From assembly GCA_945273835.1 (NCBI GenBank), contig CALYPL010000009.1, positions 1-64,000 on the forward strand: a DNA stretch of 64,000 nt, given 5' to 3'. The notes below the pieces were generated by a model. It ran no database searches. It had not been told where the DNA came from and saw only the letters and a list, made by a program, of their open reading frames with translations. Source of the DNA: an uncultured Dysgonomonas sp. GTDB lineage: Bacteria; Bacteroidota; Bacteroidia; Bacteroidales; Dysgonomonadaceae. Position 1 is the stretch's first letter. Each line of letters opens with the position of its first letter. A program made the position numbers and the translations under genes. Positions 1 to 64,000 of the stretch are shown here, in pieces.

Positions 1-273
1 CGACGCATTAATTGTAGTATAAACCCAAAGATTGCGGTAAGAATATTTATTATTATTAGAAATCTCAACTGATATATCATATACCTTATTAGGACTGACA
101 ATCGTAGAATCTATTGTAAATACGAGTGTGTCTGTCTGTTTCCATTCAGCATCTTTTATCTGCTCAAACCTATAATATGGCTCACGCTTGTCACATCCGG
201 TAAGAAGCATTAGAATAAATACAGCAGAGGATATCAGCCCGAGTTTTTTATTCTTGAGGTTTAGGGTTGTCAT
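1..273 (-). CDS. gldH: GldH-family gliding-motility lipoprotein, 3' end outside the window
   Basis: The first 91 codons are inside the window and the rest lies beyond base 1. Translation from the ATG at 271-273 gives a lipoprotein signal peptide with lipobox LTGC (Cys27), then a stretch reading YYRFEQIKDAEWKQTDTL and a beta-rich segment. This is the usual start of GldH. GldH is an outer-membrane-associated lipoprotein needed for gliding in Flavobacterium, but it is also widespread in non-gliding Bacteroidales, where its role is unclear. The start overlaps the 3' end of ricT by 26 bases, so the two are probably co-transcribed; the ricT-gldH order is typical of the phylum. The family call rests on the N-terminal part only. 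Confidence 0.8.
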   Translation of the reverse strand, partial: MTTLNLKNKKLGLISSAVFILMLLTGCDKREPYYRFEQIKDAEWKQTDTLVFTIDSTIVSPNKVYDISVEISNNNKYSYRNLWVYTTINAS

Positions 274-1747
274 TCCGTTCTTTATTATTTTGATGAGGAC
301 GATTATTCGGTCTGTTGCGGTTTCGTCTGTTGCGGTTCTGATTGTCTCTTCTTTCGCTGTTTTGTTGTTCTTTAGGTTGATTTGTATTCTGAGGATTTTT
401 ATTCAGCACAATAACCCTTTCTTTTTTGACGCTTTTGTCTTCTACGTTATTATCATTTGAGGATGCATTATCAGCTTGTTGCTTATTTAGCGGCTTTTTC
501 TTTTTCTTTTTCCGCTTTCTGTTGCGTTCTTCATCAAAACGGGAAATGCTCTCTTGTTCTAAAACATCATGCGAAACAGGTTTTTCATCCTGCACAACAT
601 TGTCAGCCTCTAACTGAGCCGGTCGTTTACCTTGTTTATTAATTCTGATTATTTCAAATACGCGTTCTTTAGGGATTGTAACCAAATTGGCTGCAAAATT
701 TTTGTCGGTCGAATAGGTCATCATTCCCGCCAAAACATCGGTTTTGAAGTGATAGAAAGTCGAATCTTTGGTTTCAAGAGGAATATCTCTCGAAGGCAGG
801 GAGCGTTGCGCTTCCACATAAACATCCGTCTCGAAGTTGAGGCAACATTTTAGTTTGCCGCATTGTCCTGCAAGTTTTTGGGGATTAAGTGGTATGTCTT
901 GTAAGCGTGCGGCGGAGGTAGATACTGATACGAAATTAGACATTGAACTTGAACAGCATAATTCGCGTCCGCATGGTCCTATACCTCCTACACGTCCTGC
1001 TTCCTGACGTGCACCTATCTGCTTCATCTCTATTTTGACACGGAATTCGGACGCATATACTTTGATGAGTTGACGGAAATCGACACGTTCATCCGCTATG
1101 TAATAATAGATAGCTTTGTTTCCGTCTCCTTGATACTCAACATCGCTTATCTTCATGTTCAACTTCAGCTCTTCGGCTATTTCCCGTGCTCGGAGCATTG
1201 TTTTATGCTCTTTGGCCCGTGCTTCGTTAAGTCGCTCAAGATCATTTGGTTTAGCAATGCGGTATATTCTTTTAATCTCACCACGATAGTTATTTTTGCG
1301 CATTTGCAGTTTCACCAGTTTTCCTGTAAGCGTCACTTCACCTACATCATGACCGGGCGATGCTTCAACCGCAACCATATCGCCTCGATATAATTCAAGA
1401 TTGTTGCTGTTAAGATAATATCCCTTTCGGGTATTTTTAAATTGAACTTCCACCATCTGAGTTTCGTCCTGAGCCAGCGGTATATCGTTCAACCAATCAT
1501 AAACTTCTAATTTGTTTTTACCTTTACAACAGCATCCGATCCCTGATCTTTTGCAACATAATCCGTTTAGCTTTTTGCAGCAACCATTTGGCTGATCGTT
1601 TGTAGGTTTAGATGAGTTTGTATCTTCGGGCGACATTTTTTCATCGCCATCCTCCATTTTATCGCAAGAACATCCGATTGGAGTTTTGCAAGTACCCCGG
1701 CAGTCGTTAACCGGCATTTTATATTTATTATCTTGTTCAGATTCCAT
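248..1747 (-). CDS. ricT: RicT/YaaT family PSP1-domain protein
   Basis: This 499-residue protein has a PSP1 core at roughly residues 125-310. It carries the conserved cysteine motifs GPCGRELCC (Cys259, 264, 265) and GQCGKLKCC (Cys296, 301, 302). In Bacillus subtilis RicT forms a complex with RicA and RicF that binds iron-sulfur clusters and affects RNA maturation and phosphorelay; neither partner is visible here. The N-terminal arm is unusually cysteine-rich, with 11 Cys between residues 16 and 74, several in CC or CCC runs. The C-terminal 100 residues are basic and Asn/Arg-rich, looking disordered and suited to nucleic-acid contact. It overlaps the downstream lipoprotein gene. The family is certain; the function in Bacteroidetes is inferred. 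Confidence 0.92.
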   Translation of the reverse strand: MESEQDNKYKMPVNDCRGTCKTPIGCSCDKMEDGDEKMSPEDTNSSKPTNDQPNGCCKKLNGLCCKRSGIGCCCKGKNKLEVYDWLNDIPLAQDETQMVEVQFKNTRKGYYLNSNNLELYRGDMVAVEASPGHDVGEVTLTGKLVKLQMRKNNYRGEIKRIYRIAKPNDLERLNEARAKEHKTMLRAREIAEELKLNMKISDVEYQGDGNKAIYYYIADERVDFRQLIKVYASEFRVKIEMKQIGARQEAGRVGGIGPCGRELCCSSSMSNFVSVSTSAARLQDIPLNPQKLAGQCGKLKCCLNFETDVYVEAQRSLPSRDIPLETKDSTFYHFKTDVLAGMMTYSTDKNFAANLVTIPKERVFEIIRINKQGKRPAQLEADNVVQDEKPVSHDVLEQESISRFDEERNRKRKKKKKKPLNKQQADNASSNDNNVEDKSVKKERVIVLNKNPQNTNQPKEQQNSERRDNQNRNRRNRNRPNNRPHQNNKERNDNPKPQE

Positions 1748-1832
1748 TGTTTGTGATGTTAATAATCAGAGCTTTATGTTTTAGCTCGGTGTTTTTGGCC
1801 ATTCTGCATTTAGCAGTATACAAAATTATTGG

Positions 1833-1840
1833 CAAAGTTA
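1833..1840 (-). promoter_or_regulatory. Putative -7 element of ricT
   Basis: On the minus strand this reads TAACTTTG, matching the Bacteroidetes -7 consensus TAnnTTTG. A second match, TAATTTTG, lies just downstream at 1821-1828. Either would give a leader of roughly 65-80 nt before the ricT ATG. Confidence 0.45.
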
Positions 1841-2006
1841 ACAAAATAAATAAGTTGATAGAATAGAACTAAATACATTAACTACCATTAAATGGATAGA
1901 ATTTAGTTATCACTGTATTTAAAGCATCTCTCAAAAATTGATTTTAATTTCTATAAACATGATTTCTTTTAAAATTTGTGCTGTTTTACTGCATGAATTA
2001 ATCTGA

Positions 2007-2041
2007 TTAATAAAAAAGCAAAGAATATATATTCCTTGCTT
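2007..2041 (-). terminator. Intrinsic terminator after the DUF4831 gene
   Basis: On the minus strand a stem built from AAGCAAGGAATA and its near-complement (one G-U pair) is followed by TTTTTATT. It begins 20 bases after the stop codon. Confidence 0.75.
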
Positions 2042-2060
2042 TAATTATTTAAATATGAGG

Positions 2061-3134
2061 TTATTGTATGATTTCTTTTATAGAACCCTGATCAGGGTAG
2101 AAGATAACCTTGATCGGCTGTTTCTTATTGTCGAACATTTCAGGTGTTAACACGTCTTGCGTACCATATTGTACAACCATACATTCGGTATTGACATATG
2201 TTTTGTTGTTATATTCGATTTTAAGATCGGCTTTGCCCGGTATATTATAGATTATGCCTTTAGAAAATTTCTTTTCAATGTCTTTTTGCTCTTTTGGCGT
2301 TAATAACAAATCCTGTTTAGGCTGAAGATTTTTTAATGTCAGATAAACGGGAGCGCCTCCAAGATTGTCTGCATCAACAACTCCCATTTTAGTCGAAAAA
2401 CGGAAAATGACTTTATCACTGATATTTTTTTCGTCGGGTACAATGGTGAAATCGTATTTTAAATTTTCTACGGTTTCAGTTCCTGTAAACATTCCCGTAA
2501 GGGCTTTTTCCTGTTCTTCCAACTGTTTCATTACCAGTTTGTACGCGTCACCATCAGGCGGCATATTATCAGCTTCGCCATTAAGAATACTGTTGCGGCT
2601 TTCACGCAGTTGATATATTTTCTTTGCAATCAGCTCTGCCTGTTTAGCACTTGAACCGGCACGTAATATTTCTTCAGAAAAATATAATGATGGGTCTATT
2701 GTCTGTGTATTCTGATCGGGTATGTTTGAAGCCGTCTCTTGCTTAGGCGATGTATAATCTGAATTAATGGCACATATCAAACCGTTTTTAGTGAGGCTTA
2801 CAAATGGTGCTATACAATTTGGCTTAAACTCCACAAGGTATGATTTGTCTTTATCTTCAATACCTTTTGTGTTTGCTTCAATATTATTGATTTCATAAAT
2901 TACATCGTCTTCCATAATAGGATTCGAGATATTGAGGTAACGTTGGGCATATTGGTAGAATTGTCCGGCTTTGCGTGTAGTTTTGGTATAATCAGCGGTA
3001 ATTACTATTGATGTGTTGGGTAACGAATAAGTTACTCCATAATTATTGGCCTTAACGGCACTCATCTTGACAATATTTTGAGCGTTCATCGCACTTGCTG
3101 CCGTAAGTAAGGCGATAGCAATATAATATTTCAT
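2061..3134 (-). CDS. DUF4831 family secreted protein
   Basis: A 357-residue protein with a cleavable signal peptide (about residues 1-18, ending SAMNAQ). Residues 33-70 match the DUF4831 signature: a YSLPNT motif, then TKTTRKAGQFYQYAQRYL. DUF4831 is a Bacteroidetes family of unknown function, usually 340-360 residues, so the length is normal. It sits immediately downstream of truA in the same direction but has its own -7 element and terminator, so it is probably a monocistronic unit. The protein is predicted to be periplasmic or outer-membrane associated. No catalytic motif is visible. Confidence 0.85.
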   Translation of the reverse strand: MKYYIAIALLTAASAMNAQNIVKMSAVKANNYGVTYSLPNTSIVITADYTKTTRKAGQFYQYAQRYLNISNPIMEDDVIYEINNIEANTKGIEDKDKSYLVEFKPNCIAPFVSLTKNGLICAINSDYTSPKQETASNIPDQNTQTIDPSLYFSEEILRAGSSAKQAELIAKKIYQLRESRNSILNGEADNMPPDGDAYKLVMKQLEEQEKALTGMFTGTETVENLKYDFTIVPDEKNISDKVIFRFSTKMGVVDADNLGGAPVYLTLKNLQPKQDLLLTPKEQKDIEKKFSKGIIYNIPGKADLKIEYNNKTYVNTECMVVQYGTQDVLTPEMFDNKKQPIKVIFYPDQGSIKEIIQ

Positions 3135-3162
3135 AATCTTTAATCTTACTATATTAATGACA

Positions 3163-3170
3163 CAAAGCTA
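3163..3170 (-). promoter_or_regulatory. Putative -7 element of the DUF4831 gene
   Basis: The minus strand reads TAGCTTTG, a full TAnnTTTG match. Its last base is 29 nt upstream of the ATG, giving a leader of about 20-25 nt. Confidence 0.5.
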
Positions 3171-3228
3171 CGTATTTTTATTATGTGAAGAATGTGGGGA
3201 TTGTATAATTCTGAAAAGTAGAAGTTGA

Positions 3229-3978
3229 TTACTGTATGAAAATCTCTGAAGGATAAGTAATATCTTCAAGAAAGAGTGCATGTCCCGGAGCTGAAGTTCC
3301 CGCTTTTGATCGGTTCTTGGCTTCAATGATATTCCGCATACCCTCTGGGTTGAGTTTGCCTCGTCCGGCTTCGAGCAGTGTGCCTACTATGGAGCGTACC
3401 ATATTGCGAAGAAAGCGGTTAGCTCTAATTGTAAAGATATAATCATTGCCCTGTCGTTCCCATTCAGCTTGCATGATGGTGCAATTGTTGGTTTTAACGT
3501 CTGTATGAAGTTTACTGAAACTGGTGAAGTCTATATAATCGAAGAGTATCTTAGCACAGACGTTCATTGCTTCTATGTCGGGTTGAAACTGTATTTTGTA
3601 TTTAAACTCGTGTTGGAACGGGTTTTTTTCGGTTGTTACGTAATATCTATATTGGCGTGAAGTGGCATCAAAACGTGCGTGTGCATCGGATTTGACTTCT
3701 ACTAAACGATGTATAGCAATTTCCCATGGTAATATACGGTTTAGTTTTTCGGTGACAAATTCTTTGTCTAATTCTTCAGCACTATCGAAATGTGCTACCA
3801 TAGTTCGGGCATGCACACCTGAATCTGTTCGTCCGGCTCCCACAATAGGTGTTGGTGTCCGTAAGATTATGCTTAATGCTTTTTCAATTGATTCTTGTAC
3901 GGTTATACCATTGGGTTGCGTTTGCCAACCGCAATAATTGGCTCCGTTATAGGAAAGGTATATGAAGTATCTTTTCAT
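3229..3978 (-). CDS. truA: tRNA pseudouridine(38-40) synthase TruA
   Basis: TruA isomerises uridines 38-40 in the tRNA anticodon arm. The 249-residue protein has the normal bacterial length. It carries the catalytic signature [11 protein letters not shown] with the nucleophile Asp52, and the N-terminal [13 protein letters not shown] motif. The C-terminal [20 protein letters not shown] block is the conserved RNA-binding helix region. It starts 3 bases after the stop of the DUF5715 gene, so the two are almost certainly co-transcribed. Nothing unusual. Confidence 0.97.
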
Positions 3979-3981
3979 TAT

Positions 3982-4635
3982 TTATTGTACTGTTATGTGA
4001 AAGCAGGCTTGTTTCCGTTCATGTTTTATATAGCACCGTTTCCGTTCTTTGAGATCATAAAGAACTTCGGCAAGTACTAATTTGAGCTTTCCGCTGCTTT
4101 GTTCACCTCTATCTGTTGTATCAAGCTTTTCGAATCTTGACCACGATATATCGAATGTTGTTCCGAAGCGATGCGCCGAGTTATCACTGGCATTAAGGTT
4201 ACGTCGTACAAGCTTGCGTACGTCTTCATCTGTGCGTGTTATACTTGTAATGATAGGCTTGTATAGTGGCATCTTTTTTGCCACAAGCGAATCATGAAAA
4301 TTAATACATATATCTGTCAATAATTTTGATGCTTTAGGAACAAGATAAGGTATGGAATATTTTAGAGGATCTGTTTTAAATATAACCAATTCATCGGGTA
4401 TTCTTATAAGATTTTCTGCGTATAGTACTGTGTCGCTCCGAGTTACTAATGGTCCAACCCCGTTACGTTTTGCAGATTCAATATGTAACTCTTGGGTATC
4501 GTTGAAGGATTTGTTATAACCTCCTGAAAAATGAGTATAATTTTCTTTTTTTTCTATTTCTTTGACTTGATCGACATTCTGACAGCAACCTGCATATATA
4601 AAAACGCACAAAGTCAGAAGTAAACAATATTTCAT
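3982..4635 (-). CDS. DUF5715 family lipoprotein with peptidase M15-like metal motif
   Basis: A 217-residue protein with an N-terminal lipoprotein-like signal (a Cys near residue 17 in AGCC). The C-terminal half contains SAHRFGTTFDISW followed by a late CFHITV. This arrangement (S-x-H-x6-D, then a distal His) resembles the zinc ligands of M15 D-Ala-D-Ala peptidases and VanY. A role in peptidoglycan trimming is therefore an inference, not established. Between the motifs are an R/K-rich stretch and ITRTDEDVRKL, typical of the family. It is co-transcribed with truA and has its own promoter element about 110 bases upstream. Confidence 0.7.
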   Translation of the reverse strand: MKYCLLLTLCVFIYAGCCQNVDQVKEIEKKENYTHFSGGYNKSFNDTQELHIESAKRNGVGPLVTRSDTVLYAENLIRIPDELVIFKTDPLKYSIPYLVPKASKLLTDICINFHDSLVAKKMPLYKPIITSITRTDEDVRKLVRRNLNASDNSAHRFGTTFDISWSRFEKLDTTDRGEQSSGKLKLVLAEVLYDLKERKRCYIKHERKQACFHITVQ

Positions 4636-4747
4636 TCGTTTATTTAAATATAAGTTTCTTATAGCCAGTTGTTTATTTTAATAACACAACTAACTGACAT
4701 TTCTGGTGATTTAATTGCTATGCTGAATAGCAACTTTTTATTTTATG

Positions 4748-4755
4748 CAAAGATA
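4748..4755 (-). promoter_or_regulatory. Putative -7 element of the DUF5715-truA unit
   Basis: The minus strand reads TATCTTTG, the most common form of the element in this window. It implies a leader of roughly 105 nt. Confidence 0.45.
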
Positions 4756-4811
4756 GAAACAACTATTTTATTACTGTCAATGATTTGCAGTATATGTTTT
4801 CAATGGGGTAT

Positions 4812-4856
4812 AAAAAAAGAGAGGATATCAGATTAACTGAATATCCCCCCTCTCTC
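4812..4856 (-). terminator. Intrinsic terminator after the small secreted protein gene
   Basis: On the minus strand AGAGAGG...GATAT pairs with ATATCCTCTCT, followed by TTTTTTTAT. It lies about 30 bases past the stop codon at 4889. Confidence 0.8.
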
Positions 4857-4888
4857 CATTTATTTAATTGTTGGCTCTATTAATGTAG

Positions 4889-5272
4889 TTAAAGTGTAAA
4901 GTGTGCGGTTAAGTGCCTGTTGTTCGAATCGTTAAATTCGATGATATAATAGCCTTTTTTTAATTTTTCAGAATCAAATGTCCATGATTTCTGAATTGTT
5001 GTGTTTAATGTAGTGGTATAGATTATATTTCCTTCATGTTTTATATTAATTTTGAGTACTCCAAAATCGCCTTTTATAATAGCCTGTAATTTTTCAGAAT
5101 TTTGAAATACTCTGATATCTTTTTTGTTACCCTGAATACTTCTCTCTTGTGGCCAAAGCAATTCGCCCATCATGTCCAATTCGCGATTTACGTCAAATTC
5201 CTTTTTTTTTGCATGTATGTCTACAACCAAAAGTAGTGACAATAGCGAAAAAATTTGTAATACGTTTTTCAT
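4889..5272 (-). CDS. Small secreted beta-rich protein, possibly DUF3244-like
   Basis: A 127-residue protein with a signal peptide (about residues 1-21, ending DIHAKK). The mature part has an acidic and polar start, then alternating beta-strand-like segments ending in a YYIIEFNDSNNRHLTAHFTL tail. The size, signal and C-terminal strand pattern resemble DUF3244 proteins of Bacteroidales. I cannot confirm the family from motifs alone. It lies downstream of, and in the same direction as, a membrane-bound TPR-HTH regulator, with its own -7 element and terminator, so it may be a target of that regulator (inference). Confidence 0.6.
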   Translation of the reverse strand: MKNVLQIFSLLSLLLVVDIHAKKKEFDVNRELDMMGELLWPQERSIQGNKKDIRVFQNSEKLQAIIKGDFGVLKINIKHEGNIIYTTTLNTTIQKSWTFDSEKLKKGYYIIEFNDSNNRHLTAHFTL

Positions 5273-5356
5273 TAATATTATTGTTTTTACTTAAAAAAAA
5301 AATCTCTTTAAAATTTGTATTCTAAAAACGTTAGCTTATTCTCAACTGCCCGAGGT

Positions 5357-5364
5357 CAAAAGTA
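5357..5364 (-). promoter_or_regulatory. Putative -7 element of the small secreted protein gene
   Basis: The minus strand reads TACTTTTG, a full match to TAnnTTTG. The ACTTTTGAC core also occurs at 5473-5481 on the plus strand, and a partial copy GTAACTTTT occurs at 5405-5413. Confidence 0.4.
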
Positions 5365-5514
5365 ATACACTTGCTATGATATTGAAATAGCTAAATGACC
5401 CCATGTAACTTTTCGAATCTTAAATAACCTGTAAAGTGTTGAAATTTAGTGTTGTTTGAAAACGTTAACGTAACTTTTGACTTTCATTTTTATTGGCGCC
5501 TTATTCTATTTTTA

Positions 5515-7206
5515 TCAACTATGTTCCATGTTTTCGAGAAAAGCAGCTATGTTTCCGAATTTTGGAATGCCTAATTTTTGTCTGATGAGCGTATTTTTGT
5601 TGTGGATGGTATTGATGCTTAGTTGCATGATAATAGCTATCTGCCGAGAATTAAATTTAGCATAATTCAGGCAACATATCCTGAATTCGTCTTCGTCGAG
5701 TTGAGGGTATTTTGATTTCATCTTATCAAATAGACGATTGTGACGTTCATTCATTGAGAGGTATAGCAGATCCCAATCAATGTTATCTTGTCCGTAGAGT
5801 ATGTTATTGGTCTCACGACTTATCTTTTGAGGACTTAATTTATCTCCTTTAGATATTAATGTTTCTTGCAAAGCAGCATTTTTTCGTAAAATGTCAAAAT
5901 TGTGTAGAACGATGTTACGCAAAGTCTTCTTTTCTTCTTTGTAGATTTTAGCCATTTCCTGTAATTCGAAGATACTTGTTTCAGATTCAGCTATTTTTTT
6001 CTTATTGTTCTTGAGTTTTATGATTTGATATACTATTATAATGAATAGGTCTACGGCTACTATAGAAAAAATGATGATTAAAGTGAGTATTGTCTCTAAG
6101 TTTTGTACTTTAATCCGATTGTTTTCATTTTGTACATACTCAAGTTTATATCTTTTTTCGGATTCGATTATTGCTTTGTTATTATTTTGTTTTATTATTG
6201 ATTTTAAGGCATTGCTGTATTCTTTATGATAATCGAGTGCTTCTTTATATTGATTTCTTTCTTCTTTCAGCGATGTTAGTAGTTTGTATGTGTTGGCTAA
6301 GAGGTAGTAATCCTTATCTCCGGGATATTGTAATTTTAAAGATTTGTCAATGTAGTAACTTGCTGAGTCATACTGTTTATTAAAAAGATATACTTTTGAC
6401 AAATTAATATAAATTTTAGCTTTGTCTATATCCGATTCTGCATATTTCAATCCTTCGTAAATGTAATATTTGGCTAAACCAAATTCTTTCTTTTCTCTAT
6501 ACACTACAGCAATATTTTGATTTACGGCTGCTTGTTCTTTCGATAGCTTATATTCATCTGCTAATGTTTTAGCAATATTATAATAGTAAAGTGCAGAATC
6601 TAATTGTTCATCGATGTTATAATAATTCCCAATTTTTATATAAATAGAGATTTCGTTTTTGTAATTATGAGCTTTATGGTAATAATCTGCTGCTTTAAAA
6701 TAACTTGTATTTGCTTTTTCTATCAATAACTGATTATTGTAAATCGATCCGATGTAACTTTCAATCATTCCGTCAAGATTATTGTCTTTTATATTTTTAG
6801 CATATATTTGAGCTTCAATATAATTACTTATAGCTTTTTCGTACTGATTTTGTTCTTGCAAAACACGTCCGCAATAGACCGTTGCAATTGTTGCGTAACG
6901 GACATCATCAATGTTCTTGTAATATTTTTGTATTTCGAATATGATTGTGTCTTCAGAAATATTTTTTGATGTTTTGTCTTTTCCCTGAATTTGTAATAGT
7001 TTGTACTTATAATATAGTTTTTTGTTTAATTGATCCGGAAATAAAATAGAATCGAGAATAATTAATGTGCTGTCAGGATTGTTGTTAAGTACAGATTCGG
7101 CTCTGTCCAGTAATTCACTTGTTTCATTGTTCTTGTTTTCGTTGCATGAAACAACAAAAACCGTGACTAAAAATATAGTAACGGCAGATTTGATTGTGTT
7201 TTGCAT
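5515..7206 (-). CDS. Membrane-anchored TPR regulator with C-terminal LuxR-like HTH
   Basis: A 563-residue protein starting with a lipoprotein-type signal (lipobox VVSC, Cys21). About 340 residues of tetratricopeptide repeats follow, recognisable by repeated A/G-x-Y/F-x-A-x-x-Y blocks. One membrane segment lies near residues 372-396. A charged coiled-coil linker then leads to a C-terminal helix-turn-helix with QIAIIMQLSINTIHNKNTLIRQKLGI. This architecture is common in Bacteroidetes: periplasmic repeats are thought to sense a signal and the cytoplasmic domain to bind DNA. The target is unknown; the small secreted gene 242 bases downstream is the obvious candidate. A lipobox plus a second membrane segment would anchor both ends. 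Confidence 0.82.
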   Translation of the reverse strand: MQNTIKSAVTIFLVTVFVVSCNENKNNETSELLDRAESVLNNNPDSTLIILDSILFPDQLNKKLYYKYKLLQIQGKDKTSKNISEDTIIFEIQKYYKNIDDVRYATIATVYCGRVLQEQNQYEKAISNYIEAQIYAKNIKDNNLDGMIESYIGSIYNNQLLIEKANTSYFKAADYYHKAHNYKNEISIYIKIGNYYNIDEQLDSALYYYNIAKTLADEYKLSKEQAAVNQNIAVVYREKKEFGLAKYYIYEGLKYAESDIDKAKIYINLSKVYLFNKQYDSASYYIDKSLKLQYPGDKDYYLLANTYKLLTSLKEERNQYKEALDYHKEYSNALKSIIKQNNNKAIIESEKRYKLEYVQNENNRIKVQNLETILTLIIIFSIVAVDLFIIIVYQIIKLKNNKKKIAESETSIFELQEMAKIYKEEKKTLRNIVLHNFDILRKNAALQETLISKGDKLSPQKISRETNNILYGQDNIDWDLLYLSMNERHNRLFDKMKSKYPQLDEDEFRICCLNYAKFNSRQIAIIMQLSINTIHNKNTLIRQKLGIPKFGNIAAFLENMEHS

Positions 7207-7407
7207 TTTATTTTTGTTTTATTCTACCTTATTATTGGCAGTTTTATACAATATTATTATGATATTAAATCATCTATAAAGATTATATTTTGTGTCAGTA
7301 TGGCACAGACTTGGATTGTGCTATATGTTCAAATACTTTCCCGGCAGCTAAGATAGTTAGTCTTGCTGGAGTAATTACAACTATAATAGTGGATTATAGT
7401 TATTTGA

Positions 7408-9075
7408 TCAATATTTGAAACTGCTTCCGCCTAAAAATTCTCTTAGCAATGAGGTAGGAGGCAATTCTCTGTCATTTATATAATTAAAATAACTTAAGAA
7501 ACGCATTAGTCGATGCGACTCGCTATATTCGGGTGCTATGTGTGGTACTTGCGCAAGTATAGGTTCAGCATATCTGCGTAATGCAGCCAATTCATACATC
7601 ATGGCTGAATTGAACATGACATTGGCATTTTCCTGAAAAGGGAATATCCACTTATCTTCTCCTTTACGAACACTGGGCCATCGTGAAATCGTATCTATGG
7701 CAGAATAGTTGCGATAACGGAAATCCCTTACCAAACGTCTCAATAAACGGTTGTCCGTAGTCGGAATATAATTGTGGTTATCAAGTGATATTGACGTCAG
7801 TGCGGACACATAAATCAAAAACTTTTTTTCAGCCGGAATTAGAGGAGTCAATTCCGGATTTAAACCATGAATACCCTCTATAACCAATATGCTGTTTTCG
7901 TCCATTTGTAATTCATCCCCCTTGTATTCACGTTGTCCTGTGGTGAAATTAAAAGTAGGCAATGAAACTCGCTCTCCTTTCAGCAGTTTTTCAAGGTCTG
8001 AATTAAATAATTCAAGATCAAGCGCGTAAAGCGATTCAAAGTCAAGGTTACCATCTTCATCTTTAGGAGTATGTTCCCGATTAACGAAATAGTTATCAAG
8101 AGACAACCCTACAGGCTTCAATAAATTGACCATAAGTTGCACTTCGAGTCTCATTCTGAATGTTGTTTTGCCTGATGACGATGGACCTGATACTAATACA
8201 ATTCTTACTCCCCGATCATAGTTCGATGCTATTTGTTCGGCGATAGAAGCAATATTTTTTTCTTGTAGTGCTTCAGATACTTTTATAATATTTGACATTT
8301 GTCCATCTCTATTCGCCTGATTAAGATCTCCCACATTGTTAATTCCCAATATGTTTAAAAATTTAAGGTGATCTTTGTATACAGCGTACATTTTGGGTTG
8401 TTGTATGACTGGCTCAATTTCTTTGGGATTTAATCTATTAGGTATTTGTAATAATAGACCGTTCTCGTAAGGTATCAAGTCGAATAAGTCAATATACCCT
8501 GTTGATGGAACCATTGCGCCGTAGAAATAGTCTATATAATCGCCTGTTTTATAATATTTATTATAAATAGTGCCGCTCGTTTCAAGTAGAGTAGCTACAT
8601 CATCGCGTCCTTTTGCTCTGAACATCTCGATTATTTTTGAAGATTCAGCTTCAATACTTTCTATCGGATCATTATTGGCAATGTATTCTTTTATCTTGGA
8701 TTTTATTGAATTAACGGTGGTTTGTTCAACTTTTTCAAGATTTGATATTTTACAGAAATAGCCTAAAGAAATAGGATGTTCGATCTTAATTTTTTCAGTC
8801 GGAAATAGTTCATCTACAGCTTTGGCAAGTAGCAAGAACAGCGAACGGGCATATGTGCGCATTCCGCTTGAATTAGTCCGATCAAGAAAAGTAATTGTTT
8901 TATTACTGTATAGTTGAAAAGCTAATGATTCATTTTTATTATTGACTTTTGCACTCACTATCTTATCGGACGTTTTTATTGAAAGTTTGTTTTTGATTTC
9001 TAATAAACTTGTTCCGGGTTGGAAATTTTCATATTTGTTTGTGTTAGTACAGAATATGGTTATTTCATTGTTCAT
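7408..9075 (-). CDS. Nucleoside (uridine-type) kinase with ThrRS-like N-terminal domains
   Basis: A 555-residue fusion. Residues 1-60 look like a TGS-type small domain. Residues 60-240 resemble the second additional domain of threonyl-tRNA synthetase. Residues 280-500 are a P-loop kinase of the uridine kinase/phosphoribulokinase group. The Walker A motif GPSSSGKTTF lies near residue 300, and VIEGIHGLNP is the conserved kinase segment. The fusion is widespread in Bacteroidetes and is annotated as nucleoside kinase; the substrate is not experimentally clear. It stands alone between two AT-rich gaps. The start ATG at 9075 is preceded by no SD sequence. Confidence 0.88.
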   Translation of the reverse strand: MNNEITIFCTNTNKYENFQPGTSLLEIKNKLSIKTSDKIVSAKVNNKNESLAFQLYSNKTITFLDRTNSSGMRTYARSLFLLLAKAVDELFPTEKIKIEHPISLGYFCKISNLEKVEQTTVNSIKSKIKEYIANNDPIESIEAESSKIIEMFRAKGRDDVATLLETSGTIYNKYYKTGDYIDYFYGAMVPSTGYIDLFDLIPYENGLLLQIPNRLNPKEIEPVIQQPKMYAVYKDHLKFLNILGINNVGDLNQANRDGQMSNIIKVSEALQEKNIASIAEQIASNYDRGVRIVLVSGPSSSGKTTFRMRLEVQLMVNLLKPVGLSLDNYFVNREHTPKDEDGNLDFESLYALDLELFNSDLEKLLKGERVSLPTFNFTTGQREYKGDELQMDENSILVIEGIHGLNPELTPLIPAEKKFLIYVSALTSISLDNHNYIPTTDNRLLRRLVRDFRYRNYSAIDTISRWPSVRKGEDKWIFPFQENANVMFNSAMMYELAALRRYAEPILAQVPHIAPEYSESHRLMRFLSYFNYINDRELPPTSLLREFLGGSSFKY

Positions 9076-9314
9076 ATAGAGTCAGTTATTTATTGATGAT
9101 TTACTGACGATCCCTAATTGTTATTGCATTAAATTTCGTCAGTAGATAATTGTAAATTGTATTTTTTTTAAGGTATATCTTAACAGGTGTTTCTTTTATT
9201 GTATCATTCGGTTATTTTTACCATAATTACACTCAATTTTTGAATACTTTGAGTTGATCTTGTTTTTTTAAATTTAGTGATCTCAACCTATTTAAAGCAT
9301 TAATATCCAAATAA

Positions 9315-9372
9315 TAATCTAAATTAGTTTGTACTGTTGATCATTTTTTAACTAATTGAATTCATTAGATTA
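9315..9372. repeat. Bulged inverted repeat in the gap upstream of the kinase gene
   Basis: TAATCTAA plus ATTAGTT (9315-9329) pairs with AACTAAT (9350-9356) and TTAGATTA (9365-9372). An unpaired TGAATTCA sits between the two right-hand arms. All arms are AT-rich, so chance is possible. Confidence 0.4.
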
Positions 9373-9459
9373 AAAGATGGTATTTCTACTCTAAAATAAG
9401 ATTTCAATAATCTTATACTATATACATAAACTTCGTTATATAGGAAATTTTAACCAATG

Positions 9460-9486
9460 AACCTGATATAAAAATTATATCAGGTT
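9460..9486. terminator. Hairpin downstream of the nitroreductase gene, probable terminator
   Basis: AACCTGATATA and TATATCAGGTT form a perfect 11-bp stem about 38 bases past the nitroreductase stop. The minus-strand flank lacks a clear T run, so termination is likely but weakly supported. Confidence 0.5.
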
Positions 9487-9523
9487 TAATTGTATTTTAT
9501 TTCAAATTACTAATTCCTGTTTT

Positions 9524-10162
9524 CTAAACCCATTGGGTTATTTCATCTACCGAAAAGCGATTAGTGTCTTTGTATTTTTCATCAGCTTTACCAATTGAAA
9601 TTAATAAAACAGGTAAATATCTGTCAGTATCCATATTTAATGCAGCTGATAATTCATTATGCAGATATCCTCCTATAGGATTTGTATCGTAACCATAGTT
9701 CTTTGCAGAAAACATCAACTGCATAATAACAAAACCACAATCAAGCATAATTGAATTACTTAATTTTACAGGACTGTAACTTGAAGTATACGTCTTGATT
9801 TTTTCAATATATTTCTGACCCTCCTCTGCAGTTTTATATCCTAATCTTATATCTTCACCTATTATTTTTTCAGTATAGTCGGCACATTGCTTGTCTGCAA
9901 AAACCGCTATTATGGCTGATGATGTTTCCCATTGAATATGATTAAACATCATACAAGGTTCTATCAGTTTTTTCCCTTCTTCAGAATCAATTACTACAAA
10001 TCTCCATGGTTGGAGGTTAAGTGAAGACGGTGCGGTCATAGCATCGTGCAGAATATTTTTCAACTCTTCACGGTTTATTTTTACGTTTTTGTTGTATTTC
10101 CGAATTGAACTTCGCTCTTGCAATAACTTATTTGCCGGATTGATTACTTTCTTAGTTTCCAT
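9524..10162 (-). CDS. Nitroreductase family FMN-dependent oxidoreductase
   Basis: A 212-residue protein with the family N-terminal motif RSSIRKYNKN and the APSSLNLQPWRF block that contacts FMN. The C-terminal region has PIGGYL and VLLISIGKAD. Such enzymes reduce nitro compounds, quinones or other electrophiles with NAD(P)H; the real substrate cannot be read from sequence. An in-frame ATG exists at 10183, but it lies inside the -7 element at 10181-10188. The METKKV start at 10162 is therefore preferred and gives a leader of about 15 nt. It appears monocistronic. Confidence 0.9.
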   Translation of the reverse strand: METKKVINPANKLLQERSSIRKYNKNVKINREELKNILHDAMTAPSSLNLQPWRFVVIDSEEGKKLIEPCMMFNHIQWETSSAIIAVFADKQCADYTEKIIGEDIRLGYKTAEEGQKYIEKIKTYTSSYSPVKLSNSIMLDCGFVIMQLMFSAKNYGYDTNPIGGYLHNELSAALNMDTDRYLPVLLISIGKADEKYKDTNRFSVDEITQWV

Positions 10163-10180
10163 ATTTTTTGATATTGTAAA

Positions 10181-10188
10181 CAAAGATA
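10181..10188 (-). promoter_or_regulatory. Putative -7 element of the nitroreductase gene
   Basis: The minus strand reads TATCTTTG. It overlaps the longer possible start codon, which decides the start in favour of 10162. Confidence 0.55.
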
Positions 10189-10272
10189 GTTAAAACAAAA
10201 AAAACGAGAACATTTATTTACCATTTTATTTATAATTCTGTTTTACAGAAAGTTAGTTGGGAAGTCTTTGTT

Positions 10273-11526
10273 TTATTCGTAACGGATTGTTTTAGAAGGA
10301 GACACTCGGGCTATGAGATAGGAGGGGCCGACCATCATTAATACGGATATAAGCAATGTTCCAAGGTTGAGCAGAAGAATGAATAACATATTCAGATCTA
10401 CAGGAACTTCAGATACATAATAAGTATTCGGGTCGAGCTTGGCGAACCCTGTGTATTTCTGAATAAGCAGAAGGAGAATGCCGATTATATTGCCCCAAAG
10501 CATTCCTTTGAGAACGATAAAGGAAGATACATAAAGGAATGTCTTTCGGATACTTGCGCTTCGCGCACCTAATGTTTTTAGTATTCCTATCATGCTGGTA
10601 CGTTCAAGTATGATAATGAGTAAACCTGAGATCATTGTGAAAACGGATATAGCCATCATTAAACCGATAATAACCCATACGTTCATATCCAATAACTCAA
10701 GCCAATCGAAAATCATCGGATTCATTTCTTTGATAGAGCGCGTAAAAAATGTATTGTCTTTACGGTCACGATAAGACATCATTTCAAAAAAGACATTGCT
10801 TTTTACATCATCAAGTTTATTATAGTCAGAAACAAGTAATTCAATGCCGCTTACTTCATCCTCGTCCCATTCATTAAGTCGTTTAATGAGCGATATGTCC
10901 GTTAGGACGAACATATTGTCGTAGTCTTCAAAATTAGTATTATAAATACCTGTAATTGTGAATTTACGAGCTCGTATATTAGATCGGTTTTCGACAAAAT
11001 AGGTGATAAACTTGTCACCCGTTTTCAATTTAAGCCTGTTGGCTATATTCTGCGAAATTAGTGCAGGATTGTTGATGCTGCTGTCATTTACATTGAACAC
11101 TTTGCCATCTACAAGATTTTGTTTAAAAAAATCCCAATCGTAATCTGACCCTACACCTTTAAGCACAATACCCTGAAAGTTTTCGTCAGTTTTGATTATG
11201 CCGGGTTTTGTAGCAAATAGATCAAGGTGTTTAACCCCTTGTGTTTGTTCTAATTGCTGTATAAGTGCATCATTCACACAAATGGGTTTGGTTTCGTATG
11301 ACGTGCTGTTATTGAAATTGGTGATTTGTATATGCGAACCGAAGCCGATTACTTTATTGCGTACTTCCTTCTTGAATCCGACTACAATTGATACTGAAAG
11401 AATCATTGCCGCCAAACCTATTGCTACTCCTGCGGTGGCTATTTTGATGGCAGGAGCAGATACCTTCTTCTCACCTTTATTTTTGTTAAAGTGGATTTTA
11501 CGCGCTATGAATAATTCGACGTTCAA
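10273..11526 (-). CDS. LolC/LolE-type lipoprotein-releasing ABC permease
   Basis: A 417-residue inner-membrane protein of the FtsX/LolCE class. An N-terminal membrane segment (KIATAGVAIGLAAMILSVSIVVGF, about residues 27-50) is followed by a large periplasmic domain of about 230 residues. Three membrane segments then follow between about residues 280 and 410. This is the standard topology of the LolCDE complex, which releases lipoproteins from the inner membrane. It starts 20 bases after the ruvB stop and is probably read from the ruvB promoter. The LolD ATPase is not in the window. No gene symbol is given because LolC and LolE cannot be told apart here. Confidence 0.87.
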   Translation of the reverse strand: MNVELFIARKIHFNKNKGEKKVSAPAIKIATAGVAIGLAAMILSVSIVVGFKKEVRNKVIGFGSHIQITNFNNSTSYETKPICVNDALIQQLEQTQGVKHLDLFATKPGIIKTDENFQGIVLKGVGSDYDWDFFKQNLVDGKVFNVNDSSINNPALISQNIANRLKLKTGDKFITYFVENRSNIRARKFTITGIYNTNFEDYDNMFVLTDISLIKRLNEWDEDEVSGIELLVSDYNKLDDVKSNVFFEMMSYRDRKDNTFFTRSIKEMNPMIFDWLELLDMNVWVIIGLMMAISVFTMISGLLIIILERTSMIGILKTLGARSASIRKTFLYVSSFIVLKGMLWGNIIGILLLLIQKYTGFAKLDPNTYYVSEVPVDLNMLFILLLNLGTLLISVLMMVGPSYLIARVSPSKTIRYE

Positions 11527-11546
11527 TGTAGATAATTTTTGATTAT

Positions 11547-12566
11547 TCAGAATAAAAATCCTTGTTCGCTGATTCGGTTTTTGCCTAAATGCTTATATGC
11601 CAGATCAGTCACCTCACGCCCCCTTGGAGTGCGTTTCATGAACCCTTCTTTTATAAGAAACGGTTCATACACTTCCTCAATTGTTCCTGCATCTTCGCCC
11701 AAGGCTGTAGCAATAGTTGTAATACCTACCGGACCGCCCTTGAATTTATCGATAATGATTGTCAGTATTTTATTATCAATTTCATCCAATCCATAACGGT
11801 CAATATTCAATGCTTCAAGAGCATAAGTGGCTATAGCTTTATCTATTTTACCTGAACCCTTAACTTGTGCAAAGTCACGTACACGCCTTAACAGCGCATT
11901 TGCTATTCGGGGTGTGCCACGGCTGCGAGAAGATATTTCTGCTGCAGCTTCTTGCGAACAGTGCACATCAAGTATATTGGATGACCGCAGAATGATTCTG
12001 GCAAGTGTTTCATTATCATAATATTCGAGGTGCATATTTATTCCGAAACGTGCTCGTAACGGACTCGTGAGCAAACCACTGCGAGTTGTGGCTCCTATCA
12101 GAGTGAACGGATTAAGATCAATTTGTATTGATCGTGCGCTTGGTCCTTTGTCTATCATAATGTCGATACGATAGTCTTCCATTGCACTATATAGATATTC
12201 TTCTACTATGGGTGACAAACGGTGTATCTCGTCAATGAAAAGCACATCGTTTGGTTCAAGCGAAGTTAGTATTCCTGCTAAATCTCCGGGTTTGTCGAGT
12301 ACAGGACCGGAAGTAACTTTAAAACCAACGCCAAGTTCGTTAGCTATAATATTGGAAAGGGTAGTTTTTCCTAATCCCGGAGGTCCGTGCAGCAAGGTAT
12401 GATCAAGCGATTCTCCCCGCATTCTGGCAGCAGTAACAAATATCTGGAGATTTTCAACAACTTTACTTTGTCCGCTGAAACTACCGAAAGAGAGTGGGCG
12501 TAAGGCATTTTCGTAATCCTTTTCGCTATCGTTTATATGACCTTTGTGAATATCAAAATCTTCCAT
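11547..12566 (-). CDS. ruvB: Holliday junction branch-migration helicase RuvB
   Basis: RuvB is the AAA+ motor of the RuvABC complex that drives branch migration at Holliday junctions. The 339-residue protein has Walker [11 protein letters not shown] (about residues 61-70) and Walker [10 protein letters not shown]. The sensor-1 and arginine-finger region is [18 protein letters not shown]. The C-terminal winged helix contains TPRGREVT. The length is standard. The -7 element ends 11 nt before the ATG, so the transcript would have almost no leader. It heads a short operon with the permease. Confidence 0.98.
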
Positions 12567-12576
12567 AATCGGTAGG

Positions 12577-12584
12577 CAAAGTTA
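12577..12584 (-). promoter_or_regulatory. Putative -7 element of ruvB
   Basis: The minus strand reads TAACTTTG. The predicted transcription start falls within a few bases of the ATG. Confidence 0.5.
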
Positions 12585-12658
12585 GGTAAAAAAACAATAT
12601 GCCAGAAGGTTAATTCCGATAAGTAAAACCTCGCCTTTATCCTGTCTGTTGATAAATC

Positions 12659-14725
12659 CTATTCTGTCATACGTTTTATAATGCTGTATGCTTCCACAAT
12701 TCCTAACTCACCGGCTTTTCGCATGTCTTCGAGAGCTCTGTCATAATCTTTTATATAAAATCGGCACAATCCTCTGTTATAATATGCTTCGGCAAATTCT
12801 TTGTCGAGCCTTATAGCTTCATTATAATCCAATATAGCATTTCGATAATCTTGTTGCCTGAATCTGATTTCAGCTCTATTATAATAAGCGTAAGCGAAAT
12901 TTGGGTCAATGTTTATTGTCTTATTATAATTTTTAATAATGCTTTCATATTCAACATTGTTGGGGTCAATTGACTTATCTTTATCTGCTGAATGTGAGAC
13001 TTTATCTGCAGAATTATTATTTTTAGTCGAATTACCACTCTCAAGAAGCATACCGGCTTTATCTACATCTGATGCATTTTCTTTCAAATCCATTTGCTTA
13101 GTGTAAATTACCGCAAGGTTGAAATATGCCAAAGCGAAATCGGGATTCAATTCAGTAGCTTTTTTATAATCTTCGATTGCACTTGTAAAATCCTGAACAA
13201 GCATATAATCTATGCCTCGCGCAAAGTAAAGATTTGCATTTGACGGATTTACCTGAATTTCTTTTGAAAGATTATTTATTGAGTTGAAATGTTCTTGTAT
13301 TTGCAAAGCATTTAATGATGCCTCTTTATTCGTAATCTTTAATTTTTTAGGAAGTACTGCTTTTTTGTTCAAATTGTCTACCAATGGACTGAAATATACA
13401 AAGTGAGACAAATCAGTTAATTTTTCGTAATATGTGAGTATGAATTTGTCTTGCGGACGTATTACTATCTGGCGGTTTTGTATTTTTCCTCTTGATTCGC
13501 TCTTGAATTTACTTTTTTCTTCGTCTTTTTTATCGGCTACAACTAAAAGATTAAACTTATCAATGTCCTTATCGGATTTTTCTCTTGTTTTTACTGATTT
13601 TTGTTTCTCATCCTTACCTTGTGAAGTAAGTTCTTTATTTATATTTCTTTCTTCATTTTGTGCATATCTGATATCCCGTTCAGCGCCTTTCAAATCGTTT
13701 TGTTTACGTTTAATTTCAGCACGAAGGTAAAATCCCGAATAAAATTCAGGATATTCCGCCAATATACGATTTAAATCTTTAAGAGCGTTGGTATAGTCCC
13801 CTATATTATTTTTGAGTAATGCTCTGTTAAAATATGCCATATCGTTATCGGGCTCATAAGTAAGCACAACATCAAAATCTTCAATTGCACGATTATCATC
13901 GCCCACCTGTGCTCTTAACAATCCACGGTTAAATCTTGCAATGATATTATTCGGATCCATGTCAATTACTTTGTCATAGTCTGACATGGCTCCTCGAAGG
14001 TCATTCTTGTAATATCGTACTAATCCACGGTTTATATAATTGCCTGTTTGAGTCGGTTCGAGGTGAATGGCTTCGTCAAAATCCGCTATAGCATTATCAA
14101 ACTTTTTTTGTTGACAATACAATACCCCCCTCATGGAGTAAGATTGTGCAAAGTATTTATCTTGATTAATGGCCTGATTGTAATTCTCAAAAGCTTTCAG
14201 AGTGTCGCCTTTTTCCTGATACATAGTTCCTCTTACCAACATGCCCTGTACGTATGTAGGATAGAGGCGCAATAAATTATTGAGTTCTTTTTCGGCTTCG
14301 TCGTAATTTTTTTCTTGTATATTGACGATACCAACGTTTATTAATGTTATTTTATCGTTTGGATAAGTATTTAATACAGTTTGGTAATCAGCTAAAGCTC
14401 CGCTGTAATCTTCAAGATTTTGACGCGCATCCCCTCTTAACTGATATGCTTTAATCATAAACGGATTACGATCAATTGCCTCAGTACAATCATTTTCTGC
14501 ACCTTTAAGGTCGTCTAAGTAATATTTGGCAATCGCCCGATAATAATAAGGATCAGGCAGATAGGGTTTAGCTTTTATTACTTGATTGAAATATTGCATT
14601 GCCAAAACATAGTCTTCGAAATAAAGGGCATTTCGTCCGATGATCATTACCCTATCGGTATTTATTTGTGCTATTGCTGTTATGCTACTGATAACGAGCG
14701 ATATTAAAATAATAAGTTTTTTCAC
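12659..14725 (-). CDS. Secreted TPR-repeat protein
   Basis: A 688-residue protein with a signal peptide (about residues 1-20). Two blocks of canonical 34-residue tetratricopeptide repeats lie at about 22-350 and 490-680. The repeats are rich in A-x-x-x-Y/F-N-R-A/G-L/I, as in YYNRAEIRFRQQDYRNAILDYNEAI. The segment between the blocks (about 355-490) is charged and Lys/Asp-rich, probably a flexible linker. Such repeats bind partner proteins; the partner is unknown. It has its own -7 element and lies just downstream of the polysaccharide export cluster. A role in envelope assembly is a guess from location only. Confidence 0.85.
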   Translation of the reverse strand: MKKLIILISLVISSITAIAQINTDRVMIIGRNALYFEDYVLAMQYFNQVIKAKPYLPDPYYYRAIAKYYLDDLKGAENDCTEAIDRNPFMIKAYQLRGDARQNLEDYSGALADYQTVLNTYPNDKITLINVGIVNIQEKNYDEAEKELNNLLRLYPTYVQGMLVRGTMYQEKGDTLKAFENYNQAINQDKYFAQSYSMRGVLYCQQKKFDNAIADFDEAIHLEPTQTGNYINRGLVRYYKNDLRGAMSDYDKVIDMDPNNIIARFNRGLLRAQVGDDNRAIEDFDVVLTYEPDNDMAYFNRALLKNNIGDYTNALKDLNRILAEYPEFYSGFYLRAEIKRKQNDLKGAERDIRYAQNEERNINKELTSQGKDEKQKSVKTREKSDKDIDKFNLLVVADKKDEEKSKFKSESRGKIQNRQIVIRPQDKFILTYYEKLTDLSHFVYFSPLVDNLNKKAVLPKKLKITNKEASLNALQIQEHFNSINNLSKEIQVNPSNANLYFARGIDYMLVQDFTSAIEDYKKATELNPDFALAYFNLAVIYTKQMDLKENASDVDKAGMLLESGNSTKNNNSADKVSHSADKDKSIDPNNVEYESIIKNYNKTINIDPNFAYAYYNRAEIRFRQQDYRNAILDYNEAIRLDKEFAEAYYNRGLCRFYIKDYDRALEDMRKAGELGIVEAYSIIKRMTE

Positions 14726-14759
14726 GAAATCCGTACGCTTAGTGGTTAATGAATATGGG

Positions 14760-14767
14760 CAAAGATA
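14760..14767 (-). promoter_or_regulatory. Putative -7 element of the TPR protein gene
   Basis: The minus strand reads TATCTTTG, leaving a leader of about 28 nt before the ATG at 14725. Confidence 0.5.
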
Positions 14768-14776
14768 TGCGATATA

Positions 14777-14804
14777 AGAAAAGAGGGCTTTTTAAAGCCC
14801 TTTT
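14777..14804 (-). terminator. Intrinsic terminator after the wzc-like gene
   Basis: AGGGCTTT pairs with AAAGCCCT (14784-14801). The minus-strand side continues TCTTTTCTTAT, giving a rho-independent signal 16 bases after the stop. Confidence 0.75.
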
Positions 14805-14816
14805 TTTAAAGATTTT

Positions 14817-17216
14817 TCAGGATTCAAAATAATCATCATGATAATATGATGTTTTCTTTTTTAAATAGTAGGTTTTATCACCGTAATAGCGGGATGTACC
14901 ATAATATCCTTCTCGACCTTTAACATCATTGAATACGAGTGCTATATTCTGGACATTATCGTTCTTGATTTGTGTCATGACACTCTTGAAGAATGATTTG
15001 TTTGTTTTACCTCGTCTGACGACGAATAGGGTGGTGTCTGCCATCTTAGCGAGTATATATGCATCAGAAACCAATCCTACCGGGCTACAGTCGATTATAA
15101 CATAGTCATAAACTTGATTAAGGTGTTTTATAAGTTCTTCGGTTTTAGCGGTTTTTATGAGTTCGCTCGGATTGGGTGGTAATGTTCCTGCCGGTATAAT
15201 ATCGAATCCGTAATCGGGGTTAGATATAATAGCTTCCTCCAATGTTATTTGTCCTATCAAATAATTTGAAAGTCCTTTGTTAGTATCTAAGGCGAGTGTT
15301 TTGGATACTGAAGGACGGCGTAAGTCGAAATCGGCTATTATAACTTTCTTACCCATAAGTTGGTAAATTGAAGCAATATTAGTGGCTACAAATGTTTTAC
15401 CATCAGCCGGTTCGGCTGATGTAACGAGTATAACGATATTACTTTCACGTTGTGCCATGTATTCAATGCGTACTCGCATATTACGGAACGACTCCGCAAA
15501 ACTAGATTTTGGATAATTTTTAACGAGCACAACTCCTTTATTGAATTTTTTTGAAACGTTTTCAATTGTGCCGATAACTGGTAGCCCCGAAAGACGCTCG
15601 CAATCTTCTTTACTTGCTATTGTGTTGTTTAAGACTTCTTCTTTCAACACGATTAATCCAATTGACGCAATGAGTGAAAATATTAAATAATTGAAATACC
15701 TGTCACCTTTTTGTTTTGAATTGATCTGCCATCCTGTTATACGTGCCGGTTCGAGTAAGAAATTGTCAGGTGTATTTGATGCTTTTTGTATTCCGGCTTC
15801 CGATTCACGTTGTTTCAAATATTGATAGTACATTTGATACATTTCTAATGAACGTTGATATTTCAATAACTTACGTTCAAGAGGAGGAATATTTTCAGTT
15901 TGGTCATCTAATTCAATGTATTTTAAAAGCAATCCATCTTTTTGTTCCTTTACATTGACCTGCATAATTTTAAGTTCTTCGAGAATGCCTTTACGATAAT
16001 TATTAAGTTGGTCAATGGTTTTGAGATATAATGGATTTTTATCACCCAGATTCTGCGCTGAATTTAAAGTTTGATTATAAAGCTTTATGTATTCTTCAAG
16101 TCTGCTTGATTCTGGACCTATCAACCCGAATGAGCTTGGACTTACAAGTTCTTTAGCCTCAAGTATAGGTCCTGTAATTTGTTGTGTAATAAGCAGAAGA
16201 AGACGCTCTTTTAACATTAGATTTTCTTTTTCATTATCAGCTTGTGCAATTTCTCCTCTTATTGAAGGTGACGATACTTCATATATACCTGTTTCACGCT
16301 GAAAGGTTTCAAGATTTGTTTCTGCTAAATCTAGCGAGTCTTTAAAAATGTTTGCTTGCATTCTTAAATAGTTAATTGTTCTGTCTGCTTGCTCGTTCTT
16401 TAGCTCAAGATTTTTGTCTTGAAATGATGCAACAAGTGAATCCATGAAGTCTTTATCCCGCCAAGGTACTGCTCCTTTCATCGTTAGTGTCATGGCTGAA
16501 GATTCACCTTCTCCCAGAGCTGAAGAAATTCGCCCCTTAAAAAGGTTTACAAGATTTTCTTTAGTTAAGAATCTGAATTTGTATGTTGCAAAACCGGGAT
16601 TGTAACTTTTTGTTTTTTGTGCTTTGATAGTTAACTTGTTATCCGATACAGTTTCTCCAAATTTAGCGATGTATGAAAATGCAGGACGAGTTTCATCCCC
16701 TTCAAAATAAATTTGACATTTGGTGTCGTCAATGTAGGCTATGTTATAAATATATTTATATGCTTCAGGACGTAGAGAATCAATTATTATTTCAACAGGT
16801 TTGTCATTATATAGATTGGTCGTTTTAAATCTGTCTTTAATAAAGTAATCTACATACATGCTTCGTGGCATTTTCGCAACAGTTCTCAATATCATTTCTC
16901 CTGACTGCAATATCAACTGCTGATTATCTGCATTACTAAGAAGTGCTCCTCTTGAAACGGATCGTGATACAACACTTTCGTTACCACGGTTTTCAAGCAT
17001 TATTGTAGATTGTACAACATAGTAGGGAGTCCATGATAAATTCTGAAAGTAAGCAATACCCAAAAAGATGGCAGCACAGATAAAGAACAGATACCAATAT
17101 TTGAGTAATCGATAAAACCACAAAACTAAATCGAATGAGAAATTTGATTTTGGTTTTACTTCATCGAAGTATGGATCTCCTATATCGTTATATTTTTTGT
17201 ATGCTCCTTTGTTCAT
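14817..17216 (-). CDS. Wzc-type polysaccharide chain-length tyrosine autokinase
   Basis: A 799-residue protein joining a Wzz-type chain-length domain to a BY-kinase. Membrane segments lie near residues 38-58 and 512-530, with a coiled-coil-rich periplasmic domain between. The cytoplasmic kinase has Walker A SAEPADGKTFVATN, Walker A' VIIADFDLRRP and Walker B YVIIDCSPVG. The C-terminus ends in a cluster of about ten tyrosines, the usual autophosphorylation sites. It controls length and export of capsule or exopolysaccharide together with the Wza-like proteins upstream. No glycosyltransferase or Wzx/Wzy gene is present nearby. Confidence 0.93.
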   Translation of the reverse strand: MNKGAYKKYNDIGDPYFDEVKPKSNFSFDLVLWFYRLLKYWYLFFICAAIFLGIAYFQNLSWTPYYVVQSTIMLENRGNESVVSRSVSRGALLSNADNQQLILQSGEMILRTVAKMPRSMYVDYFIKDRFKTTNLYNDKPVEIIIDSLRPEAYKYIYNIAYIDDTKCQIYFEGDETRPAFSYIAKFGETVSDNKLTIKAQKTKSYNPGFATYKFRFLTKENLVNLFKGRISSALGEGESSAMTLTMKGAVPWRDKDFMDSLVASFQDKNLELKNEQADRTINYLRMQANIFKDSLDLAETNLETFQRETGIYEVSSPSIRGEIAQADNEKENLMLKERLLLLITQQITGPILEAKELVSPSSFGLIGPESSRLEEYIKLYNQTLNSAQNLGDKNPLYLKTIDQLNNYRKGILEELKIMQVNVKEQKDGLLLKYIELDDQTENIPPLERKLLKYQRSLEMYQMYYQYLKQRESEAGIQKASNTPDNFLLEPARITGWQINSKQKGDRYFNYLIFSLIASIGLIVLKEEVLNNTIASKEDCERLSGLPVIGTIENVSKKFNKGVVLVKNYPKSSFAESFRNMRVRIEYMAQRESNIVILVTSAEPADGKTFVATNIASIYQLMGKKVIIADFDLRRPSVSKTLALDTNKGLSNYLIGQITLEEAIISNPDYGFDIIPAGTLPPNPSELIKTAKTEELIKHLNQVYDYVIIDCSPVGLVSDAYILAKMADTTLFVVRRGKTNKSFFKSVMTQIKNDNVQNIALVFNDVKGREGYYGTSRYYGDKTYYLKKKTSYYHDDYFES

Positions 17217-17245
17217 TGTAAATCTGTTCGTTCAAGAAGTATGCT

Positions 17246-17998
17246 TCAAAATTTATAAGTCGCCGCAAACAATAGGAATGTGAGCGGAGTCATTATTGTT
17301 GTGAAAAATGAGTTTAAAGATGTTATATTAAAAAATGCATTCTTATTAGTAGGAAAATAGATAATGTCGTTTGGTTTTATATAATAATATTCTGATTCAA
17401 TTATGTCTTGTGAACGGAGATCAAATTTTTTAACAACTGAATTACCTTGTATATCTTTTCGGATAATACTAACCTGGCTTATGTCCATCTTTTCAGTAGT
17501 CTGACCAGATATGGCAAGCGCTTGAAAAATAGTTAGTTTATCTTTATATACTTTATACGTTCCCTTTTGCTCTTTAGATAGAATGTAAAAAAAGTTTGTC
17601 GCTAAATCAATTTTTACTTGTGCGTCAAGAATTGATTCCTGCATTTTTTTCTGTATAGCTTGTTCGGCTTGCTGTAAAGTAAGACCGGCTATTTTCACAC
17701 TACCAAAAAACGGGATTGTGATTGCTCCATCTTCATATATGGTAAGGGATTTGCCCAAATTACTACTATTATTTGATATAACACCGTTAAAGTCGGACGC
17801 AAATGATCTATCGCTGCAGGTAATATAACAAACAATGACATCTGCAACTGAAAGTCTATAATCCTCGTATGGCTTCATAGACATATTCTTGGATTTTATT
17901 TTTTGTAAATAACCTGTGTCTTCGCTTGATATGCAAGATGTTAATCCTACTAAAAATAGCATGGAGGTTATTAATATGTATGATATATATTTTTTCAT
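17246..17998 (-). CDS. Wza-like polysaccharide export lipoprotein, second copy
   Basis: A 250-residue lipoprotein (lipobox LTSC, Cys22). A polysaccharide-export domain with YRLSVADVIVCYI comes first, then an SLBB-like segment (TIPFFGSVKIAGLTLQQAEQAIQKKM). The C-terminal hydrophobic helix (about 225-248) probably spans the outer membrane, as in Wza. It starts one base after the stop of the first copy and is followed 29 bases on by the kinase gene. The two copies share domain order but differ clearly in sequence, so they are old paralogues. They may form a mixed channel or serve different polymers (inference). Confidence 0.88.
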   Translation of the reverse strand: MKKYISYILITSMLFLVGLTSCISSEDTGYLQKIKSKNMSMKPYEDYRLSVADVIVCYITCSDRSFASDFNGVISNNSSNLGKSLTIYEDGAITIPFFGSVKIAGLTLQQAEQAIQKKMQESILDAQVKIDLATNFFYILSKEQKGTYKVYKDKLTIFQALAISGQTTEKMDISQVSIIRKDIQGNSVVKKFDLRSQDIIESEYYYIKPNDIIYFPTNKNAFFNITSLNSFFTTIMTPLTFLLFAATYKF

Positions 17999-17999
17999 C

Positions 18000-18809
18000 T
18001 TAAAACAGTCTTACAGCAAAAGTTATCAGACCTGCAAGTGAAGATAAAAGTCCGAAGATTCCAACAAATGAGTTTGTTCCTCCCAAGAATTTACGTTTCA
18101 TCTGAGGAACATATAAAACATCATTTGCTTGTACGTAATAGAAATCTGTATCTATAATATCTTTACTTCTAAGATCGAATGTTTTGACATCCGTACCGTC
18201 TTTTGTTTGACGGAGAATTGTTATTTTCGATCGGTCAGCATATTCTCCAAGATTATTTGCCAAGGTTAAGGCTTCATATATATTTATTTTGCCTTTAGGC
18301 ATCAATACCCGCTGTGGTCCAACTTCTCCCAATATGCTAAAGTATGTATTATATAATTTGACATCGGCAGAAGTTCCTTCCGCAAATTCATTGAGCTTTT
18401 GAGAGATTATTCTCCGAGCTTCGGAAATTGTCAGATCTTGGACATAAATTTTACCGATGTAAGGAAATGTTATTGTTCCGTCACTATAAACCTTAACGGG
18501 TTTTACATTCATATTCATTTCGGTATTTCGCACAGTCCATATGTTTGCCCACGTATCCATATTGCTTGAACTTACAGTTAGGCCAATGGGGGAATAACCC
18601 ACGAATAAAGTATTTATTTCAGGGTCTAAAGACTGAACTGTGATAGACAATTCATCACCCGATATGATTTTATATTCTCCGGCATTGGTTATTTTAGGAT
18701 ATTTCTGTGATATATCTTGCAATAAATCGGTTTGCCTTGAAGTTACACATGAACTCATGACTTGTAATAAACAAACTGACAATAATAACAATATGTTGTT
18801 TAACTTCAT
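18000..18809 (-). CDS. Wza-like polysaccharide export lipoprotein, first copy
   Basis: A 269-residue lipoprotein (lipobox MSSC, Cys20). The export domain begins at YKIISGDELSITV. The SLBB-like part contains TITFPYIGKIYVQDLTISEAR and a second SLBB-like fold with ILGEVGPQRVLMPKGKINIYEAL. A C-terminal hydrophobic helix (about 245-268) ends the protein. It lies 24 bases downstream of def in the same direction, so it may be read from the ruvX-def promoter. The role is export of polysaccharide through the outer membrane with the Wzc-type kinase. Confidence 0.9.
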   Translation of the reverse strand: MKLNNILLLLSVCLLQVMSSCVTSRQTDLLQDISQKYPKITNAGEYKIISGDELSITVQSLDPEINTLFVGYSPIGLTVSSSNMDTWANIWTVRNTEMNMNVKPVKVYSDGTITFPYIGKIYVQDLTISEARRIISQKLNEFAEGTSADVKLYNTYFSILGEVGPQRVLMPKGKINIYEALTLANNLGEYADRSKITILRQTKDGTDVKTFDLRSKDIIDTDFYYVQANDVLYVPQMKRKFLGGTNSFVGIFGLLSSLAGLITFAVRLF

Positions 18810-18833
18810 ATAAGAACGTATATCAATCAGTGT

Positions 18834-19391
18834 TTATTTTTGCATTGGTTTTATTTTGTAGTGGCATCTGGTTTTGCCTTTGATCAAGTTATTGAGCTTA
18901 CTTTTTATTAATTGTTTTCGTATAGCTGATATACGGTCTATAAAGAGAGTACCTTCAATATGATCATATTCATGTTGTATGCATCGGGCAAAAAACGCAT
19001 CGTATTCTTCGTCGTGTTCAACAAAGTTTTCGTCAAAATATTTGATTCTTATTTTTTCTTTACGTTCCACCGCTTCATTAATTCCCGGTAAACTTAGGCA
19101 ACCTTCATCCATCTTTACTGTTTCGCCTGAATATTCAATTATTTCAGGATTAATGAGTACTTTTTTGAATCCTGAGAAAATAGGGTTCTCTTCAGCTAAG
19201 GGTTCTAAGTCAATAACGATCAACCGTATATCTAATCCGATTTGCGGTGCTGCAAGTCCTACACCATCAGCGTTATACATGGTTTCAAACATATTATTTA
19301 TCAACTCTTTTAGATTAGGGTAATCTTTAGTAATATCTTTCCCTTTCTGTCTTAGAACCGGCTGTCCGTAAGTATATATAGGTAAAATCAT
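18834..19391 (-). CDS. def: Peptide deformylase
   Basis: The enzyme removes the formyl group from nascent N-terminal methionine. The 185-residue protein has all three motifs: [18 protein letters not shown] with the metal-binding Cys, and QHEYDH with the HExxH metal ligands. There is no signal peptide, so it is cytoplasmic. It starts 4 bases after the ruvX stop; the ruvX-def pairing is common in Bacteroidales. This is the housekeeping copy; an exported second homologue lies at 21752-22360. Confidence 0.97.
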
Positions 19392-19395
19392 AATT

Positions 19396-19824
19396 CTATT
19401 TTTGGTTTCGCATGCGCAGGCTTTCCATATAATCCTGCAATATTATTGTGGCACTGATTTCGTCTACCAGTGCTTTGTTTTGTCTGTCTTTTTTCTTCAA
19501 ACCGCCTTCTAACATTGTTTTATGAGCGATGGCGGAAGTGAAACGTTCGTCGTAATATTCAATGAGCAAATCCGGGTAAAGTTTTTCTAATTTAGAAACA
19601 AAAGGTTTGATATGCTTCATGTTGTCTGAATATTCATTATTCATTTGTTTTGGCAACCCGATGATAATGGCATCTATTTCTTCTTTCAGCAGATAATCTT
19701 GCAAATAGTTTAATAGAGAATGTGTAGGCACAGTGGTCAGACCGTTGGCTATGATCTTCAAAGTGTCCGACACAGCCAAACCTGTTCGCTTTGTTCCATA
19801 ATCGATTGCTAAAAACCTTCCCAT
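19396..19824 (-). CDS. ruvX: RuvX/YqgF family RNase H-fold nuclease
   Basis: A 142-residue protein with the N-terminal motif [16 protein letters not shown] and the central [11 protein letters not shown] strand. [12 protein letters not shown] and a late [12 protein letters not shown] carry the acidic residues of the RNase H-like site. YqgF in E. coli is needed for processing of pre-16S rRNA ends and was first proposed as a Holliday junction resolvase. It begins the ruvX-def run. The -7 element lies 10 nt before the ATG, so the leader is nearly absent. Confidence 0.95.
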
Positions 19825-19833
19825 CTATTTTAA

Positions 19834-19841
19834 CAAAGATA
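19834..19841 (-). promoter_or_regulatory. Putative -7 element of ruvX
   Basis: The minus strand reads TATCTTTG, 10 nt upstream of the ATG at 19824. The surrounding AAAGATAT-GA-ATATCTTT is itself an inverted repeat. Confidence 0.45.
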
Positions 19842-19862
19842 TGAATATCTTTTTTTAGTTTA

Positions 19863-20642
19863 TTACTTTAAATATTCAAAATTCCTGCGTCTGAGCTCGA
19901 AGTCGCGTCCGAGATACTTTTCTCTAACAATTTCATTTGATGCCAACTGTTCAGCAGTACCTTGATACAAAACTTTACCTTCAAATAGAAGGTAAGCTCT
20001 GTCTGTGATGCTCAGCGTTTCATCCACATTATGGTCGGTAATTAAAATACCGATGTTTTTGTACTTTAGTTTAGCTACGATCTCCTGTATATCTTGTACC
20101 GCAATTGGGTCAACTCCGGCAAATGGTTCATCGAGCATAATAAATTTAGGGTCAATGGCAAGACATCGTGCTATTTCGGCACGCCGTCTTTCACCTCCCG
20201 AAAGTCTGTCTCCCAAATTCTTTCGAACCTTATGTAATCCAAATTCATCAATAAGACTTTCAAGCTTTTCTTTTTGATACTCGGAAGATGTTTTCGTCAT
20301 CTCCAGAATAGACTTAATGTTGTCCTCAACCGTCATTTTTCTGAATATAGAGGCTTCTTGCGCAAGATAGCCAATTCCGTTTTGAGCACGTTTATAAACA
20401 GGATATTTAGTTATCTCCATATCGTTGAGGAAGATACGCCCTTCATTAGGCATAACCAAACCAACCGTCATATAAAAAGTGGTTGTTTTACCAGCTCCGT
20501 TAGGTCCTAATAGTCCTACAATTTCTCCCTGTTTCACATTTATCGAAACGTGATTAACTACGGTTCTTGACTTATATTTTTTTACCAAATCTTCGGTTCG
20601 TAGCACCATTTGATCTTGAGGCTGTTGTTGCTCTTGCTCCAT
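19863..20642 (-). CDS. lptB: LPS export ABC transporter ATPase LptB
   Basis: A 259-residue ABC ATPase of the LptB subfamily, which powers extraction of lipopolysaccharide from the inner membrane with LptF and LptG. It has Walker [10 protein letters not shown], the signature LSGGERRR, Walker [14 protein letters not shown] and the switch His in [10 protein letters not shown]. The [12 protein letters not shown] sequence and the DHNV switch are typical of LptB rather than LivG-type proteins. It starts 20 bases after the aminotransferase stop and is probably in the same operon. Confidence 0.94.
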
Positions 20643-20662
20643 CTTTTGTTATAACGGATTTT

Positions 20663-21682
20663 TTAGTCTAAAACGGTTACCCAGTTATACTTGTCAGGTT
20701 CATCTCCAAGCTGTATAGCTCGCAATTTATTATAAAGTTTAGTACTTATAGAACCTGCTTCTCCGTTCTTCGAAATTATATATTGTTTATTTTCTTCTAA
20801 ATCGTCTACTCTCAATATCGGACTTATTACGGCAGCTGTACCTACTTGTCCGGCTTCTTCAAATGTTGATAGCTCTTCTTCAAGTATAAGACGTTGTTCA
20901 ACCTTAAGCCCCATATCTTTAGCAATCTGCATCAAACTTTTATTAGTTATGGATGGCAGTATGGATGTCGATTTTGGCGTTATATAAGTATTATTTTTGA
21001 TGCCGAAAAAGTTTGCAGGACCGCACTCGTCTAAATATTTTTTTTCTTTCGCATCAAGATATAATACTGCTGAATATCCTAACTCGTGAGCTTTGTTTCC
21101 GGCAACAAGACTGGCTGCATAATTGCCTCCTACTTTTATAGTCCCTGTTCCTAAAGGCGCTGCCCGATCGTAACTGCGTAATATAACTACCGGAGTTGGT
21201 TTAAAACCACCTTTGAAGTATGGTCCTACGGGTGTTACAAAAACGATGAATTGATATTCGGTTGAAGGTTTTACTCCTACTTGAGGGCTTGTACCGAACA
21301 GTATAGGGCGTATGTATAAAGATGCTCCGCTTCCGTAAGGCGGGACAAAATGTTCATTTAATTTGACTGCTTTTATTACTGCCTCTTCGAAAATCTCGAC
21401 CGGTAATTCTGCCATCATTATACCTTGACATGATGCTATAAGTCGGAGCGCATTTTCACGCATTCTGAATATACGTACTTTTCCGTCTTTTCCTTTAAAA
21501 GCCTTTAGACCTTCAAAAGCTTCTTGTCCGTAATGCAGGCATGTTGATGCCATGTGCATAGTCACTTCTTCGGAGGTTGTCTCTCGAGGTTTACTCCACT
21601 TGCCCTCTTTGTAGTAACTTCTGACGTTATAGTCAGTTTTTATATATCCAAAAGACAGATTGGCCCAATCAAGTTTTTCCAT
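20663..21682 (-). CDS. ilvE: Branched-chain amino acid aminotransferase
   Basis: A PLP-dependent fold-type IV transaminase that interconverts leucine, isoleucine and valine with their 2-oxo acids. The 339-residue length fits the class II (eukaryotic-like) BCATs. The PLP lysine lies in GTGTIKVGGNYAAS, and YLDECGPANFF and TAAVISPI are conserved substrate and cofactor segments. No other branched-chain biosynthesis gene is nearby. Its coupling to lptB looks coincidental in function. Confidence 0.94.
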   Translation of the reverse strand: MEKLDWANLSFGYIKTDYNVRSYYKEGKWSKPRETTSEEVTMHMASTCLHYGQEAFEGLKAFKGKDGKVRIFRMRENALRLIASCQGIMMAELPVEIFEEAVIKAVKLNEHFVPPYGSGASLYIRPILFGTSPQVGVKPSTEYQFIVFVTPVGPYFKGGFKPTPVVILRSYDRAAPLGTGTIKVGGNYAASLVAGNKAHELGYSAVLYLDAKEKKYLDECGPANFFGIKNNTYITPKSTSILPSITNKSLMQIAKDMGLKVEQRLILEEELSTFEEAGQVGTAAVISPILRVDDLEENKQYIISKNGEAGSISTKLYNKLRAIQLGDEPDKYNWVTVLD

Positions 21683-21751
21683 ATTGCGTAAATGAATACT
21701 AATTTACAAAATTAAGATTTTAGGTGAGAATTTGCTTATTATACCTGAAAA

Positions 21752-22360
21752 TTATTGACATAGTTTGTCGATAAACAAAATGCCTTGCAGGTGATCGTAT
21801 TCGTGCTGGAATATTATTCCTGTATAATCACTTTTGCGTGAATTTCCTGAAAGCCGTTCTTTATGCAGTTTGCCCGTTTCGTCATAATATTCAACTTCAA
21901 TCCATTCATATCTCAGCGAATTACCGCTTATGCCTGGAATTGATAAGCAACCGTCTCTCTCAAAGCAAATTGTTTTTTCTGAATGAGCTACTATTTTAGG
22001 GTTTATAACCACTTCTATGGGTGATCCTGATTTGTCTATTCTGGAAAAAAGGAATATGTTGCGCCCGATTCCGACTTGAGGGGCAGCTATTCCTACTCCC
22101 AATTCGGCAATCATAGTTTTTTTCAGACGGTAAATAAATGTATGCAAATCTTTGTCTTCATTGATGTTTCTGATGTCTATATCTTCGCATTTTTGCCTTA
22201 AAAATATAGAATCTTCCCTGTTTTCAGTTGTAAGTACGCGATAAGGACTTTCATAGTCCCCGGTGTTTATCAACTTTATTTCATCTTTCTTCATAGCATT
22301 GAGGCTGCTTAATGTGTTAAGAGTAAGTAAGAATATACTCAATGTTATTATCTTATTCAT
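21752..22360 (-). CDS. Exported peptide deformylase-like protein
   Basis: A 202-residue deformylase homologue preceded by a signal peptide (MNKIITLSIFLLTLNTLSSLNA). The catalytic motifs are kept: GVGIAAPQVG, DGCLSIPG (Asp replacing the usual Glu before GCLS) and QHEYDH. The frame stays open upstream to 22438, but that stretch contains the terminator of the preceding gene and a -7 element at 22388-22395, so the start is the ATG at 22360. An active deformylase in the periplasm would have no obvious ribosomal substrate. It might act on other formylated or hydrolysable peptides. Confidence 0.85.
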   Translation of the reverse strand: MNKIITLSIFLLTLNTLSSLNAMKKDEIKLINTGDYESPYRVLTTENREDSIFLRQKCEDIDIRNINEDKDLHTFIYRLKKTMIAELGVGIAAPQVGIGRNIFLFSRIDKSGSPIEVVINPKIVAHSEKTICFERDGCLSIPGISGNSLRYEWIEVEYYDETGKLHKERLSGNSRKSDYTGIIFQHEYDHLQGILFIDKLCQ

Positions 22361-22387
22361 TAGGTGATTTATAAATCTTTTATTTGA

Positions 22388-22395
22388 CAAATATA
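22388..22395 (-). promoter_or_regulatory. Putative -7 element of the exported deformylase gene
   Basis: The minus strand reads TATATTTG. It begins within the T-rich tail of the preceding terminator, 28 nt before the ATG at 22360. Confidence 0.5.
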
Positions 22396-22427
22396 CAAAA
22401 AGGATGCCCTTTATAGAGCATCCTTTA
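22396..22427 (-). terminator. Intrinsic terminator after the Dps-like gene
   Basis: On the minus strand AAGGATGC...GCATCCTT forms a stem followed by TTTGTATATTTG. It lies 29 bases after the stop at 22456. Confidence 0.8.
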
Positions 22428-22455
22428 GTAATAATCATTTAATTGCTTGTTACTA

Positions 22456-22857
22456 TTACTGCAAGCGTCTCAGACGATAAAGCAATTGTTGGATTGCTTC
22501 TTGATAATCATCCAATATGGCTTGTGTATAAGATTCTGGAAATAATTTACGTTCGTCGCCGACATAATTGAAAAATGTTTCGGCATGTTTTACTATATTT
22601 TCAGGAGTCTTTGTTTCAGGCACAGTTATTTCTATATCGCCAAGTAGCGAATAAGAAGTTTCAGTCAGACGATCGGTCACATCTAACAGTGAATCAATAG
22701 CTTCATCAAGTGAAATGTGTTGTGCATAACTGCCTTTGCCGGTTATGTGCCAATGAAAAAGTTTAAGACTTGTGTTAAATGATACAATTCTTCCGATGAA
22801 AGCTCCTACCTTAGCAGTATTTGCTATTGTCTTTGTTTTTTCTGTTGTAGCGCTCAT
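22456..22857 (-). CDS. Ferritin-like/Dps-like small protein (DUF5856-type)
   Basis: A 133-residue, mostly helical protein. The KLFHWHITGKGSYAQHISLDEAID segment resembles the ferroxidase region of Dps proteins (WNVKGxxFxxLHxxxDE). Late helices with ETFFNY and LLYRLRRLQ follow. Dps proteins form dodecamers that store iron and protect DNA. Only part of the metal-site pattern is kept, and the protein is shorter than classical Dps (about 160 residues). I therefore call the fold, not the activity. It has its own terminator. Confidence 0.65.
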   Translation of the reverse strand: MSATTEKTKTIANTAKVGAFIGRIVSFNTSLKLFHWHITGKGSYAQHISLDEAIDSLLDVTDRLTETSYSLLGDIEITVPETKTPENIVKHAETFFNYVGDERKLFPESYTQAILDDYQEAIQQLLYRLRRLQ

Positions 22858-22992
22858 AATAATTTATTTAAAAAGTTTAATTATAAATAAAACGATTTGA
22901 AGAGCGGTTTTGTTTAAGATATAAACAATTTATAATAATATTATATTAAATATATATTTAGACTATATGTCCCGAAACCTTGTTTAAGTGTT

Positions 22993-23955
22993 TTATTCAA
23001 GATATATATGTTGCATTTTATGAATGTCTACATTGAGGGTTTTAGTAAGAAAAGCATCTATTGTTTTATGATCTTTTTTTATTTGATCTATTCCGGCTTT
23101 AAGATACTCGGGCTTTACCGTAAAAAGTGGTTTAGTTTGCGGATATTTTTTAATTATCATGGAATATTTACCGGCGAGGTATTTTCTGGAAAGCATATAA
23201 TCTTGGATGATTGTTTGTTCGGGTATTCCAAGCGAGAATAATATTAGGGCTGTTGCCATTCCTGCCCTGTCCTTACCAGCTGAGCAATGATATAAAAGCG
23301 GCAAATTTGTTTTGTCTTGTAAAATGTGGAAAAGTATTCGGAAGTTTTCCAAACAATCGGGTTCCGTTACAAAAGATCTGTTCATATCCATCATCATAGT
23401 GTCCATGTCGTCACGTCCCAGATAAGATGTGATCCGTTCAGGAGAGAGGTTGCCCGAAGTTATGCTTAAAGGATAAATGCGTCTGACACTAGGCGGCAGT
23501 TTATCAGGAGCCTGTTTAGATTCGCCCTGAGTTCGTAAATCAGCTATTGCGTTTATAGGTATGCTCGCGAGGTATATAATATCATCAGGCAACAGGTTTT
23601 GCAGATCGTCGGATCGAAATATCTTGCCCCATTTAATAGTCTTTTTATTCTTGGATTCCATACCTCCCAAATCTCTAAAATTGTATCCCCCTTTCATCGG
23701 GAGATGTTTTTCAGCAATTATACCTTGTTCAGTCTTGGTTTGTAGTTTGAAGAAAATATGGCGGCTTGTGTCAATGTCAAGATTGTAAGTTCCTGATTTG
23801 CTGCCGCTAAGTATCGGATTTGTCTGGTCTATTGTTTCGGGACTGTATCCTCCAAATAATTGCCAGTGATCTTCGGTTTTAATTGTCAGAAAAGCGGCTT
23901 TCGTGTCGCACTGTCGAATAATATGGGCAATTATATTAATGTTTTTGTTCTCCAT
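22993..23955 (-). CDS. Cytoplasmic tyrosine phosphatase (PTP, Y_phosphatase3-like)
   Basis: A 320-residue protein with the family motif YNFRDLGG (about residues 91-98), RSDDLQNL, and the P-loop HCSAGKDRAG with nucleophile Cys224 and Arg230. This intact C-x5-R loop predicts phosphatase activity on phosphotyrosine or phosphoinositide-like substrates. There is no signal peptide. An in-frame ATG at 23988 lies inside the -7 element at 23986-23993, so the MENKN start at 23955 is chosen. A homologous gene in the opposite direction, starting 220 bases away, has lost the active site. The Wzc-type tyrosine kinase in the window is a possible partner, with no direct evidence. Confidence 0.87.
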   Translation of the reverse strand: MENKNINIIAHIIRQCDTKAAFLTIKTEDHWQLFGGYSPETIDQTNPILSGSKSGTYNLDIDTSRHIFFKLQTKTEQGIIAEKHLPMKGGYNFRDLGGMESKNKKTIKWGKIFRSDDLQNLLPDDIIYLASIPINAIADLRTQGESKQAPDKLPPSVRRIYPLSITSGNLSPERITSYLGRDDMDTMMMDMNRSFVTEPDCLENFRILFHILQDKTNLPLLYHCSAGKDRAGMATALILFSLGIPEQTIIQDYMLSRKYLAGKYSMIIKKYPQTKPLFTVKPEYLKAGIDQIKKDHKTIDAFLTKTLNVDIHKMQHIYLE

Positions 23956-23985
23956 ATGAGTTTGTACCCGTTTGCTTATATTTAG

Positions 23986-23993
23986 CAAAGATA
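23986..23993 (-). promoter_or_regulatory. Putative -7 element of the active phosphatase gene
   Basis: The minus strand reads TATCTTTG, 31 nt before the ATG at 23955. Confidence 0.5.
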
Positions 23994-24125
23994 ATATGAT
24001 TTTAGAATTATTGTTATGGTGTAACTTTTAATGCTTTGTTCTTTTTGCTTATTTAAGGTATACTTACCAAGTTACTTTTTGTAAAAAATAACATTAAATA
24101 TTCTTCTAAGGGAGTATTGCTTATG

Positions 24126-24133
24126 TAAATTTG
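24126..24133 (+). promoter_or_regulatory. Putative -7 element of the degenerate phosphatase gene
   Basis: The plus strand reads TAAATTTG, about 45 nt upstream of the ATG at 24178. Confidence 0.4.
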
Positions 24134-24177
24134 TCATACCTAAATTTAAATGTTGGTGAGAATCTAATCTGATCCGA

Positions 24178-25242
24178 ATGATGTTTAGAGCTTTAGTTTA
24201 CATCTTTATTATTGCGGTTTGCTCGAGTTGCTCCGAGCCATCTGTTTCTATTAATGCTCTTAGTGAAATTGATGCTCGGAACAATTATATCTTGAAGTGG
24301 GAGATTTTTCCTGAGCCGGACGAGTCTGCTACTATCGATATTTTTGCTTCATATAATGACACTACATTTCCTTCCACTCCGACTAAATCAGTGAGAGCGG
24401 ACGACTTTATTTCTGTTGTTGACAATAAACCGGACAGCACAAGGCGGATGTTTTTCAAAATAAAGTTTCGTAATACCAGTACAGGAATTATTTCGAATCG
24501 TTATTTTTTGATGGACAGTATACAGAATTTCAGAGATTTGGGCGGATACTACACGAATACACAAAAAATGGTTCGTTGGGGTATGTTGTACCGTTCGGGA
24601 ACGTTCAGTTATATGTCTGCCAAAGATTGGACGAAGTTGCAAAGGTTGGGTATCAAAACCATTATCGATTTAAGAACTAAAGATGTTAAGGATGAATTTA
24701 AAGGTAATAACCTTGATGTAGAAAATTATGTTCGCATTCCTATCGGTAAAAATGGTTATCAATCTATTTCATCCAAAATAATGGAAGATCGTTTTTTGCG
24801 AGGAGATGCTATTATTTTCACACAGGACATGTATCGCAATTTTGTCGAGAATTATCGTAAAGAATATGCTGAGTTTTTTAATTATTTGTGCAACAAGAAT
24901 AACTATCCAATAGCTTTTAATTGTTTACTCGGTAAAGATCAGAGCGGTTTAGCTGCTTATATACTTTTATATATTTTGGGTGTGCCTGTTGAAACAGCGG
25001 AAGAAGATTATATGCTTTCTAACGAGTTCATTAAAAGACCGATGTTCTTTAAAGATGCAGATAATATGTCCGAATCTAAGCAGGAAGCAATGACTATGAT
25101 CAGTAATGTTGACCTTTCTAATCTGCGTTACGGATTATCATGTATACGAAAAAAGTATGGCTCATTAGATAATTATATTGAAAAAGAATTAGGCATGAAT
25201 CATCATAAATGTGAGTTGTTGAGGTCTATCTTATTATATTAA
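24178..25242 (+). CDS. Tyrosine phosphatase-like lipoprotein with a degenerate active site
   Basis: A 354-residue homologue of the divergent phosphatase. It shares NFRDLGGYY (about residue 117), MLYRSGTFS, TIIDLRTK and the late EEDYMLSNEF segment. The P-loop reads NCLLGKDQSG: Cys249 is kept, but the His before it is Asn248 and the essential Arg is Gln255. Without the Arg, normal catalysis is unlikely, so this is a candidate pseudophosphatase. The N-terminus is hydrophobic with a CSSC sequence at residues 15-18 that may serve as a lipobox, placing it outside the cytoplasm. It may bind phosphorylated ligands or act as a decoy (inference). Confidence 0.85.
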   Translation: MMFRALVYIFIIAVCSSCSEPSVSINALSEIDARNNYILKWEIFPEPDESATIDIFASYNDTTFPSTPTKSVRADDFISVVDNKPDSTRRMFFKIKFRNTSTGIISNRYFLMDSIQNFRDLGGYYTNTQKMVRWGMLYRSGTFSYMSAKDWTKLQRLGIKTIIDLRTKDVKDEFKGNNLDVENYVRIPIGKNGYQSISSKIMEDRFLRGDAIIFTQDMYRNFVENYRKEYAEFFNYLCNKNNYPIAFNCLLGKDQSGLAAYILLYILGVPVETAEEDYMLSNEFIKRPMFFKDADNMSESKQEAMTMISNVDLSNLRYGLSCIRKKYGSLDNYIEKELGMNHHKCELLRSILLY

Positions 25243-25345
25243 CTATTTTTTTTCAGATAATAGCCTTATCTCTTTATTATGATTTGCGACCAATTTTTGT
25301 GCCAAGAAATAAAAAGGTATATTTTTATTGGCTCAATTGCTTGCT

Positions 25346-28099
25346 ATGAAGTTAATACTCTTCTTTTTTATACTTGTATTTTCGATGAAGCTTGTCGGTC
25401 AAACAACTTTTGTTACAGACCATGATACTCAAGTTTATTTGAATGGGTATATTTATGATTCCAATAGTAAAAAGTCTTTAGCAGGAGCATCGGTAAGATT
25501 ACTGTCAGATAAAGACAGTACGATTATAAAAGGTACATTTTCAGATGAAAAAGGATATTACAGCTTGAATTCTACATTGGGTGAGTTTATCCTTCATTTC
25601 ACATACTTAGGTTATGAAGATCGTTATATCAATATTAAGTTAGATCGAGCAAAATCACACCTTAAAATAGATAGTGTTTTTCTTGCCGAAGATGCAAGAA
25701 TGCTTCATGATATAACCGTCGAAGGCAAGATGCCGGATATAGTTATGAAAGGTGATACCATTGAATATAACGCCAATGCTTTTCAAGTGAATGATAATGC
25801 TTTGTTAAAGGATCTGATTGAAAATATTCCGGGAGCGGAAATTGATGAAAAAGGCAATTTAAAAATTAATGGAAAAGTCGTAAATAAAATACTTGTGGAC
25901 GGAAAAGAGTTTTTCGGTAGTGATCTCAAAACCGCTCTTGAAAACTTACCGGCTACAATGATCAAGAAACTTCAATTATACAATAAAAATTCAGAAACTT
26001 CTAAAATTACCGGTTTGAAAGATAAAGACGAAAATCCGGTACTTAATTTGGTAGTCAAAGAAGAATTCAAGATGACGTTATATGGAAATGTAACGGGCGG
26101 TTACGGAAGCGATGATCGGTATATGGCTGATGCTTTTCTAAACAATATGGGGAAAAGTACCAATGTCACATTGCTCGCTAATAAAAATAATATCAATGGT
26201 AGCGGCTTGATGAATGAAGGTGAAAACCGTACGAGTAAAGTGGGAGTGAACATTGTGCATGAGCCTTCGGAAAAGTTGAATATTGAAGGAAGTATGAATT
26301 TTGATAATCAACACAGTACCGTTAATTCAAGAGAAGACACACAAACATTCCTTGATGAAAAAGACGATCGTTTTGGAACAAACCATTCAACAGTTGATAA
26401 CATCGGCAGAGTATATAATGCTGATTTTAACTTTAGATTGAATTTTGATTCTTTATCAGTATTGAATGTCAATACATCAACCAGTTTCATGAAATCTAAA
26501 AACAATATTTTTAATTATAGCTCTTCTTACATCGTACCTGATAGCACAACAATTGGAACATCGCACCGAAATAATAATCAATATAATTTTTCAACATATA
26601 ATAATTTATCATTTGCCCGCAATTTAGGTAAAGAAGGACGTTCATTTGAAACAGGCTTAATATTTACAATCAGGCGTGGACATGAAAACGGATTGAATTA
26701 TTCATCTACAATTTACCCCACGCAGAAGAATGACATAATAGATCAGCGGATTAAATCAAAAAATAATAATTCAGGATTTATGTTCTCAGCGGCATACAAT
26801 GAGCCTATCAGTAAAAATTTTATCTTAAGCTTTTCATATAACATTCAGACTAATAATGCTTCACGCGATAACAATACTCGGAAAAGGGATTCAGCAGATC
26901 CGTTTGCCGATAGTTATACGGTGATTGACAGCGCATATACACGTAATACAAAGAACAAATATATCAATCAGGATATTAGAATAAGTTTACAATCGAAAGA
27001 TTATGATGCTAAATGGTTTTACACATTATCTTTCGCACTTAATCCCGCATCAAACAGAAACAAAATTTTGTTAATCGATTCTTTGGTTGAAAATATAAAG
27101 CAAAATACACTTGACTACTTGCCCGAATTTAGTTTAAGACGCAATTTCTCTAAAAAGAAAAGTCTGACGTTTCACTATTCAGGAAATACAAACCAACCCG
27201 GAATATCGCAGTTATCAGCCGATACTGTTATTTATAGCGCACTGTCACGTGGAGTCGGTAACCCTGATCTGAAAATGACTTTACGTAATAATTTAAGCCT
27301 GAATTTCGGTTCGTTCGATTATGAAAAAGAAACCATACTAAATGTATCCGGCAGCTTCAACTACACGTTCAATGACATTGTAAATTACATAACCATTGAA
27401 CGTGACGGCAAATCCGTCAGTACATTTCGGAATGTAGATGGGCAGATGGCGGCTTATATCTATGCGTCCTACAACAAGACGCTTCGAAACAAGAAGTTTT
27501 CGATAATGACAAGCCCGAATTTTCGCTTTAGTCGTTCTATCGGCTTTAATAACAATGATAAATCCAGAACCAACAGTTATAATATTGGCGGTGCTGCACA
27601 ATTACGTTTTACGAGTAAAAAAGTCCGCAATTTTCTAAGTCTTAATGTATCTTACCGCACATCAGATAATAATCTCACGAAAATTCAGTCTATAAACTCT
27701 ACGATAATTAACATATCCAACCGCTCAATAATAAACCTTCCACTTGATTTTTTGATCTCAAACGAGACTAATTTAACTTATAGGTGGGGTTTCGGGTCTA
27801 ATTATAAAAAAAGCGAAATTATTTGGAATCCCTCTATTAGCAAGAAGATATTGAAAGGAAAACAAGGCACACTGAAAGTCGAAGCTTTCGATTTGCTGAA
27901 TCAAAGAAATAATTTGTCACGCATAGAGAACTCAAGAGGCATAACAGAATCGTGGACAAGCGGTATCAATCGTTATTGGATGATTAGTTTTAAATATAAT
28001 TTTCAACTATCAAATTTCGGCACACGCAAATCCGATGCGAATAATGTTCTTGCACCAGTCTATATGGATTCATCTGATATGATTATATATGGGAATTAG
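25346..28099 (+). CDS. Outer-membrane beta-barrel protein with carboxypeptidase-like domain
   Basis: A 917-residue TonB-receptor-like protein. A signal peptide (MKLILFFFILVFSMKLVGQ) is followed by a carboxypeptidase-regulatory-like domain (about residues 35-110, LNGYIYDSNSKKSLAGASV). A plug-like domain (DNALLKDLIENIPGAEI, KILVDGKEFF) and a long C-terminal barrel of the OMP_b-brl_3 type follow. No SusD partner is adjacent, so it is not a standard glycan importer. The frame could begin at a TTG at 25328, but the ATG at 25346 fits the signal peptide better. It lies 85 bases upstream of the metalloprotease in the same direction. Confidence 0.88.
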   Translation: MKLILFFFILVFSMKLVGQTTFVTDHDTQVYLNGYIYDSNSKKSLAGASVRLLSDKDSTIIKGTFSDEKGYYSLNSTLGEFILHFTYLGYEDRYINIKLDRAKSHLKIDSVFLAEDARMLHDITVEGKMPDIVMKGDTIEYNANAFQVNDNALLKDLIENIPGAEIDEKGNLKINGKVVNKILVDGKEFFGSDLKTALENLPATMIKKLQLYNKNSETSKITGLKDKDENPVLNLVVKEEFKMTLYGNVTGGYGSDDRYMADAFLNNMGKSTNVTLLANKNNINGSGLMNEGENRTSKVGVNIVHEPSEKLNIEGSMNFDNQHSTVNSREDTQTFLDEKDDRFGTNHSTVDNIGRVYNADFNFRLNFDSLSVLNVNTSTSFMKSKNNIFNYSSSYIVPDSTTIGTSHRNNNQYNFSTYNNLSFARNLGKEGRSFETGLIFTIRRGHENGLNYSSTIYPTQKNDIIDQRIKSKNNNSGFMFSAAYNEPISKNFILSFSYNIQTNNASRDNNTRKRDSADPFADSYTVIDSAYTRNTKNKYINQDIRISLQSKDYDAKWFYTLSFALNPASNRNKILLIDSLVENIKQNTLDYLPEFSLRRNFSKKKSLTFHYSGNTNQPGISQLSADTVIYSALSRGVGNPDLKMTLRNNLSLNFGSFDYEKETILNVSGSFNYTFNDIVNYITIERDGKSVSTFRNVDGQMAAYIYASYNKTLRNKKFSIMTSPNFRFSRSIGFNNNDKSRTNSYNIGGAAQLRFTSKKVRNFLSLNVSYRTSDNNLTKIQSINSTIINISNRSIINLPLDFLISNETNLTYRWGFGSNYKKSEIIWNPSISKKILKGKQGTLKVEAFDLLNQRNNLSRIENSRGITESWTSGINRYWMISFKYNFQLSNFGTRKSDANNVLAPVYMDSSDMIIYGN

Positions 28100-28131
28100 T
28101 ATGTCCAAAACCTAATCTAAGTAATTTTCTT

Positions 28132-28139
28132 TACTTTTG
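28132..28139 (+). promoter_or_regulatory. Putative -7 element of the metalloprotease gene
   Basis: The plus strand reads TACTTTTG, 45 nt upstream of the ATG at 28185. It suggests separate control from the barrel gene. Confidence 0.45.
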
Positions 28140-28184
28140 CACATATTTTAGTACAAGTGTAATTAAAAAAATCTTTTCTCCATT

Positions 28185-30719
28185 ATGATCAGAAAAAATT
28201 TACTCGTCGCTGTTTTTCTGTCTTTCGGATTGGTATCCCTCAATGCCGCTTCTGACAAGACCTCGAAAAAGAGCAAAGGGAAAAACAAAAAAGAGGTTAG
28301 TGCAACTCCTTCAACAACTGCCGCTTCGGCTTCACCATCTTATCCCAGTGGTTTGAAATCATATAATGAAGTTGTTACAAAAGACGCTAAAACTTCAGTT
28401 GGTTTATTTACTATCCACAATGTAAAAGGACGTTATTATTTTGAAATTCCTGATACACTTTTAGGACGTGATGTTCTTATCGTAAATAGGATTGTTAAAG
28501 CTCCGGCAAACTTTTATAAATCAAATGTTGGTTATCCGGGAGACCAAATAAGCGAGAATGTAATTCGTTTCGAAAAAGGTCCGGATAATAAAATGTTCAT
28601 CCGCAATATCTCTTACCTTGAACAAGCCAAAGACACACTTGGCATGTATAAGTCGGTGCTGAACTCAAATGTACAACCAATAGCAGCATCATTCGACATT
28701 AAAACAGTTAAGAAAGATACTACTAACAATAATCAAAATAGCGTAATCGATATATCAGATTATTTAAACTCAGATAATGATGTCTTTTTCTTTAGTCCAT
28801 ATTTGAAAAAGAGAAGCGGGATAGGTAATTTTTACAAAGACAGAAGTTATATCGATACCGTAAAATCTTACCCGATAAATGTAGAGATTAAAACTGTAAA
28901 AACTTATGCCCAAGTAGCACCGAAAGGTTTGATGCCATCGATGATGGATTATTATCCGAATGGTCCACTTACATACGAGTTGAACAGTTCGATGATACTT
29001 TTGCCAAAAGAACCCATGAAACCTCGTTTCTCCGATCCACGTGTAGGTTATTTTGCTGTAAGTTATACTGACTTTGACAGCAATCCGCAAGGAATTGATC
29101 GCCGTGCGATGATTACCCGTTGGAGACTTGAACCCAAAGCTGAAGATTTGCAAAAATATCTGAACGGCGAGCTCGTTGAACCTAAAAAACCCATTGTTTT
29201 TTACATCGATCCAGCTACCCCCAAAAAATGGGTTCCATATCTGATTGCCGGAGTAAATGACTGGCAGAAAGCTTTTGAAAAAGCCGGATTCAAAAATGCG
29301 ATCTATGCACTCGAAGCACCCGTGAACGACCCTTCATGGAGTCTTGAAGATGCAAGCCATTCAGCAATTGTTTATAAACCGTCAGATATTTCTAACGCAA
29401 GCGGTCCGCACGTACATGATCCGCGAAGCGGCGAGATTATCGAAACTCACGTCAATTGGTATCATAATGTTATGTTCCTGTTGCGTAATTGGTATATGAT
29501 ACAAGCCGGACCAGTTGATCCAGGTGCCCGTAAAGCGGAATTAGATGACGATTTGATGGGACAATTAATACGTTTTGTATCCTCACACGAAGTAGGACAT
29601 ACACTTGGTTTGAGACACAATTACGGTTCATCAGCTACTGTGCCCGTTGAAAATTTAAGAAATAAAGCATGGGTCGAAGCCAATGGACACACACCTTCAA
29701 TAATGGATTATGCACGTTTTAACTATGTTGCTCAACCCGAAGACAGTATCTCAAGAGAAGGACTATTCCCACGTGTAGGCATGTATGATAAATGGGCTAT
29801 TGAATGGGGATATCGTTATCTGCCTGAATTTGCTACCGCTGATTCTGAAAGAACCTATCTGAATCATTGGATTATTGAAAAACTGGCAGAAGATAAGCGT
29901 TATACATTCGGAACAGAGTCAGATCCAAGCGACCCACGCAATCAGAACGAAGATCTTGGAGACAATGCAATGTTAGCCAATACCTACGGAATAAAGAATC
30001 TTCAGCGAATAGTTCCAAATATTTTAGAGTGGACACGTCAGCCGGATAAAGGTTATAGGCTTGCCTCTACAATATATGGCGAAGTAGTAGGTCAGTATAC
30101 ACGTTATGTTGGTCACGTCGCTAAAAATATAGGAGGAATATATAACACACCTCGTACAGTTGAAGAAAAAGGATTATCTTCCCAATATGTACCTGCTGAT
30201 ATCCAGAAACAAGCTGTAGAATTCCTGAACAAGCAGTTGTTTACAACACCTAAATGGTTAATAGACAGAAAACTGATTGATCTTGCCTCAGTTGATCCGG
30301 TAGGAAGTATTGAAAGCACACAGAAACAAATTATTGATCGTCTGATCAGTAAGTGGACACTTGATAAAATGTTTGATAATGAAGCTCTAAACGGTAATTC
30401 AGCTTATACACCGACTGCTATGTTCAGCGATTTGAATAAGAATATTTGGTCTGAACTTTACAGTTCCGCACAAATAGATATATATAGACGTAATTTGCAA
30501 AAGAACTATATAAATGCACTTATAAAAGTTGCTTATCCTAAAGATGGTATGGGTAGACCTTCCGTTTCAGCAACAGATGCAGCCAATATAGCTCGTACAC
30601 AGTTAGTGGATTTACAAAAAAGTATACGTGCCGCTGCAAACACTTCAGTAGGAACAAAACGCTCGCATTTGCAAGGTTTGCTTGCTCAAATCGATGCCGC
30701 TTTTCAGACGGGCAAATAA
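28185..30719 (+). CDS. Secreted zinc metalloprotease (DUF5117/DUF4953 type)
   Basis: An 844-residue protein with a signal peptide (about 1-21) and a Lys-rich low-complexity stretch (25-40). The N-terminal DUF5118/DUF5117 region has GLFTIHNVKGRYYFEIPDTLLGRDVL. The catalytic domain carries the extended zinc motif HEVGHTLGLRH (His468, Glu469, His472, His478), the metzincin-type HExxHxxGxxH form. IMDYARFNY about 55 residues later supplies a Met-turn-like segment. It is widespread in Bacteroidetes and its natural substrate is unknown. It probably works in the periplasm or on the surface. Confidence 0.92.
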   Translation: MIRKNLLVAVFLSFGLVSLNAASDKTSKKSKGKNKKEVSATPSTTAASASPSYPSGLKSYNEVVTKDAKTSVGLFTIHNVKGRYYFEIPDTLLGRDVLIVNRIVKAPANFYKSNVGYPGDQISENVIRFEKGPDNKMFIRNISYLEQAKDTLGMYKSVLNSNVQPIAASFDIKTVKKDTTNNNQNSVIDISDYLNSDNDVFFFSPYLKKRSGIGNFYKDRSYIDTVKSYPINVEIKTVKTYAQVAPKGLMPSMMDYYPNGPLTYELNSSMILLPKEPMKPRFSDPRVGYFAVSYTDFDSNPQGIDRRAMITRWRLEPKAEDLQKYLNGELVEPKKPIVFYIDPATPKKWVPYLIAGVNDWQKAFEKAGFKNAIYALEAPVNDPSWSLEDASHSAIVYKPSDISNASGPHVHDPRSGEIIETHVNWYHNVMFLLRNWYMIQAGPVDPGARKAELDDDLMGQLIRFVSSHEVGHTLGLRHNYGSSATVPVENLRNKAWVEANGHTPSIMDYARFNYVAQPEDSISREGLFPRVGMYDKWAIEWGYRYLPEFATADSERTYLNHWIIEKLAEDKRYTFGTESDPSDPRNQNEDLGDNAMLANTYGIKNLQRIVPNILEWTRQPDKGYRLASTIYGEVVGQYTRYVGHVAKNIGGIYNTPRTVEEKGLSSQYVPADIQKQAVEFLNKQLFTTPKWLIDRKLIDLASVDPVGSIESTQKQIIDRLISKWTLDKMFDNEALNGNSAYTPTAMFSDLNKNIWSELYSSAQIDIYRRNLQKNYINALIKVAYPKDGMGRPSVSATDAANIARTQLVDLQKSIRAAANTSVGTKRSHLQGLLAQIDAAFQTGK

Positions 30720-30765
30720 TTAATAGTAAAGAAATCTGTAACATAAAAGTACATTAGTATAAATC

Positions 30766-31557
30766 ATGCAACTCATTACCAGCCTGCAAAATGCACGTAT
30801 AAAGAATATTGTCAGATTGTCGAAACATAAAGAGAGACTTCAGCAAAATTTGTTTATCATAGAAGGTGCACGGGAGCTTATGCTTGCCCGTGCAGGCGGT
30901 TATGCAGTGAAAGAAGTATTTGTATGCCCCGATTTGTTTGCCCGCACCGAATATCCTGATGTTTTAGATGGCATTCCGATGGATTTGTGTTGCGAAGTGA
31001 GCCAGTCAGTTTTCGAGAAGATTGCTTACCGAACAGGTTCGGATGGATTAATGGTACTTGCAGAACCTAAACGTCATGGTTTGGCGGATTTGCATTTACC
31101 CGAAAATCCTTTTGTTATTATACTGGAAGCAATAGAAAAACCGGGCAATCTTGGTGCGATTTTGCGAACAGCTGATGCCGCTAAGGCTGACGCTGTGATT
31201 GTTTGCGACCCAAATACTGATTTATACAATCCTAATACAATCCGTTCAAGCGTCGGATGCTTGTTTACAGTTCCCACTGCGATTTGTTCGTCGGCAGACG
31301 CTTTGTATTATATGCGTGAGCATGGTATACAGGTTTTCGCTGCTGAATTGCAGGCTTCAGAATGGTATCATCAAACAGATTTTACCAATCCTTCGGCTAT
31401 TGTAATGGGTACTGAAGCCGATGGACTTACTGATTTCTGGATTAACAATTCTGATGCACGGATAAAAATACCGATGCGTGGAGTAATAGATTCGCTTAAT
31501 GTCTCAGTTTCGACAGCCGTTATTACATTTGAAGCCATGCGACAACGAGGTTTTTAA
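30766..31557 (+). CDS. TrmH/SpoU family RNA 2'-O-methyltransferase
   Basis: A 263-residue SPOUT methyltransferase. The N-terminal substrate-binding domain (LSKHKERLQQNLFIIEGARELM) is followed by the knotted catalytic domain. Its three motifs are EKPGNLGAILRTADAA, VMGTEADGL and IPMRGVIDSLNVSVSTAV. It methylates a ribose 2'-OH in rRNA or tRNA; the exact site is not predictable. It begins 46 bases after the metalloprotease and ends at a bidirectional terminator shared with prs. Confidence 0.94.
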   Translation: MQLITSLQNARIKNIVRLSKHKERLQQNLFIIEGARELMLARAGGYAVKEVFVCPDLFARTEYPDVLDGIPMDLCCEVSQSVFEKIAYRTGSDGLMVLAEPKRHGLADLHLPENPFVIILEAIEKPGNLGAILRTADAAKADAVIVCDPNTDLYNPNTIRSSVGCLFTVPTAICSSADALYYMREHGIQVFAAELQASEWYHQTDFTNPSAIVMGTEADGLTDFWINNSDARIKIPMRGVIDSLNVSVSTAVITFEAMRQRGF

Positions 31558-31576
31558 GACGATTACAAGTAAAAAT

Positions 31577-31613
31577 AAAATGAGGAGCTTCATTTAGAAG
31601 CTCCTCATTTTTG
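31577..31613. terminator. Bidirectional terminator between the TrmH gene and prs
   Basis: AAAATGAGGAGCTTC and GAAGCTCCTCATTTTT form a long stem with a 5-base loop, with T runs on both strands. It serves the two convergent genes. Confidence 0.9.
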
Positions 31614-31631
31614 TTATATAAACTGTTAATA

Positions 31632-32567
31632 TTATAATACGTATAGTGTGCTGATTGATTCATTGCTGCATACACGGCGAATTGCATCGGCAAACATATC
31701 GGCAACTGAAACAACTTTTACTTTTTCGCTTTTCTTTGAATAAGGTATGCTGTCAGTAAACACGATTTCCGTTAAAGCTGATTGATCAACACGTGTAGAT
31801 GCAGGGTCAGACATTACAGCGTGGCTTGCCATTGCTCTAACCGAGCGTGCTCCTGCCGCAAGCATAAGATCAGCTGCTTTAGTTATAGTTCCTGCAGTGT
31901 CAACAATATCGTCAACCAAAAGAACGTCCATATCGGTAACATCGCCGATTATCTGCATTTCAGATATTTCATTAGCTTTTTTACGTAATTTATAGCAAAT
32001 AACCATTGGAATCCCGAAAAACTTGGCGTATGAACTCGCCCGTTTAGTACCTCCCACATCGGGTGTAGCAATAACAAGGTTTTCAGTATTCAAAGATTTG
32101 ATGTATTCAATGAATATGGCTGATGCGTAAAGATGATCAACAGGCACATTGAAAAAGCCTTGAATCTGATCGGCGTGTAAATCCATCGTGATAAGACGAT
32201 TGATACCCGCTGCACTCAACATATCTGCGATAAGTTTTGCGCCAATTGATACACGTGGTTTATCTTTACGATCCTGACGCGCCCACCCGAAGTATGGTAT
32301 AACTGCTACGATGGAGCGTGCCGATGCTCTTTTGGCAGCGTCAATCATCAGTAAAAGCTCCATTATATTGTCGGAACTTGGAAATGTTGATTGTACGAGG
32401 AATACTTGATGACCTCTTATTGATTCTTCGTATGAAACTGAGAACTCGCCGTCAGCAAAGTGTTCAATATTCATTCGTCCGAGCGGACAGCCTAAACTTG
32501 CGCAAATTTTTTCGGCGAGGTAACGAGAATTTGTTCCCGAGAATACTTTGAAAGGAGCGTCGTCCAT
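31632..32567 (-). CDS. prs: Ribose-phosphate pyrophosphokinase
   Basis: The enzyme makes PRPP from ribose 5-phosphate and ATP, feeding purine, pyrimidine, NAD, histidine and tryptophan synthesis. The 311-residue protein has RQDRKDKPRVSIGAKL, the ATP- and metal-contacting MDLHADQIQGFF, and the PRPP-binding loop VLLVDDIVDTAGTI. It appears monocistronic with a -7 element (TAAATTTG) at 32615-32622. Confidence 0.97.
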   Translation of the reverse strand: MDDAPFKVFSGTNSRYLAEKICASLGCPLGRMNIEHFADGEFSVSYEESIRGHQVFLVQSTFPSSDNIMELLLMIDAAKRASARSIVAVIPYFGWARQDRKDKPRVSIGAKLIADMLSAAGINRLITMDLHADQIQGFFNVPVDHLYASAIFIEYIKSLNTENLVIATPDVGGTKRASSYAKFFGIPMVICYKLRKKANEISEMQIIGDVTDMDVLLVDDIVDTAGTITKAADLMLAAGARSVRAMASHAVMSDPASTRVDQSALTEIVFTDSIPYSKKSEKVKVVSVADMFADAIRRVCSNESISTLYVL

Positions 32568-32614
32568 TATTGCTTAATTTTTTTGGTTGGTTATTGTATG
32601 CATAGAATATTCTG

Positions 32615-32622
32615 CAAATTTA
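32615..32622 (-). promoter_or_regulatory. Putative -7 element of prs
   Basis: The minus strand reads TAAATTTG. A TTG within TTGCCCAAATTG lies about 19 bases upstream and could be the -33 element. Confidence 0.5.
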
Positions 32623-32656
32623 TAAAAACAATTTGGGCAATAAATATTATCCTCTG

Positions 32657-33445
32657 TTATTTTTTACTTATTGTGCGCAGTGCTTTTTTTATAATATACT
32701 TGGTTGCAGAGCTATTGCTGTCTTTTTCCCATTGTTGACAAAGCATGACGACAAAGTCGGGTTTAGTTTTGGAGGCATCATTCAGCCAGTTGGCTACACT
32801 GTCTTGCACGTATCTTGATTCGTCGTTTTTTAGTTGCTCTAATATCGGCAATGCCATTTCTGGATTATGCTTCAATATTTCTAATTGTTTACACCAAACA
32901 CCTTTGGGGCGTGTAGCTTCTGTTGTGAAACGCCTGACATTTTCGTCTATATCAATAGCCCAATCACAAAAAATCCGGATGGCTTGGTCAAGATTTGTTT
33001 CAATGTCGCTACGTACAGCCATCCATGCTATTTCCCTGACTCCAAAATGTTTATCGGCTGCAAATGGTTTAATTTTTAGCATCTTTTCATTAAAAGCATA
33101 TGATTTGTCAGAACCAATAATATAGGCAGCCCAACAACGCACTGAGTCAGAAGTATGAGTGCTCAATTGGCTGAGCAATTTATCATCATTGTTTTGTCGG
33201 ATAATTGTTGCCAGTGCTTCACCAATAATTTTGATCGATTGCATGGCTGTTTTGGTCTTAAGTATATCCAGTTGTCTCAGGCATTCTTGCTGATATTGCG
33301 CTGGTAAAATATTTTTTACAAGTTCAACATGATCAATCGCGAGCCATTCTGTAAGATTGGCTGATTGAATACGTCCTTGTGTTAATTGCTGTAATATCTC
33401 GGGAGATATTTCTTTAAAGCTCTTTGCTCCTTTTCTGTTATTCAT
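32657..33445 (-). CDS. DNA alkylation repair HEAT-like protein (AlkC/AlkD-like)
   Basis: A 262-residue, all-helical protein. The C-terminal segment has TEATRPKGVWCKQLEILK followed by DESRYVQDSVANWLNDASKTKPDFV, matching the SVAN-LND-SK-x-P signature of AlkC. These glycosylases remove 3-methyladenine and related lesions through a HEAT-repeat fold. The usual RPxLPW motif is changed to RPKGVW, so activity could differ. Its ATG overlaps the amylase stop by four bases (ATGA), showing translational coupling. Confidence 0.8.
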   Translation of the reverse strand: MNNRKGAKSFKEISPEILQQLTQGRIQSANLTEWLAIDHVELVKNILPAQYQQECLRQLDILKTKTAMQSIKIIGEALATIIRQNNDDKLLSQLSTHTSDSVRCWAAYIIGSDKSYAFNEKMLKIKPFAADKHFGVREIAWMAVRSDIETNLDQAIRIFCDWAIDIDENVRRFTTEATRPKGVWCKQLEILKHNPEMALPILEQLKNDESRYVQDSVANWLNDASKTKPDFVVMLCQQWEKDSNSSATKYIIKKALRTISKK

Positions 33446-35139
33446 TCTTTAACGTATGTGAATTTAAGCATTTGCCCCGAGAACTTATCTAACATAATTG
33501 TAAATGATTTATGCCATTCGGTTTGTAATTGGGTTGTTTTACCTGTCAACAGTTCAGTTACGGTATTTAAACTTTGAGGGATTATTCCTGCAAAATTAAA
33601 TGCTTCTTGCGGAATATTTATATTGGCTGATATTTTATTAGCAGAAAAATTGGTTACAATCAGAATCAGATTTTTTTCGTGGCATCTGAAATACGCGTAT
33701 ATTTTTGTGGAATCGAATTTATCGTTTTCGTAATTGGCATACATGAGATCGTAAAATTGACCTTGAACTATGGCATCTTCGCTATTAGTTATATGTAAGA
33801 GCTTTATATAGATGTTCCGTAATTTTATCTGATCTGAAGTGAGTTTTCCTTCGTCGAATTCGCCGTAGTTCCGCCAGTTACGGATGGTAGCAACCGACCA
33901 GTAATCATATATAGTAGTTCGTCCGTCAAGTTTGCTGAAGCCTTCCTGATCCATCCCTTTTTCACCCAGCTCCTGTCCCGAATATATCATAATAGGATTG
34001 GTGTTTATTGTAGCGGCAACGATCATGCCGGGAATGGCGCGAAAGGGGTCGTCTGCAAAAAAGCGGGAGGCTATTCGCTGTTCATCATGATTTTCAAGGA
34101 AGTTTAACATATGGCTTTGCAAACCATCAATGCGTTGCCAACAAAAAGTAATATCGGATGTAGGTTGTTTGCCACAGATTACGTTCCGCAATGTATCGTA
34201 AAGGTCTACTTTGTCATATAAATAGTCGAATTGACCCAATTGTAAATAGTTTTTATATTGCGACGGCGTATAGATTTCGGCTATGAATATAAGATCATTA
34301 TTTTTATTCTTTACACGTGGTATGCACCAGCTCCAAAACTCTACGGGAACCATTTCCGCCATGTCGCATCTGAATCCATCTACACCCATATCAGCCCAAT
34401 AATTTAATATATCGTTCATTTTTAACCATGTATCAGGAACAGGCGTAAAGTATTTTGTATGATTGTTCAGGTAATCTATTCCGTAATTGAGTTTTACTGT
34501 TTCATACCAATCGTTAAGTGTCGGTTTATTGTCGAATCTGTCGTTACCTGTCGCTTTTGCCGGATATTCTGTGTATGGATTGTCTTTATCCTGATCGGGA
34601 AATTGAGGTTCCAGCTTCTGATTGGGTATATAATAAAAATTATTGTCGGGAGAAAATGGCAATTCATTGTTGTCTTCTTCTCCGAAATCTTTTGTTTTGG
34701 GCGGGCGCATATCCGAATGGTATTGCCTTGCGACATGATTGGGTACAAAGTCCATGATTACTTTCATCCCATTTTTGTGAGTGCGTGCTATTAGAGCCTC
34801 AAATTCTTGAATGCGGTTATTAATATCTATCGCTAAATCGGGCGACACATCATAATAGTCACGTATAGCGTAAGGCGATCCCGCCATACCCTTTATTACA
34901 TTCGGATTGTCTTTAGGTATGCCGTAAGCAGTATAATCTGTTTTTGAAGCATGTTCTATTATTCCTGTGTACCAAATATGAGTAATACCCATATTTTTGA
35001 TTTCCTGTAACGCTTTATCATCAAAATCAGCAAATTTACCTACACCGTTTTCTTCAATTGACCCGTTTTCCTTATTAGATGTGTTGTTGTTACCAAATAA
35101 CCTCGGCAGGACTTGGTAAATAATTATTTTCGGTTTCAT
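33442..35139 (-). CDS. Cytoplasmic GH13 alpha-amylase family protein
   Basis: A 565-residue GH13 enzyme without a signal peptide. The catalytic residues are visible: nucleophile Asp in GFRCDMAEM, acid/base Glu in FIAEIYTP, and transition-state Asp in NFLENHDEQR. MDFVPNHVARQY is the conserved first region. A C-terminal beta domain follows from about residue 480. It is expected to cleave alpha-glucans inside the cell, such as glycogen or imported maltodextrins. It is the middle gene of a patatin-amylase-alkC run with gaps of 9 and -4 bases. Confidence 0.92.
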   Translation of the reverse strand: MKPKIIIYQVLPRLFGNNNTSNKENGSIEENGVGKFADFDDKALQEIKNMGITHIWYTGIIEHASKTDYTAYGIPKDNPNVIKGMAGSPYAIRDYYDVSPDLAIDINNRIQEFEALIARTHKNGMKVIMDFVPNHVARQYHSDMRPPKTKDFGEEDNNELPFSPDNNFYYIPNQKLEPQFPDQDKDNPYTEYPAKATGNDRFDNKPTLNDWYETVKLNYGIDYLNNHTKYFTPVPDTWLKMNDILNYWADMGVDGFRCDMAEMVPVEFWSWCIPRVKNKNNDLIFIAEIYTPSQYKNYLQLGQFDYLYDKVDLYDTLRNVICGKQPTSDITFCWQRIDGLQSHMLNFLENHDEQRIASRFFADDPFRAIPGMIVAATINTNPIMIYSGQELGEKGMDQEGFSKLDGRTTIYDYWSVATIRNWRNYGEFDEGKLTSDQIKLRNIYIKLLHITNSEDAIVQGQFYDLMYANYENDKFDSTKIYAYFRCHEKNLILIVTNFSANKISANINIPQEAFNFAGIIPQSLNTVTELLTGKTTQLQTEWHKSFTIMLDKFSGQMLKFTYVKE

Positions 35140-35148
35140 CTTATTATT

Positions 35149-35952
35149 TTATTTAAAGGTTATTCCGAGATCTTGTTCCATTTGTTTTTGATTTCGGACA
35201 AGATAGTTTTTCGTCATGTGGTAGCCTAATTCATATATCTCTTGTGTATGGTCCAAATCGAACATTGAATATTTTGACAGGTTGGGTGACTCGATCAGAT
35301 AATCGCAGAGATTGCGGTCAAGCAGGGTATTAGATGCTGACATATAATGAAAAGAACGCTCAGCTACGTATTTTAACGACTCTTTGTAGGCTGATCGTGT
35401 CAGTGGACTAACGTTGATTCCGATCACTTTATCGCACTTTTTACGGATAATGGATACAGGAAAGTTTTTCAGCAAACCACCGTCTACATAGTGATGCTCA
35501 CCAATTTTCACAGGAGTGAAAACGATAGGAACGGTACAGGATGCAATAATAGCTTGTATGAGTTCTCCGGAAGAGAAAATATGTGATTCACCGAATTCAA
35601 TATCGGTGGCAACTATATGAAGAGGTATTTTCAGCTCTTCGAAGGTACGGGCTGTAAGGTGGTCACTCAAGAAGTTATTGAATCTTGAGTTTTTGAAAAT
35701 TCCGGATTTTGGTAGGGTAAATTCGGCAAATTCGCGAAATGCTTTGTTTTGGAAATAACTCAGAATATCTTTCGGACTATGTCCGTCCGCATAAAATACA
35801 CCCGCAAAAGCACCGGAACTTGTCCCTGATATTACTTCAGGGTATATCCCGACTTCATTAATGGCTTGTAATGCTCCTAAATGGGCGAGCCCTTTAGCAC
35901 CTCCTCCACTTAGGGCTATCCCGATTTTATAAGCTTTGTTGTTTGTTTCCAT
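35149..35952 (-). CDS. Patatin-like phospholipase
   Basis: A 267-residue patatin hydrolase of the RssA/YlbK-like group. It has the oxyanion loop LSGGGAKGLAHLG, the nucleophile elbow GTSSGA (GxSxG) and the catalytic Asp in YVDGGLLKNFPV. No signal peptide is present, so it is cytoplasmic or peripherally membrane bound. It probably releases fatty acids from phospholipids or lysolipids. It leads the operon with the amylase and the AlkC-like gene. Confidence 0.92.
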   Translation of the reverse strand: METNNKAYKIGIALSGGGAKGLAHLGALQAINEVGIYPEVISGTSSGAFAGVFYADGHSPKDILSYFQNKAFREFAEFTLPKSGIFKNSRFNNFLSDHLTARTFEELKIPLHIVATDIEFGESHIFSSGELIQAIIASCTVPIVFTPVKIGEHHYVDGGLLKNFPVSIIRKKCDKVIGINVSPLTRSAYKESLKYVAERSFHYMSASNTLLDRNLCDYLIESPNLSKYSMFDLDHTQEIYELGYHMTKNYLVRNQKQMEQDLGITFK

Positions 35953-35999
35953 TAATGTTTGCGTTTGTTTTTTAATGATGGGTGACTGACCAATAGCTT

Positions 36000-36452
36000 T
36001 TAGAATGGCAAATCGTCCGCTTCGTCAGGATTGAATTGGGTTGATGTATTGTTAAACGATTGGCTTGGCTGACTTTGTATAAAATTATTCGTTTGATTCT
36101 GCATTGTTTCTTCCCCTTCACGTCTACGTCCGAGTAGTTCAAGATTGTCAGCGTATATTTCTATTACAAAGCGCTTGATTCCGTTGGCATCATCGTATGT
36201 TCTTGAGCGGATTTTCCCTTCAATGTATACTTGACTGCCTTTGCGCACAAACTGCTCAACTACTTTTGCCAGTCCTCTCCAGCATACAATGTTATGCCAT
36301 TCAGTACGGTCAGGTATTTGCGTTCCGTTTGCAGCAGTATAGCCTCGTTCGGTAGTAGCAAGGGTGAAATTGGCAACAGCACTGCCGTTGTCGAAATATT
36401 TTATATCGGGGTCTTTACCCACGTTTCCGATGAGTATTACTTTATTAACTGA
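36000..36452 (-). CDS. ssb: Single-stranded DNA-binding protein
   Basis: A 150-residue SSB with an N-terminal OB fold (MSVNKVILIGNVGKDPDIKY, EWHNIVCWRGLAKVVEQFVRKGSQVYIEGKI). A flexible Gln/Asn/Ser-rich linker leads to the acidic tip DEADDLPF. The tip is the docking peptide for DNA repair proteins such as RecG, whose gene is also in the window. An upstream in-frame start at 36482 falls in the -7 element at 36480-36487, so the start is the MSVNK Met at 36452. Confidence 0.97.
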   Translation of the reverse strand, partial: SVNKVILIGNVGKDPDIKYFDNGSAVANFTLATTERGYTAANGTQIPDRTEWHNIVCWRGLAKVVEQFVRKGSQVYIEGKIRSRTYDDANGIKRFVIEIYADNLELLGRRREGEETMQNQTNNFIQSQPSQSFNNTSTQFNPDEADDLPF

Positions 36453-36479
36453 CATAATTATTTTTACTTTAATTATAGA

Positions 36480-36487
36480 CAAATATA
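36480..36487 (-). promoter_or_regulatory. Putative -7 element of ssb
   Basis: The minus strand reads TATATTTG, 28 nt upstream of the chosen ATG. Confidence 0.5.
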
Positions 36488-36531
36488 TGAATTTTATTCG
36501 CTTTTTGGATTGAAGTATTACGTTTAAAGCA

Positions 36532-37029
36532 TTATTTTTTTATTGATATCATTTTCTGAAGAAACAGATTGTTTGGTATGATTATCAATTGATTATCAGT
36601 AGTCCTCAAATGTGTATAAAAAGTTTGTATTGTTTCAATGGTTGCCTCGATAGGCATATCTTTGTCTATTATATTAATCTGATCTCCTATTTTATAAGCT
36701 GTGGTGAAGAATAAGATTATCCCTGCCGTTATGTTACTTAATATAGACCATTGGGCAAATAAGGCTGCTCCGATGACCGCAAAAATAGAGGAAATAGCAA
36801 TTAATATGTTTTCGGGCTTTACTCCCCATATTACAGCAAGCGTAAATAAACCAGTCCAATTTATAAGTACTGATATAATGTGTTTTATATGTCCCGTACG
36901 GGTCTCTGGTCTGAGACTGATTGCGCTATATTTATTTATTATTTTTTTTGCAATGTATTTAGATATAGGTATGATTATCACGGTTATTCCCGATGCTATA
37001 ATTTGAGGGAAATATTCTTGAATATTCAT
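36532..37029 (-). CDS. Small MscS-family mechanosensitive channel protein
   Basis: A 165-residue membrane protein with hydrophobic helices at about 8-25, 50-70 and 78-110. The third reads AISSIFAVIGAALFAQWSILSNITAGIILFF, the pore-helix region of MscS. A short beta domain (YKIGDQINII, EATIETIQTFYTHLRTTDNQLIIIPNNLF) follows. The C-terminal domain found in full-length MscS is missing, so this is a minimal form. A longer TTG start at 37083 would lie in the rpsO terminator, so the ATG at 37029 is used. Confidence 0.87.
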   Translation of the reverse strand: MNIQEYFPQIIASGITVIIIPISKYIAKKIINKYSAISLRPETRTGHIKHIISVLINWTGLFTLAVIWGVKPENILIAISSIFAVIGAALFAQWSILSNITAGIILFFTTAYKIGDQINIIDKDMPIEATIETIQTFYTHLRTTDNQLIIIPNNLFLQKMISIKK

Positions 37030-37082
37030 ATTGAGTATGTTGTTAGGTTTTGTGTAGTTGATTATTCGATATGTTGAAAACA

Positions 37083-37112
37083 ATAAAGGCGCTTTTTGTT
37101 GAAGCGCCTTTA
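37083..37112 (-). terminator. Intrinsic terminator after rpsO
   Basis: AAAGGCGCTT and AAGCGCCTTT form a stem, with TATTGTTTTC following on the minus strand. It starts 22 bases after the rpsO stop. Confidence 0.8.
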
Positions 37113-37133
37113 CTATTTGTTTTTTTCTGAAGA

Positions 37134-37403
37134 TTATTTTCTGATTCCCAGTTCTTTGATGATTGAACGATATCTTTCGATGTCTTTATCGATCAAATAA
37201 TCGAGCAATCTACGGCGTTTACCTACGAGAATTTTCAATGATCTTTCTGTGTTATAGTCCTTCTTATTTGACTTGAGATGCTCAGTCAAATGCGAAATAC
37301 GGTATGAAAACAATGCTATCTGAGCCTCAGGTGAGCCGGTATCAGTGTTAGACTTTCCGTATTTTGCGAAGAGTTCTTGCTTTTTCGCTGAATCTAAATA
37401 CAT
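37134..37403 (-). CDS. rpsO: 30S ribosomal protein S15
   Basis: The 89-residue protein is full length for S15. It has GSPEAQIALFSYRISHLTEHL and the RNA-binding DYNTERSLKILVGKRRRLLDYL segment. S15 binds 16S rRNA early in 30S assembly. It stands alone with its own -7 element (37435-37442) and terminator. Confidence 0.98.
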   Translation of the reverse strand: MYLDSAKKQELFAKYGKSNTDTGSPEAQIALFSYRISHLTEHLKSNKKDYNTERSLKILVGKRRRLLDYLIDKDIERYRSIIKELGIRK

Positions 37404-37434
37404 ATGTTTAAATTTATGTGTGTTATAAACAACG

Positions 37435-37442
37435 CAAAGGTA
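37435..37442 (-). promoter_or_regulatory. Putative -7 element of rpsO
   Basis: The minus strand reads TACCTTTG, 32 nt before the ATG. Confidence 0.5.
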
Positions 37443-37488
37443 ATGATATTTTATCTATATACCAATGATTTTGCCATTTTTCTGTTTT

Positions 37489-37857
37489 TCAGAACGGCAG
37501 ATCGTCCACTTCATCGCTTTTGAAAGTTATAGGCTGTGCTGAAGCAGGATCGTCGCCGGGAGTAAATGGTGTACCCTGTGGAGCTGACGGCGCACCCGCT
37601 AATTCAACTTTCCATGCCCGTAAATCCGTGTACCAGTTGCCGTTGTATTCACGGCTTTCAATATCAAACGATATTTCCAGCATATTACCAATTTGCAATA
37701 CCGATTCGTTAATTTTGTCTCCCCACATAGATATGCAAACTTTTTTAGGATACATACCGTCAGTTTCCAATATGATGTTTTGTTTTCTCCATTCTCCGTT
37801 TTTACCCATACCGGTTTGCAGGGGCATTACTTGTATTAATTTAGCTGTCAGTACCAT
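37489..37857 (-). CDS. DUF3127 protein with an SSB-like acidic C-terminal tip
   Basis: A 122-residue protein of the DUF3127 family, restricted to Bacteroidetes. The core (residues 1-90) is beta-rich, with GEWRKQNIILETDGMYPKKVCISMWGDKI and EISFDIESREYNGNWYTDLRAWKVE, and looks like an OB fold. A Pro/Gly/Ala-rich linker leads to the end SDEVDDLPF, almost the same as the tip of SSB in this genome. A role as an auxiliary single-stranded DNA binder or a competitor for SSB partners is an inference. It starts 11 bases after the stop of the AI-2E/PerM-family gene and is probably co-transcribed with it. Confidence 0.85.
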   Translation of the reverse strand: MVLTAKLIQVMPLQTGMGKNGEWRKQNIILETDGMYPKKVCISMWGDKINESVLQIGNMLEISFDIESREYNGNWYTDLRAWKVELAGAPSAPQGTPFTPGDDPASAQPITFKSDEVDDLPF

Positions 37858-37868
37858 TTTATATTTTT

Positions 37869-39005
37869 TTAATTAGTATCGTTTTTCTCATTAATTTCAG
37901 AACAATTATTCAGGCTTTTGATAACTTGTTCCTCCTTTTTAATAAACTCTTTGTAATATGATAGTAGCAGAGTAGTCATCGGTATAGCTATTATCATACC
38001 TAAAATACCGAATAGATATCCCCAAATAGATAAAGATAATAAAATTATGGCGGGATTGAGTCCCATGGCTTTTCCCATAATTTTAGGAGTGAGCACTAAA
38101 TCCATAATGCATTGTACAATTATGTATATAAGAATTGTCAGCCCTATCATAGCCCAAAAACTGTCTCCTGTCTGCGAAGATCTGAGCCAACATAAAAGTA
38201 AGGCAATCGGGAACGTTATGACTTGAAGATAAGGTATCATGTGAACAAATCCGACTATAAATCCGAATATTATAGCCATAGGTAACCCGATGATCTGAAA
38301 ACCAATAGCATAAAGTATGGCAAGGATACAGCATATCAAAGCCTGGCTGCGGAAATATTTATTCATGCTTACCTCTACGTCGCTCAGCACACGGTTTACC
38401 GTAGAGCGGTGTTTAGGAGGAATCAAGTTTTTTCGCAGCTCATTTATTTTGTCGTAATCCATCATTATAAATATAAGGTACAATATAGTAATGAAAATTA
38501 CAGCTAAACCTACTAAAAGAGCGATGGTATTTGAAAATAATTGCAGTATTGTGGGGCTGAATTTTTCAATTGCATCAGCAAACGAGTCTTTAGTAAGAAA
38601 TTCGTTGATTTCATTGAAATTAATATATCTGTTTATAATTTCCGAAAGAGTGAGGGATATGCCGTCATTACCGATAGTCGGCAATTGGTAATTATTGATC
38701 AACGTGTTTATCTGCCAGATCTCTTGCTCTATAAATGGCGATAATCCGAGAAACAAAGCGCAAAGTACCCCTAAAAGTGATAACAGTGTCAGCACAACAG
38801 CAAAACTATGCGCAATCTTAAACTTACGCTGAAATAGCTTCACAACCGGATTGAGCATGTATGCTATAAGCCATGCTATGATGAACGGTAACAATACGCC
38901 ACGCAGCATGTACAAAAAGTACAATGCTGTTAAAAACGAAAGTACACTTATAACGAGCCGTACGGTGCGATCGAAGGTGTAAGGGCGACTATTTATTTGT
39001 CCCAT
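37869..39005 (-). CDS. AI-2E/PerM family transporter
   Basis: A 378-residue membrane protein with about eight hydrophobic helices. A helical domain lies between the third and fourth (about 85-150). MGKAMGLNPAIILLSLSIWGYLFGILGMIIAIP is the conserved PerM signature. Family members export AI-2 or act in sodium-proton exchange; the substrate here is unknown. It shares a palindromic divergent promoter with dacB and is followed by the DUF3127 gene. Confidence 0.9.
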   Translation of the reverse strand: MGQINSRPYTFDRTVRLVISVLSFLTALYFLYMLRGVLLPFIIAWLIAYMLNPVVKLFQRKFKIAHSFAVVLTLLSLLGVLCALFLGLSPFIEQEIWQINTLINNYQLPTIGNDGISLTLSEIINRYINFNEINEFLTKDSFADAIEKFSPTILQLFSNTIALLVGLAVIFITILYLIFIMMDYDKINELRKNLIPPKHRSTVNRVLSDVEVSMNKYFRSQALICCILAILYAIGFQIIGLPMAIIFGFIVGFVHMIPYLQVITFPIALLLCWLRSSQTGDSFWAMIGLTILIYIIVQCIMDLVLTPKIMGKAMGLNPAIILLSLSIWGYLFGILGMIIAIPMTTLLLSYYKEFIKKEEQVIKSLNNCSEINEKNDTN

Positions 39006-39037
39006 TATATATCTATGTATAGGGCTATATATATTGT

Positions 39038-39053
39038 TATCTTTGCAAAGATA
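39038..39053. promoter_or_regulatory. Palindromic overlapping -7 elements for dacB and the PerM-family gene
   Basis: The 16-bp sequence TATCTTTGCAAAGATA is a perfect palindrome, so both strands carry TATCTTTG back to back. The plus copy lies 53 nt before the dacB ATG and the minus copy 41 nt before the ATG of the PerM-family gene. Confidence 0.55.
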
Positions 39054-39097
39054 TTTTATTTCATGGATATTTTGAGAATTTTAAATATAGATTATAT

Positions 39098-40534
39098 ATG
39101 CGTTTTAGATACTATTTGCTTGTTTTAGGATTGCTATTTATAAATTTTTGTAGTTTGTCTGCTCAGCAAGCTACACGTTCAGGACTTGATGTTTTTCTCA
39201 ATCAGAAGGCTATAAAACATGCCTCAGTCGGTATTTGTATCAAAGATATAGACGGACGTGAGATTCTTGCTTATAACAGTGAAAAATCATTAACTCCCGC
39301 TTCCACACTCAAATTAGTGACTACCGCTTCAGCCCTTGAAATGTTGGGTGCGGATTTTTCGTTCAACACCAAACTTATATGGGACGAGGCGAACAAGAGA
39401 CTCATTGTTTCGGGTGAGGGTGATCCCACTCTCGGAAGTGAGTATATGGCAAATAAGGATTTTATCAAAGAATGGACAAACGCCATCTGCAATAATGTTG
39501 ATAAGCAAAAAATTGATATACTGATAGATGATAGTTACTATGGCTATGCCGGTCTGTCGCGCAAATGGATTCGTGAAGATATCGGCAATTATTTTGCTTC
39601 GGGCAGCTATGGAATAAGCGTATATGATAATACCTATCGGATATTAATCAATACCGAACGGAATGATACTTGCCCGATCATTATAAGAACAGAGCCTGTT
39701 ATGCCTTTTATAAATTTTGAAAATGAATTGTCGACAAATCAACAAAATCAAGATAACGGATATATATTAGGCGAACCATTCTCAAATGTACGTAAGTTAG
39801 TGGGTTCTATTCCAGCAAACAAAAAATCATTCACTATCAAAGGCTCAATTCCCGATCCAGGGCTGTATTTAGGAGAATGCCTGATTTCACCTTTATCAGA
39901 ATCAGGATATTCGGTCGATTTAGTGCAAACTACACGTAACCACACCGATGAAATTAGAAATTTGAATAGTATCATTAACGGAAAGGTTTTTTATACCTAT
40001 AAATCGCCTGCATTAAAAGATATAATAAAGGTAGTGAATGTACGAAGCAATAATCACTATGCAGAGCACATTATCCGTGCTATCGGAAAAAATAATAAAA
40101 CCGTTGAGAACTACACTGATCCCTTAGATTCGGGTATAACATCAATAAATAATCTTTGGAAAGAAAAAGGACTTGATACAGATGCCCTGTTTATGTACGA
40201 TGGTTGCGGTCTTGCTCCGTCAGATGCAGTAAGTCCTCAGTTTTTGTGCGATATGTTAGTATATATGCAGACAAAAAGCCGAAATGCAGATGCGTTTTTT
40301 AAGTCTTTGCCCAAAGCAGGTAACGAAGGGACGGTTCGTAATTTTATGAAGAATACGACTTTAAAAGGTTCAGTATATGTTAAGAGTGGAAGTATTGAGA
40401 AAGTCAGATGCTATGCGGGCTACTATGTTGAGGGAGACCGAAAATTGGCTTTCAGCATCATGGTTAATAATTATAATGGCCCTTACAGTACAGTTGTAAA
40501 GGCCATTGAGAAATTATTGTCAGCTTATCTGTGA
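39098..40534 (+). CDS. dacB: D-Ala-D-Ala carboxypeptidase/endopeptidase (PBP4, peptidase S13)
   Basis: A 478-residue penicillin-binding protein with a signal peptide (about 1-22). The nucleophile Ser69 and Lys72 lie in PASTLKLVTTASALEMLG. The SxN motif is SNNHYAEHIIRAIG (about residue 313). The third motif is KSGS rather than KTGT, a tolerated change. It trims or cleaves peptidoglycan cross-links in the periplasm. Its stop lies two bases from the stop of the convergent FKBP gene, leaving no room for a terminator. Confidence 0.94.
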   Translation: MRFRYYLLVLGLLFINFCSLSAQQATRSGLDVFLNQKAIKHASVGICIKDIDGREILAYNSEKSLTPASTLKLVTTASALEMLGADFSFNTKLIWDEANKRLIVSGEGDPTLGSEYMANKDFIKEWTNAICNNVDKQKIDILIDDSYYGYAGLSRKWIREDIGNYFASGSYGISVYDNTYRILINTERNDTCPIIIRTEPVMPFINFENELSTNQQNQDNGYILGEPFSNVRKLVGSIPANKKSFTIKGSIPDPGLYLGECLISPLSESGYSVDLVQTTRNHTDEIRNLNSIINGKVFYTYKSPALKDIIKVVNVRSNNHYAEHIIRAIGKNNKTVENYTDPLDSGITSINNLWKEKGLDTDALFMYDGCGLAPSDAVSPQFLCDMLVYMQTKSRNADAFFKSLPKAGNEGTVRNFMKNTTLKGSVYVKSGSIEKVRCYAGYYVEGDRKLAFSIMVNNYNGPYSTVVKAIEKLLSAYL

Positions 40535-40536
40535 CG

Positions 40537-41145
40537 CTATCTTTTGATCGGTTTAACCCTTAAAAGTTTTATGTCGAAACTGAGTGTTGTATTTGCAGGA
40601 ATACTTTGTTGCGTGATTGTTCCATAACCTAATTGAGAAGGAATAACCACGTTTACAGCATCACCTTCTTGCATAGCATAAAGAGCAGTATTCCATCCTT
40701 CAATGACTCCTCCCTTTTGTAATACAAAAGTAACCCCGTTTTCTTGATTCTTACCCCATGTGTATTTTACACCGTCGATGTAATAATCACCCTGTTCAGT
40801 ACCATCGAATATATATGGGGTTTTGTCAAACTTATAGAACCAACCCATGTAACGGACAACCACCGTGTCGCCATATTGAGGAGTTATACCAACTGATCTC
40901 GTAACTTCTTTGAATGGGCTATTTGCTTCAGTATATTTCTTCAAATACACAGAGCCGTTGCCGGTACGAGAACGAACCTCCTTATAATCGGAGTTACTCA
41001 CAAACCCGTTATAAATTTTGATCTGAAATTCTTTCCAGTCTTGTGACGACTTATTGTCATCATCATCGTCCCCGCACGAAGATACAGTAAGCAGTATTCC
41101 GCAAAGAGCAAGAGACAATAGTAAGTATTTTTTTATTTTATACAT
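40537..41145 (-). CDS. FKBP-type peptidyl-prolyl isomerase lipoprotein
   Basis: A 202-residue lipoprotein (lipobox VSSC, Cys24, followed by an Asp-rich GDDDDDNK stretch). The FKBP domain covers about residues 85-200, with YGDTVVVRYMGWF, GGVIEGWNTALYAMQEGDAVNVVIPSQLGYG and PANTTLSFDIKLL. It helps fold envelope proteins. It follows glyS by 8 bases and is probably co-transcribed with it, a common arrangement in Bacteroidales. Confidence 0.92.
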   Translation of the reverse strand: MYKIKKYLLLSLALCGILLTVSSCGDDDDDNKSSQDWKEFQIKIYNGFVSNSDYKEVRSRTGNGSVYLKKYTEANSPFKEVTRSVGITPQYGDTVVVRYMGWFYKFDKTPYIFDGTEQGDYYIDGVKYTWGKNQENGVTFVLQKGGVIEGWNTALYAMQEGDAVNVVIPSQLGYGTITQQSIPANTTLSFDIKLLRVKPIKR

Positions 41146-41153
41146 AAGAATAT

Positions 41154-42692
41154 TTAATTCAATTTCTTGAGTAATGTTTTCAGGCTTACTTTGTCCGATA
41201 TAATATCAGAAAGTTTATCGATAGCCACCCGTTCCTGCTCCATCGTGTCGCGATAACGAATAGTTACCGTATTATCCTGTAATGTCTGATGATCGACTGT
41301 TACGCAATACGGCGTACCGATTGCATCCTGACGGCGGTAGCGTTTACCGATGCTGTCTTTCTCGTCATATTGACATTTGAAATCAAATTTCAGCGAGTCA
41401 ATTATTTCACGAGCTTTTTCAGGTAGATTATCTTTTTTGAGAAGTGGTAACACAGCTAATTTTATCGGAGCCAAAGCAGGCGGGAATTTCAGTACAACAC
41501 GAGACTCACTTCCTTCAACCTGTTCCTCCGTGTAAGCTGCCGACATAACGGTCAGGAACATACGGTCTACACCAATTGATGTTTCAACTACATAAGGTGT
41601 GTACGATTTATTAAGTTCAGGATCAAAATACTGAATTTTCTTGCCCGAAAATTTCTCGTGGCTGCTTAAATCGAAGTCTGTGCGTGAATGGATACCCTCA
41701 ACCTCTTTAAAACCGAATGGCATTTCGAATTCAATATCGGTTGCGGCATTAGCATAATGAGCTAATTTGTCGTGATCATGGAATCGGTATTTCTGATCTC
41801 CGAACCCAAGAGCTTTATGCCATTTCATGCGGGTTTCTTTCCACTTGGAAAACCATTGTAGTTCCTCGCCCGGACGTACGAAAAATTGCATTTCCATCTG
41901 TTCAAACTCACGCATACGGAATATGAACTGACGGGCTACGATTTCGTTACGAAAGGCTTTACCGATCTGCGCAATACCGAAAGGAACTTTCATACGTCCT
42001 GTTTTTTGCACATTCAGAAAATTAACAAAGATACCTTGAGCCGTTTCAGGACGAAGATAAACTTTCATCGCTCCATCCGCTGTCGAACCCATCTCCGTTG
42101 CAAACATCAGATTAAACTGGCGCACATCAGTCCAGTTGCGGGTTCCGCTTATGGGGCAAACTATTTCGCAATCAATAATTATCTGACGTATCTCATCAAG
42201 ATTGTTTTCGTTTAATGCTTCAGCAAATCGTGTATGAACCTGATCACGTTTAGCCTGCTGATCCAATACGCGTTGATTAGTCTGGCGGAACATGGCTTCA
42301 TCAAAAGATTCACCGAAACGTTTAGCCGCTTTCTCAACTTCTTTATTTATTTTATCATCTATTTTAGCCAGATACTCTTCGATAAGCACATCGGCACGAT
42401 AACGTTTTTTGCTGTCTTTGTTGTCGATGAGCGGGTCGTTGAAAGCATCAACATGTCCTGAGGCTTTCCAAATGGTCGGGTGCATAAATATTGCAGAATC
42501 AATACCTACAACGTTTTCATTAAGCAGAACCATACTGTCCCACCAGTATTTTTTGATGTTGTTCTTTAGCTCAACGCCCATCTGACCATAATCGTAGACT
42601 GCACCTAATCCATCATAAATTTCGCTCGACGGAAAAACAAAACCATACTCTTTGCAATGCGATACAATTTTCTTAAAAATATCCTCGGACAT
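41154..42692 (-). CDS. glyS: Glycyl-tRNA synthetase
   Basis: A 512-residue class II synthetase of the alpha2 type (not the alpha-beta type). Motif 2 is FRNEIVARQFIFRMREFEQMEMQFF and motif 3 is ETSIGVDRMFL. The N-terminus GFVFPSSEIYDGLGAVYDYGQMG is characteristic. The frame is open for 46 more codons upstream, but those residues do not match the family, so MSEDIF at 42692 is the start. The C-terminal anticodon-binding domain (LAPIKLAVLPLLKK) is complete. Confidence 0.96.
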   Translation of the reverse strand: MSEDIFKKIVSHCKEYGFVFPSSEIYDGLGAVYDYGQMGVELKNNIKKYWWDSMVLLNENVVGIDSAIFMHPTIWKASGHVDAFNDPLIDNKDSKKRYRADVLIEEYLAKIDDKINKEVEKAAKRFGESFDEAMFRQTNQRVLDQQAKRDQVHTRFAEALNENNLDEIRQIIIDCEIVCPISGTRNWTDVRQFNLMFATEMGSTADGAMKVYLRPETAQGIFVNFLNVQKTGRMKVPFGIAQIGKAFRNEIVARQFIFRMREFEQMEMQFFVRPGEELQWFSKWKETRMKWHKALGFGDQKYRFHDHDKLAHYANAATDIEFEMPFGFKEVEGIHSRTDFDLSSHEKFSGKKIQYFDPELNKSYTPYVVETSIGVDRMFLTVMSAAYTEEQVEGSESRVVLKFPPALAPIKLAVLPLLKKDNLPEKAREIIDSLKFDFKCQYDEKDSIGKRYRRQDAIGTPYCVTVDHQTLQDNTVTIRYRDTMEQERVAIDKLSDIISDKVSLKTLLKKLN

Positions 42693-43121
42693 ATTCTTGT
42701 TGTCTTTTTTAACTATTGATTTATTATTATTGATAGTTTTAATCCTCACAAAGTAACTATTTTTTTTTGATATTGGCTCCTGACGCTTTACTAATATTGT
42801 GATAACTGTGTTGTTGATGCAAATCAGCAATAGGAATTATAAGGTATTTTTAGATTTTTGAAAATGTTTATCTGTTCCATGAGGAAAACATTTTTTGAGA
42901 GTAAAACAGCTTTGCGCTTGAATTTTCAATTATAATAGTTGAGTTTAAATGGGGGGAGTACACGTGAACAAAATTATATATTTTTTATTATATAAATATT
43001 ATCAACTTGCGTTCCGATATTATCATGGATGATACATTAGTTTCTCAGGTTATATAATCAAAATATGATGTAAAGTTGTTACGTTTGTTACTTTTATAAG
43101 TATAATGCAAATCTTTGTGAT
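42693..43121. other. Divergent intergenic region between glyS and argB, 429 bp
   Basis: No gene is visible. AATCTTTG sits just before the argB start and differs by one base from the -7 consensus. I see no T-box motif and no clear hairpin in the long glyS leader. Confidence 0.5.
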
Positions 43122-43889
43122 ATGGAAAAATTGACGATTGTTAAAGTTGGGGGCAAAGTAGTTGAGATGGATGCAACCTTGCAACTGTTTTTACATGATT
43201 TCGCAGGAATCAAAGGATATAAATTATTAGTTCACGGAGGAGGACGAATGGCTACCAATGTGGGCGAAAGGCTTGGAATTGAAAATAAAATGGTAGATGG
43301 CCGGCGTATTACCGATGCCGCTACACTTGATGTGGCTACTATGGTTTATGGCGGTTTAGTCAACAAAAAAGTAGTGGCAGGTCTGCAGGCTTTAGGAATA
43401 AATGCCCTTGGTCTAACAGGTGCAGACATGGATGTAATCCGATCAGATAAACGCCCAGTCGGTGAAATTGATTATGGTTTTGTGGGCGATGTAAAGAAAG
43501 TAAAAGGTGAACTTATCGCCAAGTTTGTCCAAGAGGGAGTTGTTCCGGTAATGGCTCCGCTCACGCATGATGGATTGGGCAACCTGCTTAATACAAATGC
43601 CGATACCATAGCCGCTGAAGTAGCAAAGGCATTGTGCAATCATTTCGATACTACACTTGTTTTTTGCTTCGAGAAAAAAGGTGTATTGATGGATGAAAAT
43701 GACGATGAGAGCGTTATCCATCGTTTGACAAAACCTGAGTTTGAGGATTTGGTGCGTGATGGAGTTGTAAAAGGCGGAATGATACCTAAATTGGAAAATG
43801 CCTTTGCCGCCGTATCATCAGGAGTGAAACAGGTAGTAATTACAATGGCTTCGGAGCTTGGCTCTGATTCAGGAACTCGTATCGTATAG
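43122..43889 (+). CDS. argB: Acetylglutamate kinase
   Basis: The enzyme phosphorylates N-acetylglutamate in arginine synthesis. The 255-residue protein has the ATP-binding start TIVKVGGKVVE, the substrate loop LVHGGGRMATNV, the ITDAATLDV helix and the late GGMIPKLENAFAAVSSGVKQVVI motif. No other arg gene is nearby. The stop is seven bases from the stop of the convergent hybrid regulator gene. Confidence 0.95.
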   Translation: MEKLTIVKVGGKVVEMDATLQLFLHDFAGIKGYKLLVHGGGRMATNVGERLGIENKMVDGRRITDAATLDVATMVYGGLVNKKVVAGLQALGINALGLTGADMDVIRSDKRPVGEIDYGFVGDVKKVKGELIAKFVQEGVVPVMAPLTHDGLGNLLNTNADTIAAEVAKALCNHFDTTLVFCFEKKGVLMDENDDESVIHRLTKPEFEDLVRDGVVKGGMIPKLENAFAAVSSGVKQVVITMASELGSDSGTRIV

Positions 43890-43896
43890 AATATTA

Positions 43897-46677
43897 TTAA
43901 CTGTCAGTCCGTGAAATATATTCGGTAGGACTTTGGTTGTAGAATTCTTTAAAACACTTAGTAAAATAAGACGGCGATGAGAAGCCTGTCTCGTAGGCAA
44001 CTTCGGTTATGTTTTTGCTTTTGAGGCTCAACAAGTATTTGGCGTATTTAAGTCTTACGATCCGTACAAGCTCATTTGGAGAATAGTTAGTCAGCGACTT
44101 AATTTTTCTGTACAACTGCGATTTAGACAAACCCAAATGTCTGGCTATATCTTCCACATTGAGTTCAGGATTGGAAATATGCGCTTCCACATAGCTGTTG
44201 AAATTGTCGATAAACTGCTGTTCCACCTCAGCAAGAGTAGTTTTCTTGTTGTCGGTAATAAGATTATTGCTAAAAGTTTCTTTGATTTTCTGCCTGTTCT
44301 CAATTAGTTTAGCGATTCTGATTTTAAGCAATTCAGGATTAAACGGTTTTGGAATATAAGCGTCCGCTCCATATTTGAAACCCAAGGCTTTTTGTTCCTC
44401 CATAGAACAAGCTGTCAGTAGAATAATTGGAATATGGCTTGTGGTAATGTTTTCTTTTATTGTGGAACACACTTCGTAGCCGTCCTTGCGAGGCATCATC
44501 ACATCACTGATTATGACATCGGGAATATATTTCACGGCTTTTTCAATACCTTCCTGTCCGTCAGACGCCTGTATTAAAGAATAATCATCTTTAAGGATTT
44601 GAGCCATATAATCTTGCATATCAGCATTATCTTCGATAACAAGAAGTATCGGTTTATCCGATTCCAATGGTGTGAAGTCATCAACGATTTGCTGTTGATT
44701 GTCAATGCTTTCCATAGCAAGATGACTATGCGTGTACCCTTCCTGATATGAGCCATCCTCAGATTCATTAACATTGTCCTGATGATATGGCAATGTTATA
44801 ATGAAAGTCGTTCCTTTACCCTCCTCACTCGTGGCGGTTATGTTGCCATGGTGTATGTCTACTAAAGCATATGTAAAAGCGAGTCCTATTCCCGAACTGT
44901 TTTGGTGAGTATCGAGCTTGTAAAAACGTCCGAATACAGCCTCAGTCTTATCATGAGGTATGTATGAACCGCTGTTGAACACACTAAGTCGGGCAAATTC
45001 TTTTTTGTCAATCATCTCTTTGTTCAGGCTGACTTTGATGATCCCGCCATGGTTTACATGCTTCAGGGCATTAGATAGGAGGTTAAAATAGATTTTCTCC
45101 ACTTTATCCTTATCGAACCACATCGTAAAGTCATCGTCACTCGTCTCAAAAAGCAAGGCAATATGCTTACGCATTATGTATCCATAAAAAGGCGATGTCA
45201 GACTCTGAATGAAATCTTTAAAGTTATCTTGTACAAAATTCACTTTCATCTTGCCGTTCTCATAGCTTCTGAACTCGATGATCTGTGAGATAAGGCTAAG
45301 AAGTTTATCGCTGTTCTTCTTGACAAGAGTAAGCAACTGATGATGTCCTTTTTTCAGGCTGTTATCGGTCAGCAAAGTTTCAACAGGTCCGATAATAAGT
45401 GATAGGGGAGTTTTGAACTCGTGGGATATATTTGTAAAAAAGGCTAATTTAGATTGTGTGGCTTCTTCCAGCTGTTGAGACAAATTAATAAGTTGCTGTT
45501 TCTGCTGTTCCAGTTCCTGAGCCTGTCTGCTTATCTCATCGTTCTGTAATTTCAATTGCTTATTTGCCTTGTTTTTGCCCCGATAAGCGATATAAACAAG
45601 TACCAGTAGAGTGAAAATAAGAATAAGGGCAGATATTGAAATGTAAAACAGTGTACGTTGATTCGTGTATCGGGCAATGCTTTTGTTAAGCAGTTTATTT
45701 ATGTTATCTATTTTTGCCTGATGTTCGTCAATCTGTTCGTTTTGCAGTTGTAAAACACGTATGTTGCTTTTGTCCACTACGGTGCTGTACAGAATATTCT
45801 GCTTTTCGTAAGGTTCACCTTTAAGTATTTTATAGGCTACATCTATAACCTTATCGCCACCTGTGGGATAAATGAATGAGGCATCTATCAGGTTTTTACT
45901 GATGCTCTCAATCCCTCCGTCTTTAACAGGCAAAGCATCCACACCGATTATGTAGGGTCGTCTGCCACTGTATTTACTGTATGCTTCTTGTACGCCGAGT
46001 GCCATGTTGTCATTGAAGGCGAAAACCACATCTATTTTATCATGTCTGGCAATTTCATTCAGCATTTGTTGCTTAGCTTTGTCTTTCAGGAAATCGCCTG
46101 CAGGCTGTGCCACGATCTGAATATTGGGGAATTTGGCGATTGCTTCCGTAAATCCGTCATGCCGTTCAGTATCGGCGGATGATGTTTCCCAACCACGCAT
46201 TTCAACCACATTGCCTTTACCTTTCAATATGCCACCAACGTACAACCCTGCTTCATAACCCAACATACGGTTGTCTGCTCCCACATAAGCGGTGTAATCG
46301 TTAGTCTCTATATGTCTGTCAAGCAAAACTACAGGAATACCGGCATTGTAAGCTTTTTTTATTATGGGAGTTAGCGTCTCTTCTTCATTCGGAGAGACTA
46401 TCAGCAGGTCTACACCTTCGGCAATGAAGTTTTCAATATCTTTTATTTGCTGGTTTGAGTTATCATTGACTGACTTGATATGTATATGCAGATCGGAATG
46501 AAAGGAGGCTTCCCGCAGCATTTCGCGGTTGGCAGTCTGTCGCCAGCTGTCATCGCTACATTGAGATACACCGATGGTGTATTCCTTATCTTTATTAGTC
46601 CCGCATGAGGATAACAAAAGGCTCAGGAGTATCTGTATATGAAACAGGTATCTAATCAGGGATGGGATTTTGGGCAT
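43897..46677 (-). CDS. Hybrid two-component sensor-regulator with sugar-binding domain, fructan locus
   Basis: A 926-residue one-protein signalling system. From the ATG at 46677: a lipoprotein-type signal (LSSC, Cys25); a periplasmic sugar-binding domain of the RbsB/LacI class (about 32-310) with VVLLDRHIETNDYTAYVGADN; a membrane helix (about 342-362); a kinase with His419 in NISHEFKTP and GIGLAF in the ATPase part; a receiver with Asp725 in IISDVMMPRKDG; and an AraC-type HTH (about 820-925). In B. thetaiotaomicron the same architecture (BT1754) binds fructose and drives the fructan locus. A TTG start two codons upstream lies in the -7 element, so the ATG is used. Confidence 0.93.
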   Translation of the reverse strand: MPKIPSLIRYLFHIQILLSLLLSSCGTNKDKEYTIGVSQCSDDSWRQTANREMLREASFHSDLHIHIKSVNDNSNQQIKDIENFIAEGVDLLIVSPNEEETLTPIIKKAYNAGIPVVLLDRHIETNDYTAYVGADNRMLGYEAGLYVGGILKGKGNVVEMRGWETSSADTERHDGFTEAIAKFPNIQIVAQPAGDFLKDKAKQQMLNEIARHDKIDVVFAFNDNMALGVQEAYSKYSGRRPYIIGVDALPVKDGGIESISKNLIDASFIYPTGGDKVIDVAYKILKGEPYEKQNILYSTVVDKSNIRVLQLQNEQIDEHQAKIDNINKLLNKSIARYTNQRTLFYISISALILIFTLLVLVYIAYRGKNKANKQLKLQNDEISRQAQELEQQKQQLINLSQQLEEATQSKLAFFTNISHEFKTPLSLIIGPVETLLTDNSLKKGHHQLLTLVKKNSDKLLSLISQIIEFRSYENGKMKVNFVQDNFKDFIQSLTSPFYGYIMRKHIALLFETSDDDFTMWFDKDKVEKIYFNLLSNALKHVNHGGIIKVSLNKEMIDKKEFARLSVFNSGSYIPHDKTEAVFGRFYKLDTHQNSSGIGLAFTYALVDIHHGNITATSEEGKGTTFIITLPYHQDNVNESEDGSYQEGYTHSHLAMESIDNQQQIVDDFTPLESDKPILLVIEDNADMQDYMAQILKDDYSLIQASDGQEGIEKAVKYIPDVIISDVMMPRKDGYEVCSTIKENITTSHIPIILLTACSMEEQKALGFKYGADAYIPKPFNPELLKIRIAKLIENRQKIKETFSNNLITDNKKTTLAEVEQQFIDNFNSYVEAHISNPELNVEDIARHLGLSKSQLYRKIKSLTNYSPNELVRIVRLKYAKYLLSLKSKNITEVAYETGFSSPSYFTKCFKEFYNQSPTEYISRTDS

Positions 46678-46680
46678 GCA

Positions 46681-46688
46681 CAAATATA
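46681..46688 (-). promoter_or_regulatory. Putative -7 element of the hybrid regulator gene
   Basis: The minus strand reads TATATTTG with its last base only 4 nt before the ATG at 46677. The transcript may be leaderless. Confidence 0.45.
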
Positions 46689-46691
46689 CGA

Positions 46692-46729
46692 AAAAGCGTC
46701 ATAACTTATTCGACAGTTATGACGCTTAA
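46692..46729 (-). terminator. Intrinsic terminator after the fructokinase gene
   Basis: AAGCGTCATAAC pairs with GTTATGACGCTT around a 10-base loop, followed by TTTTCGTATATTTG on the minus strand. It ends the MFS-fructokinase unit and abuts the regulator's promoter. Confidence 0.85.
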
Positions 46730-46750
46730 CATTATATATGTTTCTGCTGA

Positions 46751-47632
46751 TTACTTTCTAAATAATTCTAAATGAGAGTCCGGCAATTTAGGCATAGCTC
46801 CGTGTTGCTGGCAAACATATGCCGATACTTCGACTGCTAACCGATGGGCGTCTTCGATGCGTTCGCCGTGCATATAGGCTGCAACAAATGCGGCGGTGAA
46901 AGAATCTCCTGCTCCGACTGTGTCTGCCACATGCACTTTAGGAGTGGGCAGAGAAGAAGTTTGTCGTGGTGTGAAAACAAAACTTCCTTCAGTACCCTTA
47001 GTCAGGATGATTATATCTAATTTGTACTCATTAAGCAATCGTTTACAGATGTCTTGTTCTTCGCCCGACCAACCATACAGATCAGCGACCACTAATATTT
47101 CTTCATCATTTATTTTCAGCATATTCGCTAATTTGAGCGATTCGTGTATCAGTTCCTTGCTGTAAAAATTCTGACGAAGATTAATGTCGAATATTTTCAG
47201 ACTGTCTTTGGGCATCGCCTCAAGGTATTTTCTGATGGTGGTTCTTGAAACATCATTGCGCTGCGCCAACGAGCCGAAACAGGCTGTGCGCGTATTTTTA
47301 GCCAGATTCTCGGTACGTTCTGTGAAAGGTATATTATCCCAAGCCACGTTTTCTAAAATCTTGTAATGAGGGATACCATCTTTTTCAAGGGTGACTTGTA
47401 CCGTACCTGTTGGGTAAGCTGTTTTGTCAATCAGATAATTCAATCCTTTTTGTTCGAGATTCTCAAGTATCTCTTTGCCTAAAAGATCGTCTCCGATAGC
47501 ACTTACCGCATAACCGTTAAAACCGAATTGTGACACGTGGTAAGCGAAGTTAGCAGGTGCTCCGCCCAATACTTTTCTTTCGGGGAATATGTCCCATAGG
47601 ATTTCTCCCAGTCCAACTACAATGTCTGTCAT
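46751..47632 (-). CDS. Fructokinase (PfkB family)
   Basis: A 293-residue sugar kinase. The N-terminal GGAPANFAYHVSQFG substrate lid and the C-terminal DTVGAGDSFTAAF with the catalytic Asp define the PfkB family. LARNLRQNFYS-type text (FDINLRQNFYSKE) matches fructokinases. In this context it phosphorylates fructose released from fructan. It starts two bases after the MFS gene stop, so the two are coupled and share the operator upstream of the MFS gene. The B. thetaiotaomicron counterpart is BT1757. Confidence 0.92.
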   Translation of the reverse strand: MTDIVVGLGEILWDIFPERKVLGGAPANFAYHVSQFGFNGYAVSAIGDDLLGKEILENLEQKGLNYLIDKTAYPTGTVQVTLEKDGIPHYKILENVAWDNIPFTERTENLAKNTRTACFGSLAQRNDVSRTTIRKYLEAMPKDSLKIFDINLRQNFYSKELIHESLKLANMLKINDEEILVVADLYGWSGEEQDICKRLLNEYKLDIIILTKGTEGSFVFTPRQTSSLPTPKVHVADTVGAGDSFTAAFVAAYMHGERIEDAHRLAVEVSAYVCQQHGAMPKLPDSHLELFRK

Positions 47633-47634
47633 GT

Positions 47635-48789
47635 TTATTTATCTGTTTTAAGTTTTGATGTCAATATAAGTAGATACAAAATGCAAATTGATATTATGAT
47701 CAACGCTCCGGCCTGCGATTTGAGGGCATCAGACATAAGTCCCATTAATAGCGGGAATATCGCACCTCCGAATATACCCATCATCATCAGCCCCGATACC
47801 TCATTTCGTTTATCGGGCATATAAAGCATGGCTTGTGAGAGTATGATCGGGAAAATATTAGAATTACCGAATCCGATGAGTGCCATGCAAATATATATTG
47901 GCAATAATCCGTTAAATATAAACAATCCTACGACAGAAAGGATCATCAGAGCGACACTTATTCCGAAAAATTTCTTTGGTGAAAATCGGGTTAGTACAAA
48001 AGTTCCTGTAAGACACCCTGCTAAGCGGAAGAAGAAATATACGCTTGTTGCTATGACTGCGTCGTCTACACTCATGCCTAAACGCTCTGATAAAATTTTA
48101 GGAGCGGTAACGTTTATGCCTACATCTATACCTACGTGACACATTATACCGAGGAAGGATAGTAAAATGACTTTATTACCCAACAAGGCAAAGCATTGTC
48201 CGATGGTGGTTCTTTTATTCAGTTCTTGCGACTCTTTGATGGATGTAATTCCTAATAATATGATAGACACAACGGCGACAACCATAAATATCGGAAACAA
48301 TATTTTCCAGTTATTGAATTGCATTGCACCCCATCTCGCAATGAACGGTGCTGAAAAGGAGGCTATTGCTTTCACAAATTGACCTAATGTCAGCGAGCTT
48401 GCTAACTTATGGCCTGATACTACATCTGAAAGAAGCGGATTGAGTGATACTTGCATTAATGTATTACCAATGCCCAAGAGTGAGAAGGATATAAGCATGG
48501 TTGTGAATGAATACCCCAATACCGGTAACAAGAGCGACAGAACGGTGATTACTAAACTTAATAATACGGTTTTTCGGCGACCAATTTTGTTCATCAACAT
48601 TCCTGTTGGCACCGAAAATATAAGAAACCATAGAAATACCATTGATGGAAATAGGTTTGCCATGGTATCCGATAGTCCGAGATCTGCTTTGACGTAGTTT
48701 GTAGCTGTTCCTACAAGGTCTACAAATCCCATAACGAAAAATCCCAACATAATAGGGACAAGTAAACTGAGCGTTTTTTGTTGCTTCAT
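47635..48789 (-). CDS. MFS sugar importer, predicted fructose transporter
   Basis: A 384-residue inner-membrane protein with about 12 membrane helices and the FucP/GlcP-like architecture. MNKIGRRKTVLLSL is the cytoplasmic loop 2-3 motif of the major facilitator superfamily. Its position between fructokinase and GH32 matches BT1758. Fructose as substrate is inferred from context. The inverted-repeat site at 48885-48914 lies 96 bases upstream of the ATG. Confidence 0.9.
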   Translation of the reverse strand: MKQQKTLSLLVPIMLGFFVMGFVDLVGTATNYVKADLGLSDTMANLFPSMVFLWFLIFSVPTGMLMNKIGRRKTVLLSLVITVLSLLLPVLGYSFTTMLISFSLLGIGNTLMQVSLNPLLSDVVSGHKLASSLTLGQFVKAIASFSAPFIARWGAMQFNNWKILFPIFMVVAVVSIILLGITSIKESQELNKRTTIGQCFALLGNKVILLSFLGIMCHVGIDVGINVTAPKILSERLGMSVDDAVIATSVYFFFRLAGCLTGTFVLTRFSPKKFFGISVALMILSVVGLFIFNGLLPIYICMALIGFGNSNIFPIILSQAMLYMPDKRNEVSGLMMMGIFGGAIFPLLMGLMSDALKSQAGALIIISICILYLLILTSKLKTDK

Positions 48790-48834
48790 GATTATTTGAT
48801 TTTTGTTAGATCATATTGTTGTAATTCCACGTTG

Positions 48835-48842
48835 CAAAGCTC
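48835..48842 (-). promoter_or_regulatory. Weak -7-like element of the MFS-fructokinase operon
   Basis: The minus strand reads GAGCTTTG, keeping only the TTTG half of the consensus. It lies exactly 50 bp from the inverted-repeat site, as does the matching element at susC; a weak core suits an activator-dependent promoter. Confidence 0.45.
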
Positions 48843-48884
48843 CTGATAAATTTATTTTGGGAATATAATATTTGGTTCAAATGT

Positions 48885-48914
48885 ATGTAAAAATGATGCA
48901 CATATTTTTTACAT
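48885..48914. promoter_or_regulatory. Candidate operator of the fructan regulator, MFS copy
   Basis: The plus strand starts ATGTAAAAATGATGCA and ends TTTTTTACAT. The arms form an inverted repeat matching at 9 of 10 positions with a 10-bp spacer. The first 16 bases are identical to the site upstream of susC at 59173. No other copy with both arms was noticed in the window. Confidence 0.65.
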
Positions 48915-48949
48915 CCTGATTTATGGTGTTGAAATACAGTTAATAATAA

Positions 48950-48988
48950 AACAAGCCTTTTCCGGTCTCGGAAAAGACTCGTTTTGTT
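48950..48988 (-). terminator. Intrinsic terminator at the end of the susC operon
   Basis: CTTTTCCG pairs with CGGAAAAG around GAGAC, with flanking AAACGAG/CTTGTTT arms extending the stem. On the minus strand TATTATT follows. It lies about 20 bases past the stop of the GH32 gene at 49008. Confidence 0.8.
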
Positions 48989-49007
48989 ATCTATATTTAT
49001 TAGATAT

Positions 49008-51218
49008 CTATTGTTTTAATCTATATACTCTGAAGTTTTCAATATTAATTGTTCCGCCGTCAACATTAAAATCGATGCTATTATACGGTTCGGTAGGGAA
49101 CATGGTATTTGTCTGAACCAGTTCTCCATTATTTATAAATATTTCAGATGATGCTTTATCAATCAGCAAACGAATTTTATACGTTTCTTTTGGTACAAGA
49201 GGTGCATTAATTGAGTGTGAGGCGAAATTATTGGAAAAATCTACAAGACCGCTCTTGGAGCGATCTACGATAAATTGCCCTTTCTCTGTATCGAAAACAA
49301 AATTCAGAGATTCTCCTTTACGATTGTAGAGTTTGAAACCGAAATTTCGTGTCGAAGTGTTTCTGATAGTCATTTCAATTTCGTAAGCACCATTGTTATT
49401 ATCCAATAATTTATCGGTTGTATATTTGGTCTTTACCTCGAAGTTGTTGATTGAAACTGAATCTGTACGTAGTTTATCAATTTCTTTCACAGGATAATTA
49501 GCAACTATCAGATGCTTTCCATTATCGGCTAATTTTATATCACGAGGAACGGTCATTGCATTACGGAAGTTAAGTGTAGGTACCTGATTGGTATAACTCC
49601 AATTACTCATCCAACCAATGAATATGTGACGTTTATCGGGAGTATTTTCCCATGTCACACCCGCATAATTATCGCATCCGTAATCAATCCAAAGTGGGTA
49701 GGGTAGATCGTCAGGTATAAATTTCTTTCCGTCGAATGAGCCTATGAAATACTGGGTGGCGCTTCCTCCGTTAGGACCTCCGGGGTTAATGCTGACAAAC
49801 AATACCCATTTTGTTTTTCCCTGATAAGTCAGAGGAATTAAATCAGGACATTCCCATACTCCGCCATGATCGCCTATACCATCTCCGAACTCACTAAGCC
49901 GTGTCCATTCTTTCAGATTTTTCGAGCTGTAAAATGTTATTGTCTGGGTGGTTGCCAAAGACATTATCCATTGGTTGGAGGCATTGTGCCAAAATACCTT
50001 CGGATCACGGAAATCCGCATAATTTGCATCAGTCAGCACAGGATTATTTTCGTATTTGGTAAACGTGCGTCCATTATCAAGACTATAAGCTATACATTGT
50101 GACTGAATTTTTCCGGCTGAAGTATATATGGCTATCATCGCGTCTTTTCCGAATCCTGCTGTATTATTTTTATCTATAACGGCACTTCCCGAAAACATGG
50201 TTCCTAACGAGTCGGGTTCGAGAGCGAAAGGCAAATGTTCCCATTTAATAAAATCTTTAGTTACAGCATGCCCCCAGTGCATGTTGCCCCACATCGAACC
50301 ATAAGGATTGTGCTGAAAATAGAGATGATATTCTCCATTGTGATAAACCATGCCGTTGGGGTCGTTTGTCCAACCATAATAAGGCGAGAAATGGTAGTCG
50401 GGACGATATTTCTCATTATAGTCGAAATCGAAAGTATCGGACTGATTAATTAAAGAAAACCCTATATCAGTTTTTTTTACAAGGTCAAATAATAAGGTTA
50501 TTTGTTGTCCTTTGTAAGGTTCAACGTTGATAGGAACCCAGTAATCAGTTTTAGTCTGTGCTATGCGTATTTCGAGCAATGGACTTATATTCTTTCCATC
50601 TTGTTGTAAATGAACTTTGGTAACAGGGCCTTTATCTTCGATAGGTATAAGCAAATATTTTTTGTCTATTTTGTAAGACTGTTTATAGTTAACCATAATG
50701 TTGCTTTTGTCCGTATTACTCATAACTATCTGATCTACCAGAATGTGCCCCCATTCGCCGCGCTGATTATCAACTATTTTTATAACAGCCTTTTTGCCTT
50801 TATAGTTCTTCACATCCCACGATAATTGATGCAAGGCTTCGCTTTCAACAATCGGACGAGAAATGAACACGTTCTGTCCCTCAACTTCGAGCGACATATA
50901 AACATCAGAACTTATTCCCCCACCGATCAGGAAATTTATAAAATCACGTTCAATCGTGAATGGTGATGAGGTCAGCGTTCCCCGAGAATCGTCTCCTCCA
51001 TGAAAACTGTCGGCGAACGACTTACCCTCGTATCCGATGATTTCCTGCTGTCCCGGTTCGGGCTTATCATTGGGCATCGTTCCGAAAGCATCACCCTCAA
51101 CCGTCCATTTACTAAATGAGCCCGACTCAAAATCATCAATAATTTTGTCTGATGATGAACAGCTTACCAAAGTAATCATGGCAAAACTGATGAATGATAT
51201 ACAAAAATGCTTGTTCAT
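49008..51218 (-). CDS. GH32 exo-fructanase with N-terminal accessory domains
   Basis: A 736-residue lipoprotein (lipobox LVSC, Cys20). An N-terminal beta module (about 27-170, DDFESGSFSKWTVEGDAFG) and a DUF4980-like spacer (about 180-265) precede the GH32 five-blade propeller. Catalytic motifs are WTNDPNG (nucleophile Asp286), FRDPKVFW (Asp405) and WECPDL (acid/base Glu456). A C-terminal beta-sandwich completes the fold. The classical WTNDPNG start fits exo-acting levanases and inulinases that release fructose. It is the last gene of the susC operon, matching BT1759 in position. Confidence 0.93.
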   Translation of the reverse strand: MNKHFCISFISFAMITLVSCSSSDKIIDDFESGSFSKWTVEGDAFGTMPNDKPEPGQQEIIGYEGKSFADSFHGGDDSRGTLTSSPFTIERDFINFLIGGGISSDVYMSLEVEGQNVFISRPIVESEALHQLSWDVKNYKGKKAVIKIVDNQRGEWGHILVDQIVMSNTDKSNIMVNYKQSYKIDKKYLLIPIEDKGPVTKVHLQQDGKNISPLLEIRIAQTKTDYWVPINVEPYKGQQITLLFDLVKKTDIGFSLINQSDTFDFDYNEKYRPDYHFSPYYGWTNDPNGMVYHNGEYHLYFQHNPYGSMWGNMHWGHAVTKDFIKWEHLPFALEPDSLGTMFSGSAVIDKNNTAGFGKDAMIAIYTSAGKIQSQCIAYSLDNGRTFTKYENNPVLTDANYADFRDPKVFWHNASNQWIMSLATTQTITFYSSKNLKEWTRLSEFGDGIGDHGGVWECPDLIPLTYQGKTKWVLFVSINPGGPNGGSATQYFIGSFDGKKFIPDDLPYPLWIDYGCDNYAGVTWENTPDKRHIFIGWMSNWSYTNQVPTLNFRNAMTVPRDIKLADNGKHLIVANYPVKEIDKLRTDSVSINNFEVKTKYTTDKLLDNNNGAYEIEMTIRNTSTRNFGFKLYNRKGESLNFVFDTEKGQFIVDRSKSGLVDFSNNFASHSINAPLVPKETYKIRLLIDKASSEIFINNGELVQTNTMFPTEPYNSIDFNVDGGTINIENFRVYRLKQ

Positions 51219-51230
51219 AGGATAATAGTT

Positions 51231-52757
51231 TTACAGATATATATTTAAATTCGTAAAATCAACATCTCCGTTATTAGAAAAAATAGCCCAGGCATTCTGG
51301 TTCATCCGATAGATACGGTTTGTAAATGCAATCTGATTATTGATATAGATAACACAGACCGAATTTTCAATAATAAGTTTAACATCGTATTGAGCCGATA
51401 AGGGCAACGAAACTTTAGTTCGGTTAACGATATTGGTTTTATTCAGAATGCGGTTGAATTGAAGCTCTTGTTTAGCTAAATTGAAAGTGATCGTATACGT
51501 CTCTTCACGATTACCTCCCGAATTGAATTCAAAGCCAAAAGCTGCAGATGATCGGGGTTTGATACTTGCGCTTATTTTGCTGATTCCTTTTTCAAGGCGA
51601 TCAAAAATGACAATATCCTGTTTATCTCCAGTACCGGATAGTGTATAAGAGGCTGCTTGTTGCTTATCGGGACTAATTACTCTGGGCTGCTGAGGGTTTA
51701 TAAATCTGTCATCAATGCTTTGAGGGATTGAAACGTTTAATGTTCCATCCTGATTCTGAATTAATTTGTGTACAATAAGCGAACCTCCCCAATTAAAATT
51801 AGTGTCATCCTGATTCTGTTCACGAGTAGGGCACCATGCAAACACATAACGGTCAGTTCCGTCCGATGCAGTCTTACCACCATAGAATGCCTTACCGTCA
51901 AGGTTGCTCCGATTTGGAACTATCCATTCTGAAGAACCTGAATGGCGGTAACGGTAATGTACCATACGATCATTGTCGTTAATGTCGGAGTAAAGAAGAT
52001 ATTGATAATCGCCCATTGTAAATACATCGGGACATTCGAGAATGAACGTGTTAGTATCGTCATATATAGGCTCTTCAAGTTGCCAGTTATATAAATCGTT
52101 GGATGCAAAACGTGCGATGACGGCTCGCCACGAACCTTTATAATCGGCACGAGTGGCAATCAGCATCTTAAACTTACCATCTTCTTTTATGATAATCGGA
52201 TCGCGAAACTCGTTACGGTCATACCCACTCGGAGCCATCAGCACAAAGTCTGGTTCTTTAGTCCAATTTTTGAGATCGGAGGATGTAGCCATCAGAATGC
52301 GTTCACGAGGATTGTCGTAATCATTCCCTAAATCTCCATTATGTGCAGTATAAAATGCGTAATACCTGCCATTGTGTTCTATGACCGATCCTGTTCCTAA
52401 AGCCTTTTCGGGGCTATCTTTATATCCGCATGAAATCATTTCGCCCTCATCCACATAGTTCAAGAAATCAGATGTTGTAGCGCAAAACCAAGGATGGAAA
52501 GTATCAGGTGCGGGACGTGTATCCTGTAAATAGAAAATATGAAATTTTCCGTTTTTATAAAACGGCATAGGATCGCCCACCCATCCATGATTGGGTTTGT
52601 AGAACATGTTGTAAACCTGATATTGGTCTTGTACAAAATAAGGGGCAGACGTTTTGAGATTTACGCCGGGTTCGTTACACTCGTAGTTGAAATCGTTACT
52701 GCACGATAGGGTTATCGCGGCTAACAACAAACTGAATACAGCAAATTTTCCTTTCAT
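51231..52757 (-). CDS. GH32 lipoprotein, predicted surface endo-levanase
   Basis: A 508-residue lipoprotein (lipobox LSC, Cys19). The first GH32 motif is the variant HGWVGDPMPFYKNG with nucleophile Asp62. RDP lies at 185-187 and ECPDVF has the acid/base Glu241. The WVGDPMP variant and the position beside the SusD-side genes match BT1760, the surface endo-levanase of B. thetaiotaomicron. On that basis levan (beta-2,6 fructan) is the likely polymer. The C-terminal sandwich ends with YRMNQNAWAIFSNNGDVDFTNLNIYL. The gap to the next GH32 gene is 12 bases. Confidence 0.9.
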   Translation of the reverse strand: MKGKFAVFSLLLAAITLSCSNDFNYECNEPGVNLKTSAPYFVQDQYQVYNMFYKPNHGWVGDPMPFYKNGKFHIFYLQDTRPAPDTFHPWFCATTSDFLNYVDEGEMISCGYKDSPEKALGTGSVIEHNGRYYAFYTAHNGDLGNDYDNPRERILMATSSDLKNWTKEPDFVLMAPSGYDRNEFRDPIIIKEDGKFKMLIATRADYKGSWRAVIARFASNDLYNWQLEEPIYDDTNTFILECPDVFTMGDYQYLLYSDINDNDRMVHYRYRHSGSSEWIVPNRSNLDGKAFYGGKTASDGTDRYVFAWCPTREQNQDDTNFNWGGSLIVHKLIQNQDGTLNVSIPQSIDDRFINPQQPRVISPDKQQAASYTLSGTGDKQDIVIFDRLEKGISKISASIKPRSSAAFGFEFNSGGNREETYTITFNLAKQELQFNRILNKTNIVNRTKVSLPLSAQYDVKLIIENSVCVIYINNQIAFTNRIYRMNQNAWAIFSNNGDVDFTNLNIYL

Positions 52758-52809
52758 GATATGATTTATGTTTTGCCAGATGACGGTTACTCCATACTAA
52801 GGCAGGTTA

Positions 52810-54204
52810 TTAATGCTTTGTCAGATAATAAAATATATTGGTGGTAAGTTGTTCCAGATTATCTTTTAGACTATTAGTGCCAACCACCGACCAGTCGTAA
52901 GCCTCGCTGCCAATGCAAACAACTCTTCCGTAATTACTATTTCGAGGCGGGTATTCAAACATCACCGAACGGCTTTTGGCATCGTCATCCCAATGGAAAC
53001 TGGCCAAACTTTTCGCTCCGCTGTCGTGACTCCAGCCTTCTATATTATTTTTATATTCCGACCAGTCTTCAGCGAAGTTCCAGATGGCATTGTGTCCTTT
53101 AACTTTTATTCCTCGGCTGAGCAGATATACCTTGTTTTTTACCCCTAAAGGTGTTTTCAGTCCTTTAAATATCGGGTGTGATTCCTGACCGGCAAAGCAT
53201 AATCCCCAATTTTCGCTTAGCTCAACACCATTGGCAGCATTGCTTTCACCCCATTCATTATTCACGGCTTTTCCGTCGTTAGGGATACCCAAAATCGCAG
53301 CGTATTTTACAGCCCATGATGAGAAAAAGAAAGCCCCGCCTTGTTTGTAATAATTTTTCAGTTTTGAGACAACGCCTCCATCCATAGCCGCATCGGGCAA
53401 TGTGCGGATATTTCCGTCAGTATGCCACCACATGGCAGCGAAATGAGCCGGATCAATACTTCCGTTTTTAATTTTCTCAAACGATACGTATTCGACATTC
53501 GGGAAATTATCGGAAAACCATTCATAAGCAGCCTTTTCGTCAGGGTTTTCGATGCTCGAAGCATCATTATATACTCCCAGATAAGCGAATGATGGCGATT
53601 CAATAGCTGTGACTTTATAAATAAATTTTTGTCCGTGATAATTTACCGTATATTCAACAGGATTGGTAAAGTCAACAGGCTCTCCCGGTTCGGGAGTAAC
53701 GCTCGCACCTTTAGTATATGTGAAAGATGGAATAAGTTTTTTTGCATCAGCTGATTGAGGATAAAAGAATGTGACTGTCAACGCATCATTATCAATAATT
53801 CCTTTGAATTTACCGAACCCGAATGTCTCAAATTTTCCGGATATGTAATCTGTTGATACATAATAGTCAGTATACAGATTACCATTTGTAACTCTGTATA
53901 CGGTTTCTTTGGACAGGTCAACTGTTGTTCCGCTTTCGGGCATGATCTTTGCTCCTTCCGAAACATTTATTTCAGGTGTCAGCTTTGTATTGTCTGTGCC
54001 TTTGGGAAGCATGATGATGATGCGTTCTTTACCATCCTCATGTTGAAAAATAACATCTCCCTGATTCGCGATTTTGAAAGAGGTAATTTTAGTTTCACCC
54101 GATATATCTAAATTTTTGTGATCATCATCATTACATCTGATAAAGCTAAAACTTATGATGATAGCAAAAACGAGTGTCGTGCAGAAATATATAGATTGTT
54201 TCAT
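52810..54204 (-). CDS. Surface glycan-binding lipoprotein (DUF4960-type, BT1761-like)
   Basis: A 464-residue lipoprotein (Cys24 in FIRC, then Asn-Asp-Asp-Asp). The N-terminal half holds two Ig-like DUF5018-type modules, each ending in a near-repeat: ESGTTVDLSKETVYRVT and EPGEPVDFTNPVEYTV. The C-terminal half (about 225-464) matches the DUF4960 domain of fructan loci and has a glutamine-amidotransferase-like feel (GGAFFFSSWAVKYAAILGI, GRVVCIGSEAYDWSVVG). No catalytic triad is evident. Its position next to SusD fits a surface fructan-binding role. Confidence 0.82.
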   Translation of the reverse strand: MKQSIYFCTTLVFAIIISFSFIRCNDDDHKNLDISGETKITSFKIANQGDVIFQHEDGKERIIIMLPKGTDNTKLTPEINVSEGAKIMPESGTTVDLSKETVYRVTNGNLYTDYYVSTDYISGKFETFGFGKFKGIIDNDALTVTFFYPQSADAKKLIPSFTYTKGASVTPEPGEPVDFTNPVEYTVNYHGQKFIYKVTAIESPSFAYLGVYNDASSIENPDEKAAYEWFSDNFPNVEYVSFEKIKNGSIDPAHFAAMWWHTDGNIRTLPDAAMDGGVVSKLKNYYKQGGAFFFSSWAVKYAAILGIPNDGKAVNNEWGESNAANGVELSENWGLCFAGQESHPIFKGLKTPLGVKNKVYLLSRGIKVKGHNAIWNFAEDWSEYKNNIEGWSHDSGAKSLASFHWDDDAKSRSVMFEYPPRNSNYGRVVCIGSEAYDWSVVGTNSLKDNLEQLTTNIFYYLTKH

Positions 54205-54233
54205 CGTCGTTTATTTAATTATGGAATTTTGAA

Positions 54234-55904
54234 TTACCATCCCGGATTTTGTTTGTATCTGTTACCGCTAAAGCTGATCTGATTGCTTGGTATCGGGATG
54301 TATTCGTTCTTGTTTTTGGTAAAATTGGCGTTTTTATAGTAATCCCTTCTTGGCGATTCTTCCTTATAGAATGTGTTCAGAACGCTATCGGCTTCGCCCC
54401 AACGTACCAGATCAAAAAAACGAGAACCTTCCATCGCCATTTCAAGCCGTCTTTCCCACCGCAGAGCCTGACGGGCATATGACTGAGTCCATCCCTGAGA
54501 GCTATATGTGGATATGTTTATTCGTTGCGCGTAGGTAATTAAGCCTGTGCTTTTACGCGCACGTTCACGTATTTCATTGATAATCGGTAATGCCTGATCT
54601 TGCATGCCCAATTCGATTAATGCTTCTGCCCTGAACAGCATAACATCGGCATAACGCAGCACAATACGATTCTTGGTATTTGCATAGAATGGCGACATGG
54701 TGACAAAACAATCGCACGATGGGGTTACGTTTTCTTTCAATGATGCAAAATAGCCGTAAACATTCGGATTTCGGTTCCATGAATTTTTATAGATAAGTGT
54801 TTCATCGTATTTGAATGGAAATCCATCCATGGCTACCGTATGGAACAATCGTGGATCGGCGTTGTCAGTCATTGGGTTATAATTGTTTTGATTATAAGAT
54901 TTAAACATCGGCAATCCGTTGTTGGTTTTGAATGCGTTCACTAAATTTTGACTTGGTTTGTGAAAATCGCAACAGCCGAGTCCCTGAGGTAAAGAAAGAA
55001 CATCGCTGAAATTGAGACGTCCGAATTTTGTACCGTCGTCTTTCGAGAATTGTATTGAGAAGATTGCTTCTTTACCGTTCTCGTAAGGACCTGGTAAAAA
55101 ATTGAATGCAAAATCGGGTTCTAATCCGTATGATGAGTTCATTGCGACTTGTGTATAAACAAGCACTTTTTTCAGATCAGCATCATCTATTCCTGTCACA
55201 TTATTTCGTTCGTCTTGTCGGTATGCTTTATATAAGTATGTTTTTGCCAGATATGCAGCTGCGGCGATTTTGTTGGCACGACCGACCGATGGTTGTTTTT
55301 CGGGCAAAAGTTCATAGGCTTTTGTGAAATCGTTTACTATCCATGCCCATTGTTCATCGTTGGGTAATGTGTTAGGTACACTGTCGTAATCATCGACCGG
55401 CAAATCTTCATTCACAAACGGTATGTGACCAAATACTGTTTTCATTATGAAATAGAAATGTCCTCTCAGAAAGTAGACTTCACCCATTCGTACATCTTTG
55501 TCTGCATAGTCGTCTGTGCTGAGTTTTTTGAGAACGCTAAGGGCTGTATTGCAGCGTGATATTGCTTTATAGCATTGAAACCAGAAACGGTCTGCCTCTC
55601 CGAAATTGGGTTGTGTATCCGTATTTATTTCGTAATAATGGAAAGCTGAAATATCGTTTATATCGCTTCCTCCTTTGTAGGCATCGTCTGAACGTACATT
55701 GCCGTATGCCCAAAGGCTGAATGGTGTGTCGTAATGGTCGTTGCCGAGTGCGGAATATGCGGCGGTTACAAGAGAGTTTGCTTGATCGGCTTTCTTTATT
55801 TCTTTCTCGTCCTTAAATCCCTGAGGGTCTTCATCCAGAAAATTACAGCTTACTGCTAATAGCAGAATTGATAATATAATGGCTGTATATGTTAGTTTTT
55901 TCAT
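54234..55904 (-). CDS. SusD/RagB family fructan-binding lipoprotein
   Basis: A 556-residue lipoprotein (lipobox AVSC, Cys20). It has the SusD N-terminal pattern LDEDPQGFKDE and the TPR-like helices AKTYLYKAYR and VMLFRAEALIELGMQDQALPIINEIRERA. The C-terminal RWERRLEMAMEGSRFFDLVRWGEAD and YIPIPSNQIS motifs are diagnostic. It forms a lid on the SusC barrel and captures fructan oligosaccharides at the cell surface. The gap to susC is 20 bases. Confidence 0.96.
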   Translation of the reverse strand: MKKLTYTAIILSILLLAVSCNFLDEDPQGFKDEKEIKKADQANSLVTAAYSALGNDHYDTPFSLWAYGNVRSDDAYKGGSDINDISAFHYYEINTDTQPNFGEADRFWFQCYKAISRCNTALSVLKKLSTDDYADKDVRMGEVYFLRGHFYFIMKTVFGHIPFVNEDLPVDDYDSVPNTLPNDEQWAWIVNDFTKAYELLPEKQPSVGRANKIAAAAYLAKTYLYKAYRQDERNNVTGIDDADLKKVLVYTQVAMNSSYGLEPDFAFNFLPGPYENGKEAIFSIQFSKDDGTKFGRLNFSDVLSLPQGLGCCDFHKPSQNLVNAFKTNNGLPMFKSYNQNNYNPMTDNADPRLFHTVAMDGFPFKYDETLIYKNSWNRNPNVYGYFASLKENVTPSCDCFVTMSPFYANTKNRIVLRYADVMLFRAEALIELGMQDQALPIINEIRERARKSTGLITYAQRINISTYSSQGWTQSYARQALRWERRLEMAMEGSRFFDLVRWGEADSVLNTFYKEESPRRDYYKNANFTKNKNEYIPIPSNQISFSGNRYKQNPGW

Positions 55905-55924
55905 TATTGTATTGATTTTAATTG

Positions 55925-58900
55925 TTAGAATGAGGCATTAACACCAAGCGTGAAAGTTAGCGGTATGGGATAACCCCAAGCCGGATTTTCAGGGTCTACT
56001 CCTGTAAAACTTTTACTGTGGATTGTAAATACATTTTGTACACTCAGATAGGTACGTAAACTACCGATTTTGATGTTATCAAGTACTGATTTGGGTATGT
56101 TGTATCCAACTTGTAGGTTTCTCATTTTCAGATAAGAACCATTTTCTACAAAATAAGAAGATCGTCTTGCTTCGTTATTATTATCGGCAGCCGATAGCAT
56201 CGGTATTTTAGAATTCGGATTGGTTATAGGATGAAAAGCATCCAATAAGCGTCTTCCTTTATTTGAACGGGTATCGGACACACTCCAGAAATCGGAACGG
56301 GTTTTCAGGTCGCTGTAAATGTCTATGCCGTTTATACCCTGAAAATACATGGTCAGATCAAAATTTTTATATCCTAATGAGATATTCAATCCATACTCAA
56401 AATCAGGGGTTGGATCGCCTATCCATGTGCGGTCGTTATCGTCGATTTTACCATCATTATTCAAGTCCCGATAACGTATGCGACCGATTGCTTTTCCCGA
56501 TTGATAAGCATGTTTGTCAACTTCGTCCTGCGTGCGGAAAATACCGTCGGCTATCCATCCGTAAAAGTTCTCGCTTCCCACCGGTCTGCCGATAGCATTG
56601 TCCCATTTACCGTTTCCACCGTAACCGATCAATACTGATGGAGGCAGATGAGTGATTTTATTTTTATTGGTAGAGAAATTTCCCGCCAGATCGTAGGTCA
56701 ACCCGAAAGATGTTTGTCCACGATACCCCAGTGTAAACTCAAATCCTTTATTTTCCATTTTGGCTCCATTAAAGTATTTATTGGCACCCTCGCCTTTTAT
56801 ACCCGAATAAGGTGGTTGATATAGAATATCTTTGGTTTTCTTGATATAATATTCCACTGATCCGTACAGCGACTGATCAAAAAATCCGAAATCAAGCCCA
56901 ATATTAGTTTGAGTTGTAGTTTCCCATTTCAGATCGGGGTTAGCCAATTGCACACGTTTAAATCCTGCGGGTAATGTGCCTGAGCCTTTTCCGTCAATGT
57001 CATAGGCAGTACCCCAAATCGAATTCCATGTAGGATCACCTTTGCCATAATCGGTTTTGTAAATACTGTAAATAGCGTCATTCCCCATTGTTTGATTACC
57101 TGTCTGACCCCATCCGAATCGCAATTTGAGGTCTGACAGATAATCGGTTGTTTTCTGCATAAACGTTTCTTGCGAAACTCTCCAACCCAAATTGAAGGCT
57201 GGAAACATACCCCATCGGTTATTTTTGCCGAAACGTGATGAGCCGTCACGGCGTAAGGTTACCGAAGCCAGATATTTTTCATCATAAGCATACCCTATTT
57301 TACCGAAATAAGACATCAGCGAATACACAGCGTTATAACCTGAACCGATACTGCTACCAGTTGCTTCGTCGGGCCACATATAATCAGGGTCTTCGCTTGC
57401 GAATCCTTCGGCACTCGCGGCGAATTTCTGATATGTTTCTCTGAACATTTCCATGCCGAGAAGAGTCTCGAAACGGTTTTTATCGATTTGGAAATCATAT
57501 GTAGCCGTATTAGTCCAGGTCCATCTTGTCCAATGTTCCTGTTGCATAATGGATTCGTTTCGGTCACTTTCAATATTTCCGTTAATGAAACTATGTACAA
57601 GGGTGCGTCTGTACATATTTGAATAGTCTAACCCGAAATTGGAGCGTATGTTAAGCCCTTTCATCGGGTTGATGTTTGCGAAGGCATTGCCGAATATTCG
57701 CCAGTAACGGTATCGGTTATCTTTGTTGTCATGTAATAATCGTACAGGATTATTTCTGTCCGGTAATATACCTGTTGGTCCGCCCCAACCTTTGCCATCC
57801 GTTGTGTGTACCGGAATGAATGGAACGGCTATCAGTGCTGCTTCAGTTATCTGATAAGGGGCTTCTACTTCAGTCGTGTGGTTAATGGACAGATTTTCAC
57901 CCATGGTCAACACGTTGTTAAATAGTTTGTAATCGCCATTGATGCGGGCTGAGATACGGGAAAAATCAGTTTCTTTCACTAATCCGTTATTATCGTAATA
58001 ACCAAGCGAGAAAAAATAATTTCCTTTCTCCGTACCGTTTGTTACTGACAGGTTATAGGATTGGGCAAAGCCAATTCTGGTTATTTCATCTACCCAGTCA
58101 GTATTTGATGTGCGCATCTTTTGCCCTCGTTTATTGTACATAAATTCAGGTATATATACATCTTCAAAAATACGTGTGCCATCGGGTCTTGTCGATTCTT
58201 TGTAGATAAAACCATAACCGTTGTTATTCGGGTTTTGTCCCGAATTTACAGTTGCCTGCCAATAAGCCTGAGCATATTCTCGTGAGTTCAGAACTTTGAG
58301 TTTATTGGCATAATCGGCAACCGAAAGATAAGCATCGAAGTTTACTTTCAGAACGCCTTTTTTACCTTTCTTGGTCGTAACTATTATTACACCATTTGCT
58401 GCACGTGATCCATAAATACTTGCTGCTGAGGCATCACGAAGCACTTGTATGCTTTCGATGTCGTTTGAGTTCAGCTCGTGCATGCCGGCGGTGGTAGGCA
58501 CACCGTCTATTATATAAAGCGGATCATTGTTGTTTAGTGTGCCTATACCACGAATACGCACGGTGGCTTTGCCGGCTGGATTTCCATCGTTTGTTACTTG
58601 CATCCCTGCAACACGTCCTTGTAAGGCTTTCATAGCATTATTGTCGGGTGTTGACATCATTTCTTTTACATCTATTACCGATACCGCCCCTGTAAGATCG
58701 GCTTTACGTTCGGTACGATATCCTACGGCTACAACTTCTTTGAGCATCAAAGCATCTTCTGTCATTGCGACATTTATTGTTTTTCTGCCCTCTATTTTTA
58801 TCTCCTGAGATTTGAAGCCAATATAGGAGAATTCAAGTATGGCATCGGGTGATGCTTTTATACTGTATTCTCCGTCAATACCGGTCATAGTCCCCTCAGC

Positions 58901-59047
58901 AGAGTTTTTTATTTTCACGGTAACACCGGGCAAGGGTTCATTGTCTGTTGCCGATGTAATCACGCCAACTACCGTTGTTGTTTGCGCCCAAATGTTTGCA
59001 TTGTACAGAATGGGCAGTAGAAAGAATAAAATACATCTGATTTTCAT
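55925..59047 (-). CDS. SusC-like TonB-dependent fructan transporter
   Basis: A 1040-residue outer-membrane protein. A signal peptide (about 1-21) is followed by a carboxypeptidase-like domain (VVGVITSATDNEPLPGVTVKIKN). The EVVAVGYRTERKADLTGAVSVID TonB-box region and the plug domain (ALQGRVAGMQVTNDG, DPLYIIDGVP, IQVLRDASAASIYGSRAANGVIIVTTKKG) come next. A 22-strand-type barrel ends in a C-terminal Phe (TFTLGVNASF). It imports fructan oligosaccharides with the SusD partner. It heads the main operon and lies downstream of the operator at 59173-59203. Confidence 0.97.
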   Translation of the reverse strand: MKIRCILFFLLPILYNANIWAQTTTVVGVITSATDNEPLPGVTVKIKNSAEGTMTGIDGEYSIKASPDAILEFSYIGFKSQEIKIEGRKTINVAMTEDALMLKEVVAVGYRTERKADLTGAVSVIDVKEMMSTPDNNAMKALQGRVAGMQVTNDGNPAGKATVRIRGIGTLNNNDPLYIIDGVPTTAGMHELNSNDIESIQVLRDASAASIYGSRAANGVIIVTTKKGKKGVLKVNFDAYLSVADYANKLKVLNSREYAQAYWQATVNSGQNPNNNGYGFIYKESTRPDGTRIFEDVYIPEFMYNKRGQKMRTSNTDWVDEITRIGFAQSYNLSVTNGTEKGNYFFSLGYYDNNGLVKETDFSRISARINGDYKLFNNVLTMGENLSINHTTEVEAPYQITEAALIAVPFIPVHTTDGKGWGGPTGILPDRNNPVRLLHDNKDNRYRYWRIFGNAFANINPMKGLNIRSNFGLDYSNMYRRTLVHSFINGNIESDRNESIMQQEHWTRWTWTNTATYDFQIDKNRFETLLGMEMFRETYQKFAASAEGFASEDPDYMWPDEATGSSIGSGYNAVYSLMSYFGKIGYAYDEKYLASVTLRRDGSSRFGKNNRWGMFPAFNLGWRVSQETFMQKTTDYLSDLKLRFGWGQTGNQTMGNDAIYSIYKTDYGKGDPTWNSIWGTAYDIDGKGSGTLPAGFKRVQLANPDLKWETTTQTNIGLDFGFFDQSLYGSVEYYIKKTKDILYQPPYSGIKGEGANKYFNGAKMENKGFEFTLGYRGQTSFGLTYDLAGNFSTNKNKITHLPPSVLIGYGGNGKWDNAIGRPVGSENFYGWIADGIFRTQDEVDKHAYQSGKAIGRIRYRDLNNDGKIDDNDRTWIGDPTPDFEYGLNISLGYKNFDLTMYFQGINGIDIYSDLKTRSDFWSVSDTRSNKGRRLLDAFHPITNPNSKIPMLSAADNNNEARRSSYFVENGSYLKMRNLQVGYNIPKSVLDNIKIGSLRTYLSVQNVFTIHSKSFTGVDPENPAWGYPIPLTFTLGVNASF

Positions 59048-59122
59048 TTTTCGGTTCAGGTATTAAATTAAAGTATGGTTTAAGTTATATTTCTGATTAA
59101 GATTTGTCAGGTCAAGACAGTA

Positions 59123-59130
59123 CAAATAGA
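59123..59130 (-). promoter_or_regulatory. Weak -7-like element of the susC operon
   Basis: The minus strand reads TCTATTTG, one base off TAnnTTTG. Directly upstream at 59130-59145 lies a small inverted repeat (ACCGTT and AACGGT). The distance to the operator equals that at the MFS promoter. Confidence 0.45.
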
Positions 59131-59172
59131 CCGTTAAAAAACGGTTAATAATGTAAAAAATAGTTCATTAAC

Positions 59173-59203
59173 ATGTAAAAATGATGCATGTTGATTTTTA
59201 CAT
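59173..59203. promoter_or_regulatory. Candidate operator of the fructan regulator, susC copy
   Basis: ATGTAAAAAT and ATTTTTACAT form a perfect 10-bp inverted repeat with an 11-bp spacer. A further half site ATGTAAAAAA starts at 59151, 22 bases before the left arm, giving a two-helical-turn direct repeat as expected for an AraC-type binder. It matches the site at 48885. Confidence 0.7.
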
Positions 59204-59283
59204 TATATTGCTTATGTATTTGTTATACATATTATTATATATGCTTAAAGGTAGAGGTCCGTTAAATCAATATAAGTTTTTAT

Positions 59284-59291
59284 TAACTTTG
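59284..59291 (+). promoter_or_regulatory. Putative -7 element of the T9SS-sorted PKD protein gene
   Basis: The plus strand reads TAACTTTG. A GTG at 59291 could start the frame but overlaps this element, so the ATG at 59315 is used. Confidence 0.5.
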
Positions 59292-59314
59292 TGATTAATG
59301 ATATCTACAGATTT

Positions 59315-60607
59315 ATGAAAACCGGATTTTTCTATATTCTTATTATGCTTATCACAGCGCATTATGGTCTTTACGCTCAAAAGATTAAAGCATCGGGAGG
59401 AATGGGTGATCCTTATGTTTATAAAGAAAATTTGGTCGGTACGGGCATAGAGGCTGTATATTTATTCAACGGTCTTTCAGGAGCATCAATTTCATTTACA
59501 TCCTCTTCGCCATCGATACGTATATATCGTTATAAAAATTCTATTGCCGATAAACAATTGATTCCGCAATCGGATATTAGCGAGACGCAGGAAGTGCAGG
59601 GTACTGTTTATACTGTTTCAAACCTTATGGATGGTTATGGTTATTATATCGATACCAATCCAATACGAGTTCAATGGGTTATTGATTACAGCTTACACCA
59701 GACTAAACTTCATTCCATTGTACCTGTTGAGGATGACGATAAATGCGATCTTATCAAACTGCTTATCGATAAGCAAGAGGATTTATTCTATTATACCACA
59801 AGCGGTATTAAACGTACAGTAACCTGTCGCTACAATGTATCGTATAATACGATGGAATGGAAAGATGACCGATTTAATACAAAGCTATTTACTTCTGATG
59901 AAAGCCAGATAGCCTCTGAATTCATTGTTTCAGCACCTTTGGAAGATACTCATTTTTCACTTTCAGGCGATCAGTTTGCTCGTCATTTCAGAATAGATAA
60001 AGTCCTTCAAACTGGCTTATATCATGCCGTGGCAACGGAGGCGCATATTAATTACGAACAGGATAGTGATAATAAGGTAGATAATAGTCCGGGCGGTTCA
60101 GCTCCATTGACTATTCACTTTCAAGGGTATGCCAACGAGCCGGTCAGCCGTTTTTACACTTGGAATATTTATAATGTTAAAGACTTGAATAATCCGATAA
60201 TACGCTTTACTGATAAGGATATATCTTATACTTTCGATAAATCGGGTAATTATAAAGTGGTGCTTGAAGTTGCCAATCGGGAATCTTCATGCTCAGATAC
60301 AACAAGTATATCTTTTAAGATAACCGAGTCGTTCCTTGATGTGCCTAATTTTTTTGTTACGGGAAGTGTATCGGGTGTTAACAATGAGTTTAAAGTAGCT
60401 TATAAATCACTTGTACGTTTCAAATGCACTATTTTTAATCGTTGGGGTGTGAAACTTTATGAATGGAAAGACCCATCAGTAGGTTGGGATGGGCGTCATA
60501 ACGGTCGTTATGTAAGTCCCGGCGCATACTATTATGTGATTGATGCGGAAGGTGCGGACGGAGTGAAGTATAAAAGAGGTGGCGATATAAATATACTTCA
60601 CAAATAA
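59315..60607 (+). CDS. Secreted PKD protein with type B T9SS sorting domain
   Basis: A 430-residue protein with a signal peptide (MKTGFFYILIMLITAHYGLYA). An N-terminal region of unknown fold is followed by a PKD-like domain (about 255-345, PLTIHFQGYANEPVSRFYTWNIY). The C-terminal gliding-motility-associated domain (about 345-430) has FNRWGVKLYEWKDPSVGWDGRHNG and VSPGAYYYVIDAEG. That CHU_C-type tail directs export by the type IX secretion system. No T9SS machinery gene lies in the window, and gldH is not proof of it. The protein's function is unknown. Confidence 0.87.
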   Translation: MKTGFFYILIMLITAHYGLYAQKIKASGGMGDPYVYKENLVGTGIEAVYLFNGLSGASISFTSSSPSIRIYRYKNSIADKQLIPQSDISETQEVQGTVYTVSNLMDGYGYYIDTNPIRVQWVIDYSLHQTKLHSIVPVEDDDKCDLIKLLIDKQEDLFYYTTSGIKRTVTCRYNVSYNTMEWKDDRFNTKLFTSDESQIASEFIVSAPLEDTHFSLSGDQFARHFRIDKVLQTGLYHAVATEAHINYEQDSDNKVDNSPGGSAPLTIHFQGYANEPVSRFYTWNIYNVKDLNNPIIRFTDKDISYTFDKSGNYKVVLEVANRESSCSDTTSISFKITESFLDVPNFFVTGSVSGVNNEFKVAYKSLVRFKCTIFNRWGVKLYEWKDPSVGWDGRHNGRYVSPGAYYYVIDAEGADGVKYKRGGDINILHK

Positions 60608-60646
60608 TATATTTTACATGTTTTATGTTAAATTATATAATTTTTG

Positions 60647-60654
60647 TACTTTTG
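60647..60654 (+). promoter_or_regulatory. Putative -7 element of the TRL-like lipoprotein gene
   Basis: The plus strand reads TACTTTTG. It predicts a leader of about 100 nt that includes the 20-bp palindrome at 60709. Confidence 0.5.
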
Positions 60655-60708
60655 TGTTTAATTAGATTTTTTTTTTAATATCAGGTTTACTATATAGATA
60701 AACTTAAT

Positions 60709-60728
60709 TTTAGTTCTTAAGAACTAAA
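60709..60728. repeat. Perfect 20-bp palindrome in the leader of the TRL-like gene
   Basis: TTTAGTTCTT is followed directly by its reverse complement AAGAACTAAA. It lies 33 bases upstream of the ATG at 60762 and could be an operator or an RNA hairpin in the untranslated leader. Confidence 0.55.
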
Positions 60729-60761
60729 TCCATTTTATAATTAAAATTTACAAAATTACAA

Positions 60762-61076
60762 ATGAAAAAGTTTTTATTTCCTTTAGCATTAGCTACGGCT
60801 TTAATTGTATCAAGTTGTGGTGTAACAAAAAGTCCATTACAGGGTTATATGTATACTGATGTAACATCAGGTTTACACGCAACTGGAAATACTTTGGGTA
60901 AAAAAGTTGGTAGAGCTTCTGTAAAAAGTTATCTTAATTTAATTGCTGTAGGTGATGCAAGCATCCAAACTGCCGCTAAATCTGCCGGTATTAATAATAT
61001 TAGTCACATAGACGAACATGTAAATACTATATTTGGTGTCGTTTCAACTCACGAAGTGATTGTTTACGGAGATTAA
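60762..61076 (+). CDS. TRL-like family small lipoprotein
   Basis: A 104-residue lipoprotein (lipobox VSSC, Cys19). The mature part reads GYMYTDVTSGLHATGNTLGKKVGRASVKSYL, then LIAVGDASIQTAAKSAGINNISHIDEHVNTIFGVVSTHEVIVYG. This matches the TRL family, named for a tRNA-associated locus protein, whose function is unknown. The glycine-rich first part and GDASI segment are conserved. It has its own promoter and terminator. A long leader with a palindrome hints at post-transcriptional or repressor control. Confidence 0.82.
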   Translation: MKKFLFPLALATALIVSSCGVTKSPLQGYMYTDVTSGLHATGNTLGKKVGRASVKSYLNLIAVGDASIQTAAKSAGINNISHIDEHVNTIFGVVSTHEVIVYGD

Positions 61077-61093
61077 TGAGCTTCTAATAATTT

Positions 61094-61128
61094 TAAGGGA
61101 ATCTATACATGGGTTCCCTTTCTTTTTT
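61094..61128 (+). terminator. Intrinsic terminator after the TRL-like gene
   Basis: AAGGGAA pairs with TTCCCTT around an 11-12-base loop, followed by TCTTTTTTCT. It lies 18 bases past the stop. Confidence 0.85.
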
Positions 61129-61137
61129 CTATAATAC

Positions 61138-61656
61138 ATGAGAGTATATTTTACTATTATCATTTCGGTTTTTATTTTATCAGATTTGTCTGCACAGAAT
61201 ATAAAAAATAAGTATTCATTTAGGACAAGTGAAAATTATAATGTTCTGTTTGTTCATCCGCAAAAAGATTTTGAGTGCCGCGAACTTCCCGGTGGTTTAG
61301 AATATGATCTGACTTATGTATCTACAGTAGATTCGATAACTTTTAATTATATATATATTACTAATAGACCTTTACCAACGGACTCCATAGCTTTTACGAA
61401 TGGAAAAGACCGTTTTGTATGTGATTCAGCTGAATTATTGTTTATTGAGCCTTATAAAAAAGATAACTGGAAAAACAGATTCTCTACAAAGCTGTCAAAA
61501 GCTGAATTTACAGCCTTATACCAGTCAAATCTCCCGCTTAGTATAGTTATATATAATAAAGGGAAAGGATATCCTTTTATGATAAAACAAAATAAATGGA
61601 ATAATCAGGCTGCTGTCGTCAATAAAATATTTCAGATCGTGGAATATAATCGATAA
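61138..61656 (+). CDS. Secreted protein of unknown function
   Basis: A 172-residue protein with a signal peptide (about 1-19, ending DLSAQ). The mature part is beta-rich with many aromatic residues and two Cys (in FECREL and FVCDSAEL) that could form a disulfide. I recognise no family. The start lies only 10 bases after the terminator of the TRL-like gene, and no -7 element is visible, so it may depend on readthrough. The stop is one base from the recG stop on the other strand. Confidence 0.75.
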   Translation: MRVYFTIIISVFILSDLSAQNIKNKYSFRTSENYNVLFVHPQKDFECRELPGGLEYDLTYVSTVDSITFNYIYITNRPLPTDSIAFTNGKDRFVCDSAELLFIEPYKKDNWKNRFSTKLSKAEFTALYQSNLPLSIVIYNKGKGYPFMIKQNKWNNQAAVVNKIFQIVEYNR

Positions 61657-61657
61657 C

Positions 61658-63754
61658 TTAACTTATCATACCCCAATTATAACGGTTACCGCTTAATTTG
61701 CGTAGTTGTTTCTTTAAAATTAGATGTTCGGGTTTTTCAAGTTGAGGATCTTCATCAAGCAGTTTCTGGGCTATGCTTCTTGCAAATTGAAGCGTTTCAC
61801 TGTCTTTGACTATATTAGCGATTTTTAAGTTGAAAGGAATACCACTTTGTTGCGTACCTTCAAGATCGCCCGGTCCTCGGAACTTTAAGTCGGCTTCTGC
61901 AATCTCGAAACCATCAGTACTTTCAACCATGATGTTGATGCGTTTGCGTGTATCGGCTGAAAGTTCATATGGCGTAACAAGTATACAGAATGATTGATCT
62001 GCTCCTCGTCCCACACGCCCCCTAAGCTGATGGAGTTGAGAAAGCCCAAATCGCTGCGCACTTTCGATGACCATTACGGAAGCATTTGGTACGTTGACCC
62101 CAACTTCTATAACAGTAGTCGCAACCATAATCTGCGCTTCATTGTTTACGAAGCGTTGCATTTCGGCATCTTTCTCTTTCGGTTTCATCTTACCGTGAAC
62201 TTTACAAACCGTATATTCAGGAAATACCTCCTGTATATGCTCAAAACCTTCCTCAAGATTCTTTAAATCGAGTTTCTCACTTTCTTCAATCAAAGGATAA
62301 ACTATATAAACCTGTCTGCCTTCTGATAATTGTTTGCGTATTGATTGATATAATCCCTGACGCTTTTTATCATATACGTGTAACGTTTCAATTGGCTTAC
62401 GTCCCGGAGGCAGTTCATCAATAACAGAAACATCCAAGTCTCCATAAACGGTCATAGCCAATGTACGGGGTATAGGAGTTGCTGTCATAACCAGCATATG
62501 CGGCGGATTAGAATTTTTAGTCCATAATTTTGCACGTTGCGCTACCCCGAATCGGTGTTGCTCATCTATTATCACTAAGCCCAGATTACTGAATTGTACG
62601 GTGTCTTCAATTAAGGCATGAGTTCCGATCAATATATTCACATCTCCTGTTAATAGCCCTGTATGAATGCGTTCACGATCTTTCTTTTTGGTTGAGCCTG
62701 TAAGTAGTTCGACATTCAAACCTAATCCTCTGATCATTTCACTGATCGAAGCGAAATGTTGGGTCGCCAATATCTCGGTAGGTGCCATCAGAGCGGCTTG
62801 AAAACCATTGTCAATAGCAATGAGCATAAGCATCAATGCGACAAGTGTTTTTCCGCTCCCCACATCGCCTTGTAACAAACGATTCATTTGCTCGCCTGTA
62901 TCCATATCCCGACGAATTTCCTTTATTACACGCTTCTGAGCGTTTGTCAATTCAAAAGGCAAATTTTTTGCATAAAAGGTGTTCAGATATTCGCCGACTT
63001 TATTAAATACAAATCCTTTTAATTTCGACTTACGCTCTGCCGTATAACGGAGTATGTTCAGTTGTATATAAAAAAGTTCTTCAAACTTGAGCCTGTGTTG
63101 TGCTTCGCGCAATAAAGCGGGAGTTTCAGGGAAATGGATGTTGCGTAATGCATCCTTCAATCCCATCAACCGATTATCTCTTATAACGCTTGCAGGTAAG
63201 GTTTCAGACAAATGATTCATTACTGATTGGAACGCACTTAGCATTATTTTCTGTATAGCTTTAGAATTAAGATAATGCTTTTTCATCTTTTCCGTAGTGT
63301 TGTAGAAAGGCATTAAACCTGTCTGACGTCGTTCCTCCGTAATAAATGGATCAATCTCGGGATGGGCAATATTGAACCGATCTCCGAATTGAGTTGGTTT
63401 ACCGAATATTATGTATGGTGAATGTGTCTTATATTTGTCTGTTATAAATTTAGCACCCTGAAACCAAACAAGATCTATAAAACCGGTTCCATCGGTAAAA
63501 TGACCAACAAGACGCTTATTGCGTCCTTCACCAAAAGTCTCAAAAGCAGTGATTTTCCCTTTAAGTTGGATATATGGCATATTGCCGTCTATCTCGTGAA
63601 TGAAATAGATACGACTTCTGTCAACGTATCTGTATGGAAAATAATAAAGTAAATCTTCAACAGTGAATATTTCTATTTCCTTATTCAGAATATCAGCCTT
63701 TTTAGGGCCGACACCTTGCAAATACTTAATGTCCGTGTGTAAGACTTCAGTCAT
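61658..63754 (-). CDS. recG: ATP-dependent DNA helicase RecG
   Basis: RecG remodels stalled replication forks and branched DNA. The 698-residue protein has the N-terminal wedge OB domain (about 55-150). The SF2 helicase motifs are LLQGDVGSGKTLVALM (I), APTEILATQHF (Ia), DEQHRFGVAQR (II) and TATPIPRTLAM (III). QLRGRVGRG (VI) and the TRG-motif region SFCILVTPYELSADTRKRI complete it. The length is normal. SSB, whose acidic tip recruits RecG in other bacteria, is encoded at 36000-36452. Confidence 0.97.
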   Translation of the reverse strand: MTEVLHTDIKYLQGVGPKKADILNKEIEIFTVEDLLYYFPYRYVDRSRIYFIHEIDGNMPYIQLKGKITAFETFGEGRNKRLVGHFTDGTGFIDLVWFQGAKFITDKYKTHSPYIIFGKPTQFGDRFNIAHPEIDPFITEERRQTGLMPFYNTTEKMKKHYLNSKAIQKIMLSAFQSVMNHLSETLPASVIRDNRLMGLKDALRNIHFPETPALLREAQHRLKFEELFYIQLNILRYTAERKSKLKGFVFNKVGEYLNTFYAKNLPFELTNAQKRVIKEIRRDMDTGEQMNRLLQGDVGSGKTLVALMLMLIAIDNGFQAALMAPTEILATQHFASISEMIRGLGLNVELLTGSTKKKDRERIHTGLLTGDVNILIGTHALIEDTVQFSNLGLVIIDEQHRFGVAQRAKLWTKNSNPPHMLVMTATPIPRTLAMTVYGDLDVSVIDELPPGRKPIETLHVYDKKRQGLYQSIRKQLSEGRQVYIVYPLIEESEKLDLKNLEEGFEHIQEVFPEYTVCKVHGKMKPKEKDAEMQRFVNNEAQIMVATTVIEVGVNVPNASVMVIESAQRFGLSQLHQLRGRVGRGADQSFCILVTPYELSADTRKRINIMVESTDGFEIAEADLKFRGPGDLEGTQQSGIPFNLKIANIVKDSETLQFARSIAQKLLDEDPQLEKPEHLILKKQLRKLSGNRYNWGMIS

Positions 63755-64000
63755 TAATTGAGATATAATTCATTTATGATTGTTAAAAAGTAACATAAGT
63801 AACACAATTATGCCATTTTACAAAATGCCAAATTTGAATTATGGCACTTTTTCATTATTGTATCATTTTAAAGACTTTTACAAATATAAGTATTATATAG
63901 ATAAATTGACGTAAAGGACTTTGTGGTATAGCAAGGATGGATGAATTTCAAATTGCTTTGTCTGATTTGTGAGAACTTAACTTTTTGAAGATTATTGTGA
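63755..64000. other. End of window, 246 bp without a gene
   Basis: The region is AT-rich. TATATTTG on the minus strand at 63881-63888 could be a distant -7 element for recG. I see no coding start running off the end. Confidence 0.5.

Follow-up and report, generated by a model that had tools for sequence, protein, structure and literature searches.

Predicted direct-repeat operators of a fructose-type hybrid two-component regulator at two promoters of a Dysgonomonas fructan locus

Two sites in the fructan locus of an uncultured Dysgonomonas sp., here designated A and B, are predicted to be class II-type activator operators of the fructose-type hybrid two-component regulator (HTCS) encoded nearby at 43897-46683, a reading to which we assign a probability of about 0.8. 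All coordinates refer to the stretch of 64,000 nucleotides that was analysed (contig CALYPL010000009.1, positions 1 to 64,000), termed the window. Each operator would consist of two AraC-type half-sites arranged on the sense strand as a direct repeat, about 21 bp or two helical turns apart. Half-site 2 would overlie the -33 region, and the distance from the start of half-site 1 to the -7 box TTTG would be 61 nt. The initial annotation had regarded the two sites as an inverted-repeat operator. Its proposal of an operator is supported, with sites in both fructan-operon promoters that are unique in the genome and with the same element in orthologous loci at the same distance from TTTG, whereas the inverted repeat is not supported as the operative element.

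For gut Bacteroidota, HTCS regulators are among the main means of sensing glycans from diet and host, and to our knowledge few of their operators have been mapped. A predicted operator that is exact to the letter, unique in its genome and fixed in its geometry relative to the -7 box offers a ready test of promoter activation by a membrane-bound regulator, and our data suggest that it could aid the annotation of fructan loci. Our confidence in the activator-operator reading is slightly lowered by weak matches away from fructan genes and by a hairpin that is flagged on one strand, both described below.

Organization of the fructan locus and its two promoters

On the minus strand, the operon behind site B is followed by the operon behind site A and then by the HTCS gene. 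The first operon encodes a SusC homologue (55925-59047), a SusD homologue (54234-55904), a DUF4960 protein of the fructan locus (52810-54204) and two GH32 hydrolases, one with a BT1760-like C-terminal domain (51231-52757) and one with DUF4980 (49008-51218). The second comprises, according to domain searches, an MFS transporter (47635-48789) and a PfkB-family sugar kinase, probably a fructokinase (46751-47632). The HTCS is composed of a Peripla_BP_4 sensor, which we take to be the COG1879 sensor, followed by HisKA, HATPase_c, Response_reg and AraC-type HTH (HTH_18) domains, and its likely start is an ATG located 6 nt inside the listed TTG.

The transporter gene is separated from the GH32 gene by 218 bp, which contain a strong hairpin (48948-48985, minus strand; -22.7 kcal/mol, z -7.51), probably a terminator, and then operator A; the consensus scan flags a terminator at this hairpin on the plus strand only. 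In 14 of 28 stretches around HTCS homologues that were taken from related genomes, the GH32 and transporter genes are neighbours, like those of the window. The gap measures 1-32 bp in 13 of the 14 relatives with adjacent genes, which leaves no room for a promoter, and 890 bp in the remaining one. The parting of the window's transporter-kinase genes from the upstream operon by the long gap and the hairpin would thus go along with an operator copy of their own. Elsewhere, an operator match (E 2.5e-9) is located about 47 bp upstream of a transporter start near a contig end (L217, G021:C55), and a weaker operator precedes the transporter in a Prevotella locus (L162, score 14.6).

The gap between the fructokinase and HTCS genes harbors a predicted intrinsic terminator with a 13-bp stem (46694-46727, minus strand; -19.7 kcal/mol, z -6.68). 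It is followed by TATATTTG, which fits TAnnTTTG and has an ATG a few bases further, and the HTCS gene may be expressed independently, from an mRNA almost devoid of a leader. Judged from the terminator and TATATTTG, the regulator is probably expressed separately, as has been reported for BT1754 (PMC3404733).

Read from the letters of the window, site A is ATGTAAAAATGATGCACATATTTTTTACAT (48885-48914) and site B is ATGTAAAAATGATGCATGTTGATTTTTACAT (59173-59203). The sites are identical over their first 16 bases and both finish in TTTTTACAT, the C of a CAAA (48835 for A, 59123 for B) lies 50 bp from the first base of each, and TGAAC and TTANATT occur in both at matching positions of the minus (sense) strand, all as originally described. 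The common bases between site and CAAA are the second half of the direct repeat, and the inverted repeats are unequal, with 30 bp in A and 31 bp in B; neither point is contained in the initial annotation. Located with PWM and profile models free of window letters, the ungapped 68-bp block of half-site 1, half-site 2 and TTTG extends on the minus strand over 48832-48899 at promoter A, 42 bp from the transporter start, and over 59120-59187 at promoter B, before the SusC-SusD-DUF4960-GH32-GH32 operon and 72 bp from the SusC start. Half-site 1 reads GCATCATTTTTACAT at both (48885-48899 and 59173-59187, minus strand). Half-site 2, in the 21-bp register and over the -33 region, reads TGAACCAAATATTATAT in A (48863-48879, minus strand) and TGAACTATTTTTTACAT in B (59151-59167, minus strand), the copy in A being the poorer one. 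The TTTG of the presumed -7 box occupies 48835-48838 and 59123-59126 on the minus strand, respectively. In promoter B, a small inverted repeat, ACCGTTTTTTAACGGT (59130-59145, minus strand), is located between half-site 2 and the -7 box.

In the own genome (2,191,999 bases in 50 contigs) the common 16-mer has two exact matches, A and B, and three further places are found with two mismatches. The paired arms ATGTAAAA-N10-15-TTTTACAT occur at A and B only, with no match of the reversed-pattern control, and the same is true, at up to three mismatches and with zero control matches, of the 38-base sense-strand pattern GCATCATTTTTACAT-N5-TGAACNANNTNTTANATT, which was composed from the two sites themselves. 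The presence of two matching sites is not due to chance. Both are thus placed where the initial annotation had put them, in the promoters of the two fructan operons (before the susCD/GH32 and the transporter-kinase genes) and unique in the genome.

Conservation of the direct repeat and the -7 box in related loci

Gibbs sampling without a prior motif was applied to 37 upstream regions, 35 from relatives and two from the window. The best of six starts was a 68-bp ungapped block composed of the direct repeat and TTTG, with a consensus over 12 sites of GCAaCATTTtT, then TGAaC.atTTTTTATAg, then TTTG; the inverted repeat was not returned. Judged by eye, about 16 of the 37 rows do not fit the block, and these are mostly distant or unrelated promoters. 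In a run with 18 promoters, which were selected after the first run, the best of 12 starts reached 824.5, compared to 413-436 in shuffled sets (eight sets, best of three starts each); the lowest two real starts (467.8 and 453.4) were near the shuffled level, and only the best starts gave the direct-repeat alignment. Similarity to half-site 1 is maximal at offset +21 (4.2; background -16.6, sd 2.6). Related fructan loci conserve, on the sense strand, a pair of half-sites offset by about 21 bp and a TTTG 61 nt from the first base. This TTTG is present at index 61 in 31 of the 34 collected sites, a count that is inflated as independent evidence, since some of the sites were chosen by a PWM rewarding TTTG; the three sites lacking it (L085, L086 and L088) are among the distant ones. 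Over 14 sites, the half-sites hold 0.89 and 0.80 bits per column, compared to 0.24 for the 40 bp that include the outer inverted arm.

Models free of window letters recovered both sites. With a PWM from 12 relatives the window sites scored 33.6 and 28.4 and the next best position in 64 kb -0.7, the 68-bp matrix ranking B best and A second. A repeat-only PWM (37 bp, 13 relatives) gave 29.7 and 24.8, with the next at 16.2 and the TTTG at the same place, and a profile from 18 relatives' sites found, in the own genome, A with E=2.0e-9, B with E=9.6e-8 and the next match with 0.029. A 15-mer scan with one mismatch was discarded as too loose, as it matched in 62 of the 101 genomes (the window's own counted).

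In the 101 genomes, the profile yielded 50 matches at E<=0.01. The 16 matches at E<=1e-5, spread over 13 genomes, without exception precede a SusC, GH32 or transporter gene of these fructan loci, at a distance of 32-224 bp. As most of their loci had trained the profile, specificity was tested here more than recovery; the strong matches outside the training set are the window's two and those in G054, G003, G021:C55 and G024:C14, of which G024:C14 and G054 each resemble a training site. Weaker cases are a match 36 bp before GH32 in G005 (E 2.3e-4) and one about 125 bp before SusC in G018 (E 0.0026), and with strict filters no match at E<=0.01 was obtained in G048 and G100, whose orthologues show 54% and 47% identity. 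Downstream genes were inspected for only some matches between 1e-5 and 0.01; in the stretches checked, no fructan-locus gene is located behind the matches in G043 (E 4.3e-4), the second match in G003 (0.0049) and the match in the own genome (0.029). All 13 genomes with strong matches encode an HTCS homologue that aligns over its full length including the sensor, with an identity of at least 55% in 12 of them (100% for the window's own) and 43% in G003. The best candidate for the regulator is the fructose-type HTCS encoded nearby, as initially proposed.

Of the 80 named loci, the closest of which are mostly from Dysgonomonas, seven repeat contigs of the first set and 73 were scored. The PWM score was above the shuffled maximum (7.3, the top score among 120 Markov-resampled copies of six loci) in 17 and at or below it in 56, and in 15 of the 17 the match is located at most 400 bp upstream, on the right strand, of a gene resembling one of this locus. 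Above 7.3 are Capnocytophaga cynodegmi (46.5), Duncaniella muris (26.6) and several MAGs; not above it are the other two Capnocytophaga loci, both Phocaeicola loci and both B. fragilis loci (L136 and L138, with top scores of 1.8 and 3.3), the frame behind the best match in L136 having no Pfam family. Among the non-training named loci with an HTCS homologue (at least 36% identity over at least 80% of the query, any sensor type), 10 of 29 exceed the shuffled maximum and 19 do not. Some of the non-scoring loci are cut by contig ends and others may be drifted variants. Four loci of Paludibacter and related organisms (L110, L114, L122 and L123) carry an apparently drifted form of the operator, roughly GTATCAAAA..TACA.GA.GATG.AACAA.TTT.ACAG, and only L110 and L123 exceed the shuffled maximum. 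For Dysgonomonas and one Capnocytophaga locus the predicted operator geometry is clear; elsewhere it is weaker or unrecognised by this matrix. Its occurrence in both genera, with one of three loci in Capnocytophaga, together with weaker matches in other Bacteroidota, suggests an old fructose regulon.

Promoter boxes, outer inverted arm and alternative readings

In the available text of PMC7366714, the Bacteroidota housekeeping consensus is given as TAnnTTTG for the -7 box and TTTG for the -33 box. At both sites of the window TTTG is in register and a single letter of TA is retained in each -7 box (GAGCTTTG in A, TCTATTTG in B). By reading, TTTG at about -33 was found at neither promoter, and half-site 2 sits at the position of the -33 box; activator-dependent promoters with a polymerase contact at half-site 2 would be the natural reading. 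A plain sigma-70-like promoter (TTTACA-18-TATATT/TACATT) in place of an operator can be matched to the consensus at 48891-48862 (10 of 12 letters) and at 59179-59150 (9 of 12), but we consider it hardly credible, as such matches occur in the region at chance level (41 found, 42.6 in shuffles), promoters of this phylum reportedly lack the classical -10 and -35 boxes (PMC7366714, available text) and conservation extends to the TTTG 61 nt away.

The inner arm of the inverted repeat is identical with half-site 1, and the outer arm (ATGTAAAAA on the minus strand; 48906-48914 at A and 59195-59203 at B) is an addition to the direct repeat. It is exact at both sites, which is probably not pure chance, and most relatives are devoid of it. 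An operator formed by the inverted repeat itself, with a symmetric dimer on the ATGTAAAAA...TTTTTACAT arms, could appeal to these exact arms and to their pairing nowhere else in the genome. It is nevertheless very unlikely: the arm spacing differs by 1 bp between A and B, conservation among the relatives is close to background upstream of half-site 1, the unsupervised search omits the outer arm, and an exact inverted copy of the 9-bp end of the half-site, anywhere within the 40 bp upstream, is present in only 2 of 32 relatives' sites (L108 and L080), with two more (L075 and L146) at one mismatch. Of the features of a palindromic operator, the mirror arms are found at both sites, but not a constant spacing or conservation in orthologues. 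The inverted repeat was consequently rejected as the conserved core, the relatives keeping the direct repeat (21-bp offset) and TTTG and mostly not the outer arm.

Three half-sites are also conceivable, the direct repeat serving for activation and the outer arm for repression or looping, or being the relic of a back-to-back divergent operator. The outer arm is present in both window sites, and a second copy facing outward is found in several divergent loci; in four of them (L075, L078, L219 and L077, i.e. G001:C26, G016:C43, G021:C3 and G024:C14), the divergent GH32/SusC promoters have a pair of outward direct-repeat operators, with match starts 91 bp apart in all four. Such pairs resemble inverted repeats and may be the origin of the window's arms. 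The outer arms are weak, however, by the full 15-bp half-site matrix (P 0.035 and 0.107), and inspection of the letters showed no TTTG in register with the outward arm of B, so that this reading is unlikely. Divergent from operator B, and starting about 90-100 bp away, is a gene (59291-60607, plus strand) whose product has a C-terminal CHU_C domain (type IX secretion) and weakly matches PKD; an outward operator for it was considered, and by reading none in register was found. A more specific proposal is that the unphosphorylated HTCS dimer occupies the outer arm as a third half-site in an inverted, non-activating pair and shifts to the direct repeat upon phosphorylation. We hold it to be quite improbable; if true, it would be an AraC-like switch, which the accessible parts of the cited papers do not mention for HTCS regulators.

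Binding of another factor, namely the Crp-like global regulator BT4338 or another HTCS, was weighed as well. Several ChIP-seq binding sites of BT4338 are reported for the fructan locus of B. thetaiotaomicron (PMC11501099, as far as available), and the BT4338 palindrome resembles the window sites in its inverted-repeat form and in its occurrence at sugar promoters. The BT4338 consensus, the TATGTTnTAnAACATA palindrome, is absent from the window sites, however: TATGTTNTANAACATA with up to three mismatches matches in neither promoter, so that this candidate was dropped, and is found across the window at chance level (14 matches, 10.5 expected). The 16 strong operator matches at fructan loci of genomes with a full-length HTCS homologue likewise speak against another factor, whose involvement appears distinctly improbable.

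Proposed mechanism and comparison with known systems

In the preferred activator-operator reading, the GH32 enzymes would release fructose in the periplasm and thereby initiate a phosphorelay inside the HTCS, whose DNA-binding domains would then fill the tandem half-sites and recruit the housekeeping polymerase of Bacteroidota to a promoter that lacks a -33 box and has only part of the -7 box. Operator B would drive expression of the SusC-SusD-DUF4960-GH32-GH32 operon and operator A that of the transporter-kinase operon, and the HTCS gene, behind a terminator and with its own TATATTTG, would probably not be induced. The direct basis of this scheme consists of sequence, uniqueness, conservation, geometry, gene context and predicted hairpins, from which we infer binding, ligand, transcription starts, activation and termination.

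The closest known system is the predicted HTCS_Fru regulon of Bacteroides, whose regulator in B. thetaiotaomicron is the fructose HTCS BT1754. Both regulators have the same architecture (sensor, kinase, receiver, AraC HTH), Peripla_BP_4 being presumed equivalent to COG1879, both regulons include fructan genes, an inner-membrane transporter and a kinase, and both have predicted direct-repeat operators with about 21 bp between the half-sites, a likeness drawn by geometry and not by motif letters. The window's organism is a Dysgonomonas relative, whereas HTCS_Fru belongs to Bacteroides. In the available text of PMC3878776 (2013), motifs are predicted for 16 HTCSs, all of them direct repeats of two sites with an average of 21 bp; HTCS_Fru is among the named regulons, which were derived by comparative genomics, the COG1879 sensor is given as peculiar to BT1754, and the authors state that the predictions should be tested. 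The remark in the initial annotation that sites of hybrid regulators are rarely defined has to be corrected in this respect. In ChIP-seq of BT1754 in B. thetaiotaomicron, the strongest enrichment was reported for the 3' region of its own gene (PMC3404733, available text), which does not support a promoter site, and a mapped BT1754 operator was not among the literature matches listed, with subscription papers and supplements outside the scope.

Electrophoretic mobility shift assays have been reported for BT4124 and BT4663 on the bt4114 and bt4662 promoters (PMC11253607, available text). These HTCSs respond to other glycans, and their operators resemble those of the window in that an AraC-type HTCS output domain binds, or here would bind, a susC-type promoter with a predicted site, a likeness by type and not by site letters. 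In two B. thetaiotaomicron strains, susC promoters were reported to be 91% identical despite divergent susCD genes (PMC5967196, available text). The direct-repeat geometry of HTCS operators, including the predicted HTCS_Fru regulon, has thus been published before (PMC3878776), where, in the part available, a fixed distance to the -7 box is not mentioned. What the sequence comparison appears to add is the rigid spacing to the -7 box, the presence of the predicted operator outside Bacteroides, and, differently from HTCS_Fru, a separate operator for the transporter-kinase operon.
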